A DNA stretch of 48,894 bases from Leclercia adecarboxylata (GTDB lineage Bacteria > Pseudomonadota > Gammaproteobacteria > Enterobacterales > Enterobacteriaceae), in NCBI RefSeq assembly GCF_006171285.1, contig NZ_CP040892.1:1-48894 (forward strand), read 5' to 3'. The notes under the pieces are model-generated. The model saw nothing but the letters and a program-made list of their open reading frames with translations. It had not been told where the DNA came from and ran no database searches. Position numbers and translations under genes: made by a program. Positions 1 through 48,894 of the stretch are shown piece by piece. Positions within the stretch are counted from its first letter, which is position 1, and every line of letters starts with the position of its first letter.

Positions 1-262
<262 letters not shown>

Positions 263-660
263 CTTTATTGTGATAAACAATTGTGTCATTTTCCTGGGAC
301 GTGCGGGTAATCAACTCAGACAAGATCGGATGAAGAATATCCAGCTTCCTATAATATCTGCGCCAGACGACCTTTTTACATGTAAAAATTTGATGCGAGC
401 GAATCTGTTGACTCAAATAATTTGACTGGAAGCCTAGTCGATGCGCAGTGGCTCACATTTAGCCGTAGTGGGCTGGTGAGATACAAATAAATCGTTGTTG
501 AGGTATAAAAAAACTTTGCTTTTTTTAGTTCAATAATAATCGTAAGTTGTCAGTAGCAGAAAAGATGATTAATTATTGCCTGTGTTAGTGAAACCTAATT
601 TATACAGTGATCCGGTATTTTAATTCTGGTGAATAATAAAATTACGGCGGAGATGTTTTT
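263..660. other. Non-coding leader of the catabolic cluster
   Basis: I see no convincing gene between the IS5 end and the first permease. The stretch carries a perfect 16-bp palindrome of TTTTTACA and TGTAAAAA at 373-388, a plausible regulator site, and AT-rich DNA at 500-650 where the cluster promoter probably lies. I could not pick out a clear -35/-10 pair. The cluster regulator is LysR-type, so binding sites for it are expected here, but none can be named with confidence. Confidence 0.5.
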
Positions 661-1896
661 ATGGAAATAGTCGTGTTATTGCCATTGTTGGTAATGGTGA
701 TACTCGTTTTGCGAAATAAGCATATGATTCTGGCAGGACTGGTGGGCGGACTAACCGCGATGCTGGTTGGTGGCATCGGTTTTTCGCAGGCAAGTAAGAT
801 CGTTATGACATCAATTCCCGGGATGACGGGAATTATCACCCCGGTTATCTATTCTGCTGTGGCGTTGGTACTGGCTAAACTCGGTGGTTTTGAAGCGTTG
901 CTCGGTCTGAGTCGCAGAGTGTTTGGCCGAAAGCAATATCTCATTGCGGCGGCGATTGTACTCACTCAGGCGTTAGCAACTTATGCCGCAGGGCTTGGGG
1001 CGGGTAATACCATGGTAACCGGGCCTCTTGCGCTGGCGATTGTAGGTGCTGTTCCACAGCTGATAGCGGGCATGGCAATTGTGACTGCCGCGAGCTTTAT
1101 TACGTCACCTTCAGGGGCCGATGCGGCCGCTATTTCAAAAATTGCCAACATTGAAATTGCAACCTATAGCGATACGATGTTCCCCATTACCGTCTGCTTG
1201 TGGACTTTGGGAATGACTATCGCTGCATTCGGCGTCTGGAAAAGCGGAAGCGTCCTGCAGGATGAGGATACGATGTCCGATGTTACGCTGAAAGAACAGT
1301 TAATTAAGGTCATGCCTCCCGTATATTTTCTGGTAGTCGTTGTGGCAGGCAAAAACTTGAATGAGTTATTCGATTATTCGCTGTTTAGCCCGATATTTAA
1401 TATGTTCAGTACGTTGATGCTGGGTTTTGCAGTAACACGTCAGTCTCCCGGTAAGCTGGCTGAAGAACTGGTACAGAACTCTTCTTTCCTGCTAACAAAA
1501 CTATTCGCAATTGGCATTTTCCTCGGTTTTATCAACATACTGGCGGAAATTGGTACGTTCACCTATATTGCTGAATTTATTAAATCATCACCCGCCTTTG
1601 TTACCGTACCCGTGGCTGTATTTATTGCTTTTTGCATCTCGATTCCGGCAGGAGGATACAGCGTGGGGGTCAGTACCCTGGTCATGCCGATTATGGTGGA
1701 GTCCGGGCTTTCTATTACACAAATTGGTCTGGCGGCACTTGCTGTAGGTGTGGGCACGCAAATGAGCCCGGTTCAAATCAACGTGGCTTCACTGTCACAG
1801 TCATTCAAGCTGGATATTCAGCGAATTGTTAAAATTAATGCACCTTATATGGCTGGCGTTGCGGCGATACTGTGCATCATGGGATTCTTCTTATAA
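661..1896 (+). CDS. Multi-pass organic-anion permease, CitMHS/GntP-like
   Basis: This 411-residue protein is almost wholly hydrophobic, with about ten to twelve predicted membrane spans and small-residue-rich loops such as GLGAGNTM and SPSGADAA. These fit the ion-transporter superfamily (citrate, gluconate and dicarboxylate carriers) in the inner membrane. A GGAG site sits 8 nt before the ATG. It is the first gene of the catabolic cluster, 52 bp before the amidohydrolase, so it probably imports a substrate or exports a carboxylate end product such as malonamate or oxamate. The sequence does not give the substrate. Family level is fairly sure, subfamily is not. Confidence 0.75.
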
Positions 1897-1948
1897 AACA
1901 TCTTACAAAACTTGCTGTCCCTGGTATCTGAAAAAGAGGAAATACACT

Positions 1949-3052
1949 ATGCAAAAAGTTGAAGTGTTCCGTATTCCAACTGCATCGCCGGATGATGTAT
2001 CTGGTCTGAAAAATTTGATTGAGAATGGTAGTGTTGATCCACGTGATATTATTGCTGTATTGGGTAAAACTGAAGGTAATGGTTGCGTTAACGACTTTAC
2101 CCGCGGTTTTGCAACGCAAAGCCTCTCTATCTTCATGGCTGAGCAATTAGATATGTCCGTCAGCGCCGTACAGGAGCGGATCGCATTTGTCATGTCAGGC
2201 GGCACGGAAGGCGTAATGTCGCCCCATCTGACGGTGTTTACCCGCAAAGAGGTGGATCAACCCGCAAAGGAAGGTAAACGTCTGGCAGCCGGTATTGCCT
2301 TTACCCGGGATTTTCTCCCAGAAGAAATTGGCAGAATGGCGCAGGTGAAAGAAGTCGCTGAAGGGGTGCGTATTGCGATGAAAGATGCTGGCATTACCGA
2401 TCCGCAGGATGTTCATTTTGTGCAAATCAAGTGTCCTTTACTGACGGCAGATCGTATTGAGGACGCCAGAGTGCGCGGTCAAACCGTTGCTGTTCATGAT
2501 ACGTATAAATCAATGGCCTACTCCAGAGGGGCATCCGCCCTCGGCGTCGCGCTGGCCCTCGGTGAAGTGTCAGAAGATGCGTTGAACGATAAGGTCATTT
2601 GTCAGGACTGGACGCTTTATTCCGGTGTGGCGTCTACTTCGGCAGGTGTGGAACTTCTGAAGGATGAAATTATTGTTATCGGAAACGCTGAAAACACGAC
2701 CAGCGATCTGCGCATCGGGCATGCGGTGATGCAGGATGCTATTGATATCGATGCCCTGTTTGCCGCTATGCGTGAAGCCGGTCTTGAATTTGACGGTCTG
2801 CCGCCGCAGGAAGAGCTGGATCGGATCGTAAATGTGTTGGCCAAGGCTGAAGCAAGCTCCACAGGAACGGTGCGGGGAAGAAGAAATACGATGCAGGACG
2901 ACTCTGATATCAACCATACCCGCTCGGCCCGGGCCGTGGTCAATGCAGCCATTGCCGCGATTACACGTGACCCGCTCGTGTATGTCTCCGGGGGGGCTGA
3001 GCATCAGGGGCCAGATGGCGGCGGTCCCATTAGCGTAATCGCGAAAGTGTAA
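1949..3052 (+). CDS. Ring-opening amidohydrolase (cyanuric acid amidohydrolase / barbiturase family)
   Basis: This 367-residue enzyme has the length and the threefold repeated Ser-Lys layout of the AtzD/TrzD/barbiturase family. These enzymes hydrolyse a cyclic imide: cyanuric acid to carboxybiuret/biuret, or barbiturate to ureidomalonate. Visible signatures are [14 protein letters not shown] at 39-52 (K40 and R52 match the binding Lys and Arg of AtzD by position), SGGTEG at 83-88, K161, a Ser-rich STSAGVE at 229-235, SSTGT at 303-307 and [14 protein letters not shown] at 347-360. I chose the ATG at 1949 because GAGG lies 9 nt upstream; a longer frame runs back into the permease gene. All key family motifs are intact. 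I cannot decide between cyanurate, barbiturate or a third substrate from sequence alone. It is probably cytoplasmic and lies between two transporter genes. Confidence 0.9.
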
Positions 3053-3173
3053 GCAGCCTGGCAAGGGGGAACGAGCGGTTAATCACGCTCACTCCTGCGC
3101 CAGAACAACCGCGGGGCGGCCCTGCCGGGCAGGGAGCGAGCCGGACTTGGTTTTACGATGAGAGGTGATGCAC

Positions 3174-4478
3174 ATGAATAACCACTTTGTCGGAATTGAT
3201 GAGAAGCCCCCGTTTCTATCTTTGCTGTTAATGGGGATTCAGCACGTGCTGGTGCTGTTCTCAGGTCTGGTAGCCGTACCGTTGGTGGTGGGCATGGCGC
3301 TTGGTCTGCCCAGTACGGATATTACTGTTCTGGTCCAGGGCAGCTTGATTGTTAGCGGTACTGGTACGCTGATTCAATGCCTTGGTTTAGGACATCTGGG
3401 ATCCCGGTTGCCCATTTGCATGGGCTCGGCGTTTGTCTTCATTGCACCCAGTATCACGGTGGGGTCGCAGATGGGGATCCAGGCCGTGTTTGGCGCATCC
3501 ATGGTGTGCGGGTTTGTCGCCTGGATCCTCAGTTTTTTTATTGGAAGAGTGCAGAAACTGATTCCTCCGCTGGTGACCGGAACTATTGTTTCACTGATTG
3601 GTATCAAGCTGCTGCCGCTGGGATTCACCTGGCTTGCTGGTGGGCATAGTGAACTTTATGGCAAGCCGGTATGTTTTCTGATCGGCGGCGTTGTGCTGGT
3701 GGCATTACTGGTTGCCAGCCAGTCGCGAAAAGGCTTGTTATCATCGTTTTCCGTCATTATTGCCATTATGCTGGGATATGTTGTATCGGCACTGCTCGGC
3801 ATTCTTGACCTCCACCACGTGCAGGATGCTTCCTGGGTCTCTTTTCCTGATTTGCTGCATTTTGGTTGGCCGACTTTTTCGTATTCGGCCATTGTCATCA
3901 TGATGATTGCTCAACTTACCGCCGTACTGGAAAGCATTGGTAATACATACGGTACGGGAGCTGCGGTACGCAGAGAGATCACGCATAAGCATTTGTCTGG
4001 CGCAATCTCAGTCGATGGTATCGGCTCGATTGTCGCGCCGCTGCTTAACGGTTTTCCTCTGACCTGTTTTGCCCAGAATATAGGGGTCATCAGTATCACT
4101 CGCGTGGCAAGCCGCTATGTGGTTGCCTCAGCGGGTGTGGTTCTGATTGCACTTGGGTTGATTCCCAAATTTTCAGCTCTGGTCGCGGGAATGCCGGCAC
4201 CGGTGCTCGGTGGAGCGTCTCTGATTATGTTCGGCTCTATCGTCGGGTCAGGCGTCGCCCAGATTAAGGATTCAGGACCGTTCGACCAGCGAGCAGCCAT
4301 GGTTTTTTCAACCTCTCTCGCACTCGGACTGGGGTTTGGCCTGGCGCCGAAAGACGCTTTTGATGCCTTTTCGCCATCGCTGGCCGTGCTCCTGGAGTCG
4401 GGTGTGGCGATTGGTGGAATGGCGGCAATTATATTGAATCTGGTTCTTCCGCGATCACCTGAACCATCCGTTAGCTGA
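3174..4478 (+). CDS. NCS2-family nucleobase permease
   Basis: This 434-residue inner-membrane carrier belongs to the nucleobase-cation symporter 2 family (uracil, xanthine, urate). It has the HVLVLFSGLVAVPLVVG start typical of the family and the motif QNIGVISITR at about 300-309. In the family the first residue of this motif tracks substrate: QN occurs in xanthine/urate carriers such as XanQ, EN in uracil carriers such as UraA. The Gln therefore points to an oxidised purine-like or triazine/barbiturate-like ring. I prefer the ATG at 3174 with AGAGG 8 nt upstream over the in-frame GTG at 3165. It directly follows the ring-opening amidohydrolase, which suggests it brings in that enzyme's substrate. 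A GC-rich, hairpin-forming 110-bp gap precedes it. Confidence 0.88.
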   Translation: MNNHFVGIDEKPPFLSLLLMGIQHVLVLFSGLVAVPLVVGMALGLPSTDITVLVQGSLIVSGTGTLIQCLGLGHLGSRLPICMGSAFVFIAPSITVGSQMGIQAVFGASMVCGFVAWILSFFIGRVQKLIPPLVTGTIVSLIGIKLLPLGFTWLAGGHSELYGKPVCFLIGGVVLVALLVASQSRKGLLSSFSVIIAIMLGYVVSALLGILDLHHVQDASWVSFPDLLHFGWPTFSYSAIVIMMIAQLTAVLESIGNTYGTGAAVRREITHKHLSGAISVDGIGSIVAPLLNGFPLTCFAQNIGVISITRVASRYVVASAGVVLIALGLIPKFSALVAGMPAPVLGGASLIMFGSIVGSGVAQIKDSGPFDQRAAMVFSTSLALGLGFGLAPKDAFDAFSPSLAVLLESGVAIGGMAAIILNLVLPRSPEPSVS

Positions 4479-4675
4479 AATCGCGAGGGTTGAAGTTTAT
4501 TTATTTAATTCATTTTTCGCTTTTATTGAATTGTTCTGCCGTATAAATGATATTTTATGATTCCAGTCTCTGGCAGGTATTTACCTGACCAATGGAAGAT
4601 GGCCAATTATTTATTTTTACTTGTGGTGGATATAAGGTTGAATCATTATCGGTAATTCTCCGATGGAGGTGAAAT

Positions 4676-5554
4676 ATGACATCTTTAACACTGATTCCCG
4701 TTACGGTCGGGTATTTGGCCATTGACCGTCTGAACGATGCCGGGAATCAACAAATAAATGTTCACAGCTGCTTTACAAATACGATGAATTTATTGTTGTC
4801 TGATGGTGAATTACTGATACTGGCTTCGGAGCACACCGGTTTAAATCATCCTGATACTATTATTGTTAGCGTACCGGCGAACTGGGATTGGCGTTGTACC
4901 GGGCGTGCGGGGATTACGTTCGGTGATGGTATATTCAGCAATCCGGTTTGGCAAATGGATATACGCCATGTTAAACGTTGGCAGCAAACAGACTTATATC
5001 CATTAATAATGACGGAAACTGAAAGGAAATATACGTTTCTTGCTGAGCAATTAAAAGTGTACAGTCAGAGATATTCGATCAAAAGTGCAATTATGCTGTT
5101 GCCCGATAATATGGCTAAACAGGTAAATCGACCATTGCGCGAAGTAAATATCGCCATTGAAGATAATGAGCAGCAGATTAGCCAGCTGGTTGACGGATTA
5201 ATTGGTTTTGGTTTCGGTCTGACGCCCGATGGCGACGATTATCTTCTCGGATATCTCGCAGCCATCTCTTTTTTGCCACAGGACATTATTTCGAGGCAGC
5301 GACGGGCGCTTACCAGAATTATTATATCGAGGCTGGATCGTACCAATGATATTAGCCAGCATTATCTGAAGCGCGCGACGGAGGGCCATTTTTCTGAAGC
5401 GATTTGTCAGCTGCTGACGCACCTATCGGCGCCTTTTTCGCCTTCGCCTCTTGCGGCGGCGGCGACAGCTGTCATGCGGTTTGGCGCCTCTTCCGGAGTC
5501 GATTGTCTGGCTGGACTACTTCATGGCATACGTGCGTCAACCCGCATTCATTAA
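4676..5554 (+). CDS. DUF2877 protein, AllH/YlbF-like
   Basis: This 292-residue protein carries the hallmark of the DUF2877 family, GFGFGLTPDGDDYLLGYLAA near residues 180-199, and a second conserved GASSGVDCLAGLLHGI near the end. In E. coli the relative YlbF (AllH) works with FdrA (AllF) and YlbE (AllG) as an oxamate transcarbamoylase that releases carbamoyl phosphate from oxalurate. The next two genes are the AllF-like and AllG-like partners, so the same three-part complex is present. GGAGG lies 6-7 nt before the ATG. A 197-bp AT-rich gap upstream may hold a separate promoter. The complex is inferred from gene company; the residue-level match covers only the family motif. Confidence 0.85.
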   Translation: MTSLTLIPVTVGYLAIDRLNDAGNQQINVHSCFTNTMNLLLSDGELLILASEHTGLNHPDTIIVSVPANWDWRCTGRAGITFGDGIFSNPVWQMDIRHVKRWQQTDLYPLIMTETERKYTFLAEQLKVYSQRYSIKSAIMLLPDNMAKQVNRPLREVNIAIEDNEQQISQLVDGLIGFGFGLTPDGDDYLLGYLAAISFLPQDIISRQRRALTRIIISRLDRTNDISQHYLKRATEGHFSEAICQLLTHLSAPFSPSPLAAAATAVMRFGASSGVDCLAGLLHGIRASTRIH

Positions 5555-5649
5555 GGCATAACACGATGTGTTTTACCGGAGGGATTTTCCCTCTTACGAC
5601 TAATTGTTGCTGATTTCTTATGGCAATGGCGAATGAACAGGTAGCCTAC

Positions 5650-7200
5650 ATGAAAGTACTACACGGTATTTTTAAAAATCTTTATCAGGATTCCGTTTCC
5701 CTAATGCAGGTTTCCGCAAGCATCATCAATTTGCCTGGTATTAAGCAGGCATCCGTTGTGATGGGAAGTGAGACCAATCTTATTCAATTAAGAGACGCAG
5801 GGCTGGGCGACAATATTGCTGCAGGTCCTAACGATCTTATTATTGCGATTATGGGGGAAGATGAGGCCTGCGAGCAGGCACTGGCACTGGCGAAGGAGAA
5901 ACTTAACAGTAAGCCGCAGGCTGATACAGAAGCCGGGAGAAGGCTGGTACAGTTTACCAGCTTGGCTATGGCGGCTGAACAGGATCCAGAGGCTAATTTG
6001 GCGCTGATCTCCGTTCCCGGCGATTATGCTGCCGCCGAGGCAATCAAAGCTATTGAGCTCGGTATGCATGTCATGCTGTTTAGTGACAATGTGAGTCTCG
6101 CCGAGGAAAAAGCGATCAAAACCCTTGCTCGGCAGAAAAATCGGTTGGTGATGGGGCCTGATTGCGGTACGGCGATTGTTAATGGGATCCCGCTGGGGTT
6201 TGCTAACGTTGTCCGCAGAGGGGGTATTGGCATTGTTGGTGCTTCCGGCACGGGGTTGCAGGAAGTCACCTGCCGCATTGATCAATTGGGCGGAGGGATT
6301 TCCCAGGCGTTAGGGACCGGTGGCCATGATTTACACGAGGAAATTGGTGGTATCAGCATGCTGATGGGGCTGAATGCCCTGGCGGAAGATGATGAGACGC
6401 AGGTGATTGTCCTTATTTCCAAACCGCCAGCCTATGACGTTGCGGAAAGGGTTCTCACCCAAGCGCAGAAAGCAGGAAAACCCGTTGTTGTAAACTTTTT
6501 AGGTGCTGCACCGCAGAGCGTTACGCGGCCAGGTGTTGTTGCCGCATTAACGCTGGCAGAGGCCGCTGAACTGGCTATGTCGTTTGTTGCGCCAGAGTCC
6601 GCTCAGCAGGCGCAGTCATCAGCATGCTGTACTGAAGATGAATTTATTCAAAAGCAAACGCAGATTAACGGCGCCGATAATTCACGTAGATATATACGGG
6701 GCGTTTTTGCGGGCGGAACATTTTGTTATGAAAGTCAGTTAATTTGCCAGCGTAATGGTATAACCGCCCATTCTAATACGCCAATAAAAGGAAACTTAGC
6801 GCTAAATAATATCTGGCAGAGTGAGGGGCATACCTTAATTGATATGGGGGATGATGATTTCACCCGCGGCCGTCCACACCCCATGATCGACCCGACGCTG
6901 CGTAATCAGCGGATTATCGCTGAAATTAACGATCCGCAAACGGCGGTTGTGCTTTTTGATCTTGTTCTTGGCTATGGCGCAGCACCGGAGCCAGCCGAAG
7001 AATTACTGAAACTGCTCAATGCTACCAACAGAGCGGCCAGCCCGTTATTAATAGCCCATGTTTGTGGAACACAGAGCGATCCACAACAGCGTAGCGTGCA
7101 AATTGGCGCCTTGAGACGCTATGGCGTTCTGGTTGCTGACAGCAACGCTCAGGCTACATGCTGGGCCGCCAGCGCAGTAAATAATCTGGGAAATAAATAA
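5650..7200 (+). CDS. FdrA/AllF-like acyl-CoA synthetase-fold protein
   Basis: This 516-residue protein resembles FdrA (AllF), which has the fold of the succinyl-CoA synthetase alpha chain. Visible landmarks are the opening MKVLHGIFKNLYQDSVSLM, MGPDCGTAIVNGIPLGFANV around 170, the nucleotide/phosphate loop GASGTGLQEV around 196, and an ordered C-terminal half with LGYGAAPEP. In this family, together with DUF1116 and DUF2877 partners, it catalyses phosphorolysis or transfer of a carbamoyl group. I start at 5650 because the family's N-terminus aligns there and AGG lies upstream; an earlier ATG at 5620 has no ribosome site. It lies 9 bp before the AllG-like gene and about 95 bp after the AllH-like gene. 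Confidence 0.85.
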   Translation: MKVLHGIFKNLYQDSVSLMQVSASIINLPGIKQASVVMGSETNLIQLRDAGLGDNIAAGPNDLIIAIMGEDEACEQALALAKEKLNSKPQADTEAGRRLVQFTSLAMAAEQDPEANLALISVPGDYAAAEAIKAIELGMHVMLFSDNVSLAEEKAIKTLARQKNRLVMGPDCGTAIVNGIPLGFANVVRRGGIGIVGASGTGLQEVTCRIDQLGGGISQALGTGGHDLHEEIGGISMLMGLNALAEDDETQVIVLISKPPAYDVAERVLTQAQKAGKPVVVNFLGAAPQSVTRPGVVAALTLAEAAELAMSFVAPESAQQAQSSACCTEDEFIQKQTQINGADNSRRYIRGVFAGGTFCYESQLICQRNGITAHSNTPIKGNLALNNIWQSEGHTLIDMGDDDFTRGRPHPMIDPTLRNQRIIAEINDPQTAVVLFDLVLGYGAAPEPAEELLKLLNATNRAASPLLIAHVCGTQSDPQQRSVQIGALRRYGVLVADSNAQATCWAASAVNNLGNK

Positions 7201-7209
7201 GGAACTGAT

Positions 7210-8631
7210 ATGAACTCATTATTTTCTCAGTCACTTAATGTGATTAACGAAGGCCTTGCCAGTTTTGCCGATAATATCAGGCAAGCCGGGGGAGAGGTCA
7301 CTCCTTTGAACTGGCAGCCGCCCGCTGAAGGGGATCGTTTTACCGGGCTGTCCCTCGCGGGGCTTATTAACCATCCCGTCGTGGAGCGCGCCAATCAGGT
7401 GGCAATGGGGCGCTATCTTGACGCTCAGCCGGTATTAGTGGATGTCCTGACCGCGGCTGTGGCGATTCCGGCAATGGCGGAACAAAAATTAATTCTGCAT
7501 GCCGGTCCCCCTATCGCTTGGGAAGAGATGTGCGGGCCGGTCAAGGGTGCCATTATCGGCGCAATATTGTTTGAAGGCTGGGCGGCAAGTAAAGATGTGG
7601 CATCTCGTTTGGTTCTTAATGGCGAAATTGCCCTTGCTCCGTGCCACCATTACGACGCCGTTGGCCCTATGGCCGGCGTTATTAGTCCTTCGATGCCGTT
7701 GTGGGTAATCGAAAATAAAACTAACGGCAAGCGTGCCTTCAGTAACTTTAATGAAGGCCTGGGCAAAGTTTTACGCTTTGGGGCGAACAATGAAGAGGTC
7801 CTGGAGCGCTTAACATGGATATCGCAGGAATTAGGCCCGGTAATGAAAGCGGCGGTGTGCCAGTTGGGTGAGCTTGAACTAAAACCCATAATGGCTCAGG
7901 CGTTGCATATGGGGGATGAGGTACATAACCGTAATGCCGCCGCGACGGGGCTGCTAATTAAGCGTTTATTTCCCGTGCTGCTGAGATGTAACTTACCGAA
8001 CGTCCAGCTTCAGAAGGTCGTGTCATTTATTTCTGGTAACGATCATTTCTTCCTGAATCTTTCTATGGCGGCAAGTAAGTCGATGATGGATGCCGCCGCT
8101 AATGTACCATTCAGCTCGCTAGTGACTGTTATGGCACGAAATGGCGTCAACTTCGGTATCCGGCTCTCGGGCCTTGGTGACCAGTGGTTCCAGGCGCCGG
8201 CCAACCCGGTAGAAGGGTTATTTTTCCCTGGCTATAGCGTAGAGGACGCCGCGGCTGATCTGGGAGATAGCGCCATTACTGAAACCGCAGGCGTGGGCGG
8301 CTTTGCGATGGCATCTTCCCCGGCCATCGTTAAATTTGTGGGGGGGACCCCCGCTGATGCAACTGAAAATAGCCGACGCATGCAGTTTATTACCGTGGGC
8401 TCAAACCCTGCGTTTACTCTACCTGCCCTGAACTTTTCACCGACCGCGGCCGGTATCGACGCGCGTAAAGTTGTCGATCGCAGCATACTACCGATTATCA
8501 ACACCGGTATCGCCCATAAGGAAGCCGGCGTTGGCCAGATTGGCGCCGGAATCACCACGGCTCCGATGGCCTGCTTTAGTGCAGCGATTCGGGCTCTTGC
8601 GCAAAAGCTCACTGAGGAGAATCCCGAATGA
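7210..8631 (+). CDS. DUF1116 protein, YlbE/AllG-like
   Basis: This 473-residue protein matches the DUF1116 family (YlbE/AllG) in length and in the conserved stretches GPPIAWEEMCGPVKGAI near 97-113, HHYDAVGPMAGVISPSMPLW near 145, MGDEVHNRNAAATGL near 236 and FISGNDHFFLNLSMA near 273. It is the third member of the AllFGH-type transcarbamoylase set. AAGGA stands 6 nt before the ATG. Its stop overlaps the start of the carbamate kinase gene by 4 bp (ATGA), so the two are translationally coupled. That fits a product, carbamoyl phosphate, being passed straight to the kinase. The acceptor or donor molecule here is unknown. Confidence 0.87.
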   Translation: MNSLFSQSLNVINEGLASFADNIRQAGGEVTPLNWQPPAEGDRFTGLSLAGLINHPVVERANQVAMGRYLDAQPVLVDVLTAAVAIPAMAEQKLILHAGPPIAWEEMCGPVKGAIIGAILFEGWAASKDVASRLVLNGEIALAPCHHYDAVGPMAGVISPSMPLWVIENKTNGKRAFSNFNEGLGKVLRFGANNEEVLERLTWISQELGPVMKAAVCQLGELELKPIMAQALHMGDEVHNRNAAATGLLIKRLFPVLLRCNLPNVQLQKVVSFISGNDHFFLNLSMAASKSMMDAAANVPFSSLVTVMARNGVNFGIRLSGLGDQWFQAPANPVEGLFFPGYSVEDAAADLGDSAITETAGVGGFAMASSPAIVKFVGGTPADATENSRRMQFITVGSNPAFTLPALNFSPTAAGIDARKVVDRSILPIINTGIAHKEAGVGQIGAGITTAPMACFSAAIRALAQKLTEENPE

Positions 8632-9590
8632 GTAAACCTTTAGCCGTTGTGGCCGTGGGCGGAAATGCGCTCATTGCCGATGACAAGCGTAATAGTATTG
8701 ATGAACAGTATGCGTGTGTCACTGATTCCGTTCGCTATCTTTGCGATATGATCGAGGTCGGTTGGGAAATGTTGTTAACTCATGGCAACGGGCCACAGGT
8801 CGGCTTCATTCTGCGTCGTTCTGAAATATCCCGGGAGGAAGTCTCTCCGGTCCCCCTCGACTACGCGGTGGGTGATACGCAGGGAGCGATTGGTTATATG
8901 TTCCAGAAAGCGTTCAAAAATGAGCTGCAGCGGCGCGGTATTCACAAACCTATAGTCTCACTAGTGACGCAAACCCTTGTCGATAAAGATGATGCCGCGT
9001 TCAGCCACCCCTCAAAACCCATTGGCGCGTTTCTGGATCGCCATACCGCTATGCAGCGCCAGAAAGAGCTGGGCTGGACAATCATGGAGGACTCAGGGCG
9101 CGGCTGGAGACGTACCGTTCCATCACCTCAGCCACTGGAAATTATTGAGCTTGAAACCATTGCTCAGTTATTGCGTTACGGTTGTATTGTGATTGCCTGT
9201 GGCGGTGGCGGTATTCCCGTTGTTCGCGATCGTGATGGAATGTTGCATGGTGTAGAGGCGGTTGTTGATAAGGATTTAGCCTCAGCCCTGATAGCAGATA
9301 AACTCCATGCCGAATTACTGCTGATATCCACTGGGGTTGAACAGGTTGCTGTCAACTTTGGTACGCCCGAGCAGCGGGGGATCAATAGCCTGACTATCGC
9401 TGAGGCTCAACAATTGCTCAAAGAAGGGCAATTTGGTGAAGGAAGTATGCAGCCCAAGGTCGAAGCGATTGTTGATTTTGTGTCGCGTAGCCAGTCGAAA
9501 GGGAGAAGTGCGAAGGGACTTATTACCAGTCCGAATGCCATTCACGCGGCTTTGCAGCATAAAACCGGCACCTGGATTGGAGAGGAGTAA
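8628..9590 (+). CDS. Catabolic carbamate kinase (AllK/ArcC-like)
   Basis: This 320-residue amino-acid-kinase-fold enzyme converts carbamoyl phosphate and ADP to ATP and carbamate, which decays to ammonia and CO2. It shows all family landmarks: VAVGGNALI at 7-15, LTHGNGPQVG near 48, CGGGGIPVV near 190, VVDKDLASALIA near 210, and GSMQPKVEA near 272. Length is normal. It is the last enzyme of the cluster and overlaps the AllG-like gene by 4 bp, as its E. coli counterpart ybcF (allK) lies beside ylbE/ylbF. Its presence argues that the cluster yields energy as well as nitrogen. Confidence 0.95.
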   Translation: MSKPLAVVAVGGNALIADDKRNSIDEQYACVTDSVRYLCDMIEVGWEMLLTHGNGPQVGFILRRSEISREEVSPVPLDYAVGDTQGAIGYMFQKAFKNELQRRGIHKPIVSLVTQTLVDKDDAAFSHPSKPIGAFLDRHTAMQRQKELGWTIMEDSGRGWRRTVPSPQPLEIIELETIAQLLRYGCIVIACGGGGIPVVRDRDGMLHGVEAVVDKDLASALIADKLHAELLLISTGVEQVAVNFGTPEQRGINSLTIAEAQQLLKEGQFGEGSMQPKVEAIVDFVSRSQSKGRSAKGLITSPNAIHAALQHKTGTWIGEE

Positions 9591-9654
9591 TCCGCTGCGG
9601 TAACCCTTAAATCCGCCGCGGCTGCTATCCATGCTGATGACAATCGCGGCGTTA

Positions 9655-9679
9655 GCAGGAGGGGGGAGAGTTTGCTCCT
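9655..9679. other. Hairpin between carbamate kinase and LysR gene
   Basis: The arms GCAGGAG and CTCCTGC can pair around a 10-11 nt purine-rich loop. There is no clean T-run after it, so it is at best a weak terminator between the enzyme genes and the regulator. It may instead only be a stable stem in a 247-bp gap that otherwise holds no gene. Confidence 0.35.
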
Positions 9680-9837
9680 GCGACAAATCCTTGCAGCCTG
9701 GCGTCACGCTATCGGGTGCTGGCTTTTTCCAAACTAAATCCCTTGTGTTATGTTTATAGGTGTCACCATCATCTATGATTTACAGGCGACGATCAGAATC
9801 AGAGGTACTGCCGGGATAGCAACACAGGGAGATAGAG

Positions 9838-10740
9838 ATGTTCATTTCTGATGAAGTATTGCGCATAGTTCATCTGGTTGCACACTATCAGAGCATTGCA
9901 ACGGCCGCTGAACAGCTCAATAAAGTACCTTCGGCGTTAAGCTATACAATAAAAAAGCTGGAAGAAAGCCTCGGCGTGGAGTTATTCGAGCGTAAGGGAC
10001 GAAACATCGGGCTAACTCCTTCAGGGGAGTACTTTATTCAACACAGTAAACCCATTCTCAACGATATTGATTCTTTATGTCGTAATACCACATTAATCCA
10101 TACTGGGGTTGAACAAGAATTAACGGTAGCATTTAATAATATTGTGCCTAAAAATATTATTTCAGAATTTATTTCAGAATTTGAAAAAACATTCGACTTA
10201 ACGCAGTTAACAGTAAACACTGAAGTTTATAACGGCTGCTGGGACGCCATTTATCACAATCGTGCGGATGTGGTTGTTGGCGCCCCTCACTCCGTGCCAT
10301 CCAGTGATGGAATAATAAGCGAACATGTTGGCTATATGGATTGGGATTTTGTTGTTGGTCCGCAACATTCGCTAGCTACTCACATTCACCCATTAGAAAA
10401 CAGAGAGTTACGCCAATATACTGCTGTTTGCATCCGGGATACGGCGACGAATTTTATCCCTCTTTATGCCTGGCATCTTGAGGGACAAAAAGCAGTATTT
10501 GTACCCGATCTTGAAATCGCTATTTCGCTGATAAAAAGTAATACTGCGATAGGATACCTTCCCCATCATTTAGCCAGGCCGCTACTGAACAATGGTAGAT
10601 TAATAAAGAAATCTATGCTTGAGCATAAGCACGCGACGCAGTTATTTGTGGCCGCGAAAACGGATGGTTTGGGAGAGGCAGGCCGCTGGTGCCTTGAATA
10701 CTGGCTGCGTCCGGATATTAAATTCAGGCTGAATGGTTAG
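9838..10740 (+). CDS. LysR-family transcriptional regulator of the catabolic cluster
   Basis: This 300-residue protein has a typical N-terminal winged HTH (SIATAAEQLNKVPSALSYTIKKLE at about 19-42, then LGVELFERKGRNIGLTPSGE) followed by a periplasmic-binding-fold effector domain. LysR proteins usually activate an adjacent operon when they bind a pathway metabolite. It lies 247 bp after the last enzyme on the same strand, with GGGAG before its ATG. This differs from the usual divergent layout, so its binding sites are more likely far upstream at 263-660 or in the internal gaps. The effector is presumably the ring compound or its ring-opened product. Confidence 0.92.
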   Translation: MFISDEVLRIVHLVAHYQSIATAAEQLNKVPSALSYTIKKLEESLGVELFERKGRNIGLTPSGEYFIQHSKPILNDIDSLCRNTTLIHTGVEQELTVAFNNIVPKNIISEFISEFEKTFDLTQLTVNTEVYNGCWDAIYHNRADVVVGAPHSVPSSDGIISEHVGYMDWDFVVGPQHSLATHIHPLENRELRQYTAVCIRDTATNFIPLYAWHLEGQKAVFVPDLEIAISLIKSNTAIGYLPHHLARPLLNNGRLIKKSMLEHKHATQLFVAAKTDGLGEAGRWCLEYWLRPDIKFRLNG

Positions 10741-11226
10741 GTTCGAATAAAAAGTCTTCCTCATTTTTACCCAGTAAATCTGTTGAACAAGGTATGTTAT
10801 GATCTTGCTCTGTATCTGTGAACGAAATCTATTTTTACTCCCTGATAAAATTAATTGATAATATTATTAGAGTGCAAATATTTTCTATGCAATTCTTGTG
10901 GTTTCTAAGGTATTAGACTGTTATCACGCAAAAATTGCTACAGTTGTATATATGCATTTGTTTGGGTTGTTCAGGGCCAACATAAGAAGCTAGCGATAAA
11001 ATCATAAAAATTTAGCATATTACTAATATCAAATCATGAGGAGCCGAGCTCATTATGGTTTCATTCTCATTGTATTTTTGATTGTAGTTAATGCCTATTA
11101 ACGAAGGTGGCGAAAATATTTGCAATATTTAAAGATTCATAGGGATTTTTAGTTTGGTAATTTTTAATTGAAATATCTTATTTATATTATCCTGTAGCTG
11201 ATGCGCTAGGACGATATAAAGTAATG
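10741..11226. other. AT-rich stretch without a recognised gene
   Basis: Between the LysR stop and the interrupted small ORF I see no frame with a good start and ribosome site. The base composition is much more AT-rich than the catabolic genes, which suggests that the true edge of the imported cluster lies just after the LysR gene. Confidence 0.5.
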
Positions 11227-11230
11227 GTGT

Positions 11231-11388
11231 TCACCAGAGAACACCATTTGACAAGTAGAGCAATCTATCATTTATACTGGTTAGTTTTTTTTTGCTTATC
11301 AGTATTTCTTGTGCTTTTGCTATTTCCCTTATTAGTTTGCTGGTTCCTTTGTTCCTGTTAAGCTGATTTGCATGATGATCGGCGTTAG
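11231..11388 (-). pseudogene. Small ORF interrupted by IS5, C-terminal part
   Basis: On the - strand the frame from the IS5 edge to the stop at 11231 encodes the end of a small protein beginning NADHHANQLNRNKGTS and ending NGVLW. Removing the IS at 11389-12584 and one copy of the TTAG duplication joins it to an ATG near 12624 and gives an uninterrupted frame of about 63 residues starting MSNTNKYQYDKANADHHA. It is hydrophilic and basic with no signal peptide. I do not recognise its function, and its ribosome site is weak. The clean rejoining is good evidence that it was once one frame. Confidence 0.6.
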
Positions 11389-12584
<1,196 letters not shown>

Positions 12585-12588
12585 TTAG

Positions 12589-12624
12589 CTTTATCATATT
12601 GATATTTATTTGTGTTTGACATGT
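12589..12624 (-). pseudogene. Small ORF interrupted by IS5, N-terminal part
   Basis: On the - strand an ATG near 12624 opens the frame MSNTNKYQYDKA, which runs into the IS5 edge and continues on the other side at 11388. See the matching piece at 11231-11388. The region upstream is very AT-rich and lacks a strong ribosome site. Confidence 0.5.
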
Positions 12625-13107
12625 TAAATTTCATTTATATTCAATACGGATTTTTATTGTACACTTGAATCATATTGTAGGTTTAAAACCTAAAAAATCA
12701 GGTAGAGTAAAATTATACTGTAAGGAATAATTGAAGGTTTGAATGTTATATTGTGGATGCCTGGTCATTAGCCAGGCGGATAGTCTCTCCGCAAATGCCA
12801 CTACGTCTCCTGAATTTTCCGCTTCTAAAAAATGTCGAGGTAGTGGTGATTGAATATATAAGTGGACTTATACGCTGAAGTTGGCTACTCTGAAATGCAA
12901 TTTATTTGAGAACGTCTGATATTAGTTTCCCTGCATATAAAATTTAACAGTAATGCTGTAGTTTTAAAATTTTTAGGAACTTAGTCTAAGATAAAAATGA
13001 TATACGATTCATGGGAGGGGGCAGCTTTCGGCTCACTTTAAGTGACAATGAACTCACATTTATCTTTTCCAGCTTATAGCTATTTACCAAGTACTACAGG
13101 TATCTGA
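12625..13107. other. AT-rich region without recognised genes
   Basis: I see only short frames here. A hairpin of GCCTGG and CCAGGC occurs near 12760-12778. The composition resembles neither the catabolic genes nor the plasmid backbone. Confidence 0.4.
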
Positions 13108-13386
13108 AATTCAACTTCTTATTGCTATAAACGACCTGATGATTTTATAGCCATTGCTAAGAGAGGTTACTTTGTTTATGACTGGAGCGATATACATAGA
13201 AATTCCACAGATGAAATTGCTGCTTATGAGCTTATTGCAAAGCCAATAGTACCTATTTTGGTCGAGGCTTTACCAACATCACTTGCAAATTTTACTATGA
13301 ATACATGCTTTGATTATTCTAACTTTTCTGAAAATAAATTGTTGGATATTACGATATACACAGGTGTCATCAACCATAAAAAATAG
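13108..13386 (+). pseudogene. Orphan open frame fragment without a start codon
   Basis: A frame stays open for 92 codons from just after TGA at 13105 to TAG at 13384-13386, and reads like real protein: RPDDFIAIAKRGYFVYDW, then EIAAYELIAKPIVPILVEAL and a polar tail. No ATG, GTG or TTG with a ribosome site opens it in a sensible place, so it is probably the C-terminal remnant of a larger gene. It is very AT-rich, like DNA of immunity or surface-variation loci, but I do not recognise the family. Confidence 0.45.
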
Positions 13387-13395
13387 TGATTGATG

Positions 13396-13613
13396 CTATA
13401 AGCCTGGCCAGTTAGCCAACTCTGACTGGCATTTTTGTTTGTGCGCAGGCACGTTGCACGTCAGCGCCACTAGACAGTGTCCCTCAACTATATATATTCG
13501 TCTTAAAAACAGCCGAATACAACCCAGTTGAACCATCGACAGGTAGTTCCTCGCCGTTTTTTCATAACGGGTCGCTATGCGGCGGTTTTGTTTCAGCAAA
13601 CCAAAGCTTCTTT
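13396..13613 (-). pseudogene. Remnant of an IS transposase C-terminus
   Basis: The - strand frame reads SFGLLKQNRRIATRYEKTARNY followed by a hydrophobic LGCIRLFLRR tail. This is the recognisable end of an IS5-superfamily transposase (IS427/IS1031-type groups end in this NRRIATRY pattern). Everything upstream is missing, because the frame runs into the end of a Tn3-family transposon at 13614. It marks an old insertion truncated by that transposon. Confidence 0.65.
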
Positions 13614-13651
13614 GGGGTTTGAGGGCCAATGGAACGAAAACGTACGCTAAG
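13614..13651. repeat. 38-bp terminal inverted repeat of a Tn3-family transposon
   Basis: The sequence starts GGGGTTTGAGGGCC, contains the invariant GGAACGAAAAC, and ends GTACGCTAAG. It has the exact 38-bp length and the inner ...ACG-TAAG end typical of Tn3-family repeats. The transposon body extends to the right, since the tnpA tail overlaps this repeat. The partner repeat has been lost. Confidence 0.85.
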
Positions 13652-13949
13652 AAGGTAATTCATTGTTTAAATTAAAATTTAATTCTCTCAGTTCCCCCTT
13701 CAAAATATCCTCCGGTAGCGTGAACGTATAATGCCCCAGCATATTGATATGCCCGTGCATCAGTGGGGATAACCGGACGATATCTTCACCCCCGGTTTCT
13801 TCTCCATTCCTGCGCATCCAGCTCAGGGCTTCCTGCATATAAAGTGTGTTCCACAGTACCACTGCGTTAGTGACGAGGCCCAGTGCACCCAGTTGATCTT
13901 CCTGACCTTCACGATAGCGCTTTCTGATCTCACCGCGCTGCCCGTAGCA
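13647..13949 (-). pseudogene. tnpA: Truncated Tn3-family transposase TnpA (C-terminal ~100 residues)
   Basis: On the - strand the frame reads GQRGEIRKRYREGQEDQLGA, LVTNAVVLWNT, then LSPLMHGHINMLGHYTF and LNNELPS. This is the highly conserved end of Tn3-family TnpA, including the region around the last catalytic residue. The N-terminal nine-tenths are missing: the gene is cut at 13949/13950 by a miniature element. It can no longer make a working transposase. Confidence 0.9.
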
Positions 13950-14205
13950 GGGGTCAGTTTGGATATAGAGAATTATTGTACGGTAAGCCTGTTTTTTGAA
14001 CAGACTTACCTATAGCAATAGGGTGTACTCCCGCGCTATACGGCATTTTCAGAGGTTTGACCTTAATCGGATAACCTAAATGCGATACTGCAAGAGCGAC
14101 AACTTAAAAGCGATAGCCACTGACGCAAAATCAACCCCTTACGAACCAAGATTGGTTAAATAATGCGCTTAACGTACAAAAATTTCCGATCTCCAAACTG
14201 ACCCC
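13950..14205. mobile_element. 256-bp miniature element with 38-bp Tn3-type inverted ends (TIME-like)
   Basis: The left 38 bp (13950-13987) and the reverse complement of the right 38 bp (14168-14205) both start GGGGTCAGTTTGGA and end GTACG-TAAG. By eye they agree at 32 of 38 positions. Length and ends match the class known as Tn3-derived inverted-repeat miniature elements, which are about 250 bp, carry no gene and are moved by a Tn3 transposase in trans. A 12-bp near-perfect hairpin (13982-14010) lies just inside the left end. The 5-bp flanks (TAGCA and TAAAA) do not match, so the flanks have been rearranged since insertion. Confidence 0.8.
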
Positions 14206-14319
14206 TAAAAGGTTAGGTGGGGGGGGTTATGCGCATCAGATGAATGTTGTAACTAAACGATGTTTTTATTAAAGGCCGGAGGTGGTTAGCCCCCAGCCTT
14301 AGTTACGTTTCCGTATTCA

Positions 14320-14415
14320 TCAATCGATGAACTGGCGGATCAGTTCCAGAATAGCAATCAGCGCGTTTGCCAGCGCCGCTACCGCTCTAAGAACGATGAT
14401 TAACAGATTAATCAT
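14320..14415 (-). CDS. DinQ-like small hydrophobic type I toxin
   Basis: This 31-residue frame, MINLLIIVLRAVAALANALI then AILELIRQFID, is one hydrophobic helix with a few charges. It resembles DinQ and TisB, inner-membrane peptides that depolarise the membrane. GGAG lies 6 nt before the ATG. Upstream, the presumed leader (about 14622 down to 14415) contains a 38-bp segment complementary to a small RNA encoded beside it at 14732-14818. That matches the dinQ-agrAB layout of E. coli. As a type I toxin-antitoxin module it would kill or slow plasmid-free cells. A TATAAT-like -10 on this strand occurs at 14634-14629, with a poor -35. Confidence 0.75.
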   Translation of the reverse strand: MINLLIIVLRAVAALANALIAILELIRQFID

Positions 14416-14491
14416 CCGGTTCTCCAGATAAGCTGGAGGAAATCACCGTTGCTTACTCATACACTGCCTGTCACAACGGTTCTCTCGCATT

Positions 14492-14529
14492 GTTAGATGT
14501 AGAGTGACTTCCTCCTGCCAGAGCACCAA
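14492..14529. repeat. Antisense target: first copy of a 38-bp repeat
   Basis: The + strand sequence from GTTAGATGTAGAGTGACTTCC to CAGAGCACCAA recurs at 14733-14769 with 22 identical leading bases and then a 1-nt length difference. Here it lies within the toxin leader, read in reverse. The RNA from the second copy can therefore pair with the toxin mRNA over this stretch. Confidence 0.75.
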
Positions 14530-14696
14530 ACACAGCACCACCTGTTTGTTCAGCCAGGACTTTTGAAACTATTCATACCCGCCGGAACGGGGAAGGGCAG
14601 GGAGGCCACTTACAGAGCTAACCCCGCAATTATACCGATCTGCTGGCGAAACTCATGCTGTAATTCAGTCAGTTGACAACTTGTGTCAACTGCCAC

Positions 14697-14725
14697 TGGA
14701 CAGCCTGTGTCAAGTGCCATAATAT
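14697..14725 (+). promoter_or_regulatory. Promoter of the antitoxin small RNA
   Basis: TGGACA at 14697-14702 and TAATAT at 14720-14725 are separated by exactly 17 bp, a near-consensus sigma-70 promoter on the + strand. Transcription would start at about 14732. An imperfect dyad with TTGACA and TGTCAA at 14674-14690 lies just upstream and may bind a regulator. Confidence 0.75.
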
Positions 14726-14731
14726 TATGGG

Positions 14732-14818
14732 TGTTAGATGTAGAGTGACTTCCCCGGCCAGAGCACCAACTCCGAACCGGAAAACAAAAAAGCCCGATCT
14801 CACCAGTCGGGCTTTTTT
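14732..14818 (+). ncRNA. Antitoxin antisense RNA, about 87 nt (AgrB-like)
   Basis: A strong promoter at 14697-14725 and a strong terminator at 14785-14818 frame a transcript of about 87 nt. No good reading frame lies inside. Its first 37 nt are complementary, with a few mismatches, to the leader of the DinQ-like toxin mRNA (14492-14529). The expected action is to block toxin translation and expose the duplex to RNase III. Size and layout match AgrA/AgrB of E. coli. The assignment rests on sequence geometry only. Confidence 0.7.
14785..14818. terminator. Strong terminator of the antitoxin RNA
   Basis: AGCCCGA and TCGGGCT form a stem with a 9-nt loop, followed by TTTTTT on the + strand and preceded by an A-run, so it can also stop transcription arriving on the - strand from the 86-residue gene at 14952-15212. 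Confidence 0.9.
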
Positions 14819-14951
14819 GCGTCTGAAACAGCGTGCGCTACGTGAAATCTGAGTTCGAGTGAAGGGAGGTTAATCCCGATTTTTTAAACTGAAGCGTCGC
14901 CATCCCCCGTGAAAGAAAGCCCCCAACTACGCCCTGACAAAACTGATGATA

Positions 14952-15212
14952 TTAACTTTTGCCGTTGTCGGCCAGCTCGAACATAGTATTCAGGCTGGAA
15001 CGGAATTGATTCACCGATGATACTAGCTCCTGACTCCGCGCTTTTTCTTGCGCTAGTGAGCGCCTGAGCTGCGTTATCTCGTCTCTGTTACGCTGAAGCT
15101 CAAGGATGGCCGTCATAAAGGCTTTACTGGCTGACGCCATTCCGGTAACCTCCTGCGCCTTTCTGATAACCTGATCTTCATCGTCATTTGTTCTGATGGT
15201 GTAATGCCCCAT
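14952..15212 (-). CDS. Small ribbon-helix-helix/coiled-coil protein, unknown
   Basis: This 86-residue protein starts with HYTIRTNDDEDQVIRKAQ and SASKAFMTAILELQ, which fit a beta strand and two helices of a ribbon-helix-helix domain. It ends in a heptad-rich coiled coil (about 45-80). GAGG lies 7-8 nt before the ATG. Two TTTTGCTGGCA-type repeats sit 60-110 bp upstream and recur upstream of the gene starting at 16377 and near the origin, so it may be a DNA-binding protein acting on those sites. That is inference; I do not recognise the family. Confidence 0.7.
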   Translation of the reverse strand: MGHYTIRTNDDEDQVIRKAQEVTGMASASKAFMTAILELQRNRDEITQLRRSLAQEKARSQELVSSVNQFRSSLNTMFELADNGKS

Positions 15213-15264
15213 AGAAAACCTCTTTTGCTGTCATTTTTATCACGCCGGCACGAATCCGGAAGAA

Positions 15265-15322
15265 AGATTTGCTGGCAAAAAATCGATGGCCAACTGCTGC
15301 GGTCGTAGAATTTTGCTGGCAC
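15265..15322. repeat. GCTGGCA repeat pair, site 1
   Basis: GCTGGCA occurs at 15271 and 15315, 44 bp apart, each preceded by a T-run. The second is preceded by CGGTCGTAGAAT, nearly the same context as the copy at 41843. It lies in the gap between the SprT-like gene and the 86-residue gene. Confidence 0.65.
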
Positions 15323-16141
15323 TTAGCTTTCTCTGAAAGCTTGTTCACAATCTCCGCAATGGATATTCAGCCCGGCCTTACCCCACACAGCAGCACCGCA
15401 CCCCGGACACTGATATTTTGCCTTGTTCCGTTTAGGCTTGTCCTCAAACGCCGCAACAAAGGACGTATTGCTCCCGGCTATAACTTCTGAATCTGCGTTC
15501 CCGTTCTGTGGCGTCACTGACGGTAACAGAGCCATTGACAGCACCGCTTCAATATCAATGCCGGAGCCTGCATTCTGATGCGCCTGAGCCAGCGTTTCCC
15601 GCCATTGTTCGATAACGGCGGTCATGTCTTTCTGTTGTTCAACCTGAACGGGGAAGCGGTCAAACCAGCTCAACGCAAATTGCCCCTGAAACAGTTCCAG
15701 TGTGACAAGCTGGAAGCGACCGCCGGGGATCGGATAGTCGTTAATTTTCTGGCCGACTTTCGCGCCACCAGGTCTCCCGGTGGAAGAGGGCATTAGTCCG
15801 ATGCTTTCCATTTTGGCCGCCCACTGCGCATTGTGGTACGTCTTGCGGGAAGGGTTACCAAAGTGAAATTGCCACATATGACACTGTTCATGAACCAGAG
15901 TCTGCATAACTTCAATAAGCGGATATGCCGGAAAATACTCAGGATTCAGGGCAATCTCATCAATCATTTTGCCGCTGCCATCAGCAGCAACAAAACGTCT
16001 GAAGCTGAAATAGCCCATCGTGTTTTTACCGCGCTGGAAGGTGATCAGGCAGTCGGGAAGTTCGCCGTTAAACAGCCTCTGATTGTAGAAATCAAACGCC
16101 TGCTGTAGCTCGTTGTAAGCGCGTTCTGTGGCTCTGGTCAT
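15323..16141 (-). CDS. SprT-like zinc metallopeptidase-fold protein
   Basis: This 272-residue protein belongs to the SprT/Spartan-like family. Residues 1-110 hold the SprT core with the zinc motif HEQCH at 84-88. A poorly conserved middle follows, and the C-terminus is a zinc ribbon (CPGC and CGDC). Eukaryotic and bacterial relatives act on DNA-protein crosslinks. On a conjugative plasmid it might clear such adducts, but this is not shown. I start at 16141 because CAGGAG lies upstream and the ATG follows the previous gene's TGA by 2 bp; a longer frame to 16171 has no ribosome site. Confidence 0.85.
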   Translation of the reverse strand: MTRATERAYNELQQAFDFYNQRLFNGELPDCLITFQRGKNTMGYFSFRRFVAADGSGKMIDEIALNPEYFPAYPLIEVMQTLVHEQCHMWQFHFGNPSRKTYHNAQWAAKMESIGLMPSSTGRPGGAKVGQKINDYPIPGGRFQLVTLELFQGQFALSWFDRFPVQVEQQKDMTAVIEQWRETLAQAHQNAGSGIDIEAVLSMALLPSVTPQNGNADSEVIAGSNTSFVAAFEDKPKRNKAKYQCPGCGAAVWGKAGLNIHCGDCEQAFRES

Positions 16142-16143
16142 TA

Positions 16144-16377
16144 TCAGGACTCCTGAAAGACTACCCAGCATTTAGCGCCGTCATAGTCATTCCCGCCCTC
16201 GGCAATAAACATATTACCTTCGGCATCGACGGCAATTGCTCCTGGGCGTTCATGCTGTGGATCGCGGAGAACGTTTTTCCAGCCATACGCCTCGCCATCC
16301 CATATAAGCACAACACCGGAATCAGCATGTTCCTGATTCCGCTGACGCCATACCTTTGCTATTCCGACATGATCCAT
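16144..16377 (-). CDS. Conserved small plasmid protein, unknown
   Basis: This 77-residue protein starts MDHVGIAKVWRQRNQEHADS and contains GAIAVDAEGNMFIAEGGNDY. No signal peptide or membrane span is seen. I choose the ATG at 16377 because GGGTGAG precedes it; an upstream in-frame start at 16440 lacks a site and reads through the repeat region. It is co-directional with, and 2 bp from, the SprT-like gene, so the two are probably co-transcribed. Function unknown. Confidence 0.65.
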   Translation of the reverse strand: MDHVGIAKVWRQRNQEHADSGVVLIWDGEAYGWKNVLRDPQHERPGAIAVDAEGNMFIAEGGNDYDGAKCWVVFQES

Positions 16378-16444
16378 ATGCTCACCCTTATCTGTATTGT
16401 ACGATACAGATAAAATATAGTAGCCCGAAACCGAATGCAATCAT

Positions 16445-16543
16445 TTTTGCTGGCATTTTGGGTCGCCGACTGGCATCGAGAAAGGAATTATGCTGGCATT
16501 ATTGCGCGGCCGCATCAGCTGCAGAAGGTATCTTTGCTGGCAG
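16445..16543. repeat. GCTGGCA repeats, site 2 (three copies)
   Basis: GCTGGCA occurs at 16449, 16492 and 16536, spaced 43 and 44 bp, with a related ACTGGCAT at about 16470. T-rich bases precede each. The regular spacing of about four helical turns suggests one protein face binding repeatedly in front of the gene starting at 16377. Confidence 0.65.
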
Positions 16544-16551
16544 GATTAAGG

Positions 16552-16572
16552 AAGCCTCCGGTACAGAGGCTT
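16552..16572. terminator. Stem-loop after the 89-residue gene
   Basis: AAGCCTC and GAGGCTT pair around a 7-nt loop just downstream of the gene that ends at 16588 on the - strand. It has no T-run, so it is at most a weak terminator. Confidence 0.4.
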
Positions 16573-16587
16573 GAGGGGGGAAACGAC

Positions 16588-16857
16588 TCAACGCTTTTTC
16601 GCCCACGTTTTTTCATCATCGGTGAGCTGTTCTTTATGCAAGTAATCTCCGGGAACTGGAGGCGGCGTTACCAGCTTAGGATGCCCTGTATCGATATCGC
16701 GAACAGTCACCAGTCCGACAATATCCCCATTTTCTTTTAGCGCCCATGCAGCAAGCTGGTATACGGTCGATTCGCCATGCTCACCGGGGACATTATCATG
16801 CCTGAAATACCAGTCTGTTGCCGGGATGATTTGTTTGTAGGGTGATAAGTCACTCAC
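16588..16857 (-). CDS. Small conserved protein, unknown (GTG start)
   Basis: This 89-residue protein starts with GTG, preceded by AAGGAG at 8 nt, and reads MSDLSPYKQIIPATDWYFRH. It has a predicted beta-rich core and the pattern LAAWALKENGDIVGLVTVRD, then a proline-rich stretch and a basic C-terminus. It is soluble in appearance and follows the H-NS-like gene after a terminator. I do not recognise the family. Confidence 0.7.
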   Translation of the reverse strand: MSDLSPYKQIIPATDWYFRHDNVPGEHGESTVYQLAAWALKENGDIVGLVTVRDIDTGHPKLVTPPPVPGDYLHKEQLTDDEKTWAKKR

Positions 16858-16871
16858 GTTTTAATCTCCTT

Positions 16872-16896
16872 AAAACCCTCCGCACAACCTGGAGGG
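16872..16896 (-). terminator. Terminator after the H-NS-like gene
   Basis: On the - strand CCCTCC and GGAGGG pair around a 9-nt loop and are followed by TTTT. It stands between the stop of the H-NS-like gene and the start of the next gene. Confidence 0.7.
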
Positions 16897-16905
16897 CTTA
16901 TAAAG

Positions 16906-17361
16906 TTACTGTTTATCGTCAGCAGAACCAGACGGCTCTTTCTTGATAAGAAAATCGTCCAGAGAACGGCCAGCCTTTAACGCTTCATCAATCGGTTTTG
17001 GCGAACGTCCACGGCCAGACCAGAATTTAACTTCGCCATTTTCTTCAAACTGATACTTTGGCGGTGCTTTCGGCAATTTACTCTTACGTGCATTTGGCGC
17101 ATCGTCGGTCAGACCAAGCAACTCTTCAGGAGAAAAACCTTCCCCAGCGATGAGCTGAAGCAATTCCTGACGTTTTTTCTCACGTTCCTGACGTTCTGCG
17201 GCTTCACGTTCAGCATCTTCTCGCCGCTCTTCGATAACAGCGTTCAACTTTTCCTGCATTTCCAGCAGTTGCTCAAAGCTCGTTTCACGCGCAAAGACAC
17301 GGACAGAACGAATATTCGTCAGAAGTCTTCGGGCTGCATCAAACGTTTCATTATCGCTCAT
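16906..17361 (-). CDS. H-NS-like nucleoid protein
   Basis: This 151-residue protein follows the H-NS plan: an N-terminal helical oligomerisation region (1-80, rich in Glu/Arg coiled coil), a linker, and a C-terminal DNA-binding loop WSGRGRSPKPI at about 114-124, which corresponds to WTGQGRTP in chromosomal H-NS. Plasmid H-NS proteins silence AT-rich plasmid genes and lower the fitness cost to the host. GAGAGG precedes the ATG closely. It lies next to an Hha-like gene, its usual partner, and after topB. Confidence 0.92.
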   Translation of the reverse strand: MSDNETFDAARRLLTNIRSVRVFARETSFEQLLEMQEKLNAVIEERREDAEREAAERQEREKKRQELLQLIAGEGFSPEELLGLTDDAPNARKSKLPKAPPKYQFEENGEVKFWSGRGRSPKPIDEALKAGRSLDDFLIKKEPSGSADDKQ

Positions 17362-17379
17362 AGTTCCTCTCTTTATGGG

Positions 17380-17589
17380 TTATCTGACGTGTTGCCAGAC
17401 TGATGCGGGGATTTTATCAAACAGTTTATTCATGATTATCTCAGCCAATCGGTGATCAGCAGCAGAATAAAATGTTACCAGCTCTCCAGCGGTAAGGCTG
17501 CGTTCATTTTTTTCTATAACTTTCTCTAAGGTTTCCCGGTGTTGGCACTTTCTTAACTGGAAAAGCCAGTCTTGTCTGGTTTTCACCAT
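17380..17589 (-). CDS. Hha/YmoA-family modulator
   Basis: This 69-residue protein matches Hha in length and in the stretch [20 protein letters not shown] followed by [12 protein letters not shown]. Hha proteins bind H-NS and sharpen silencing of acquired genes. The start ATG overlaps the topB stop by one base (TAATG), so translation is coupled. The H-NS-like gene follows 18 bp later, which suggests that the two silencing proteins are made together. Confidence 0.95.
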
Positions 17590-19910
17590 TATTTTTTCCT
17601 GAACTCAAAACCAAGTTTGCCTGTAGATTTATCCTGCAAGGTAACTACAGCGTCAAATTTTTTCCCGGCTTTGCTGGTAAACCCTTTAATCTCGCTGGTT
17701 TTACCTTTTTTTATCACCGTTTCAACCTGATTTTGTGTCAGTTTCTTGCCGGAAAACTCAGACCAGATTTTAAACTCACACCCCGTACAGAAAAAGCCTT
17801 TTGGCCTGATTAAAATCTCTTTGTTACAGGAAGGGCAGGGGACACCAAGACGGGCGCTTGCCCCCTCAGAAGCCTGTTTCTCTGTAACAGGTTCTCCATC
17901 TTTATCCGGGAATGATGTTTTACACTCAGGATAACATGAGCACCCCCAGAAAAAGCCATTCTGCCCCTTACGTTTGCGCAGAAAACCTTTGCTACAGACA
18001 GGGCAGGGCGTGGCATTAGACGAAATGTTAATCCCGTTTTTATCCAGATCGTCGATTAAACCGCGAATATAATCGTCGTTGTCTCTGATAAAATCCTCAA
18101 CGGTCAGTTCGCCGGATTTGATTTGCGCCTGTTTTTCAGCCCATATTGCCGATATGTTGGGTTTAATCACTTCAGGCGGAAGAGCAGCGCAGAACTCCTG
18201 CCCCTGTTTTGTTGTTTTCCATACCAACTCAGAGTAGCCCTTTTCTTTCTCTATCGAGATAAGCCCGGTATTGGCAGCCAGTTTTTCAAGGATACCCGCA
18301 CGGGTAGCTTCTGTGCCGATACTGCCCCGGTCACTGCTCCCCTCGTCTTTGGCTTCAAGCGCTTTTCTCAGAGCCGGATCATCGATAAATTTTGCCGCAC
18401 TGGTCATCGCGGCCAGTAACGTTGACTCCGTAAAATAGCGGGGTGGAGTTGTCTTTTTCTTGTCCACGTCAGCCGACTCACACAGGCCGCTGTCATTAAA
18501 TTTCAGAGTCGATAAATCAAAACCGCCCGTTCCGGCATCTTCGGCATCGTCCTCTTCATCATTGTCTTTACCCAGCGCTTCCCAGCCCTTTTGTATCAGA
18601 ACGCTTTGTGTGGCCGTGAAGGTATCACCTTTAATATCGAAGTGAATTTTTGTTTTGTCACGGATGGCATCCGGGTAAAACAGACCAATGAAATAGACGG
18701 CCACCAGGTTATAGACGTTCCGCTCTTTCTCACTGAGCTGAATACCGGCTCCGCTTTTCGTCGTCGGAATAATGGCATGGTGTGCCTCGATCTTACTGGC
18801 GTTAAAGGCTTTATGCTTTTGTTCCTTCTCCATATCTGCGGTTGCCGACGCCAGTTCCGGCATTGTGGCCGCGATAGCGACTGCAATATCCCCGGCCTGA
18901 TAAAAATGCTCATCTGAAAGATAGCGGTTGTCAGAGCGGGGATAGGTCAGCAGCTTGTGTGTTTCATACAGCCCCTGCATCACATCCAGCGTTTCCTTAG
19001 CCGTATAACCGTATCGTTTTGCACAAAGTTGCTGAAGCGTGGACAAGTTCAAGGGCAGCGGCGGTTTGGTATTTTCCGGTTTAGTTGTCGCGATCGTCAC
19101 GAAAGCGTCCTTACCCGCTACCCGTTCGGCAATATGCGCGGCCTGTGCTTCTGAAATCAGGCGTTTTTTATCGTCGATCTGATCGCCGTCCGTTGTCTGA
19201 TATTTCGCCTTAATATGATTCCCGTTCATCTTCAGACTGGCGAAAACATCGTAGTAAAAGCTTTCAGTGTGATTCTGGTTTGCCAGCGTGCGCATGTTCA
19301 CCAGTCCGAGAACCGCACTCTGTACACGACCAACGTTCAGAACACCGTCATATCCCTTCTCACGGCCTTTGAGCGTACAGCCTCGCGTCATATTATAACC
19401 AAAGTCCTGATCGCACAGAGAACGTGCCAAAGCGCTATCTGTCATGCCGCGAAATTTTTCGTTAGGCTGCATGTTTGCCAGCGATTTTTGCACTGGCGCA
19501 AGGTTGAGATCGGCAACCAGCAGCCGCTGGACGGGCTTCTTGTTTCCGGCATAACCTAAAATCTCATCAACCAGTAAACACCCTTCATCGTCGGGGTCGC
19601 CAGCATGAACAATGCTATCGGCTTTTTCTATCAGCGACAGAATAATGCGGGTCTGTGCTTCAGATTCAGGTTTTAGTTTGTACGTGGGTGGATAAACGGC
19701 TTTAATCGGTAAATCGCTGAATCGCCAGTTAGCATATTTTTCGTCATAATCCTGCGGGTCATAAAGCTCAAGCATATGACCATAACACCAGGTAACAGCA
19801 TCAGCGCCGTGTTCAAAATAACCGTTTTTCTTCTCCGTATTAGGGTTGCCACCTAATCCTTCGAAAATCGCTTTTGCTAATGATGGTTTTTCAGCAATAA
19901 AAAGTCTCAT
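17589..19910 (-). CDS. topB: DNA topoisomerase III (TopB)
   Basis: This 773-residue type IA topoisomerase has a Toprim domain at the N-terminus ([14 protein letters not shown], then HAGDPDDEG), the active-site Tyr in [12 protein letters not shown] near residue 330, and two C-terminal zinc fingers (CPVC...CYPEC and CPSC...CTGC). TopB resolves single-strand crossings such as replication or transfer intermediates, and is a regular part of IncX backbones. I use the ATG at 19910 with AGGAG 8 nt upstream instead of a TTG 18 nt earlier. It follows the P-loop gene by one base. Confidence 0.95.
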
Positions 19911-19911
19911 A

Positions 19912-20568
19912 TTAATGGCTCCTGTCAATACAATCTTTTTGTACTAAGGACTGAATTTCGCCCGCTGCCGCAACAATAATTTCTTGTGCATTATCTTTGT
20001 CAAAGGCGTTAACTATTATTGATAGCTGGTCACTGACATCCCTTGCTAATGAAAAAGTATCTTCATTGTCATCATCCTCCCAGACATATCGGTTTTTCAA
20101 TAATGACTCCACGCTGCCTGTTTTACTCGTTGTTGTGCAGGTGAAAGAACCATCTTCTAATCGCCGGGTTTCTATTTCATACTCAAACACTGGCTTAAAG
20201 TTTTCCAGAGTGTTAGAAGTAAATGCAACAGCAATAACTCGCTTCCCTCTGGCGCTCATGATTTTTAAAAAATCATACAGAAATGAATCATTTATGTTCT
20301 GTGGAAATTCTACACTATCGAGAATGACAGTGGATTCCTTCGCATCCAGAATATGATCCAAGTAAATATCTTCATTAGTACGGCAAAGGAAATGCAAGTC
20401 TGGATAACATGTTGCACCGCACATTTTTGAAAAGTCAAAGTAACGCGAATCGGGGATAGTTGCTTCTTCGAGTAGTTTACTTTTTCCTGTCCCCGTCCTC
20501 CCATGAACCAGAACATGCCCTTGCGATTTTTTCAGGGCGTCTTGTGCTGTTTTCTTATCATGTTCCAT
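19912..20568 (-). CDS. P-loop ATPase, unknown role
   Basis: This 218-residue protein has a Walker A motif, VHGRTGTGKSKLL at about 21-33, and a Walker B-like STVILDSVE near 79. The next segment, RGKRVIAVAFTSN, could be the following strand with a sensor-type residue. It resembles small FtsK/AAA-type ATPases but is not a known family member to my eye. GGAGG lies 7 nt before the ATG. It sits in a tight - strand row with two unknown genes upstream and topB downstream. A role in DNA handling is likely but unproven. Confidence 0.75.
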   Translation of the reverse strand: MEHDKKTAQDALKKSQGHVLVHGRTGTGKSKLLEEATIPDSRYFDFSKMCGATCYPDLHFLCRTNEDIYLDHILDAKESTVILDSVEFPQNINDSFLYDFLKIMSARGKRVIAVAFTSNTLENFKPVFEYEIETRRLEDGSFTCTTTSKTGSVESLLKNRYVWEDDDNEDTFSLARDVSDQLSIIVNAFDKDNAQEIIVAAAGEIQSLVQKDCIDRSH

Positions 20569-20570
20569 TT

Positions 20571-21227
20571 TTAATCCTCCAGCTGAAGTGCGCCAGTAGC
20601 AAAGGCAGCTTCAACAATTGCGGAAAGTTGATGCGTTGGCATATAATCTTTGTAATTAATCCATACTCGTTTAATTTTCCCATCAACTTCTACGGCACGC
20701 TGTCTCCTTTCATTGCAATCACTATCCAGCCATACACCATTGAATAAAGGAGAACTGTTATTCTTAAAATAGACTTTTTTATCTTCATCAGACATGCAGT
20801 TGAGCATATGCGCGAGATAACGAGATACAAGCGCGAAACTTCTTACCGTATGGTTCTTATCGTCAGGTTCAACGTTTTTATTATCGAACTCTATAATGCC
20901 GCCTTTGTGGATTCTGAATTCCCCAAATGTCATAACATGCGCACGTTCTGGTTTTGTCGGGAATGTCCATGTAGCGTAAAAAGAGTATACCCCGCGCTCT
21001 TTTTCTATCCACGCCTCCGCAACGAAGCAAGCCTCGCTACCATCCAGACAAGCTGAATAGCGCGGAGGTACACAAAACGAATCACTGTCGTGAGAAACAG
21101 GCTGCGTGTATTTTCCAAGAATGAAGGTGTCACCGACTTTCATATCCCTGATTGAACGCTGAAACCAGAGCGGCATACGGCAGTAACGCATAAAATCATA
21201 AACCGTCTTTATTGAACTCACTTTCAT
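20571..21227 (-). CDS. Unknown 218-residue plasmid protein
   Basis: This soluble-looking protein starts MKVSSIKTVYDFMRYCRMPL and has mixed alpha/beta character and several cysteines. AAAGGAG precedes its ATG. It ends 2 bp before the P-loop gene and begins 11 bp after the 257-residue gene, so the three probably form one operon. I see no catalytic motif or membrane span, and no family comes to mind. Confidence 0.7.
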   Translation of the reverse strand: MKVSSIKTVYDFMRYCRMPLWFQRSIRDMKVGDTFILGKYTQPVSHDSDSFCVPPRYSACLDGSEACFVAEAWIEKERGVYSFYATWTFPTKPERAHVMTFGEFRIHKGGIIEFDNKNVEPDDKNHTVRSFALVSRYLAHMLNCMSDEDKKVYFKNNSSPLFNGVWLDSDCNERRQRAVEVDGKIKRVWINYKDYMPTHQLSAIVEAAFATGALQLED

Positions 21228-21238
21228 TATTGGCTCCT

Positions 21239-22012
21239 TTACCAGCCATACGGATAAGCAGGAAACGTCAGCCAGCTTTCAAGCAGGTATTCGGTTTCTT
21301 TGTTCCAGTAAAAATAAAAACCCCTGGGATTGAAGAAAACGGAATAACCGTCAATCTCACCAATTTGTTCTGCTTTATTGAACAAAGGATTGACATAAAA
21401 ATCATCTTCGAAAGAATCAGTGAGATTAGACGCTACGAAATCCTTACGAGATAGTTTTGTTATTTTGTCACGCTCATCATCAAAGTTAATGCGTTCCATT
21501 GTATGGGGATTGATGCCAAAACCTACCGTTCCGCCAGTGAATGCTCTGTGTTCAAAATTACCCCATGTAAGTTCATCTAATGAATCGACATGTTTTTGTG
21601 TGATTTCCAGAAAGGATTGTTTAACTGGTTCCTTATCATCATAGTTAGCTTTCTCCGGGAAACTGATAAGAAACTCAGCCGTTTCACCCTTATCATGATT
21701 GAATAAAGGGTTTAACTCCTCCTCATTTTCAAATTCTTTCTTAAATGCTTCAATATCACGCACGAAACATGACATATAGTAATATCTGTCTGTCTGGAAC
21801 AACCCTTGTAAATCTTCACCATGAAGCAAAGCAAACTGGCAAATACGATCATACAAATCCATTGCCTTTTGATAATCATCGTTAGGGACGATTAACTTTA
21901 CCTCAGCCGCGCTTTCTGTCATGCCTGGTGTAACATAAACATCTGCACTTACAAGCAAGTTACCAACACATAAACGGTTATTGAAACGTTCTTTATCGGA
22001 TTCAGTCATCAT
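21239..22012 (-). CDS. Unknown 257-residue plasmid protein
   Basis: This acidic protein starts MMTESDKERFNNRLCVGNLL and has alternating beta and helical stretches, for example SYNDDKEP-type acidic loops and GTVGFGINPHTMERINFDDE. There is no signal peptide. GAGG precedes the start. It stands 14 bp after the nuclease gene and 11 bp before the next unknown gene. I cannot assign a function. Confidence 0.7.
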   Translation of the reverse strand: MMTESDKERFNNRLCVGNLLVSADVYVTPGMTESAAEVKLIVPNDDYQKAMDLYDRICQFALLHGEDLQGLFQTDRYYYMSCFVRDIEAFKKEFENEEELNPLFNHDKGETAEFLISFPEKANYDDKEPVKQSFLEITQKHVDSLDELTWGNFEHRAFTGGTVGFGINPHTMERINFDDERDKITKLSRKDFVASNLTDSFEDDFYVNPLFNKAEQIGEIDGYSVFFNPRGFYFYWNKETEYLLESWLTFPAYPYGW

Positions 22013-22026
22013 CGTTTCATTCCTCT

Positions 22027-22497
22027 TTATTTACTATGCCGCCATTCCCACGGCGGCACTGGTTGACTGTCAGCCCACAGGCCGCGCTTTTGTTCCTGTG
22101 CTGCCCTTTGCAGAGCCGGTAATGAATTATCGCTGTTGTACTTGTCGTAAACCCATGCTGCACCAGATTGCACCATAAAGCGGTTGGCCTCTGTGCCGTT
22201 CGCCGTGAACACACGCCCGATAATGCGCCCGTAGCGATCTGTCTGCGTATACGTCACCGTGACGGGCAGCGCTGCAACCAGGCCTTTAAGCTGATTGGTT
22301 GACCAGCGCCCGAAAGCCTGTTTCTTTTCCGGTGCATCGATGTTTGCCAGGCGAATCCTGACGGGCTTTTTATCCTGCAATACTTCGATGGTGTCACCAT
22401 CGAGCACACGGATAACTTTTCCCTGAATTTCTGCTGCACACAACGTAGCTGGAAGCACGACTACAAAAAGAGAAAAAGCATAAAGAAAACACTTCAT
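22027..22497 (-). CDS. Secreted thermonuclease-family (SNase) protein
   Basis: This 156-residue protein has a cleavable signal peptide (about 1-22, FSLFVVVLPATLCAA) and a staphylococcal-nuclease-like fold. Its catalytic signature is clear: VLDGDTIEV, IRLANIDAPE, and the Arg in TDRYGRIIGRV. Plasmid-encoded relatives are exported to the periplasm. I use the ATG at 22497 with GGAGG upstream. The start overlaps the stop of the membrane-protein gene by 4 bp. A role in conjugation or entry defence is possible but not shown. Confidence 0.92.
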   Translation of the reverse strand: MKCFLYAFSLFVVVLPATLCAAEIQGKVIRVLDGDTIEVLQDKKPVRIRLANIDAPEKKQAFGRWSTNQLKGLVAALPVTVTYTQTDRYGRIIGRVFTANGTEANRFMVQSGAAWVYDKYNSDNSLPALQRAAQEQKRGLWADSQPVPPWEWRHSK

Positions 22498-22829
22498 CGT
22501 TTCTTTTCCTCCCACATGATAGTTCCTATCTTAAACAGTGAGAAAATCACGATGATTGAAACACCAACAACTACCAACATAGGAATAATCAAGCTATACA
22601 AATTAATTGTATAATTAAAAAAACGCTCAAAGTAATAGTATTCAGATTCAGATGTACTTCCCCATAAGATAACGGCGATACGATAAAACCCATAAACCAA
22701 TACAGGGAACCAAGCCATAAAAAAGAGTAGCCGAGTAAACACTGAGGCAACCTTTTTAGAGTATCCTATGAAAATAAACAGAATATCACTGACTCTTCCT
22801 GCTGCTGATCCCATAATAATCCTCACCAT
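22494..22829 (-). CDS. Small inner-membrane protein, unknown
   Basis: This 111-residue protein has two to three predicted membrane spans (around 15-33, 36-55 and 78-101) and a basic C-terminus. It sits between the nuclease and a small unknown gene, on the conjugation strand. It overlaps the nuclease start by 4 bp. Its family is not obvious; proteins like this in IncX plasmids are described only as conserved hypotheticals. Confidence 0.65.
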   Translation of the reverse strand: MVRIIMGSAAGRVSDILFIFIGYSKKVASVFTRLLFFMAWFPVLVYGFYRIAVILWGSTSESEYYYFERFFNYTINLYSLIIPMLVVVGVSIIVIFSLFKIGTIMWEEKKR

Positions 22830-22834
22830 AATCT

Positions 22835-23038
22835 TTAATCCTCTTTATCCTGTTTCTCAACGTCACATTCATCCAGAAAAATTTTATCATTGCAATTAAC
22901 CAGAGAGATGTAAGCGGTACAGTTTTCGATAATCGCATTCACTGTCTCATTACCTGTATTTTTCAAATCACTTAGATTCTGAGTAACCGTTACTGTTTGA
23001 ATATTATGACGTGACATTTTTAAAATCATTTTATCCAT
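22835..23038 (-). CDS. Small unknown protein
   Basis: This 67-residue protein starts MDKMILKMSRHNIQTVTVTQ and ends in an acidic tail. I use the ATG at 23038 with AAGGA 8 nt upstream, since an earlier in-frame TTG lacks a site. A short AT-rich palindrome lies at 23082-23097, in the gap to the TrbM/KikA-like gene. No function is suggested by the sequence. Confidence 0.55.
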   Translation of the reverse strand: MDKMILKMSRHNIQTVTVTQNLSDLKNTGNETVNAIIENCTAYISLVNCNDKIFLDECDVEKQDKED

Positions 23039-23106
23039 AACTAACGTCCTTCGGTTGTTCAACCCCGCAAACCTCAGATTAAAATCTGAAATTTTCGGGG
23101 TTATCG

Positions 23107-23445
23107 TTATTCCTGGAATGAGCGACCATAGCGCTGAATAATCATTTCCAGATTGTCTTTATTGATTACAGCGCCGTCACAGGTATTTAAGATACTTTGC
23201 CTAAGCCTTGCTGTGGCTTCAGGATTATAGTAGGGGGTAAAAACCCGGACATTGAAAAAGCGCTGATTAACTGTCTGACAGGCTGGCTGTGTATCCCCCT
23301 GTAATTTTCCGGCCATGCAGGTTAACAATTCACATGGATCACCCGTCTGGTTTAACCCGTCAGTGTGGTTATGCTTTTTGGCTAAAGCAGGCGTTGTCAA
23401 CACAGCAAGAACGAGCGGAACTATAAGCACATTGCGAACATTCAT
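23107..23445 (-). CDS. TrbM/KikA-family conjugal transfer protein
   Basis: This 112-residue exported protein has a signal peptide ending ...TTPALAKK and a mature part with paired cysteines (DPCELLTCMAGKLQ and ACQTVN, then NTCDGA). This pattern fits the TrbM/KikA/MpfK family, found with VirB-type transfer systems and in the pKM101 KikA region. It acts in the periplasm, role unknown. I use the ATG at 23445 with AAGGA upstream. It lies 4 bp after the lipoprotein gene. Confidence 0.8.
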   Translation of the reverse strand: MNVRNVLIVPLVLAVLTTPALAKKHNHTDGLNQTGDPCELLTCMAGKLQGDTQPACQTVNQRFFNVRVFTPYYNPEATARLRQSILNTCDGAVINKDNLEMIIQRYGRSFQE

Positions 23446-23449
23446 AATG

Positions 23450-23845
23450 TCATCCTTTCTGAAGATAGATATTGATGGATTTAACACCAAATTCATCACG
23501 CTTATATCGGTACTGGATTAATCCATATGCACCGTTAGACCTAAGCCAGTTTTTTGCAGTAAAGAAGTCTTCACCCCGGCTACTTTCAATAATAATTGAG
23601 TCTGAATGAGCAACAGCATAGAAAACCGCATCATCGTAAAGACGGTTCTCAGGAGTAAAGTTTTTTATAACCTTTACCCAGGATGAATTAACACGGTCAG
23701 ATTTAATTACCGTAAAAGTAGGTTGCCAGTCCATTAACTGTGAATTCATTGTTTCCGGGTTTTTCTTCCAGTCAACCTGTGGGGGTTCAGGAGGTGATGA
23801 ACAGGCAGAAAGAAAGACAAAACCAGCCAGCACTATTCTTTTCAT
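23450..23845 (-). CDS. Conjugation-associated lipoprotein (Cag12-like)
   Basis: This 131-residue protein has a lipoprotein signal with lipobox LSAC at about 13-16, then a proline-rich linker and a small alpha/beta domain. It overlaps the coupling-protein gene by 4 bp. Lipoproteins at this place in related plasmids are often labelled as Cag12-family, and I think this fits, but I could not align it. It is expected to be attached to the outer membrane. Confidence 0.7.
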   Translation of the reverse strand: MKRIVLAGFVFLSACSSPPEPPQVDWKKNPETMNSQLMDWQPTFTVIKSDRVNSSWVKVIKNFTPENRLYDDAVFYAVAHSDSIIIESSRGEDFFTAKNWLRSNGAYGLIQYRYKRDEFGVKSINIYLQKG

Positions 23846-25683
23846 AATAAAACCTCAGATTCAAGCTCACCTACGGAAAGCATTTTTTCTTTTGAAGGGT
23901 ATTTAAGCCCCTTAACACCAAAGATATTTTTTGTCTTGTTAAGACTGGACGTTAAAGCAGCCAGCTTCGGACTTACCAGCATAAGCCTGTCCATAAAATA
24001 CGAATCAAGGTAGTAAAGGGCTTTTTTGGCTTTAACAGGGTTCTCACCCTTCAGGATGATAAACTCCTCTGAAAACTCCAGCGTTCCCAGCTCCTGTGGA
24101 AGTACCAGAGCGCGTTGAGCGTCACTTTCGGAATTGCTTTTTGATGTCGAACGACCGCTCGTTTTACTGGAACCAGTAGACTTAGCGGTTGTATAACCAA
24201 GCTTCTCTGAAATCTTTTTAGCATCATCCTCTTCACTGACAGCATAGATAATCCGGCAAGGGTGCGCACTCATCAGAGTCTTAGCTCCCTCTATACCGTA
24301 GATTTCATTAAGCTGGCTGATATTCTGATAAATCGTCAAAAGCTTGAGTTTAAAGCCTGCAATGTACCCCGAACCTTTTTTAATAATCGGCATATAACCA
24401 ATTGAAGGGAACTCATCTAGAAACATTAAACAGTCATGCTTAAGCGTTGGGTCAAAATCCGGGTTTTCCCTCAATGTGACTTCAACGACAAAGTTAAAGA
24501 ACAGGTTCAGGAAGTCATAGGCAAGGGACATATCCTCCGCATTCACGCCAACATAAATAGAGATATCTTCCCGGCGCAGCTGGCGAAGGTCAAAATCATT
24601 ACCGTCAGTACATTTTCTGACGGTAGGGAGGTAAAACAGACTCATTTTTTTACGGAATGAACCATCGATACTTGAACGCTGTTCGTCTTCAGTTTCGTGG
24701 TACTCACGGATTTTCGTCAATGCATCCCGTAAGTGAAACAATGCCGTTTCATCTAATCCCGCTATCCCCTCAAAGTCTTCACGGTTAGCCAGTACGTTTT
24801 CCCGATCAATATTGCTGTAAAGGTCAACAACAGAACCGATTGAGAAAATGGGTTTAAGATTGAATTCGTTAAGCCAGTCAGGAGCGTAATTGATAAAAAA
24901 GTGAAGCAGTTTTGCAAGGCCAGTCCAGTATTGCCCGGCAAGGTTGTTAAAGTGGGCTTCGGCTCCCGTCATACCATAAGACGGGAACAGAATTTCTATC
25001 AGCTTCAGTAAGTCTTTAGCGCCACTCTCAGCTTTTAAATCAATATAGAAAAGCGGGTTAAACTTATGCGTTTTACTGTTAAAGGGGTCTAACAAAAAAA
25101 CTTTATTCTGGAGAATCACCTCGCGAACTTTACTGGTGATTTTCCACAGTTCCTGTTTTGGGTCTAAAGCAATAAGAGAGTGCTTTCTTACCAGAAGATT
25201 AGGAATTCCTATTGCAGCACCTTTACCCGCGCGTGTACCTGCACCCAGCGAAACAAAATCAGGAGCCGTATACCAGAGATATTTTCCCTTGTAAGCGCCG
25301 ACAAGTATATCGTCGTCATTCTCTTTCTCCCATTTTAGCAGCTTTGATTTTTTTAAATCATCATCGCTGGCAAATTTCGCATCACCATAGAGAGAAAAAT
25401 CTTTTTTATTCAATTGCCAGATAATAAAAACGGGAACGATAACTGAGGCAGCTAAACCAGAAAGAAGAGCGGGCATTGCCGTAATTCTGATATCTGACCG
25501 TATATTACTTTCTGTCATGAGTCGCCAGAGTAACATAGAGTCGAAGTTCTTCCATATGAACAGTGGCGTTTTACCATTAAAAAAGTAGACAGCAACAGAA
25601 CCTGCATAATACGTAAAAAGACACATAACAAAACCGATAAAGAGCCACTGCCCTTTATCAGGGAGTTTAAGAGACATGATCAC
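23842..25683 (-). CDS. taxB: Type IV coupling protein (VirD4/TraG-like, TaxB)
   Basis: This 613-residue inner-membrane ATPase links the relaxosome to the secretion channel. Two N-terminal membrane spans (about 12-34 and 72-90) precede a large cytoplasmic domain with Walker A GAGTRAGKG at about 147-155 and Walker B CLMFLDEFPSIG near 400. The C-terminal half carries the all-alpha and substrate-contact regions. Length matches R6K TaxB. It overlaps pilX11 by 4 bp and follows it, the usual IncX order. Confidence 0.96.
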   Translation of the reverse strand: MIMSLKLPDKGQWLFIGFVMCLFTYYAGSVAVYFFNGKTPLFIWKNFDSMLLWRLMTESNIRSDIRITAMPALLSGLAASVIVPVFIIWQLNKKDFSLYGDAKFASDDDLKKSKLLKWEKENDDDILVGAYKGKYLWYTAPDFVSLGAGTRAGKGAAIGIPNLLVRKHSLIALDPKQELWKITSKVREVILQNKVFLLDPFNSKTHKFNPLFYIDLKAESGAKDLLKLIEILFPSYGMTGAEAHFNNLAGQYWTGLAKLLHFFINYAPDWLNEFNLKPIFSIGSVVDLYSNIDRENVLANREDFEGIAGLDETALFHLRDALTKIREYHETEDEQRSSIDGSFRKKMSLFYLPTVRKCTDGNDFDLRQLRREDISIYVGVNAEDMSLAYDFLNLFFNFVVEVTLRENPDFDPTLKHDCLMFLDEFPSIGYMPIIKKGSGYIAGFKLKLLTIYQNISQLNEIYGIEGAKTLMSAHPCRIIYAVSEEDDAKKISEKLGYTTAKSTGSSKTSGRSTSKSNSESDAQRALVLPQELGTLEFSEEFIILKGENPVKAKKALYYLDSYFMDRLMLVSPKLAALTSSLNKTKNIFGVKGLKYPSKEKMLSVGELESEVLL

Positions 25684-26723
25684 TCCTTCAGCTTTTCAAA
25701 GTATTCCTGAAAGTGAATATCGCGATAGTAAATACCCGATGCAAAGCGTAGATCTTCGTCATCAATGTACTTAATACTCATGATTACATCGACGTTGCTC
25801 AAAACCCTTCGCAGTATAATGTTATAGGGCAGATTCTGGCATTCCGGGTTCATATAACACCGCTGAACAAGGCCAAGCACAGCATCTTCAGGCGTGCTTT
25901 CATGTACCGTGGTTATGTTTCCTGCGTGGCCGGAACTTGAACCTTTAAGAAAATCCCAGGCTTCCGCGCCACGAACTTCTGTCATCAGTATCCTGTCTGG
26001 ATTCATACGAAAACCAGAACGTAGTAGAGAGGCCGAGTTAACAACGATACTTTCACCCTCTGACGGGTAATACAGCTTCACATGGTTTTTATGAAAACGG
26101 AATTTTGCCTCATCAGTATCTTCTATTGAAACACATCGCAGATGATGAGGGATGTATTGCAGACAGGCATTTGCAAACGTGGTTTTCCCGGCTCCGGTTC
26201 CGGCACAGAACACCATCGTTTTACCTTTAACCAGACATTCAGGAATAAACCGTTCAAAACGATTATCTTTAAACATTAAAGATAATTCGTCCTCTTTATT
26301 CCTGAAATCAGCGCCCTGATTTAGCTTCGAGTAGAAACCCTGTTTAACGAATGTTTCATGGTCAATAAAAACACTGGACGGCTTACGAATTGTGATTGAT
26401 ACCGTTTCACGTTCCGTTGCCGGGGGGATGACAATCTGTACGCGCTCCCCAAGGGGGAGCGTGGCAGAGCGCAATGGATATTCTGGCGTAACAGAACCCC
26501 CATCATGATAATCAGAAATTGCCCCAGCAAATGACATACAGTCACCAAAAGTCATATTCGTTTGGTGTTGCTGCCATTTACCCCTGACTTTAACAAACAG
26601 TTCACCGGGACGATTTACGGCAATCTCGGTTAAACCCTCCACACTATTTAGCCACTGATGAAAATAATCATTCACGATATCGTAAACAATATGGCGATTT
26701 TCAGTATTAATATCACCCTGCAT
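25680..26723 (-). CDS. pilX11: VirB11-type traffic ATPase (PilX11)
   Basis: This 347-residue hexameric ATPase has Walker A GTGAGKTT at 175-182, an Asp box EDTDE at 201-205, Walker B RILMTEVRG near 245 and the His box GHAGNITTVH near 268. It powers pilus assembly and substrate transfer at the inner membrane. All motifs are intact. The gene is 11 bp after pilX10 and overlaps taxB by 4 bp. Confidence 0.96.
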   Translation of the reverse strand: MQGDINTENRHIVYDIVNDYFHQWLNSVEGLTEIAVNRPGELFVKVRGKWQQHQTNMTFGDCMSFAGAISDYHDGGSVTPEYPLRSATLPLGERVQIVIPPATERETVSITIRKPSSVFIDHETFVKQGFYSKLNQGADFRNKEDELSLMFKDNRFERFIPECLVKGKTMVFCAGTGAGKTTFANACLQYIPHHLRCVSIEDTDEAKFRFHKNHVKLYYPSEGESIVVNSASLLRSGFRMNPDRILMTEVRGAEAWDFLKGSSSGHAGNITTVHESTPEDAVLGLVQRCYMNPECQNLPYNIILRRVLSNVDVIMSIKYIDDEDLRFASGIYYRDIHFQEYFEKLKE

Positions 26724-26734
26724 TACCTGACCTC

Positions 26735-27946
26735 TTATCGCATTTTCAGTTTATAGATACCTGAGAAATCCAGATCCTGACCGACAATCAGAGTAATAAT
26801 CTCCCCCTGATTTTTATAAAGCGTTGGTGGAATATTCACACTGTTAGAAAAGGCTTCACGGGCGATATCAGCAAAAGCCTGTCGGCTGTTTGCGGTATAG
26901 TCCGTCTGGTTATCCTTATTGTTTTTAGCGGCTCCACTCGCCCACTGAGCCACATCGGGGATCATGCCAACCATCATAGCCCCGGAAAAACGCTCCCAAA
27001 AATGCGTATCAATCCAGCCTGACGCTCCGGCCTCACCTAATGGCCCAGCCGCCTGTGTATCAATCAGCGGAATATCGATAAACGGTGCAGTGCGTGTTCT
27101 CAGTTTGGTCGCCATAAGGAATACAGCGCCCTGACCGTGCTGAAGGGAACCGGCTTTATAAATCACATGGGCGGCAGTTCCTTTTTCGATGAGTTTTACA
27201 TTACCGTTGGCACTGTAAATGTCAGAATTAACCGTGCAGACCAGTTTTCCTGCGAGATCAGAGATAAACTTTCTGTCCAGTGAACAGGGTATGCCCGTAT
27301 TTTCTGGAATAAATAGATTGGGATCATAGGGAACCCTGGTAATTTTCGACAGCGATACGGGCGCTCCGGCATTAACAGGCTCGACCTCCTGTGTCGTGCT
27401 GGTATTACCTCCACCTTTGGTTTCACTGGCTGTTTGTGTTGAGGCGCTGCCGGAACCTCCCGATGCCGCAGAGCTACTGCCACCATAAGACACATCAAGC
27501 GCACGGCTGAAGTTATGCTGTACGCTTTCTGGCGCTGCTTCAGCTTTCCCGCTGTTGTTATCCCCTTTTTTCTCTTCCTGCCCGCCCTGCGTCTTTTGGT
27601 CAGAATTAAAAGGGTCAACGTCATCGCTTAACCCGGTCTGACGCTTCACCGACCCCGTAGCCACATCACTACTGGCTGGTTTTTCGTCATTACTGGACAT
27701 TGAACGGATGATGGAAGGGACATAATAGACGGATACCCCAGCAGCCAGCAGAACAAAGGCGGCCACAATGATGATTAGCCCCTTACGTGATTTTTTAAGC
27801 TTCTCGATGCCCAGGCTGTTAGCTGGCCGTCCTGAATCCTCCTCTTTATCTGTTTTGTCGGCCTGCTCAAGCTCTTTCTGTCGCCGTTCGCGCAGTTCCC
27901 GCTCAATTTCAACGGCGGTGAGAGTTTTATTTTCCTGTTCGCTCAC
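26735..27946 (-). CDS. pilX10: VirB10-type channel protein (PilX10)
   Basis: This 403-residue protein spans both membranes. It has a charged cytoplasmic N-terminus, one membrane span at about 55-75, a long low-complexity Ser/Gly/Gln/Thr-rich periplasmic linker (about 90-190), and a C-terminal TrbI/VirB10 domain with DTHFWERFSGAM near 310. The linker and domain order are typical. It overlaps pilX9 by 4 bp. Confidence 0.96.
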   Translation of the reverse strand: MSEQENKTLTAVEIERELRERRQKELEQADKTDKEEDSGRPANSLGIEKLKKSRKGLIIIVAAFVLLAAGVSVYYVPSIIRSMSSNDEKPASSDVATGSVKRQTGLSDDVDPFNSDQKTQGGQEEKKGDNNSGKAEAAPESVQHNFSRALDVSYGGSSSAASGGSGSASTQTASETKGGGNTSTTQEVEPVNAGAPVSLSKITRVPYDPNLFIPENTGIPCSLDRKFISDLAGKLVCTVNSDIYSANGNVKLIEKGTAAHVIYKAGSLQHGQGAVFLMATKLRTRTAPFIDIPLIDTQAAGPLGEAGASGWIDTHFWERFSGAMMVGMIPDVAQWASGAAKNNKDNQTDYTANSRQAFADIAREAFSNSVNIPPTLYKNQGEIITLIVGQDLDFSGIYKLKMR

Positions 27947-28872
27947 TGGATCACCTCTTTTTCAACTTTCGGAGATACGGTGTCTCCTGCCGGAAGCCGG
28001 ACTTTGCCAAAGCCCCGATTTTCAACCCCGACAACCTGATTTCCGATACGCAACACAAAACGCTGGTCTACAGGCACACCCACAACGGTAAAACTGCTGC
28101 TTTTCTTCACTACCGGATTAGTCAGGGTTTCCTGATCGCCGCTCATGACAAAAATACTCGGGATTTTCTTCAGTGGGCTGAATCCAAACCAGGTATAACG
28201 GCCATCGTCATATGCATAATCCGGGCTGATATCCTGGCTACCTTCAGCAACTCGCTTCCAGTACTGCCAGTTGCGCGGAGATTTGGCATTTTCAAGCGCG
28301 TTGTTGATGGTTTTTTCTTCCTGTCGCTTGTTGTAAGCCTCAATCCTTTTTTTCTCGATCTCGGCCTGCTCTTTACGCCTTTCCTGCGGGTACTGGTAAT
28401 TCACAACAAAAGCAATTTTATCCGGCTGGCGAAACGTCCGGGCGTTCAGCTCCATGCTGTAATTGCGTTTTGTGGTACGGACAAACAGGTTTGTTCGCCA
28501 GCGTTCCAGATCGGTTTCAGGGTCAAGAGCCACGTTAACGACTTCAGATGACTGCTTTCCGTTCTCGTCCGTGTTGTTGTTCTGCACCGTCTGTTTAACT
28601 GGCTTCACTTCGACATAAACAAGATTATCTTCTTTATTCACCGACCATCCCTGGGGGAAGCCTGTTCTGGCACTGATAACAGTTTCGTCGTCATCAAATA
28701 CCAGTGTGGTTGTATAGCCGACTGCACTGTTAATAACAGTCGTATTTTGAGGGTTATAACTGACAATCTGGTTTCGTGGATCGAAGCGGCTTCCCGATGG
28801 CTGTACTGCCGCATTACAAATGTGCGCAGCCATCAGAAGCGCAATTACTAACGCTCCTTTTCTTATTTTCAT
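27943..28872 (-). CDS. pilX9: VirB9-type outer-membrane core protein (PilX9)
   Basis: This 309-residue exported protein has a signal peptide ending around HICNAA (22) and a VirB9/TrbG domain. A conserved DDGRYTWFGF lies in the C-terminal beta domain near 222. With VirB7 and VirB10 it forms the outer core ring. A central helical insert rich in Glu, Lys and Arg (about 165-200) is visible. It stands 4 bp downstream of pilX8. Confidence 0.95.
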   Translation of the reverse strand: MKIRKGALVIALLMAAHICNAAVQPSGSRFDPRNQIVSYNPQNTTVINSAVGYTTTLVFDDDETVISARTGFPQGWSVNKEDNLVYVEVKPVKQTVQNNNTDENGKQSSEVVNVALDPETDLERWRTNLFVRTTKRNYSMELNARTFRQPDKIAFVVNYQYPQERRKEQAEIEKKRIEAYNKRQEEKTINNALENAKSPRNWQYWKRVAEGSQDISPDYAYDDGRYTWFGFSPLKKIPSIFVMSGDQETLTNPVVKKSSSFTVVGVPVDQRFVLRIGNQVVGVENRGFGKVRLPAGDTVSPKVEKEVIQ

Positions 28873-28876
28873 ATTT

Positions 28877-29605
28877 TCACCCTTTAACTTCTTTATCGCG
28901 AACGTAGCTGGTTACAACGAATTTGAGCGGATTATTATTACGTTCACCCGATGCCATTTCGACCTGTGGCTCAATCCGGTAAGTTAGCCGGATATTCCAG
29001 TATTCATCATTATTTTGGCCTGTCGCCACATCCCTGACGGTTAGTTTAAAGCGAACATATGCCCCCATATCCTTATCATCAGGACGGGATGACGGGCTGA
29101 TAATGACAGACGGCTTATCTTGCACGGTAGCCGTTCTTTCAGCTTTTCTGTAAATGACTTTAGGTGAATTACTGCTATTGATTAGAGCATTATATTCAGT
29201 TGCCACATTTTCAGCGCTATAGAGCAATACATAATCATAGTCATGCTGAAGACTAAAATAGTTATAACCTTCGCGACGTTTAACGTACTGAGTGATAAAG
29301 TATTTTGCCAGCGCTTCATTTTCAGAGAGATTTTCTTTTTTAACAGAAGTCAGTCTTTCAGCAACGCCAGTGACACCATTAATAAGATAAGCCTCGACAA
29401 CCGTACTCTTTAACGGAAGCGCACCATTCAGGGCAAGCAGCGACAACACACCAACGGCCATCCCAGCAATACCACCAAATTTATATATGCGGTTCATTTT
29501 CTCCTGTAACACTACATTTTTCTCTTCAAATGTGGTTGAAGAGTCCGTTACTTCTTTTTTCTTATTAAAACCGGGCAGTTTTAATTGTGGAATTTTAAAC
29601 CCCAT
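28877..29605 (-). CDS. pilX8: VirB8-type inner-membrane protein (PilX8)
   Basis: This 242-residue protein has a short cytoplasmic head, one membrane span at about 45-66, and a periplasmic NTF2-like domain containing YNYFSLQHDYDYVLLYSA and the late WNIRLTYRIEP. This is the VirB8 layout. It nucleates channel assembly. Its start overlaps the end of the small VirB7-like gene, which points to coupled translation. Confidence 0.95.
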   Translation of the reverse strand: MGFKIPQLKLPGFNKKKEVTDSSTTFEEKNVVLQEKMNRIYKFGGIAGMAVGVLSLLALNGALPLKSTVVEAYLINGVTGVAERLTSVKKENLSENEALAKYFITQYVKRREGYNYFSLQHDYDYVLLYSAENVATEYNALINSSNSPKVIYRKAERTATVQDKPSVIISPSSRPDDKDMGAYVRFKLTVRDVATGQNNDEYWNIRLTYRIEPQVEMASGERNNNPLKFVVTSYVRDKEVKG

Positions 29606-29723
29606 TGCGCATTACCTCTGCTGAATTAACAGGTTCGCTTTTCCCGGAAACCGGAGGTTGTTTGTGTGACGCCTGACAACCAAACAGACAAAGTGTCACG
29701 AAAAACGTGATAATTAGTTTCAT
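29595..29723 (-). CDS. pilX7: VirB7-type lipoprotein (PilX7)
   Basis: This 42-residue frame starts MKLIITFFVTLCLFGCQASH: a signal peptide with lipobox LFGC and Cys at 16. The short mature part is Pro/Ser-rich. It sits between pilX6 and pilX8 and overlaps the pilX8 start by 11 bp, exactly where virB7 belongs. A GG-containing site precedes the ATG only weakly. It would anchor VirB9 at the outer membrane. It is easily missed because of its length. Confidence 0.88.
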   Translation of the reverse strand: MKLIITFFVTLCLFGCQASHKQPPVSGKSEPVNSAEVMRNGV

Positions 29724-29844
29724 AGTAAAACCTGAGATTAAAGATGAGTGAGAAAGTAGAGTGGGATTAACTGGTAAAAAAAGACATTATCAAACAGGCA
29801 GTAATAAAAAAGATGAAAATAACCATATATAATAAATTATTCAC

Positions 29845-30900
29845 CTACCCTCCATATTTCTTCTTAGCCATTTCGATTGCGGCACTACGCAGTTTTTTTG
29901 CACCAATATTTAACCCCTGCCCGGTCAGATTACCCAGCTTACCGGACATTCCCGGAGACTGACCAAGCCCCCCTTTCTGACGACTAATGCCCTTCCATGC
30001 GCCAATACCTGCGTTTCTCCCCATGCCAAGAGCACCACGCGCCATGCGGGAAGCACCAAATACGCCAGCACCTATCCCCATAGCAGCAGCCCCCTGCAAT
30101 GCCCCCTCAACGCCAACACCTGCGAGCTGTGAAGCATAGGTTTTGGCCTGCCAGATAATCCAGGCCATGAATGCACCCGCAACCCCGGCTTGAGCACCGG
30201 TCGAGATGAGATTTAGTTCGTCTGCATTTGCTATAGATATGGTCAAGATGCCATTAAGGAAAGTCATTCCCGCTTTAATAGCCAAACCGCAAAACAGAAA
30301 TATAAAACATGAGCTAAATATTAACTGTAGCCAGCTATTAAACATTTGCCTTAAAAAAACAAAAGAAAGGCAAACAATAAACAATGGCGCAGTAATAGTT
30401 AGCATTTTAAGTGTAACTTCAGCAGCAAGATAAACTATAGATGTTAATAGCAGCGCTAATATACCGCCAGCATATGTTAATATCGCCGCAATAGCGCCGT
30501 CTGTTTTAACATACGTGGAAGTATCTTTTGACATAAGATATGCTGCAACTTGCTGAACTTTTTCCCAAAGTTCATCAACCCATTTCCAAGGGTCACCTCC
30601 TGCAAATGTTTCCTTTAGTCCATCTATAGCCTGATTAGCGCTATCTAGCCAACCGCCCATATTCCTGACAAAAACAAGGATCAGCCAAAAACGAAATAAA
30701 TTCCAGATAAAATCCTGAACATGAGATTTCTGTTTCCCTACAATTACTGTATAGGCATACCACAATATATAAATAGAAATACCATACTTACCCAATTGAT
30801 ACGCTATTGAAGAAAAGTTATCTAACTGACCAGTCAAAGACTGGTCGAGAACTTTAACAATAACGTCATGGGCGGCTTGGAAAAACCTAGAAGTTGCCAT
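29845..30900 (-). CDS. pilX6: VirB6-type polytopic channel protein (PilX6)
   Basis: This 351-residue inner-membrane protein has about six to seven membrane spans and the VirB6/TrbL arrangement with a long central periplasmic loop (about 75-140). A Gly- and Ala-rich C-terminus follows, ending in a basic tail. It helps form the inner-membrane part of the channel. AAGGAGCC precedes the ATG. A 121-bp gap before pilX7 holds no gene. Confidence 0.93.
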   Translation of the reverse strand: MATSRFFQAAHDVIVKVLDQSLTGQLDNFSSIAYQLGKYGISIYILWYAYTVIVGKQKSHVQDFIWNLFRFWLILVFVRNMGGWLDSANQAIDGLKETFAGGDPWKWVDELWEKVQQVAAYLMSKDTSTYVKTDGAIAAILTYAGGILALLLTSIVYLAAEVTLKMLTITAPLFIVCLSFVFLRQMFNSWLQLIFSSCFIFLFCGLAIKAGMTFLNGILTISIANADELNLISTGAQAGVAGAFMAWIIWQAKTYASQLAGVGVEGALQGAAAMGIGAGVFGASRMARGALGMGRNAGIGAWKGISRQKGGLGQSPGMSGKLGNLTGQGLNIGAKKLRSAAIEMAKKKYGG

Positions 30901-30911
30901 AATGGCTCCTT

Positions 30912-31169
30912 TTAACTTCCCTCTTTACCCAAAACATCTTTGAATGCGTCTTTAATGTCAATGTGCTTAGGATGCAATTGCTTATATCTAAACAAACCTT
31001 CTTTAGCATTTTTACAATTGTCACTATCACTACCAGACTTTTTGCATTCAGCTACTTTTTTAGTTGCTTCGTCTACGTGAGACTGCCACCAGTCTACAGA
31101 CTTTACCTCTTCACACCCGGCAAGAAAGAATGTAAGCCCTAACGCTGCAACTACTCCATATTTTTTCAA
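30912..31169 (-). CDS. eex: Entry-exclusion lipoprotein (EexN-like)
   Basis: This 85-residue protein has a lipoprotein signal with LAGC at about 16-19, then WWQSHVDEATKKVAECKK and a paired Cys. This is the EexN-family pattern; these proteins at the cell surface block uptake of a like plasmid. It starts with TTG: GGAGG lies 4-5 nt before TTG and no in-frame ATG is available. It stands between pilX5 and pilX6, the usual place for entry exclusion. Confidence 0.88.
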   Translation of the reverse strand: MKKYGVVAALGLTFFLAGCEEVKSVDWWQSHVDEATKKVAECKKSGSDSDNCKNAKEGLFRYKQLHPKHIDIKDAFKDVLGKEGS

Positions 31170-31178
31170 AGTTCCTCC

Positions 31179-31928
31179 TCAGTTCATTTCATAGCTCTGC
31201 TGATCAAACGCTGACTTATAATCAACAATTGGTGTATCCGCATTGACTGCATCCAACTGTTTCTTTTGGAATGCAGCCTCCGACATCTTCATCTTGTATT
31301 CTGCAAGATCGCGCTGCTTATCGCGATACATTTCATACTGAAATTTGAGCTTCTCGAACTTCAGGTTCTCCAGAGAGACAGCATTAGTCGCGTCCTGTGT
31401 AGCTTTAGTGTCCTTCGCGTTTTTAACCTGATCGATAAGGTCTTTCATCGACTGGTTGTCGCTACGCAGCTTTTCTTCAAGCTGATTACCGTACTCAACC
31501 CCTGCCAACTGGGACAGGAATGTCGCCTCACATCCCCGAACCTGGTTACCTGTGTACCCCAGCCCTTTACAGGTATCCGTTACCTTGTAGTCGGAAAGCA
31601 GCGATTTAGCCTGCGCAGAGAGCACAGCATCAGGGTTTTTAATGTAGTCATCGATAAATGCATTACCCTGGTCGTAAATCTGTGTTAGTTCCTTACTGAC
31701 AGACTGTGCGTCCTGAACCAGCCCCTGAACGTCACGGATACCTGTTTTCGTTAACAGCTCGTCCTTATAGGCCGTAAGCTCGTTCTCCCACTGTTTGGCC
31801 TCTTTTACCCACTGCGCCGCCGTATCTAACGCTGACTTTGCATCATGCACAATCACCCCGCTACCTATAGCAAAGGCGCTTGCCGAGCAACAGATGAGCG
31901 TTGCGGCCAGAAATTGTTTTTTCATCAT
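31179..31928 (-). CDS. pilX5: VirB5-type minor pilin (PilX5)
   Basis: This exported protein of about 249 residues has a signal peptide (MMKKQFLAATLICCSASAFA) and a mostly helical mature part, as expected for VirB5, which sits at the pilus tip. AAGG lies just before the paired ATG ATG at 31928/31925; the second gives a better spacing. An upstream start at 31976 would add 16 residues before the signal and is unlikely. Confidence 0.92.
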   Translation of the reverse strand: MMKKQFLAATLICCSASAFAIGSGVIVHDAKSALDTAAQWVKEAKQWENELTAYKDELLTKTGIRDVQGLVQDAQSVSKELTQIYDQGNAFIDDYIKNPDAVLSAQAKSLLSDYKVTDTCKGLGYTGNQVRGCEATFLSQLAGVEYGNQLEEKLRSDNQSMKDLIDQVKNAKDTKATQDATNAVSLENLKFEKLKFQYEMYRDKQRDLAEYKMKMSEAAFQKKQLDAVNADTPIVDYKSAFDQQSYEMN

Positions 31929-31935
31929 ATTCACC

Positions 31936-34695
31936 TTAATTAATTCCACGATTGGCACGTTCAAGATAGATATCAATCCAGTCTTCCGGTTTCATCCCTT
32001 CTTTCCAGATTTCATCGAACAGCTCCAGCTGCTCCGTAGAAGCACTTAAAATCGGGAGATAATAAGCGGCTTTACCCAGATCTAACTTTGCAAAGGCTGC
32101 AAAGTCATCGCGTTCGCCCTGCCGCTGTGGGTTTTTGACCACCATGAACTGACGCGAAAGCGGGTCAATAGCTTTAATTTTGTCAAAATAAAGCTCTTTT
32201 ACCTGTAGGCCGTCGACATATTCCCCACGCTTGGCTTTAGGATTTGCAAGATAGATATGTGTGGCACACTGTTCACGAACAGCAGCTGCTATCGGCGTTT
32301 TAATCAGCTCATCCGGCGACTGCGTAGCGACAACGAGCACCATATCCAGCTTACGTCCAGTCTTGAGTTTGTTATAAACGAAATCCCTGAAAGCATCGTT
32401 GTTCAGCCACTGCCAGAACTCATCCATATAAATAATGAGTCGTCGGCCGTCGGCCAGCATTGTTACGCGATAAATCAGATAAAACGAAGCTACCGGGGCA
32501 ACAACTTTATCATCCAGAAATTCCGTACCATCAACACCAAAAACATCCAGATTGGATACGTCAAAAGTATCTGTGCGATTATCAATGACCCAGCCGTATT
32601 CACCTCCCTGTTTCCACGCTTTAAGACGAGCCTTGATACCATGACGCTTAGTTTCTGCATCATCTGGTTCAAGAATAAGCGGAATAAGTTTACTGACAGG
32701 GAATGAACGATCTTCCCTTGCCATTAAACGCTCAACTGCATCTGAAATCAGGCCGTTCTGGTAATCATCCAGGGTATTGTTATTAAGCGTACAAATCAGT
32801 CTTATCAAATCCTTCATAAAAGCGATGTTACGCTTGGTTGGCTTCAGAGCCGCTGGATTCCACCCGGTCGGTGCGCCACCCTTAACCCGGTAATATTCAC
32901 CTCCCATAGCGCGAATGCCGACTTCACCCGCCCTGTCTTTATCAAAAAAAACAGTGGTCAGTTTCCTGACCTTTCGGTTAGACGGAAAGGACTCCGGCGC
33001 ACCGTACTGTTGTACGGCGTATGCTTTCGTCATTAAAAGGACAGTTTTACCTACGTTTGATGTCCCAAGAATTTCCGTATGTCCCAGCGTTGGGTTTTTA
33101 CCAAAGAAATTCTGGTTTTCCGTGGTCATATGGTAGTTGAGGTGATAAATATCATTACCAGAACCGCGCAAGGTAATTAATCTGTCACCCCAGGTATTCC
33201 CTTTTTCTTTCCCTGTAAAGAAGTTATGGAAGCTTTCCATTTCAGCAAAATTAAGACTGCTAAGGGTACACAAGCGAGGGCGCAAGTTATAATTACCCGG
33301 TAACTGAGCAAAATACGCAGCCCCAAGACTCAGGGTCGAATATGTGATAATAAGCCCAAGGTCTTCAAGGGTTGTGGTCACTATATTGGTGTCTTTAACC
33401 AGACGTTCCGGCGTGTCAGCAAAAACAATCAGCGTCTGGTGACTCTTACCAAAAGAGTTGTAACCACTGGAAACCATATCCAGACCAACATGCAAATCAG
33501 CCAGCAATGATTTAGCCGCATCATCAGTCATCTCAAGCTTATCAATCTGATCGTCCAGCGCCTTGATGGAGGCTTGCTTATCCATCGTAGTGAAAGACGA
33601 TGTAAAGACATATTCAACAGGGAGATACATCAGCGCATCAAAAATTCCGGCGTCCGTCTCCTGAAAGTAATCCTTTATTTCAATGCACCGGAAATATCTG
33701 GCGTGATCAGAAGCTGTAATTTGCCCTGCATCGTTACCGAAAAACAAGTCTTTACCGCCAAGATAAGTATAAAAAGGACTATTAGTTACTCTTACCTTTT
33801 GAAACTTCCCGGATAGCAGATACTGAAAAAGGGAAAGTTGGTCAGAAAATACCTTGCTATTTTCTTCAAACAAACCAAGACGGCGAGAGTGGAACCTGGA
33901 CAGATAAGTATCAAGTCTGCCACAAATTTCGTTCATGTCGTTAATGGGTTCATCAAAAATATTTTTATTCCGCTTATTCCTTGAAAGAAAATGTGAAACT
34001 TTATCTTCAGCATTGAAAGGCTTATAACAGACTGTCAGATAAAGTTTGTTTTCAAAATATTCAGGCTCAGAAAGAGAACGGTAATAATCATTCATAACCC
34101 GGTTAACAAATGGGATTTTACTGTTAAATGAAGACTGAACCTCTTTCTTTACACGAACACGGTGTGTGTAGAACGTCACAGGCTTACCCTCAAAGCTTCG
34201 AATAAGCGTGTTGAGTTGGTCTGTCAGTAACGTCAGATCCTCCTCATCAACACATTCAAAGTAAGCGCCGTCAATATGCCAGGTAGCCAGCAAATCACGG
34301 CTTTTTGTGACGATTAGATTATCTGTGATATGAGAAGAGTACGGTATCAGCTCCTCAATAGAAGACTGGTCTTTCAGCTTCATAAAATTGTCCACTCTGG
34401 AAATATCAACTTCATCATACTGGCTCCCCGCATAATGGACGGCACTGAAGCGTTTGTTTGACAAGGGATGACCTTTGATTACAGTTCGTAGATAAAGCAG
34501 GTCAAAGAAACGCTCATCGATCTGTGTTACTCGCTTGATGGCATACCACCCTGGCAATATGAGTGCATACATTGCATCATGAATCCATACACCAAGTAAT
34601 ACAGAAATAAGGCACATTCCAAGGAAGGGGTAGAGCGGAACGCCCAACCCCCGGATTAAAGCGGGGCGTGTCAGCCCTTTAAAAAGAGTACTCAT
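31936..34695 (-). CDS. pilX3-4: VirB3-VirB4 fusion ATPase (PilX3-4)
   Basis: This 919-residue protein fuses VirB3 (about 1-100, two membrane segments around 18-50) to the VirB4 ATPase. The ATPase carries Walker A LGTSNVGKTVLLM near 545 and Walker B RLIIYMDEFWQWL near 750, followed by VATQSPDEL. The fusion is usual for R6K-type systems. It energises pilus biogenesis at the inner membrane. Length and motifs look complete. Confidence 0.96.
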   Translation of the reverse strand: MSTLFKGLTRPALIRGLGVPLYPFLGMCLISVLLGVWIHDAMYALILPGWYAIKRVTQIDERFFDLLYLRTVIKGHPLSNKRFSAVHYAGSQYDEVDISRVDNFMKLKDQSSIEELIPYSSHITDNLIVTKSRDLLATWHIDGAYFECVDEEDLTLLTDQLNTLIRSFEGKPVTFYTHRVRVKKEVQSSFNSKIPFVNRVMNDYYRSLSEPEYFENKLYLTVCYKPFNAEDKVSHFLSRNKRNKNIFDEPINDMNEICGRLDTYLSRFHSRRLGLFEENSKVFSDQLSLFQYLLSGKFQKVRVTNSPFYTYLGGKDLFFGNDAGQITASDHARYFRCIEIKDYFQETDAGIFDALMYLPVEYVFTSSFTTMDKQASIKALDDQIDKLEMTDDAAKSLLADLHVGLDMVSSGYNSFGKSHQTLIVFADTPERLVKDTNIVTTTLEDLGLIITYSTLSLGAAYFAQLPGNYNLRPRLCTLSSLNFAEMESFHNFFTGKEKGNTWGDRLITLRGSGNDIYHLNYHMTTENQNFFGKNPTLGHTEILGTSNVGKTVLLMTKAYAVQQYGAPESFPSNRKVRKLTTVFFDKDRAGEVGIRAMGGEYYRVKGGAPTGWNPAALKPTKRNIAFMKDLIRLICTLNNNTLDDYQNGLISDAVERLMAREDRSFPVSKLIPLILEPDDAETKRHGIKARLKAWKQGGEYGWVIDNRTDTFDVSNLDVFGVDGTEFLDDKVVAPVASFYLIYRVTMLADGRRLIIYMDEFWQWLNNDAFRDFVYNKLKTGRKLDMVLVVATQSPDELIKTPIAAAVREQCATHIYLANPKAKRGEYVDGLQVKELYFDKIKAIDPLSRQFMVVKNPQRQGERDDFAAFAKLDLGKAAYYLPILSASTEQLELFDEIWKEGMKPEDWIDIYLERANRGIN

Positions 34696-34716
34696 ATTTA
34701 CGCCCCTGAGATTAAC

Positions 34717-35007
34717 TTATGACAACCAGTCCGGTACGTAAGGAGCAATGATAAAGATAATCATCCCGATAATCAGAGGATAAATCCATGTCATATGTTG
34801 ACGTGCAAACAGCGCAATATATGCAATACCTAAGCAAATAATGGTGATTGCTGGTTTTCTCAAGTCAGTAAGGAAATCAATGATCTTTTGTAAAAAACCG
34901 GTAGTCTTTGTAGATACATCATCAGCAAAAGCTGGTTCCGCAACACAAAGCATTAAGGCAGCCATAAAGACAGTGAGTGTTAAGTAACGTTTATTCAGTT
35001 TCAACAT
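34717..35007 (-). CDS. pilX2: VirB2-type major pilin (PilX2)
   Basis: This 96-residue protein has a long signal peptide (to about 30, cleaved after AEPAFA) and two hydrophobic segments, the layout of VirB2 pilins. I use the ATG at 35007 with AAGGA 8 nt upstream. Its 5' end overlaps the lytic transglycosylase gene by 17 bp. It polymerises into the pilus. Confidence 0.92.
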   Translation of the reverse strand: MLKLNKRYLTLTVFMAALMLCVAEPAFADDVSTKTTGFLQKIIDFLTDLRKPAITIICLGIAYIALFARQHMTWIYPLIIGMIIFIIAPYVPDWLS

Positions 35008-35635
35008 CGTTTGTTTCCTTTTCATCTGATACGGTGCCACGCATGGCATATTTTGGATAAACAGTAGTTTCTTTTCGCGTAATGTCCTGTGTTGCAGTCT
35101 CCTTTCCTATTTCATCCTTAACCGATGGAACAGCCCATACCTTTTTGTTGTCTGGACGGCTATAACCAATACGCTGCGTATAGCTCGTATTATTAAAATT
35201 TGATTCAGATTTTTGCCCCGTCACAAAATTTCCAGAGTAATAACAACTAAGAGCGTTTTTTAAACTCCCTCCCCTTTGATAGCAATCAAGCATGATTTTT
35301 TCGAATACGGTAAGGTTTGTACACTGCGAGAAAAGTTTTTCTGCATTGACGCCATATTTAGAAAAATTAGTGCTTGTTATTTGCATAAGACCCGTTGAAT
35401 AACGGTGATTTCTAGCTTCAATTTTTTTTATTATGCTTAGTGCATCCTCCTTAGAACTTGGGAAATAAGAAATTACGCCACTATCACCGGGCTTACGCTC
35501 ACCTTTCGGTATAATCTCGGCTATAGCATAAGGATTAAAGCCAGATTCAACCCTTGCAACTTCATGAGCAGTATCAGGATGAACGCTGGCGGCGCATTGC
35601 ATAGCAAGCGCGATAAAAGCTGAGGTAGATAACAT
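34991..35635 (-). CDS. pilX1: VirB1-type lytic transglycosylase (PilX1)
   Basis: This 214-residue exported enzyme has the SLT fold with catalytic Glu in HEVARVESGFNPYA at about 24-37, and STGLMQITSTNF near 79. It opens the murein layer for the transfer channel. Paired cysteines (CTNL and CYQRG, CYYSG) fit the VirB1 group. GGGAG precedes the ATG. It is the first pilX gene in the transfer operon. Confidence 0.94.
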   Translation of the reverse strand: MLSTSAFIALAMQCAASVHPDTAHEVARVESGFNPYAIAEIIPKGERKPGDSGVISYFPSSKEDALSIIKKIEARNHRYSTGLMQITSTNFSKYGVNAEKLFSQCTNLTVFEKIMLDCYQRGGSLKNALSCYYSGNFVTGQKSESNFNNTSYTQRIGYSRPDNKKVWAVPSVKDEIGKETATQDITRKETTVYPKYAMRGTVSDEKETNDVETE

Positions 35636-35680
35636 TGATTACTCCCGGCCAGAACAGCACGGAACAGATCGGCAGAACGA

Positions 35681-35908
35681 TTACTCTTCGGAGTCGATAT
35701 CGGCTCCGTTTATGAGTTCATCTATTGCCTTTTGTGAACATGTTTTAATGAGATACTGCACAAAACCAGAGTCAGAAATACGCCTTCCCCGGCGGTAGCT
35801 AATCTCAACAGCGATTCGCTCAACTTCATCACGAACGTCAGAAGGGAGATAGAGGGTATTACGTTGAGGCTTGCGCTTGCTTGAAGTCTTTTTTCTGGTA
35901 ACAGTCAT
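35681..35908 (-). CDS. Small basic ribbon-helix-helix-like protein
   Basis: This 75-residue protein has a basic N-terminal arm (TVTRKKTSSKRKPQRN) followed by TLYLPSDVRDEVERIAVEIS and a helical rest, as in ribbon-helix-helix DNA-binding proteins. It overlaps the 3' end of actX by about 50 bp in another frame and lies before pilX1. It could regulate the transfer operon. I do not know a named counterpart. Confidence 0.7.
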   Translation of the reverse strand: MTVTRKKTSSKRKPQRNTLYLPSDVRDEVERIAVEISYRRGRRISDSGFVQYLIKTCSQKAIDELINGADIDSEE

Positions 35909-36350
35909 TTTTCTTCCGTTTCATTTTGTGGGTTAAGCTTTTTTCTGTGATGTAGTTGAGCATGGCTATACTTCTCTTCCTTGGATCATCCATCAGCATT
36001 ATTTCCACCAAACGGGGGGCGTTAGTATGGCTAAGTTGATTCCGTTCTCCTTGTTGTACATTAAATATTTCCTCATCAGGTACAGGTAACGGCTCTCCAC
36101 CAAAAGCAATAAACCGCTGAACATAAGGTAATGCGGTGATAGTAGATGAGTGAATTTTTTCAAAATCGGCCTGGATGAAAAGATACCCTGGGAAAAGTGG
36201 TAACAGCCTTTCTCTGAACGAGATTTGTTTATCCGGGCGGCGATACTTTTCTGAAATCATAGGGCAGTAGTAAGAAAAGTTATGCTGTTCAAGATGGGAG
36301 AAAACAGCAGCAAACCTCGTCGTAGTAAATTGCAAAACGTACCATTTCAT
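35859..36350 (-). CDS. actX: NusG/RfaH-like antiterminator (ActX)
   Basis: This 163-residue protein has the NusG N-terminal (NGN) domain: MKWYVLQFTTTRF, then LLPLFPGYLFIQADFE and YVQRFIAFGGEPLPVPDEEI. ActX in IncX plasmids is an RfaH-type protein that keeps RNA polymerase going through the long pilX operon. The C-terminal KOW part is poor or replaced by a basic tail. GAAAAATCT and AAGGA precede the ATG. It is the first gene of the transfer operon. Confidence 0.93.
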   Translation of the reverse strand: MKWYVLQFTTTRFAAVFSHLEQHNFSYYCPMISEKYRRPDKQISFRERLLPLFPGYLFIQADFEKIHSSTITALPYVQRFIAFGGEPLPVPDEEIFNVQQGERNQLSHTNAPRLVEIMLMDDPRKRSIAMLNYITEKSLTHKMKRKKNDCYQKKDFKQAQAST

Positions 36351-36705
36351 AGATTTTTCCTTTCATGCGCTCTCTCGACTCGGATGACCCCGAAGTGGAT
36401 AAGAAAAAGAAAAAGGACAAATTTTAATCTCGAAGTGACTTTATCAGCTACTTGTGCTGCTTTCAATTCGTTAAGTAGATCTTTCGATCGCCATAACTTA
36501 ATATCGCACTTTGTTTATGCTGCAAAAATAACAATATTAAGATGATTTATCTTTATATATTACAAAAGACAGATCAAATGATCGTGATGGGATCTTTTCA
36601 CAGATGACTTAACTAAAATTTTAAGCTGTAGTTGGTTTTTCTTTAAAATGGAGTTCGTGATAAAATAAATCGATCTTATTCAATGAGTTACAAGTGCTTT
36701 TGAAA
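36351..36705. promoter_or_regulatory. Intergenic control region of the transfer operon
   Basis: These 355 bp separate actX (leftward) from the 3' end of the relaxase gene, also leftward. They must hold the operon promoter. I see no clear -35/-10. A GATC-rich dyad lies at 36572-36597: AGATCAAATGATCG then GATGGGATCT. No ops-type RfaH element was recognised. Confidence 0.45.
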
Positions 36706-37866
36706 TTATCCTAATTTGATACCAATCTTCATCTTTTGTTCGTTCTGGAGCATCGCTTGTTTGATTTGGATGAACTGTTTCATCTGGAGCTGCTGCTTCT
36801 GAAGCATTGCAGCACTGTTAAGCACCAGTTCTTTACTTGATGAAGGGGTTCTATCGATACCTTTAACACCAAGATTATCAAGCTTCCACTCGTTACGATG
36901 GACTGTCTTCCAGCCATGTTGAACACCATGTTTATCAAGTGCAGGTATTTTTACTTCCTTTTGACCGAGTTTTTTAAGCTTAACAAGATCGCCCTTCTTA
37001 ACATTTTCTCGTGATGTAAGATCGCCAAAATCAGCCCCCCAGTATGTCTTTTCAACCCCCTTGTTAAGGGTCTTCAGTTTCAAGAAATGCTGCTTCGGCT
37101 TCGTTTTATCATGCTGGTAATGGTCATAACCAACATCCACAACCTCATAAACGCCCTTCTGTCGCTTAGGAGCGGTACTGTGAGCATCCCTGATAGACTG
37201 ATTAAGTCCTTGCTGCTGCCTGTGTGTTGCCTTAACGTCATAACCTTTAAGTTTTAGCTCTTCGCAAAAACCAGTTCTAATCTCCCTTAAATCCTTCTTT
37301 CTTATATCGGTACGCTTTCCATCTTCATCACGGATACGGAAAACAACATGAACATGAGGATGGTCATTTTTATCGTTATGATACCCAAGAACAAAGCGAT
37401 GGTTTGGATACTTCTTGTGCATCGTTTTTCTGACTGACTCAAGCAAGTCTTCTGGTTTCACTTTTGCAGAGACAGGCGGTGAGAACACGATATTTTGTGT
37501 CACCTTTTTATTTTCTTTACCCTTATCGTTCATTACATTTTGAGGGTCGTTTGCACGATCTACCATGTGCTCTTTTGCTTCCTGTATCTCGTCACCTTTC
37601 CATACCTGGCCGCTTTCACTCATCACGGGCAATTCTGATTCCCGGCTCATATAGTCAATACTGTTTCTTATCCCTTGTCGGGTGATTGCACCGCCTGATA
37701 TTTTTACAACCACTTCCTTACTGGCACCCTTTCGGTTGATACGTTCCTGTACGTTACGCTGATAGTTCTTACCACCATTTTTCACTTTATGGGCAAAAGC
37801 AGATTTGCGGCCAGCTTCAGAGGATTTACGTTTGACCCGGTATTCTTTATCAACGGAAACGCCCAT
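36706..37866 (-). CDS. taxC: MOBP-type relaxase (TaxC)
   Basis: This 386-residue protein has the three relaxase motifs: the attacking Tyr in IDYMSRE at Y72, a middle KYPNHRFVLGYHND segment, and the metal-binding histidines of HNDKNDHPHVHVVF (H164, H170, H172, H174). It nicks oriT and carries the strand through the channel. GGAGG precedes the ATG. It starts 2 bp after the end of taxA. Length fits TaxC of IncX plasmids. Confidence 0.93.
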   Translation of the reverse strand: MGVSVDKEYRVKRKSSEAGRKSAFAHKVKNGGKNYQRNVQERINRKGASKEVVVKISGGAITRQGIRNSIDYMSRESELPVMSESGQVWKGDEIQEAKEHMVDRANDPQNVMNDKGKENKKVTQNIVFSPPVSAKVKPEDLLESVRKTMHKKYPNHRFVLGYHNDKNDHPHVHVVFRIRDEDGKRTDIRKKDLREIRTGFCEELKLKGYDVKATHRQQQGLNQSIRDAHSTAPKRQKGVYEVVDVGYDHYQHDKTKPKQHFLKLKTLNKGVEKTYWGADFGDLTSRENVKKGDLVKLKKLGQKEVKIPALDKHGVQHGWKTVHRNEWKLDNLGVKGIDRTPSSSKELVLNSAAMLQKQQLQMKQFIQIKQAMLQNEQKMKIGIKLG

Positions 37867-37868
37867 TA

Positions 37869-38417
37869 TTACACCTCCACCTTATTAGATACAGTTCGAC
37901 CTTTGCATAACATTATGTAGTTTTCAAACTCACTTTTAAGATTAATGATTTCTGTTTCAAGCTTTTCTGCATCCTGATAGAACCCATCTTTATCAAGAAC
38001 TCTTGCCTGATCATTAAGGATGATGTAGTGAAAATTCCGGCCTACTTTATCGATAGCATTGCGACACCGATTCATCATAAGAAGTTCTTGATCAAAGAAA
38101 TCCAGTTCATTATCTAAGGTGGTCTGAATACGGTAGCGGCACTCTCTGGACAAAGTCCATCCATGACGCTTTGCGGCTTTTTCTATTTTATTCCGCTGTT
38201 TCATTGTTAAATACATTGTAGTTTTGATAAAATCATTAGTATCTGGCATAAAGTTATCATTATCATCTTCTGTTACTTTGCTTTTAAGTAAAGCACTGGC
38301 AAGCAATTTCATGCCTTTAGCAACAGTTAAACCAGGCTCATCTGGATAAATAACCTTCAGACATTCAAGTAGATTATCATGCTGTTTTTCTTCTAGTCTG
38401 AAATTAATTTGCTTCAT
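37869..38417 (-). CDS. taxA: Relaxosome accessory protein (TaxA)
   Basis: This 182-residue protein starts MKQINFRLEEKQHDNLLECL, a strand-helix pattern of DNA-binding ribbon-helix-helix proteins, and has a second similar segment KTTMYLTMKQRNKIEKAAKR in the middle. TaxA bends DNA at oriT next to the relaxase. GGAGG lies 4-5 nt before the ATG. The start codon lies inside the oriT repeat (38412-38504), so protein and site are joined. Confidence 0.88.
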   Translation of the reverse strand: MKQINFRLEEKQHDNLLECLKVIYPDEPGLTVAKGMKLLASALLKSKVTEDDNDNFMPDTNDFIKTTMYLTMKQRNKIEKAAKRHGWTLSRECRYRIQTTLDNELDFFDQELLMMNRCRNAIDKVGRNFHYIILNDQARVLDKDGFYQDAEKLETEIINLKSEFENYIMLCKGRTVSNKVEV

Positions 38418-38504
38418 AAATCCTCCAACAAGAACCGACTGTAGGTCACCGGGCAAACGAGTAAAATGCTAGCATTTTGCGGCGTTTGCCCTATCCTGCA
38501 TCGC
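38412..38504 (+). other. oriT: oriT copy 1 (oriT-beta-like), 93-bp repeat
   Basis: This 93-bp sequence is identical, by eye, to the reverse complement of 44268-44360. It contains inverted arms GGGCAAACG and CGTTTGCCC around a palindrome AAAATGCTAGCATTTT, and then CCTATCCTGCATCGC. The last resembles the IncP nick consensus YATCCTG|Y, with a predicted nick at 38498/38499. R6K is known to have two such oriTs. It lies directly in front of taxA. Confidence 0.88.
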
Positions 38505-38691
38505 TTTGATCTAGCACTAGTCTTGAATTGTGCTTCAGCGTCGAGGAAAAAGCAAAACTGAAGGGCTGTCATGGCTGAAGGTTTCGCTTGTCTACGACCG
38601 GAAACATCTCAATGGCTGTGAGCTATGTGGGATAAGGTTCGCTACGCGAACGGTCTGGCAGGGGGCGCAAGCGCTGTCTTGCAGAGTATAT

Positions 38692-38718
38692 AAAAAAGCA
38701 CCTCCCGCAAACGGGAGG
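38692..38718 (-). terminator. Terminator after the 85-residue gene
   Basis: On the - strand CCTCCCG and CGGGAGG form a 7-bp stem with a 4-nt loop, followed by TGCTTTTTT. It ends the operon of 39586-38745 before oriT copy 1. The 190 bp between it and oriT hold no gene that I can support. Confidence 0.85.
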
Positions 38719-38744
38719 GCTTCGGCGATTCATGACGTGTGAAA

Positions 38745-39002
38745 CTATTCAGGGTCTGGTGTGTCGCCTACCATGCCCTGACGGGCATCACACAACCAGC
38801 GGCGTAAGTTGCTCATTCTTTCCCTGTTTGCGTGGCTTGGTCTTTTCCCTCTGTTTCCGGTTAAAACTCTCCAAACCCTCAGCCCTTCTTTATTCGTCCA
38901 GTGAATGACTATTTCACCTTTACTGTTGAATGCAAGGGAAAAACGAACCGCACCTTCTTTTTGTTGATCACTGATAAAAGTTAAAAACTCCTGCTTTGTC
39001 AT
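38745..39002 (-). CDS. Small unknown protein
   Basis: This 85-residue protein starts MTKQEFLTFISDQQKEGAVR and has a short basic, Arg-rich C-terminal half. GGAGG lies before the ATG. It is 15 bp downstream of the 49-residue gene and ahead of a strong terminator. No family is recognised. Confidence 0.7.
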   Translation of the reverse strand: MTKQEFLTFISDQQKEGAVRFSLAFNSKGEIVIHWTNKEGLRVWRVLTGNRGKRPSHANRERMSNLRRWLCDARQGMVGDTPDPE

Positions 39003-39017
39003 AAAACCTCCAATGTT

Positions 39018-39167
39018 TCATTTACCAGTGAATCTATGCGCTCGTCTTTCCAGCGCTTTTTTGAGCTGATCCATGAACTCAGGGAATGCAGAGAACGGCA
39101 TGATGGGAAAGACAGGGCGAGCGCCCTTTTCAACAGCCTGTATTGCTGATAGCATACGTTCCGACAT
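39018..39167 (-). CDS. Small unknown protein, 49 residues
   Basis: This frame starts MSERMLSAIQAVEKGARPVF, has a hydrophobic middle and a basic helical tail ending RAHRFTGK. GAGG lies 8 nt before the ATG, and the gene fits tightly before the 85-residue gene, so translation is likely. It has a short Pro/Phe-rich hydrophobic stretch but no clear membrane span. Function unknown. Confidence 0.6.
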   Translation of the reverse strand: MSERMLSAIQAVEKGARPVFPIMPFSAFPEFMDQLKKALERRAHRFTGK

Positions 39168-39244
39168 TAGATATTCCTCGCGTGGGAATGAGTGTCACGG
39201 TATCAGGTTGCTCCAACAACCTGATACCACCTTCTTTTAAAACA

Positions 39245-39586
39245 TCAGTTTTTATTCAAAAGATTAATCACCTCTCTTTTAGCTTCATTCTGCTCCTTCG
39301 TTGTGAAGGCAAAATTGAACCATGATTCAATCTCTCTTAAAACGCCTTCTTTTGACAGGCCACATTCGTTGAACCAGAATGTTACGTTCTTTTTAAGTGA
39401 GTTAATCGCGCTAAGTTCGTTGTTATCTACTTCGCGAACAGACAAAGTAATGTAACCACGACCCCGGTTTTTTTCTTCGAATGTATGAATGGCAAGAAAA
39501 AGTGTTTCTGACTGGATGAAGGATATGCAGTTTATGGTTTCTTTTTTAACGTTTACTGATTTAAAATCGATGGCATAAGTTTTCAT
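39245..39586 (-). CDS. Unknown protein under the duplicated operator
   Basis: This 113-residue protein starts MKTYAIDFKSVNVKKETINC with a beta-rich first half and an amphipathic helical second half. GGGAG stands just before the ATG. It is the first gene after the second copy of an 88-bp promoter-operator block at 39592-39679. It is probably co-regulated with the J-domain operon. No family is recognised. Confidence 0.7.
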   Translation of the reverse strand: MKTYAIDFKSVNVKKETINCISFIQSETLFLAIHTFEEKNRGRGYITLSVREVDNNELSAINSLKKNVTFWFNECGLSKEGVLREIESWFNFAFTTKEQNEAKREVINLLNKN

Positions 39587-39591
39587 TTTTA

Positions 39592-39679
39592 CTCCCGCCC
39601 GTTTGGGCTACTGGATTAAGGCAAGGAATCATTCCTAACCAACAAATTCAGTATACCATCATATGATGGTAATGCAATT
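39592..39679 (-). promoter_or_regulatory. Promoter-operator block, copy 2
   Basis: On the - strand TTGCAT (39677-39672) and TATACT (39655-39650) are a promoter with 16-bp spacing. The spacer is the perfect palindrome TACCATCATATGATGGTA (39654-39671). The transcript begins with a GCCCAAACGGGC hairpin directly before a GGGAG ribosome site. An 88-bp block with few differences is found at 41301-41388. Confidence 0.82.
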
Positions 39680-39682
39680 ATT

Positions 39683-39922
39683 TTAATCCCTTTCTTTTAG
39701 AATTTCTCCACGCTTTACAAGTTGGTAAACAGGATGTTCATCAGCCAGGAGTAAAAGCATTTCATAAGTACCGGCTGCTAAACCGCGTGAAGTTTTTCCG
39801 GTAGTTTCTTTAGCCTGCCATGCTGACAAAGTGAAGCCAAAACGATCTGCGGCTTCCTGCTGTGTAAATCCAGCTTTAATGCGAGCGTTTTTCACCTCTT
39901 CCGGCGTTGGTTTATCAATCAT
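39683..39922 (-). CDS. HTH (XRE-type) regulator
   Basis: This 79-residue protein is a single helix-turn-helix domain: ARIKAGFTQQEAADRFGFTLSAWQAKETTG at about 13-42. It is the last gene of the J-domain operon and is followed at once by the second copy of the palindromic operator. The likely role is to bind both operator copies and repress both promoters. It overlaps the upstream gene by 8 bp. A solo antitoxin-like role is less likely, as no toxin-like partner is plain. Confidence 0.85.
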   Translation of the reverse strand: MIDKPTPEEVKNARIKAGFTQQEAADRFGFTLSAWQAKETTGKTSRGLAAGTYEMLLLLADEHPVYQLVKRGEILKERD

Positions 39923-40181
39923 ATTTTTTCACCTTCAACAATGTATCGACACAAAATTGCAATAATATTGGGTCTTCAATTTCATTCTTTACCCTATCAA
40001 ATTCATCTTTGAAAAAAGACTGCTGATAAACAATCTTTTTTGTTGTTTTCTTTTCAGATTCTTTTGCTCTAACCTTCATCAGTTTTTCCAGCTCGATGAA
40101 GATGCGTCCTGAATCTTCAGAAACAACAATTCTGTATGTAACATTACCTTTGTTTTTTCTGTCACTCAGTATTTCATCCAT
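39915..40181 (-). CDS. Small unknown protein
   Basis: This 88-residue protein starts MDEILSDRKNKGNVTYRIVV and is charged, with a helical second half. I use the ATG at 40181 with AAGG at 8 nt; another ATG at 40196 overlaps the upstream stop. It sits between the 180-residue gene and the HTH gene, overlapping both slightly or nearly. Its role is unknown; it could work with the HTH protein. Confidence 0.65.
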   Translation of the reverse strand: MDEILSDRKNKGNVTYRIVVSEDSGRIFIELEKLMKVRAKESEKKTTKKIVYQQSFFKDEFDRVKNEIEDPILLQFCVDTLLKVKKYD

Positions 40182-40192
40182 TATAATTACCT

Positions 40193-40735
40193 TCATAGTT
40201 GTTTAATTAAGCCGGATAACTTTACGAGCTGATCTATGTCCAATCCCCGAATCAGGACTTCATAACCATCACCACGCTCTGTCACATGCCCATTCAAACC
40301 ATTTACAGCTTTAAACCCTGTTAACGTTCCGTGCCAGTTTTCAAGCTTAACAAGTTGTGACAACATGCCTTTCAGTATTTGCCTTTCTTCCCGCTCTTTC
40401 TGTAGTTTCTTCTCATACTCTCGCGAAGTTTCAACATCCTGTAATGCATTTATAAGTATTTTCTTTTCAATATCTGCGGCTATCTCTACGGGGTTACGCT
40501 GTGGTGATACAGTGCATGTATGACATGGACTACGCCAGTTACGGCTATCCACGCTGCCTATGATAGCTAACCTTCCTTTGTCCATTCGAATGTGTACAGA
40601 ATAATTTTTAAATCGTGGCGACGTTAGTTTTATACGATATTGACAATCATCCAGCAGGTTTACGCGCCAGCCGTTCCCCAGGATACGGCAGACGATTTCA
40701 AAAACAGGCCGATAGAGCAAGAAAAATGATTTCAT
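40193..40735 (-). CDS. Unknown 180-residue protein
   Basis: This protein starts MKSFFLLYRPVFEIVCRILG and has a beta-rich first half with HTCTVSP, a Glu/Arg/Lys helix at about 85-115, and a C-terminal segment rich in Leu. AAGGTG lies before the ATG. It is the second gene of the J-domain operon. I do not recognise it. Confidence 0.65.
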   Translation of the reverse strand: MKSFFLLYRPVFEIVCRILGNGWRVNLLDDCQYRIKLTSPRFKNYSVHIRMDKGRLAIIGSVDSRNWRSPCHTCTVSPQRNPVEIAADIEKKILINALQDVETSREYEKKLQKEREERQILKGMLSQLVKLENWHGTLTGFKAVNGLNGHVTERGDGYEVLIRGLDIDQLVKLSGLIKQL

Positions 40736-40755
40736 AAACTCACCTTTAAAGTGTT

Positions 40756-40775
40756 GGGGGCTTTCGCCCCCGTTT
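40756..40775. other. GC-rich hairpin inside the J-domain operon
   Basis: GGGGGC and GCCCCC form a 6-bp stem with a 4-nt loop between the J-domain gene and the 180-residue gene. In the + direction GTTTT follows; in the - direction there is no T-run. It may attenuate or protect the mRNA. Confidence 0.5.
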
Positions 40776-40778
40776 TAA

Positions 40779-41294
40779 CTATGCTCTGTTTTCTACTTTC
40801 TGCCTGCCAGCTGCTTTACGCTTCCCGGCAGTGCCGTACATCTCGCGGATTTCATCAATACTGTGTTCTTTTCGGTTCCAGCGGCTCTTATGTTCTTCAG
40901 GACGGTAAAACCACTGTTTTTTCTTCGCTGCCCATTTGCAACCTATTTCTTTCAACGTGTCTTTATGTTCGCGAGTTTCCCCACTAATCCAGATCCAGTT
41001 GCCTATAACTTCATAAACTAAACCTGATAACCCGGTGAGTACGTTCAACACGCTTTCCATATCGTCACCGTAGTTATAGTGTGCGTTTTCATCGGTGCTC
41101 TGAAACGAATTAATTTTATCGATGTTTGCCATCAGAAAATCAAAAGCAGCGTTTACAGCTTTCATCAGTTCAGCGCCTAACGGATTACGGTCTGGATGAT
41201 ATTTTAAAGCCGCTTTTTTATATGCAGCCTTGATATCCTTTTCAGTCAATTCACCAGATAAACCAAAGACGTTTAATGCTTCCTGAATGTTCAT
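40779..41294 (-). CDS. J-domain (DnaJ-like) protein
   Basis: This 171-residue protein has an N-terminal J domain with the HPDR motif (AALKYHPDRNPLG at about 28-40) that stimulates DnaK. The C-terminal part reads WIWISGETREHKDTLKEIGC then KWAAKKKQWFYRPEE, a small domain also seen in antirestriction or KfrB-like plasmid proteins. There is no Gly/Phe or zinc region, so it is a type III J protein. It may recruit DnaK to the initiator or relaxosome, which is inference. GGGAG precedes the ATG. Confidence 0.88.
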   Translation of the reverse strand: MNIQEALNVFGLSGELTEKDIKAAYKKAALKYHPDRNPLGAELMKAVNAAFDFLMANIDKINSFQSTDENAHYNYGDDMESVLNVLTGLSGLVYEVIGNWIWISGETREHKDTLKEIGCKWAAKKKQWFYRPEEHKSRWNRKEHSIDEIREMYGTAGKRKAAGRQKVENRA

Positions 41295-41300
41295 GCTTTT

Positions 41301-41388
41301 CTCCCGCCCGTTTGGGCTGCTGGATTAAGGTAGGGAGCCATTCCCAACCAACAAATTCAGTATACCATCATATGATGGTAATGCAATT
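41301..41388 (-). promoter_or_regulatory. Promoter-operator block, copy 1
   Basis: This is the partner of 39592-39679, with the same layout: TTGCAT (41386-41381), TATACT (41364-41359), palindrome TACCATCATATGATGGTA at 41363-41380, and a GCCC/GGGC leader hairpin. It drives the J-domain operon. Confidence 0.82.
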
Positions 41389-41403
41389 GTTTTTGATTGC
41401 TTT

Positions 41404-41432
41404 GTAGTGTAAAGACACTATAAAGACAGCGA
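41404..41432. repeat. Partition-type repeat away from the par genes
   Basis: The motif AGTGTAAAGACACTATAAAG recurs in form around the par genes (46010-46060 and 46770-46930) as TCTTTATAGTGTCTTT-type repeats. Here it is alone, near the J-domain promoter and origin, some 4.6 kb away. Confidence 0.6.
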
Positions 41433-41445
41433 ATGCTTTACGCTG

Positions 41446-41703
41446 TTGAACCGTGTTTCAAAGAGGCGCGAACTGTGTCACATTTTGCATACTCGTTACA
41501 TCGCGCCGGGGACGTTCGCCAGTATTGGCGAACCAACAAGCCTGGATATGAGCAATAACCTCCTCTCCCCTGCTAAGCCAATTTCTGACTATCAGACGGC
41601 GTTTAGCCTGTCGCAGTTAGCGCGTGAGCTGGCGAACGGTACGCCGGGGCAGTGTGAAGCACTGGCGCGGGGCGCTGTATCTGCGCGTTATGAGGTGCGT
41701 TAG
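41446..41703 (+). CDS. Possible small + strand gene, uncertain
   Basis: An 85-codon frame is open here, and its second half from an ATG at 41551 (MSNNLLSPAKPISDYQTAFS) has protein-like composition, with the helical FSLSQLARELANG. No strong ribosome site precedes either start. A palindrome GTTCGCCAGTATTGGCGAAC lies within it at 41513-41532 and would suit an operator better than a codon run. It may be a decayed or a very small real gene. Function unknown. Confidence 0.35.
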   Translation: MNRVSKRRELCHILHTRYIAPGTFASIGEPTSLDMSNNLLSPAKPISDYQTAFSLSQLARELANGTPGQCEALARGAVSARYEVR

Positions 41704-41796
41704 CAGCGCATTACGTGGCGAGTAGCTGAAACCAATTGATGCCTGACGAACTCTGACAGAAAAAAAACAATCAGGCCGCCAGCTGCTGGGCGACAA

Positions 41797-41850
41797 TAGC
41801 CAGCAAAAAGTAACTGGCCATCATTGCCGGTCGTAAAATTTTGCTGGCAT
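41797..41850. repeat. GCTGGCA repeat pair, site 3 (near the origin)
   Basis: TAGCCAGCAAAAAG (41797) and TTTTGCTGGCAT (41840-41850) face each other. The second is preceded by CGGTCGTAAAAT, the same context as at 15299-15312. So the repeats of sites 1 and 2 recur close to the replication region. Confidence 0.65.
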
Positions 41851-41925
41851 CCCATGTAAGCGGAGTTCACTCCTGGTCAATTTCCAGCTTGTTACGTTAA
41901 ACGAGCTGTATGCTGTTCTAAGCGG

Positions 41926-42083
41926 GTTTACCCCGTTCTGCTGAACCCTCGTCGGGGTAAACTCACTTAAAACGCCTCTGAGGGCTTCTGAGTGCGTTTT
42001 AGTGCTGGATCTAAAAAGGATCACTCCACGATCCTTTCCCGTTTTTTACGCATAACTTAAAAATCATCTTACTTTTAAGTTAT
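41926..42083. other. Row of four stem-loops before the origin
   Basis: Four stems follow one another: GTTTACCCCG/CGGGGTAAAC (41926-41962), AAAACGC/GCGTTTT (41969-42000), AAAGGATC/GATCCTTT (42015-42037) and ATAACTTAAAA/TTTTAAGTTAT (42052-42083). No gene is visible. Such packed secondary structure could be terminators between the operons or a single-strand initiation site for priming. The AT-rich stretch 42084-42165 after it also holds no gene. Confidence 0.6.
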
Positions 42084-42378
42084 CTTTGCTCAATGTATCT
42101 CTTTGATTTAACAGTTTAAAACATCTCTTTTTTTTGAGTTAAAATTCTTCTCACCTTTTCTCAGACCTAGGTGATCGAGAGACGGCACCGCTCGCCGCAG
42201 TCTTTGGCTGAGGCGTACCGCAGGAGCATAGCGACGAGGAACGAACAGCCAAAGCGAGGAAGCGGAATATCTGCTGCTCTGACAGAGAGCACGTACACTC
42301 AATGGCTAAAATATGAACACCTTATGTTTTGCTCCAACTTCCGAAGGTTAGAAGGATCTATCCTCTGGGTTTATGCTG

Positions 42379-42387
42379 AGTTATCCA
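42379..42387 (+). other. DnaA box
   Basis: TTATCCACA is a perfect consensus DnaA-binding site, about 100 bp before the first iteron. AT-rich DNA (42405-42480) between them would be the unwinding region, as in the gamma origin of R6K. Confidence 0.85.
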
Positions 42388-42488
42388 CAGGTACTGTGCA
42401 TTAAAAGCCTTATATATATTTTCTTTTCTTAAAGATCTTAAAGAATTAGAGGTTTTTAATTATCTGATATATATAGGAAAAATAAGCT

Positions 42489-42620
42489 AAACATGATGGT
42501 GGATGCGACGAAACATGATGATAAATGCGATTAAACATGATGGGAAATGCGACGAGACATGATGAAAAATGCGTTTTACCATGATGGAAAATGCGACGAA
42601 ACATGATGGAAAATGCGACG
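42489..42620. other. ori: Origin of replication: six tandem 22-bp iterons
   Basis: Six head-to-tail 22-bp repeats of form AAACATGATGNNNNATGCGACG start at 42489, 42511, 42533, 42555, 42577 and 42599. The third to sixth bases and ATGATG...ATGCG are nearly invariant. Such repeats bind the pi-type initiator encoded downstream. Copy 4 ends GTTT and copy 5 starts TACC, so these two are the weakest. This is the gamma-type origin plan of R6K. Confidence 0.94.
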
Positions 42621-42743
42621 CTATTAACAGCTTGATTTAAAAGCTTCATATCTGAAGATCTTTGTATGTGAAGTCATCAAGGCGTGCGTTTTATGAGCAC
42701 ATTGGCTGGAGCCTGTCTGGTTTAGCTGAGTCGCTAAGCGGAC

Positions 42744-42796
42744 AAACATGATGATAAATGCGAATAAACATGATGGAAAAAATAACTTCATCATGT
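42744..42796 (+). promoter_or_regulatory. Autoregulatory operator of the initiator gene
   Basis: Two further iteron units (42744-42765, and a degenerate one from 42766) and an inverted half iteron (TCATCATGTT near 42788-42797) overlap the presumed rep promoter. In R6K, initiator dimers bind such inverted halves to repress their own gene. Confidence 0.8.
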
Positions 42797-42826
42797 TAAT
42801 GTGGCTACTCTTTAGTGAGAGGTTTT

Positions 42827-43729
42827 ATGAGAATAAAAGTTATGAAAAATGTAACTGAAAAAACGAAGATTCGTCACAGGAACGAAATAAATAAAACTCT
42901 GGCTCAACTTCCATTGGCAGCCAAAAGGGTTCTGTGTCTGGCCTTGGTTTATGTTGATCCAAAAAAAGAAATGAGAATGGGGCAGACCTTTAAAATTCGG
43001 GCTGATATGTACGCAAAGATAGCCGGAATACATCCTTCTGTTGCTTATAAGCAAGTCAAGGAAGGTGCTGAATTGTTAAATGTCAGTAAACTTTCCCTTA
43101 CGGGGAATGATATGAAGGAATTAGCAAAGGAACTTGGTCTTCCAAATTCAAAAAACATCGACCGCCTTGACTTATCGATTACTGATTATTGTGCATATAA
43201 CCAAAATGAGGGATTTGTAATTCTAAGATTTGGATACACTATCACGCCTTATATATCAAGATTAATTGGGGCGGAAAATAAATTCACAACACAACTAATT
43301 GCGTCCTCATTAAAATTGAGAGGGGAGTATTCGTGGTCATTGTATCAGTTAATTAGGAAGAATTACTCAACGTTTAAAGGGAAAAATTCATTTAGCCTAT
43401 CTCTGGAAGAGTTGAAGGATGAACTTATTGCTTACAATATTGATGATAATGGAGATATTATATATAAGTATCCAGAGTACCCTATATTCAAGCGAGAGGT
43501 AATAAATAAGGCCATCAAAGAAATAAAAGAAAAAACTGAGGTGACTTTCCTGTCTTGCGTTGTCGATGAAAAAGAAGGAAGGAAAGTTAGTAAGTTACGA
43601 TTTGAATACGCTATAGATGAAGATAAATTTGCCGAATCAGGCTCTGATTTTCCTATAGAGTTATTTGACGATGATGATTCTGCTTTTCTTGAGGAGTTTG
43701 ATAGAAAAGTACCACCCAAAAAGAAATGA
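42827..43729 (+). CDS. pir: Replication initiator (pi/RepE-like)
   Basis: This protein of about 300 residues has the two-winged-helix Rep_3 plan seen in pi and RepE: RHRNEINKTLAQLPLAAKRV at the N-terminus, MYAKIAGIHPSVAYKQVKEG as the first HTH, and SSLKLRGEYSWSLYQLIRKN leading into the second winged helix. It binds the 22-bp iterons upstream. I prefer the ATG at 42827 with GAGAGG close upstream; GTG at 42815 and ATG at 42842 are alternatives. The acidic C-terminus (FDDDDSAFLEEF) is typical. Confidence 0.93.
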   Translation: MRIKVMKNVTEKTKIRHRNEINKTLAQLPLAAKRVLCLALVYVDPKKEMRMGQTFKIRADMYAKIAGIHPSVAYKQVKEGAELLNVSKLSLTGNDMKELAKELGLPNSKNIDRLDLSITDYCAYNQNEGFVILRFGYTITPYISRLIGAENKFTTQLIASSLKLRGEYSWSLYQLIRKNYSTFKGKNSFSLSLEELKDELIAYNIDDNGDIIYKYPEYPIFKREVINKAIKEIKEKTEVTFLSCVVDEKEGRKVSKLRFEYAIDEDKFAESGSDFPIELFDDDDSAFLEEFDRKVPPKKK

Positions 43730-43737
43730 GGTGAGTT

Positions 43738-44181
43738 ATGGCTAAAATCTATGATTTCCCGCTGGGCGCAGAGCGAGACAAACTAAGGCATGAAATTGAC
43801 AGGGAACGTAAAAAGCAACGTAGAGTAAAAACGGGCAATCCGTTTATCCGACACGTTAAATGGTTCTGTTTTTATCTTCGCCTTGTCACAGCTGGCGCAC
43901 TGCATGTAGTTTCTGTTATTACCCTGGCTGTATTGGGGGCTTTCAGTAAGGCTATTTTCTGGATTGGCGGGATGGTTTGTGTCGTCACATGGTTTCACCT
44001 TGAGCGCCAGTTCTGGACGCCACATAATTTCACGATCCCTGTTATCGTAAGCCTGTGGGGATTGAGTTTGTTTGCCACTCCCCTAATGGAGATGATAAAC
44101 AAAAAAATGCCGTGGTATCGTCTCCTGGTTCCTGATGCGAAAGAAGCAAGCACGGAGACACCTGATGATGAGTCGCGGTGA
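43738..44181 (+). CDS. Membrane protein downstream of the initiator (Bis position)
   Basis: This 147-residue protein has a basic cytoplasmic start, then two to three membrane spans (about 45-70, 72-92, 100-120) and a polar tail. GAGGTGAG lies before the ATG, 8 bp after the initiator stop, so they share an mRNA. In R6K the bis gene, needed for the beta origin and of like size, is expressed with the initiator; position and size suggest a counterpart. I have no residue-level evidence. Confidence 0.6.
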   Translation: MAKIYDFPLGAERDKLRHEIDRERKKQRRVKTGNPFIRHVKWFCFYLRLVTAGALHVVSVITLAVLGAFSKAIFWIGGMVCVVTWFHLERQFWTPHNFTIPVIVSLWGLSLFATPLMEMINKKMPWYRLLVPDAKEASTETPDDESR

Positions 44182-44281
44182 ACCAGTCGCAAGCTGCCTG
44201 CTTGCACTGTGCATGTTTGCCTTATACCATCGGTTTAGCATAGTGCGCGATGTGAGTTCTTTTCAATGCGATGCAGGATAG
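44165..44281 (+). CDS. Possible overlapping small hydrophobic ORF
   Basis: A 38-codon frame (MMSRGEPVASCLLALCMFAL, then YHRFSIV) overlaps the previous gene's end by 17 bp and runs into oriT copy 2, where it ends in TAG. It has one hydrophobic segment with cysteines, but no separate ribosome site that I can see. It may be real by coupling, or chance. Confidence 0.3.
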   Translation: MMSRGEPVASCLLALCMFALYHRFSIVRDVSSFQCDAG

Positions 44282-44360
44282 GGCAAACGCCGCAAAATGC
44301 TAGCATTTTACTCGTTTGCCCGGTGACCTACAGTCGGTTCTTGTTGGAGGATTTATGAAG
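44268..44360 (-). other. oriT: oriT copy 2 (oriT-alpha-like), 93-bp inverted repeat
   Basis: This is a perfect reverse complement of 38412-38504, including both arms, the central palindrome, the TATCCTG-type nick region and the GGAGG ribosome site. Outside these 93 bp the two flanks diverge at once. Placed opposite to copy 1, 5.8 kb away, it repeats the two-oriT layout of R6K. Confidence 0.88.
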
Positions 44361-44711
44361 TTTGATGTAAAAGAGTTTATTGATGATAAATACGCAAAAG
44401 CTATTAATATTTTAAAGGAAAACCTCAAAGAAAACTATCATGTTTTTTATGGGATCAGATTGAGTGAAATTCTTTTTCCTGCCAGTGAGTATGGCTCTGA
44501 TGCTTTCTTTAAAGAATTTGAATCAATTAACAGTGTAATACTACCATTAGTAATCTTTGATTTAACACAACGCAAGCCAATGATGATTATCAGCTTCGAT
44601 AAGATATCTGATGCCAGTTTGTTGGCAGGGACGGGTATTGTGGTTCTTGAATGTATGGCTCTGTCCGATCTTCTGACAAATGATAATATTGCTATTTTAT
44701 ATAAAATCTAA
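44355..44711 (+). CDS. Small protein next to oriT copy 2, unknown
   Basis: This 118-residue protein starts MKFDVKEFIDDKYAKAINIL. The pattern VFYGIRLSEILFPASEYGSD followed by LPLVIFDLTQRKPMMIISFD recalls DUF2726-like nuclease-fold domains, but the match is loose. Its start and ribosome site lie in the same repeat that starts taxA at the other oriT. So the repeat has put a second gene under the same leader. Function unknown. Confidence 0.65.
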   Translation: MKFDVKEFIDDKYAKAINILKENLKENYHVFYGIRLSEILFPASEYGSDAFFKEFESINSVILPLVIFDLTQRKPMMIISFDKISDASLLAGTGIVVLECMALSDLLTNDNIAILYKI

Positions 44712-45685
44712 GAATCTTCTCTCAGTTTATACTTTCTGCTAGGGTCACCAAGTGTTATCGAGTTTAGTTCATGTGAGTAATGGTGTGTATGGTAATGCGC
44801 TGGATTTTTCAGATAATCGGGGAATGATATTATTTTCCCGCAACTAATTGCAGAATAGAACCAGTTACGGAAAGTTTTGTCATTTGTTTTTAGTGCATGT
44901 TTTGGAATAAAAACTAATTTAATACTGGAAACGTAATTGACAGGATTAAGTATAGTATATCTGTTTTCTACAAACTCTTTTAAAGCATCTATAAATTCAT
45001 ATTCTGATGTATAAATTTCTGTCTTATTACTAGGGCGTTTTATCTGGAATATGAATGAATAGTAGTTCTGGTCAAGTATTTCAACGGTGTTTGAATTTAT
45101 GCTCAGTTGTTCAATAACCGCTTCTCGTTTATACTCTAATTTGTCTCTGACAGATTGATATACAACCATTGCTGCATGATGTGAACCACCACTGTTTGAA
45201 GCTACATAGCGGTCAAGCCAGGAGTAATATGTAACATTGATAGAATCGCGAGGGTTGAAACCTTCATGCTCAATGTGCCATATATTATCCTCCCAGTCTG
45301 AAATGTTTTCAGCTTTCAGGTTTTTGGCGGGATACATCCCCTCCCCCCATGAGTAAAGGTTTTTGAACCAACTACCATTTATTACCTTGTTCCATCCACA
45401 ACCGAAACTTTTCGAGGCAGTCAGAGACTGTAATTTGTTAAAATCGAAATCCAGAGAGTGTTTTTTATCTGTAGTTATTATGTTACTCAGAATCTCAGCC
45501 AGATCCCTGTCAATATATCTCAGTGAGTATTCGCTAAATATATTTTCAAGCTGCAATATGGTGTCTGCATCCGCTGTAGGTTCAACTAACTTAATATCAG
45601 CAAGATTTTTAAACGTTGCAGCGGTCAGCTTATGGTGATCTGTCAACCTGTAGAGTTGACAGATTAATTCGGTTAAATATCTCAT
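44708..45685 (-). CDS. Unknown 325-residue protein, possible DUF6685 member
   Basis: This soluble-looking protein has a helical N-terminal half and a conserved-looking centre with SKSFGCGWNKVINGSWFKNL and NSGGSHHAAMVVYQSVRD near 160-177. The GGSHH motif resembles that of DUF6685 proteins, which have no known job. It is convergent with the 118-residue gene (4-bp overlap at the 3' ends) and downstream of the par genes. A weak ribosome site precedes the ATG. Its C-terminal His-rich segment is HYHTHHYSHEL. Confidence 0.65.
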   Translation of the reverse strand: MRYLTELICQLYRLTDHHKLTAATFKNLADIKLVEPTADADTILQLENIFSEYSLRYIDRDLAEILSNIITTDKKHSLDFDFNKLQSLTASKSFGCGWNKVINGSWFKNLYSWGEGMYPAKNLKAENISDWEDNIWHIEHEGFNPRDSINVTYYSWLDRYVASNSGGSHHAAMVVYQSVRDKLEYKREAVIEQLSINSNTVEILDQNYYSFIFQIKRPSNKTEIYTSEYEFIDALKEFVENRYTILNPVNYVSSIKLVFIPKHALKTNDKTFRNWFYSAISCGKIISFPDYLKNPAHYHTHHYSHELNSITLGDPSRKYKLREDS

Positions 45686-45709
45686 AGATTATCATCCATG
45701 CTTCTATGG

Positions 45710-45991
45710 TTAGAATTTTGCTGATTCCAGTAACCAGTGGTTTTTCTGGTTTTCGTCCAGATTATCAAATGCGGCCAGCGCTGCCTTTAGAACGGTTGTC
45801 CTGCTCTGTCCTGTTCTGATCGCCTCAGCCTCTAGGATATCGTCAAAGGCTTCAGAAAGCCGGAAATTAACCAGCTTCGCTTTACCTGGTGTTGGCTTCC
45901 TTGTGGCTCCAGAGATAAAGCGTGCTGTTTCTGCGTTTGTTGCCTGTTCTTCTGTCGCCGGAACGGTTGGCGTTTTCAATTTTAAAACCAT
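45710..45991 (-). CDS. Ribbon-helix-helix partition partner (ParG-like)
   Basis: This 93-residue protein has a flexible N-terminal tail (1-38) and a ribbon-helix-helix domain KLVNFRLSEAFDDILEAEAI followed by TTVLKAALAAF. Size, tail and position after a small ParA match ParG-type centromere-binding proteins. GAGG lies before the ATG. The 96-bp gap to parA holds repeats of the par motif, so it may be autoregulated. Confidence 0.82.
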   Translation of the reverse strand: MVLKLKTPTVPATEEQATNAETARFISGATRKPTPGKAKLVNFRLSEAFDDILEAEAIRTGQSRTTVLKAALAAFDNLDENQKNHWLLESAKF

Positions 45992-45999
45992 ACAAAATC

Positions 46000-46064
46000 C
46001 TCATTAAAGACACTATCTAAGTGTAAATACTATAGTGTCTTTATGTTGTCTTTACAATGTAAAT
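46000..46064. repeat. Par-motif repeats between the two par genes
   Basis: Copies of TAAAGACACTAT and its inverse TATAGTGTCTTTA lie here, related to those upstream of parA. They overlap where the partner gene's own promoter would be. Confidence 0.7.
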
Positions 46065-46087
46065 TTCTATGTATTCGATTGAAATAT

Positions 46088-46750
46088 TTAGATTATCCCT
46101 ATTTCCTGGGCGACTAATTCTATCTGTGCTTTTGCTGTTGTCAGACTGGAGGCGCGGCTTACATCATGTACCCCTGCCCCTTCATTGCAGGCGCTTTCAA
46201 ACACATCCAATTCTGACATGCGGTTTTTTAGTGGCTGTATCCAGACGTCGTCTGAGCGTAATAATTTATCCAGCTCAATAGCGGCTTTTCTGTGGCGTGG
46301 CTTGCTTGGGTTTATTCTGGTAAGTAATACCCAGGGTTGCAGGGCTGCGTTTGATTTCTGAGCCATGCGGACTTTCTCGGTTACGCTCGTCAGTGTTTCA
46401 CTTTCAAAGTCAGATGACGCTTTAACCAGAGTTATCATGATATCTGACACAGTCAGTGCGCTACGGAACTCAAGGCTGTCATGTCCGGGGCAGTCAACGA
46501 TCAGAACATCGCACAGCTTGCTCAGGCGGTTAATCTCTTTGCTTACATTACCGTATGCCTCGTAGACTGGTACTGTTGGGAGGCTATTCTCCCTGCGTTT
46601 TTCATTCCAGCTGATAAGGTCATTGTTCTTATCGGTTTTAAGGATGATTACCGATTTTTCTCTGTTTGCCAGCATAGATGCTGTGTTAGCTGAGTAGGTG
46701 CTTTTCCCTACCCCGCCCTTATCTGAAACCACCAGTAAAATTTTTCCCAT
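46088..46750 (-). CDS. parA: ParA-family partition ATPase
   Basis: This 220-residue protein is a small ParA of type Ib (ParF-like), lacking an N-terminal DNA-binding domain. It has the deviant Walker A KGGVGKST at 11-18, Walker A' LIVDCPGHDS near 84, and the Walker B region after it. With a ribbon-helix-helix partner it pulls plasmid copies apart. GAGG lies upstream. Repeats in front of the gene form the likely centromere. Confidence 0.94.
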   Translation of the reverse strand: MGKILLVVSDKGGVGKSTYSANTASMLANREKSVIILKTDKNNDLISWNEKRRENSLPTVPVYEAYGNVSKEINRLSKLCDVLIVDCPGHDSLEFRSALTVSDIMITLVKASSDFESETLTSVTEKVRMAQKSNAALQPWVLLTRINPSKPRHRKAAIELDKLLRSDDVWIQPLKNRMSELDVFESACNEGAGVHDVSRASSLTTAKAQIELVAQEIGII

Positions 46751-46759
46751 TTCCGCATC

Positions 46760-46935
46760 CTCGTATTTACGATGTAAAGCTTTTCATGTCTTTACGGTGT
46801 CTTTAACTTATAAAGATATAGGCGTCTTTATAGTGTCTTTATACTCTTTATGTTTTACGATGTAAATAGAGTATAAAGATAAGTGTGTCTTTATGTGTGC
46901 TTTACATGGTAAAGCTCATTATGGCTTTACGTTTG
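46760..46935. other. Likely centromere (parS/parH-like repeats)
   Basis: About ten copies of TCTTTA- or TAAAGA-type hexamers occur, many within GTGTCTTTA or its inverse, in about 170 bp upstream of parA. Dense short repeats in front of a small parA are the known plan of ParF/ParG centromeres and also serve for autoregulation. The rest up to 47086 holds no gene. Confidence 0.7.
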
Positions 46936-47086
46936 ATTTACACCGTCTTTCTGATGTAACTGTAGGTGACGTGGTCACATAATGAATCATTTCTTTGGTT
47001 CGGTTTGAGTATGCCTTTAAAATACCATGCGAAACAGGTACTATATGGTTATGCTTTAATAACCTAAATTGAACTGGTTCGACATT

Positions 47087-47734
47087 GTGACTCATACCGT
47101 ACCGCAAAGCTTTGTCCGGGCTTATTTACGCGCCTCAACATCTGAACAAGACGCTTCTCGCGCACTCGCTGCGATCGATAGCTTTGCTGATGAGCGTGGC
47201 CTTAACATCTGCAATTACTACATCGAGAATGAATCTGGTTCGCGGCTCGACCGACCGGAATTATTCAGACTGCTGAACGACTGCCGACAGAACGATATTC
47301 TCCTCATTGAAGATGTTGATCGGCTTTCACGCTTAACTGGTGAAGACTGGAACAGCCTGAAGAAGTTGATTCGCCAGAAGGATATTCGAGTGATGGCCAT
47401 CAACGTACCGACAACCTGGATTGCTTCAGCGAGCCATGATTTTGATAGTCGCATGTTTGCTGCAATCAACGATATGTTGCTTGATATGCTGGCTGCTGTG
47501 GCTCGTCGTGATTATGAACAACGCCGGGAACGTCAAAGGCAGGGGATTAATAAAGCTCAAAAGGAGGGAAAATATAAGGGGCGTCAGGTCAATCAGGCTC
47601 GATACGATGCAATTAATCGGTTGCTCGATAGCGGTAGTTCTTGGAGCCAGGTTCAGAAAATTATGGCCTGTAGTCGAGGGACAATTAGTAGTGCTGTAAA
47701 ATCGAGGGAAGATAAACGTGCTTTGAGTAAGTAG
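47087..47734 (+). CDS. Serine resolvase
   Basis: This 215-residue protein is of the Tn3 resolvase/invertase family. The catalytic Ser is in AYLRASTSEQDASRAL near 10-25, with VDRLSRLTGEDW near 80 and a C-terminal HTH (NRLLDSGSSWSQVQKIMACS). It resolves plasmid multimers. I use GTG at 47087, which gives VTHTVPQSFVRAY; TTG at 47069 is an alternative. IncX backbones carry one next to the accessory site. Confidence 0.9.
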   Translation: MTHTVPQSFVRAYLRASTSEQDASRALAAIDSFADERGLNICNYYIENESGSRLDRPELFRLLNDCRQNDILLIEDVDRLSRLTGEDWNSLKKLIRQKDIRVMAINVPTTWIASASHDFDSRMFAAINDMLLDMLAAVARRDYEQRRERQRQGINKAQKEGKYKGRQVNQARYDAINRLLDSGSSWSQVQKIMACSRGTISSAVKSREDKRALSK

Positions 47735-47849
47735 TTACAACACACAAGAAAATGTCTACTCGTCCTAGCTGGTTGGCTTGTGTGATTGTTCAGTACGACA
47801 CTAAGGCTAAAGGCTATGGGTAAAACCGATTCCTTGTGTGTTGTAACTA
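47732..47849. repeat. 17-bp inverted repeat spanning 118 bp
   Basis: TAGTTACAACACACAAG at 47732-47748 is perfectly repeated in inverse at 47833-47849. It starts at the resolvase stop. The 84 bp between hold no gene. A 13-bp part (TGTTGTAACTAAA) recurs at 14245-14257, on the other side of the accessory region. It may be the resolvase target or the end of a lost element. Confidence 0.7.
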
Positions 47850-47888
47850 AAGTTCCTTTTAACCGTTACTGCTTTTGGAGGATTAATC

Positions 47889-47961
47889 ATGACAGCAGCC
47901 GCTAAATTCGATCACATCTTTGTGTCGGTTTCGCTTTATACGCTTGGAGTTGCAGTGCTAA

Positions 47962-47984
<23 letters not shown>
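47889..47984 (+). pseudogene. Backbone gene truncated by IS5
   Basis: A very good ribosome site (GGAGG, 7 nt) leads to an ATG and MTAAAKFDHIFVSVSLYTLG, then VAVLR, where IS5 begins at 47962 and ends the frame after six more codons. The start of a real gene is thus cut. Its remaining part is not seen at either IS5 flank. The first 24 residues do not tell the function. Confidence 0.65.

Positions 47985-48894
<910 letters not shown>

Follow-up and report, generated by a model that had tools for sequence, protein, structure and literature searches.

A plasmid-borne cassette that probably couples cyanuric acid ring opening to phosphorolysis and ATP formation

We describe an eight-gene plasmid cassette that is best read, with a probability of about 0.7, as a mobile operon for cyanuric acid catabolism with an energy-conserving, phosphorolytic back end. 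Cyanuric acid is a residue of disinfectants and herbicides. The proposal is that phosphate, not water, splits the product of ring opening, and that the cell would therefore gain ATP as well as nitrogen. The analysed stretch, called the window below, comprises contig C5 in full (48,894 bases); the genome to which it belongs measures 5.76 Mb.

Results

In the ORF list of the 48,894-nt window, positions 661–10740 hold eight open reading frames, all on the plus strand, and the genes for the AllG-like subunit and the carbamate kinase overlap by 4 bp (8628–8631). A first-pass annotation had described a one-strand gene set here, overlap included, and both the arrangement and the coordinates were borne out. 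The assignments were as follows:

661–1896, plus strand: T1, a membrane transporter, weakly DcuC-like (family profile search)
1949–3052, plus strand: AtzD-type cyanuric acid hydrolase (CAH), 367 aa from the ATG at 1949 (profiles, tree, residues)
3165–4478, plus strand: NCS2 nucleobase permease, pbuX subfamily (family profiles)
4676–5554, plus strand: AllH-like subunit, DUF2877 (PF11392, 81 bits, cut-off 25)
5620–7200, plus strand: AllF/FdrA-like subunit (NF004760, 472 bits, cut-off 433)
7210–8631, plus strand: AllG-like subunit, DUF1116 (PF06545, 320 bits)
8628–9590, plus strand: carbamate kinase (NF009007, 366 bits, cut-off 266)
9838–10740, plus strand: LysR-type regulator (nearest families PunR/AllS)

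All three AllFGH subunits are present in the window, each above the cut-off of its profile (PF11392, NF004760, PF06545), and the kinase also scored 346 bits with the arcC equivalog TIGR00746, slightly under the cut-off of 358. The atzD frame as called starts at a TTG upstream of ATG 1949, and the AllF frame is 10 codons longer than the annotation of its relatives. T1, which had gone unnamed in the first-pass annotation, had no Pfam match; of the 12 AtzD loci in Bacillota, 7 also have T1 (L006 and L060–L065).

The window AtzD matched PF09663 with 537 bits and the NCBIfam cyanurate equivalog NF052395 with 580 bits (cut-off 360); the latter was dropped as a discriminator because L019, a member of the barbiturase clade, passes it too. 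In a tree with characterised CAHs and barbiturases, a check proposed along with the first-pass annotation, the window enzyme and the Moorella CAH (6bum) form a 98/98 clade, the barbiturase 5hwe falls in a separate 100/100 clade, and L067–L069 sit on a long AtzD branch. The window enzyme scored 583 bits to CAH versus 327 bits to barbiturase. Its Lys40, Lys161 and Lys299, its Ser83, Ser231 and Ser347, and its Arg52, Arg193, Arg325 and Arg328 are identical to those of the Moorella enzyme; the available text of PMC6557486 gives the roles of the three Ser-Lys dyads and of the substrate Arg residues in CAH. Judged by tree and catalytic residues, the ring opener of the window is a CAH and no barbiturase. 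Of the earlier suggestion of a cyanurate or barbiturate ring opener, the first half thus holds, while a barbiturase is rejected for the window by the placement in the CAH clade and belongs to parallel operons elsewhere.

The AllF and AllG proteins of the window are 39% and 48% identical to K-12 AllF and AllG, and 65% and 78% identical to those of a TrtA operon on a ColV plasmid, with whose LysR the window LysR shares 66% identity. Near-invariant positions (at least 97%) were counted for AllF (70 rows) and AllG (67 rows) only, with rows L111, L125, L162 and L163 left out, and the window departs at none of these positions. Candidate positions that separate K-12-type rows, of which there are only two, from CAH/TrtA-type rows include Asn240, Asn277, His279 and Ser302 in AllG and Phe363 and Phe414 in AllF. 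AllF/AllG sets linked to triuret-hydrolase-like enzymes fall in the same clades as CAH-linked sets. In both the AllG and the AllF tree, the number of changes in the CAH label does not rise on adding the TrtA-linked sets, and 0 of 2000 random draws of four rows matched the TrtA-linked rows in either tree, the four representing about two independent events. These permutations excluded L162, treated L006 (linked to CAH and to TrtA alike) as CAH, and placed L067–L069 (AtzD-linked, diverged) and the barbiturase rows among the others. Most AllFGH sets in Bacillota have no AtzD beside them, and 28 of 57 other AllG stretches (AllG without AtzD) hold a Mo-hydroxylase-like gene, so the substrate of an AllFGH set is not readable from its family.

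A co-occurrence survey of the kind suggested earlier showed that AtzD–AllFG coupling recurs in two further phyla. AllF/AllG adjoin 10 of the 12 full-length AtzD-family genes in 398 Bacillota genomes, or 9 of 11 if the centre genome G001 is set aside (the AtzD fragment of G355 is excluded), and AllG is present in only 60 of the 398. In the phylum of G003, AllF/AllG adjoin 14 of the 22 genes classed as barbiturase-like (13 of 21 once the centre is taken out), a class defined by a tblastn score that is higher with 5hwe than with CAH and not by position in a tree. Linkage in the centre genomes G001 (L006) and G003 (L019) was known before the surveys. Among 398 Pseudomonadota genomes, AllF/AllG adjoin none of 13 other AtzD-family genes, and 11 of the 13 have hydrolase-type neighbours. 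That the same genes might usually lie apart, an outcome that would have counted against the first-pass annotation, is therefore the case in Pseudomonadota and not in Bacillota. In genome G333 (L070), which was scored as AllFG-negative, a weak AllG of 115 bits falls beyond the stretch, some 12 kb away from AtzD. The CAH of L060 is the wild-type Moorella enzyme: only the engineered sites (named in the available text of PMC6557486) and the first residue set it apart from 6bum. Its gene has T1, AllH, AllF, AllG, NCS2 and the kinase as neighbours. The idea that the plasmid cassette is unique was rejected, as the same gene set occurs in distant phyla.

Over the three surveys, a hydrolase-type gene lies near 2 of 24 AllFG-positive loci (L006 and L065) versus 17 of 28 loci that lack AllFG (p = 1.2e-4 by Fisher's test; with both centre loci removed, 1 of 22 versus 17 of 28, p = 2.8e-5), but the loci are related and the pooled p is therefore too small, the contrast inside single phyla without centre loci is not significant (p = 0.055 in Bacillota, 0.096 in the phylum of G003), and amidase matches near 100 bits, of which Pseudomonadota have several, could be generic amidases. 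In the window itself, tblastn with AtzE, AtzF, BiuH, TrtA and AtzC markers gave no match, and there is no isochorismatase gene. The earlier statement that the usual hydrolases are absent is thus correct for the window and incorrect for the cell, since the host chromosome carries urease and, above cut-off and only on contig C2, allophanate hydrolase. Allophanate hydrolase above cut-off was also found in the Paenibacillus carrier G002 and in K. michiganensis G006, and in none of the 10 Bacillota survey genomes with AtzD and AllFG, where urease matches were limited to two genomes, at 24 bits. An isochorismatase is absent from 8 of the 10 Bacillota AtzD–AllFG loci, and at L065 (genome G169) a BiuH-like one lies inside the AtzD–AllFGH operon. 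At six positions discriminating TrtA from BiuH, read by eye from the alignment in published numbering, the TrtA residue is found at 6 in the ColV enzyme, 4 in L006 and L145 and 3 in L112 (with one BiuH residue), and the BiuH residue at 5 in L065 and 6 in L066.

The main aligned pieces of the window are at least 99.9% identical to the IncX5 conjugative plasmid pCCRI24236-4. The cassette is matched by 49 plasmid records, 46 of which cover at least 80% of the query; 44 match at 99% identity or more, and its spread therefore looks recent. These 49 records, together with recurrence of the gene set in distant phyla, exclude chance. The cassette had no match in a close-match search of complete E. coli genomes. 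An ABC-transporter/AtzF module is present on 25 of the 49 records, and 25 of 26 plasmids bearing this module also match the cassette. The surroundings of the cassette are as follows:

259–11388, no strand: one unbroken segment in common with two further plasmid loci (99.9% with L002, 99.8% with L003)
11536–12516, minus strand: IS5-like transposase on the right side (92% to the annotated IS5 of L002)
47994–48894, plus strand: another IS5-like transposase, cut off by the end of the contig (on a circular contig this would be the left side)

Among the sequences compared, the nearest match to the front end of the cassette (T1-AtzD-NCS2) is a locus of Paenibacillus, whereas the back end is nearest the triuret-type operons of the ColV plasmid and Photobacterium, and the cassette thus looks like a hybrid. 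In Paenibacillus L007 the front genes are 80–87% identical to those of the window (NCS2 80%), while AllF, AllG and the kinase are only 43–53% identical. L007 has the same gene combination as the window with a different back end. GC content did not separate front and back genes.

Discussion

In the proposed pathway, cyanurate would be taken up by NCS2 and/or T1, and AtzD would open the ring to 1-carboxybiuret, a step strongly supported by homology. Genome context suggests that the AllFGH-like complex would then pass the terminal carbamoyl group of the ring-opening product to phosphate. Either carboxybiuret and Pi would give carbamoyl phosphate and allophanate, or loss of CO2 would first yield biuret, which with Pi would give carbamoyl phosphate and urea. 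The substrate may be 1-carboxybiuret, the direct AtzD product, with allophanate formed instead of urea; carboxybiuret is an isostere of ureidomalonate and resembles oxalurate closely. By homology, the carbamate kinase would convert carbamoyl phosphate to ATP, NH3 and CO2, and the leftover nitrogen might exit as urea or allophanate, or be taken over by the allophanate hydrolase or urease of the host. The earlier interpretation is partly supported by this analysis. Its core, a phosphorolytic AllFGH and kinase behind the ring opener, gains support from three sides: the gene set turns up again in two further phyla, hydrolytic genes are rare at these loci, and CAH- and TrtA-linked sets share clades. 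Other observations speak against the phosphorolytic reading, namely the BiuH-like gene inside the L065 operon, the comammox contigs described below, the allophanate hydrolase of the Paenibacillus carrier G002 and of K. michiganensis G006, the AtzF module on 25 of the 49 plasmid records, and the many AllFGH sets that have no AtzD. In the open-licence literature, as far as its texts were available, we found no paper proposing that AllFGH acts on biuret or carboxybiuret or describing the cassette.

The E. coli oxamic transcarbamylase AllFGH, whose demonstrated substrate in the available text of PMC11326118 is oxalurate, and its carbamate kinase AllK (see also the available part of PMC9843812) resemble the window set in the three-subunit family with a kinase and in the near-invariant AllF/AllG positions. 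The window set is, however, tied to a ring-opening amidohydrolase and not to allantoin genes, and its substrate would be carboxybiuret or biuret. Plasmid pADP-1 (atzDGEHF, L072) shares with the window an AtzD-type CAH on a conjugative plasmid and a LysR regulator, but there AtzEG and AtzF hydrolyse the product, whereas the window lacks these genes and has AllFGH and the kinase. The AtzD-BiuH-AtzF (L066, Bacillota) and AtzD-BiuH (Rhizobium L073) systems have the same CAH front end, with BiuH and AtzF where the window has AllFGH and the kinase. TrtA and AtzD converge on carboxybiuret, which is thus common to the TrtA-BiuH-AtzF triuret pathway (excerpts of PMC7948467); unlike that pathway, the ColV-plasmid and Photobacterium operons have a TrtA-like enzyme followed by AllHFG and the kinase, and no BiuH. 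In comammox contigs, allFGHK lies beside putative trtA, biuH and atzF, and comammox/AOA loci thus also place AllFGHK with triuret/biuret genes; in the available part of PMC12625717, however, the authors read allFGHK as a separate oxalurate pathway, and they found no atzD in their nitrifier MAGs.

The strongest, albeit unlikely, alternative is that AllFGHK is a true oxalurate (allantoin) module riding with the CAH, the product of which would be left to chromosomal allophanate hydrolase, amidases and urease. The proven activity of the E. coli complex (PMC11326118), the PunR/AllS-like LysR of the window and the allophanate hydrolase and urease of the host are all in line with it. Against it, the AtzD–AllFGH linkage recurs with different AllFGH clades, the window AllF and AllG are much closer to the TrtA operon than to K-12, and allophanate hydrolase above cut-off is missing from all 10 Bacillota survey carriers. 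Moreover, K-12 AllA, AllB, AllC, AllD and AllE markers had no match in the window, and AllW gave only a 27-residue match of 33 bits.

We consider improbable a role for AllFGH after a biuret hydrolase, in which it would split allophanate by phosphorolysis into carbamoyl phosphate and carbamate, although a BiuH-like enzyme is paired with AllFGH at L065, in a genome (G169) where allophanate hydrolase above cut-off is missing. The window and 8 of 10 Bacillota AtzD–AllFG loci lack an isochorismatase, that of L006 is TrtA-like at four of the six discriminating positions, and the AtzF on 25 sister plasmid records would compete. Least probable of all is a cassette for barbiturate derived from uracil, in which AtzD would be a barbiturase and AllFGH would convert ureidomalonate to malonamate and carbamoyl phosphate. 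Such operons do seem real in the phylum of G003, where 14 of 22 loci of the barbiturase-like type have AllF/AllG, in L019 and L194 along with Mo-hydroxylase genes, and NCS2 carriers are able to move pyrimidines. Yet the window AtzD lies in the CAH clade and has the far higher score to CAH, and the Mo-hydroxylase marker had no match in the window.

With the phosphorolytic cyanurate operon as the preferred reading, a broader statement seems to us to stand at slightly better than even odds: that N-acylurea phosphorolysis (R-CO-NH-CO-NH2 + Pi -> R-CO-NH2 + carbamoyl phosphate) commonly serves the AtzD/barbiturase family as a back end that conserves energy, in Bacillota for cyanurate and triuret and in the phylum of G003 for barbiturate, that cyanuric acid is fermentable with a gain of ATP, and that the plasmid cassette is a recent transfer to enteric bacteria of clinics and water systems. 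If this is true, cyanuric acid, triuret and barbiturate would be degraded with ATP yield in Bacillota and one further phylum, there would be a candidate for the reaction that follows the Moorella cyanuric acid hydrolase known from crystals, and FdrA/DUF1116/DUF2877 sets linked to these enzymes would follow a testable substrate rule. It would also explain why many plasmids from clinical and water-associated enterobacteria share a nearly identical catabolic cassette, for which isocyanurate disinfectants as the selective agent are a testable, as yet unproven, idea.

A predicted cyanuric acid hydrolase in a plasmid cassette

The window is the complete contig C5, 48,894 bases within a 5.76-Mb genome, and its backbone matches the conjugative IncX5 plasmid pCCRI24236-4 from Citrobacter farmeri.

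661-10740, + strand: cassette of eight genes (T1, a membrane transporter; AtzD-family enzyme; NCS2 permease; AllH-, AllF- and AllG-like subunits; carbamate kinase; LysR regulator)
11536-12516: IS5-like transposase
47994-48894: IS5-like transposase

As the first-pass annotation had described, the cassette genes all lie on one strand, and the carbamate kinase gene overlaps the AllG gene by 4 bp. Positions 259-11388 align contiguously to pCCRI24236-4 (99.9%) and to the plasmid of a Sydney shower isolate (99.8%). A protein annotated in Melaminivora alkalimesophila is related to T1 (42%); the genus name hints at the use of melamine, and T1 may have a triazine as its cargo.

The ring opener had been placed in the cyanuric acid hydrolase (CAH)/barbiturase family, and by tree and catalytic residues it falls on the former side of that pair. 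Among solved structures its best relative is Moorella CAH (583 bits, against 327 bits for barbiturase 5hwe), with which it forms a 98/98 clade in a 44-row tree, while barbiturase falls in a separate 100/100 clade. The window AtzD has the same catalytic Lys, Ser and Arg residues that passages of PMC6557486 give for this family, and it is identical to the enzyme of the Moorella locus L060 at 271 of 368 aligned columns. The L060 enzyme is wild-type Moorella CAH, since it differs from the solved 6bum by the engineered changes described in the same passages and by the first residue. The AtzD proteins of L067-L069 are diverged, two of the three falling just below the NF052395 cut-off.

Of 72,556 plasmid records, 49 matched window bases 500-10800; 46 of them covered at least 80% of the query in a single place, and 44 had an identity of 99% or higher. 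Their hosts are Citrobacter (18), Klebsiella (11), Enterobacter (8), Raoultella (4), Leclercia (4) and, with one record each, Escherichia, Aeromonas, Shewanella and Serratia; the matching records examined with typing were IncX5, IncHI2A, IncFIB/FII (two), IncFIC/FII and, for Aeromonas, rep_cluster_2037. Two more Enterobacteriaceae assemblies from another collection (L004, L005) carry the cassette, and a single cluster of the T1 protein was found on 680 contigs. A near-mode comparison with 20,395 E. coli genome records gave no match to the cassette, and of 343 genomes from the host's family the host's own alone had PF09663. The spread of the cassette looks recent and horizontal; that chlorinated isocyanurates selected for it is only a guess. 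A GntR-ABC transporter-AtzF module (L188, 12148-19937) was also seen, and 25 of the 26 plasmids with this module match the cyanurate cassette.

Recurrence of AtzD with AllFGH

Paenibacillus tepidiphilus (L007) has the window's combination with a different back end: identity to the window is 83% for T1, 87% for AtzD and 80% for NCS2, and 46% for AllF, 53% for AllG and 43% for the kinase. Among 398 genomes of Bacillota, the phylum of Amphibacillus, PF09663 was found in 13 and at full length in 12, around which we took stretches of 13.7-21 kb. AllF and/or AllG stood alongside AtzD in 10 of the 12 loci (9 of 11 without the centre genome, which was known beforehand), and a kinase above 100 bits in 5 of the 12. 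Of the 13 genomes with PF09663, 11 also have AllG, which is present in 60 of the 398 overall. The Moorella operon L060 has the order T1-AllH-AllF-AllG-AtzD-(small membrane-type ORF)-NCS2-kinase.

In the phylum of genome G003, which we infer to be Actinomycetota, 27 of 396 genomes have AtzD, 22 scoring higher to barbiturase. AllF/AllG accompanied 14 of these 22 (13 of 21 without the centre locus L019) and none of the other five, counts that are lower bounds because several contigs are short (3-10 kb). A kinase was found in 15 of the 22, and amidase or BiuH-like (biuret hydrolase-like) genes in 4 of the other five. The expected co-occurrence held in Bacillota and in the barbiturase-like loci but not in Pseudomonadota, where 14 of 398 genomes have AtzD and none of the 13 regions outside the host's own genome had AllF/AllG; 11 of the 13 had amidase or isochorismatase matches, several at about 100 bits and possibly generic. 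Pooled over the surveys, a hydrolase-type gene lay near 2 of 24 AllFG-positive versus 17 of 28 AllFG-negative loci (Fisher p = 1.2e-4), or 1 of 22 versus 17 of 28 without the two centre loci (p = 2.8e-5; p = 0.055 for Bacillota and 0.096 for the phylum of G003 alone), all of these p-values being too small because the loci are related.

The 22 barbiturase-like loci (L019, L190-L210), 14 of them with AllF/AllG, often also have a kinase and NCS2; L190 and L191, at 84-86% identity to 5hwe, have a kinase nearby, with AllF/AllG not found nearby. In L067, L068 and L069, AllG occurs in two tandem copies next to AllF and AtzD. Five Bacillota AtzD-AllFGH loci contain AtzC/cytosine-deaminase-like amidohydrolases; these adjoin AtzD except in L063, where the gene lies nearby, and could feed in cyanurate from aminotriazines:

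L063 6465-7631: AtzC/cytosine-deaminase-like amidohydrolase
L065 4040-5068: AtzC/cytosine-deaminase-like amidohydrolase
L067 2414-3571: AtzC/cytosine-deaminase-like amidohydrolase
L068 10095-11246: AtzC/cytosine-deaminase-like amidohydrolase
L069 7824-8972: AtzC/cytosine-deaminase-like amidohydrolase

Triuret-type operons and the substrate of AllFGH

Two operons with the order isochorismatase-AllH-AllF-AllG-kinase, both also with a CodB-type permease, are likely triuret operons:

L074 896-9074: TrtA-like isochorismatase-AllHFG-kinase operon, ColV plasmid of avian pathogenic E. coli
L164 4690-13160: TrtA-like isochorismatase-AllHFG-kinase operon, Photobacterium replicon

According to passages of PMC7948467, six positions separate triuret hydrolase (TrtA) from biuret hydrolase. 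The ColV isochorismatase, whose closest PDB relative is TrtA (6xix), agrees with TrtA at every one of the six (alignment, by eye), and the TrtA-like enzymes of L112 and L145, both with His160, do so at three and four. Window AllG is 78% identical to ColV AllG versus 48% to K-12 AllG, and AllF 65% versus 39%. In trees of AllG (70 rows) and AllF (72 rows), the CAH label took four changes and adding four TrtA-linked rows cost no extra change, which random draws of four rows equalled in 0 of 2000 cases in either tree, and draws of two rows in 1 of 2000 (AllG) and 0 of 2000 (AllF), with L067-L069 counted as others. In Amphibacillus (L006), AtzD and a TrtA-like gene lie within one cluster. Since carboxybiuret is the product of TrtA as well as of AtzD (PMC7948467, in part), the common back end would point to carboxybiuret or biuret as the AllFGH substrate.

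In the proposed route to carbamoyl phosphate, AllFGH would thus act on carboxybiuret, or on biuret after decarboxylation. Carboxybiuret comes directly from AtzD and has a half-life of about 20 min (PMC7948467, in part), which fits the former, as does its being isosteric with ureidomalonate, the barbiturase product, given barbiturase-like loci with the same back end; the AtzF-module plasmids that match the cassette (25 of 26) also speak for carboxybiuret, as they would fit allophanate as product. On the side of biuret, the decarboxylation is spontaneous and the TrtA operons have a possible decarboxylase: a 129-residue protein of the ColV operon consists of an allophanate-hydrolase C-terminal domain alone (PF21986), with a similar ORF in Photobacterium, and decarboxylase activity is our guess for both.

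The usual hydrolases had been described as absent. This was true of the window, which had no match to AtzE, AtzF, BiuH, TrtA, AtzC, Mo-hydroxylase or K-12 AllA-E markers, but the host genome encodes urease and also an allophanate hydrolase (amidase + PF21986), whose gene adjoins a carboxyltransferase/biotin-domain ORF, an arrangement known from urea carboxylase operons. In a set of 16 genomes, allophanate hydrolase exceeded the cut-off in three (G225, without AllFG, and the carriers Paenibacillus G002 and K. michiganensis G006) and urease in five, two of them 24-bit matches (G169, G215); the 10 Bacillota survey genomes that combine AtzD and AllFG all lacked an allophanate hydrolase above it.

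Relation to known systems

Counter-evidence to the phosphorolytic route comes from a BiuH-like enzyme inside the L065 operon, from the diverged AtzD proteins of L067-L069 and from most Bacillota AllFGH sets being without AtzD. Of the latter, 57 AllG stretches (L107-L163), with a Mo-hydroxylase-like gene in 28 and an NCS2 permease in 21, probably belong to other ureide pathways. E. coli AllFGH is a proven oxamic transcarbamylase (PMC11326118, in part), and passages of PMC12625717 describe, likewise counter to the proposed route, comammox contigs with allFGHK and putative trtA, biuH and atzF, read as oxalurate and triuret pathways.

On the atrazine plasmid pADP-1 (67797-72706; L165 1798-6707) and Agrobacterium p3 (L166 7001-12204), atzC is preceded by a gene for carbamate kinase and a truncated piece of allG (68% and 59% to the window), with a T1-related transporter (34% over 346 residues) beyond an IS5-family element; from this arrangement, an AllFGH-kinase-T1 operon may be where atzC was recruited from. 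A short contig labelled as a Klebsiella pneumoniae MAG (L028) carries a barbiturase-clade AtzD among Rhizobiales-like sequences together with AllF, possibly a binning error.

The CAH, BiuH, AtzEG/AtzF and TrtA pathways are already known, and a phosphorolytic route from cyanurate or triuret was not found in the literature searched. What is new here is a recurrent new combination of known enzyme families and, as we infer from it, a reaction that would itself be new.
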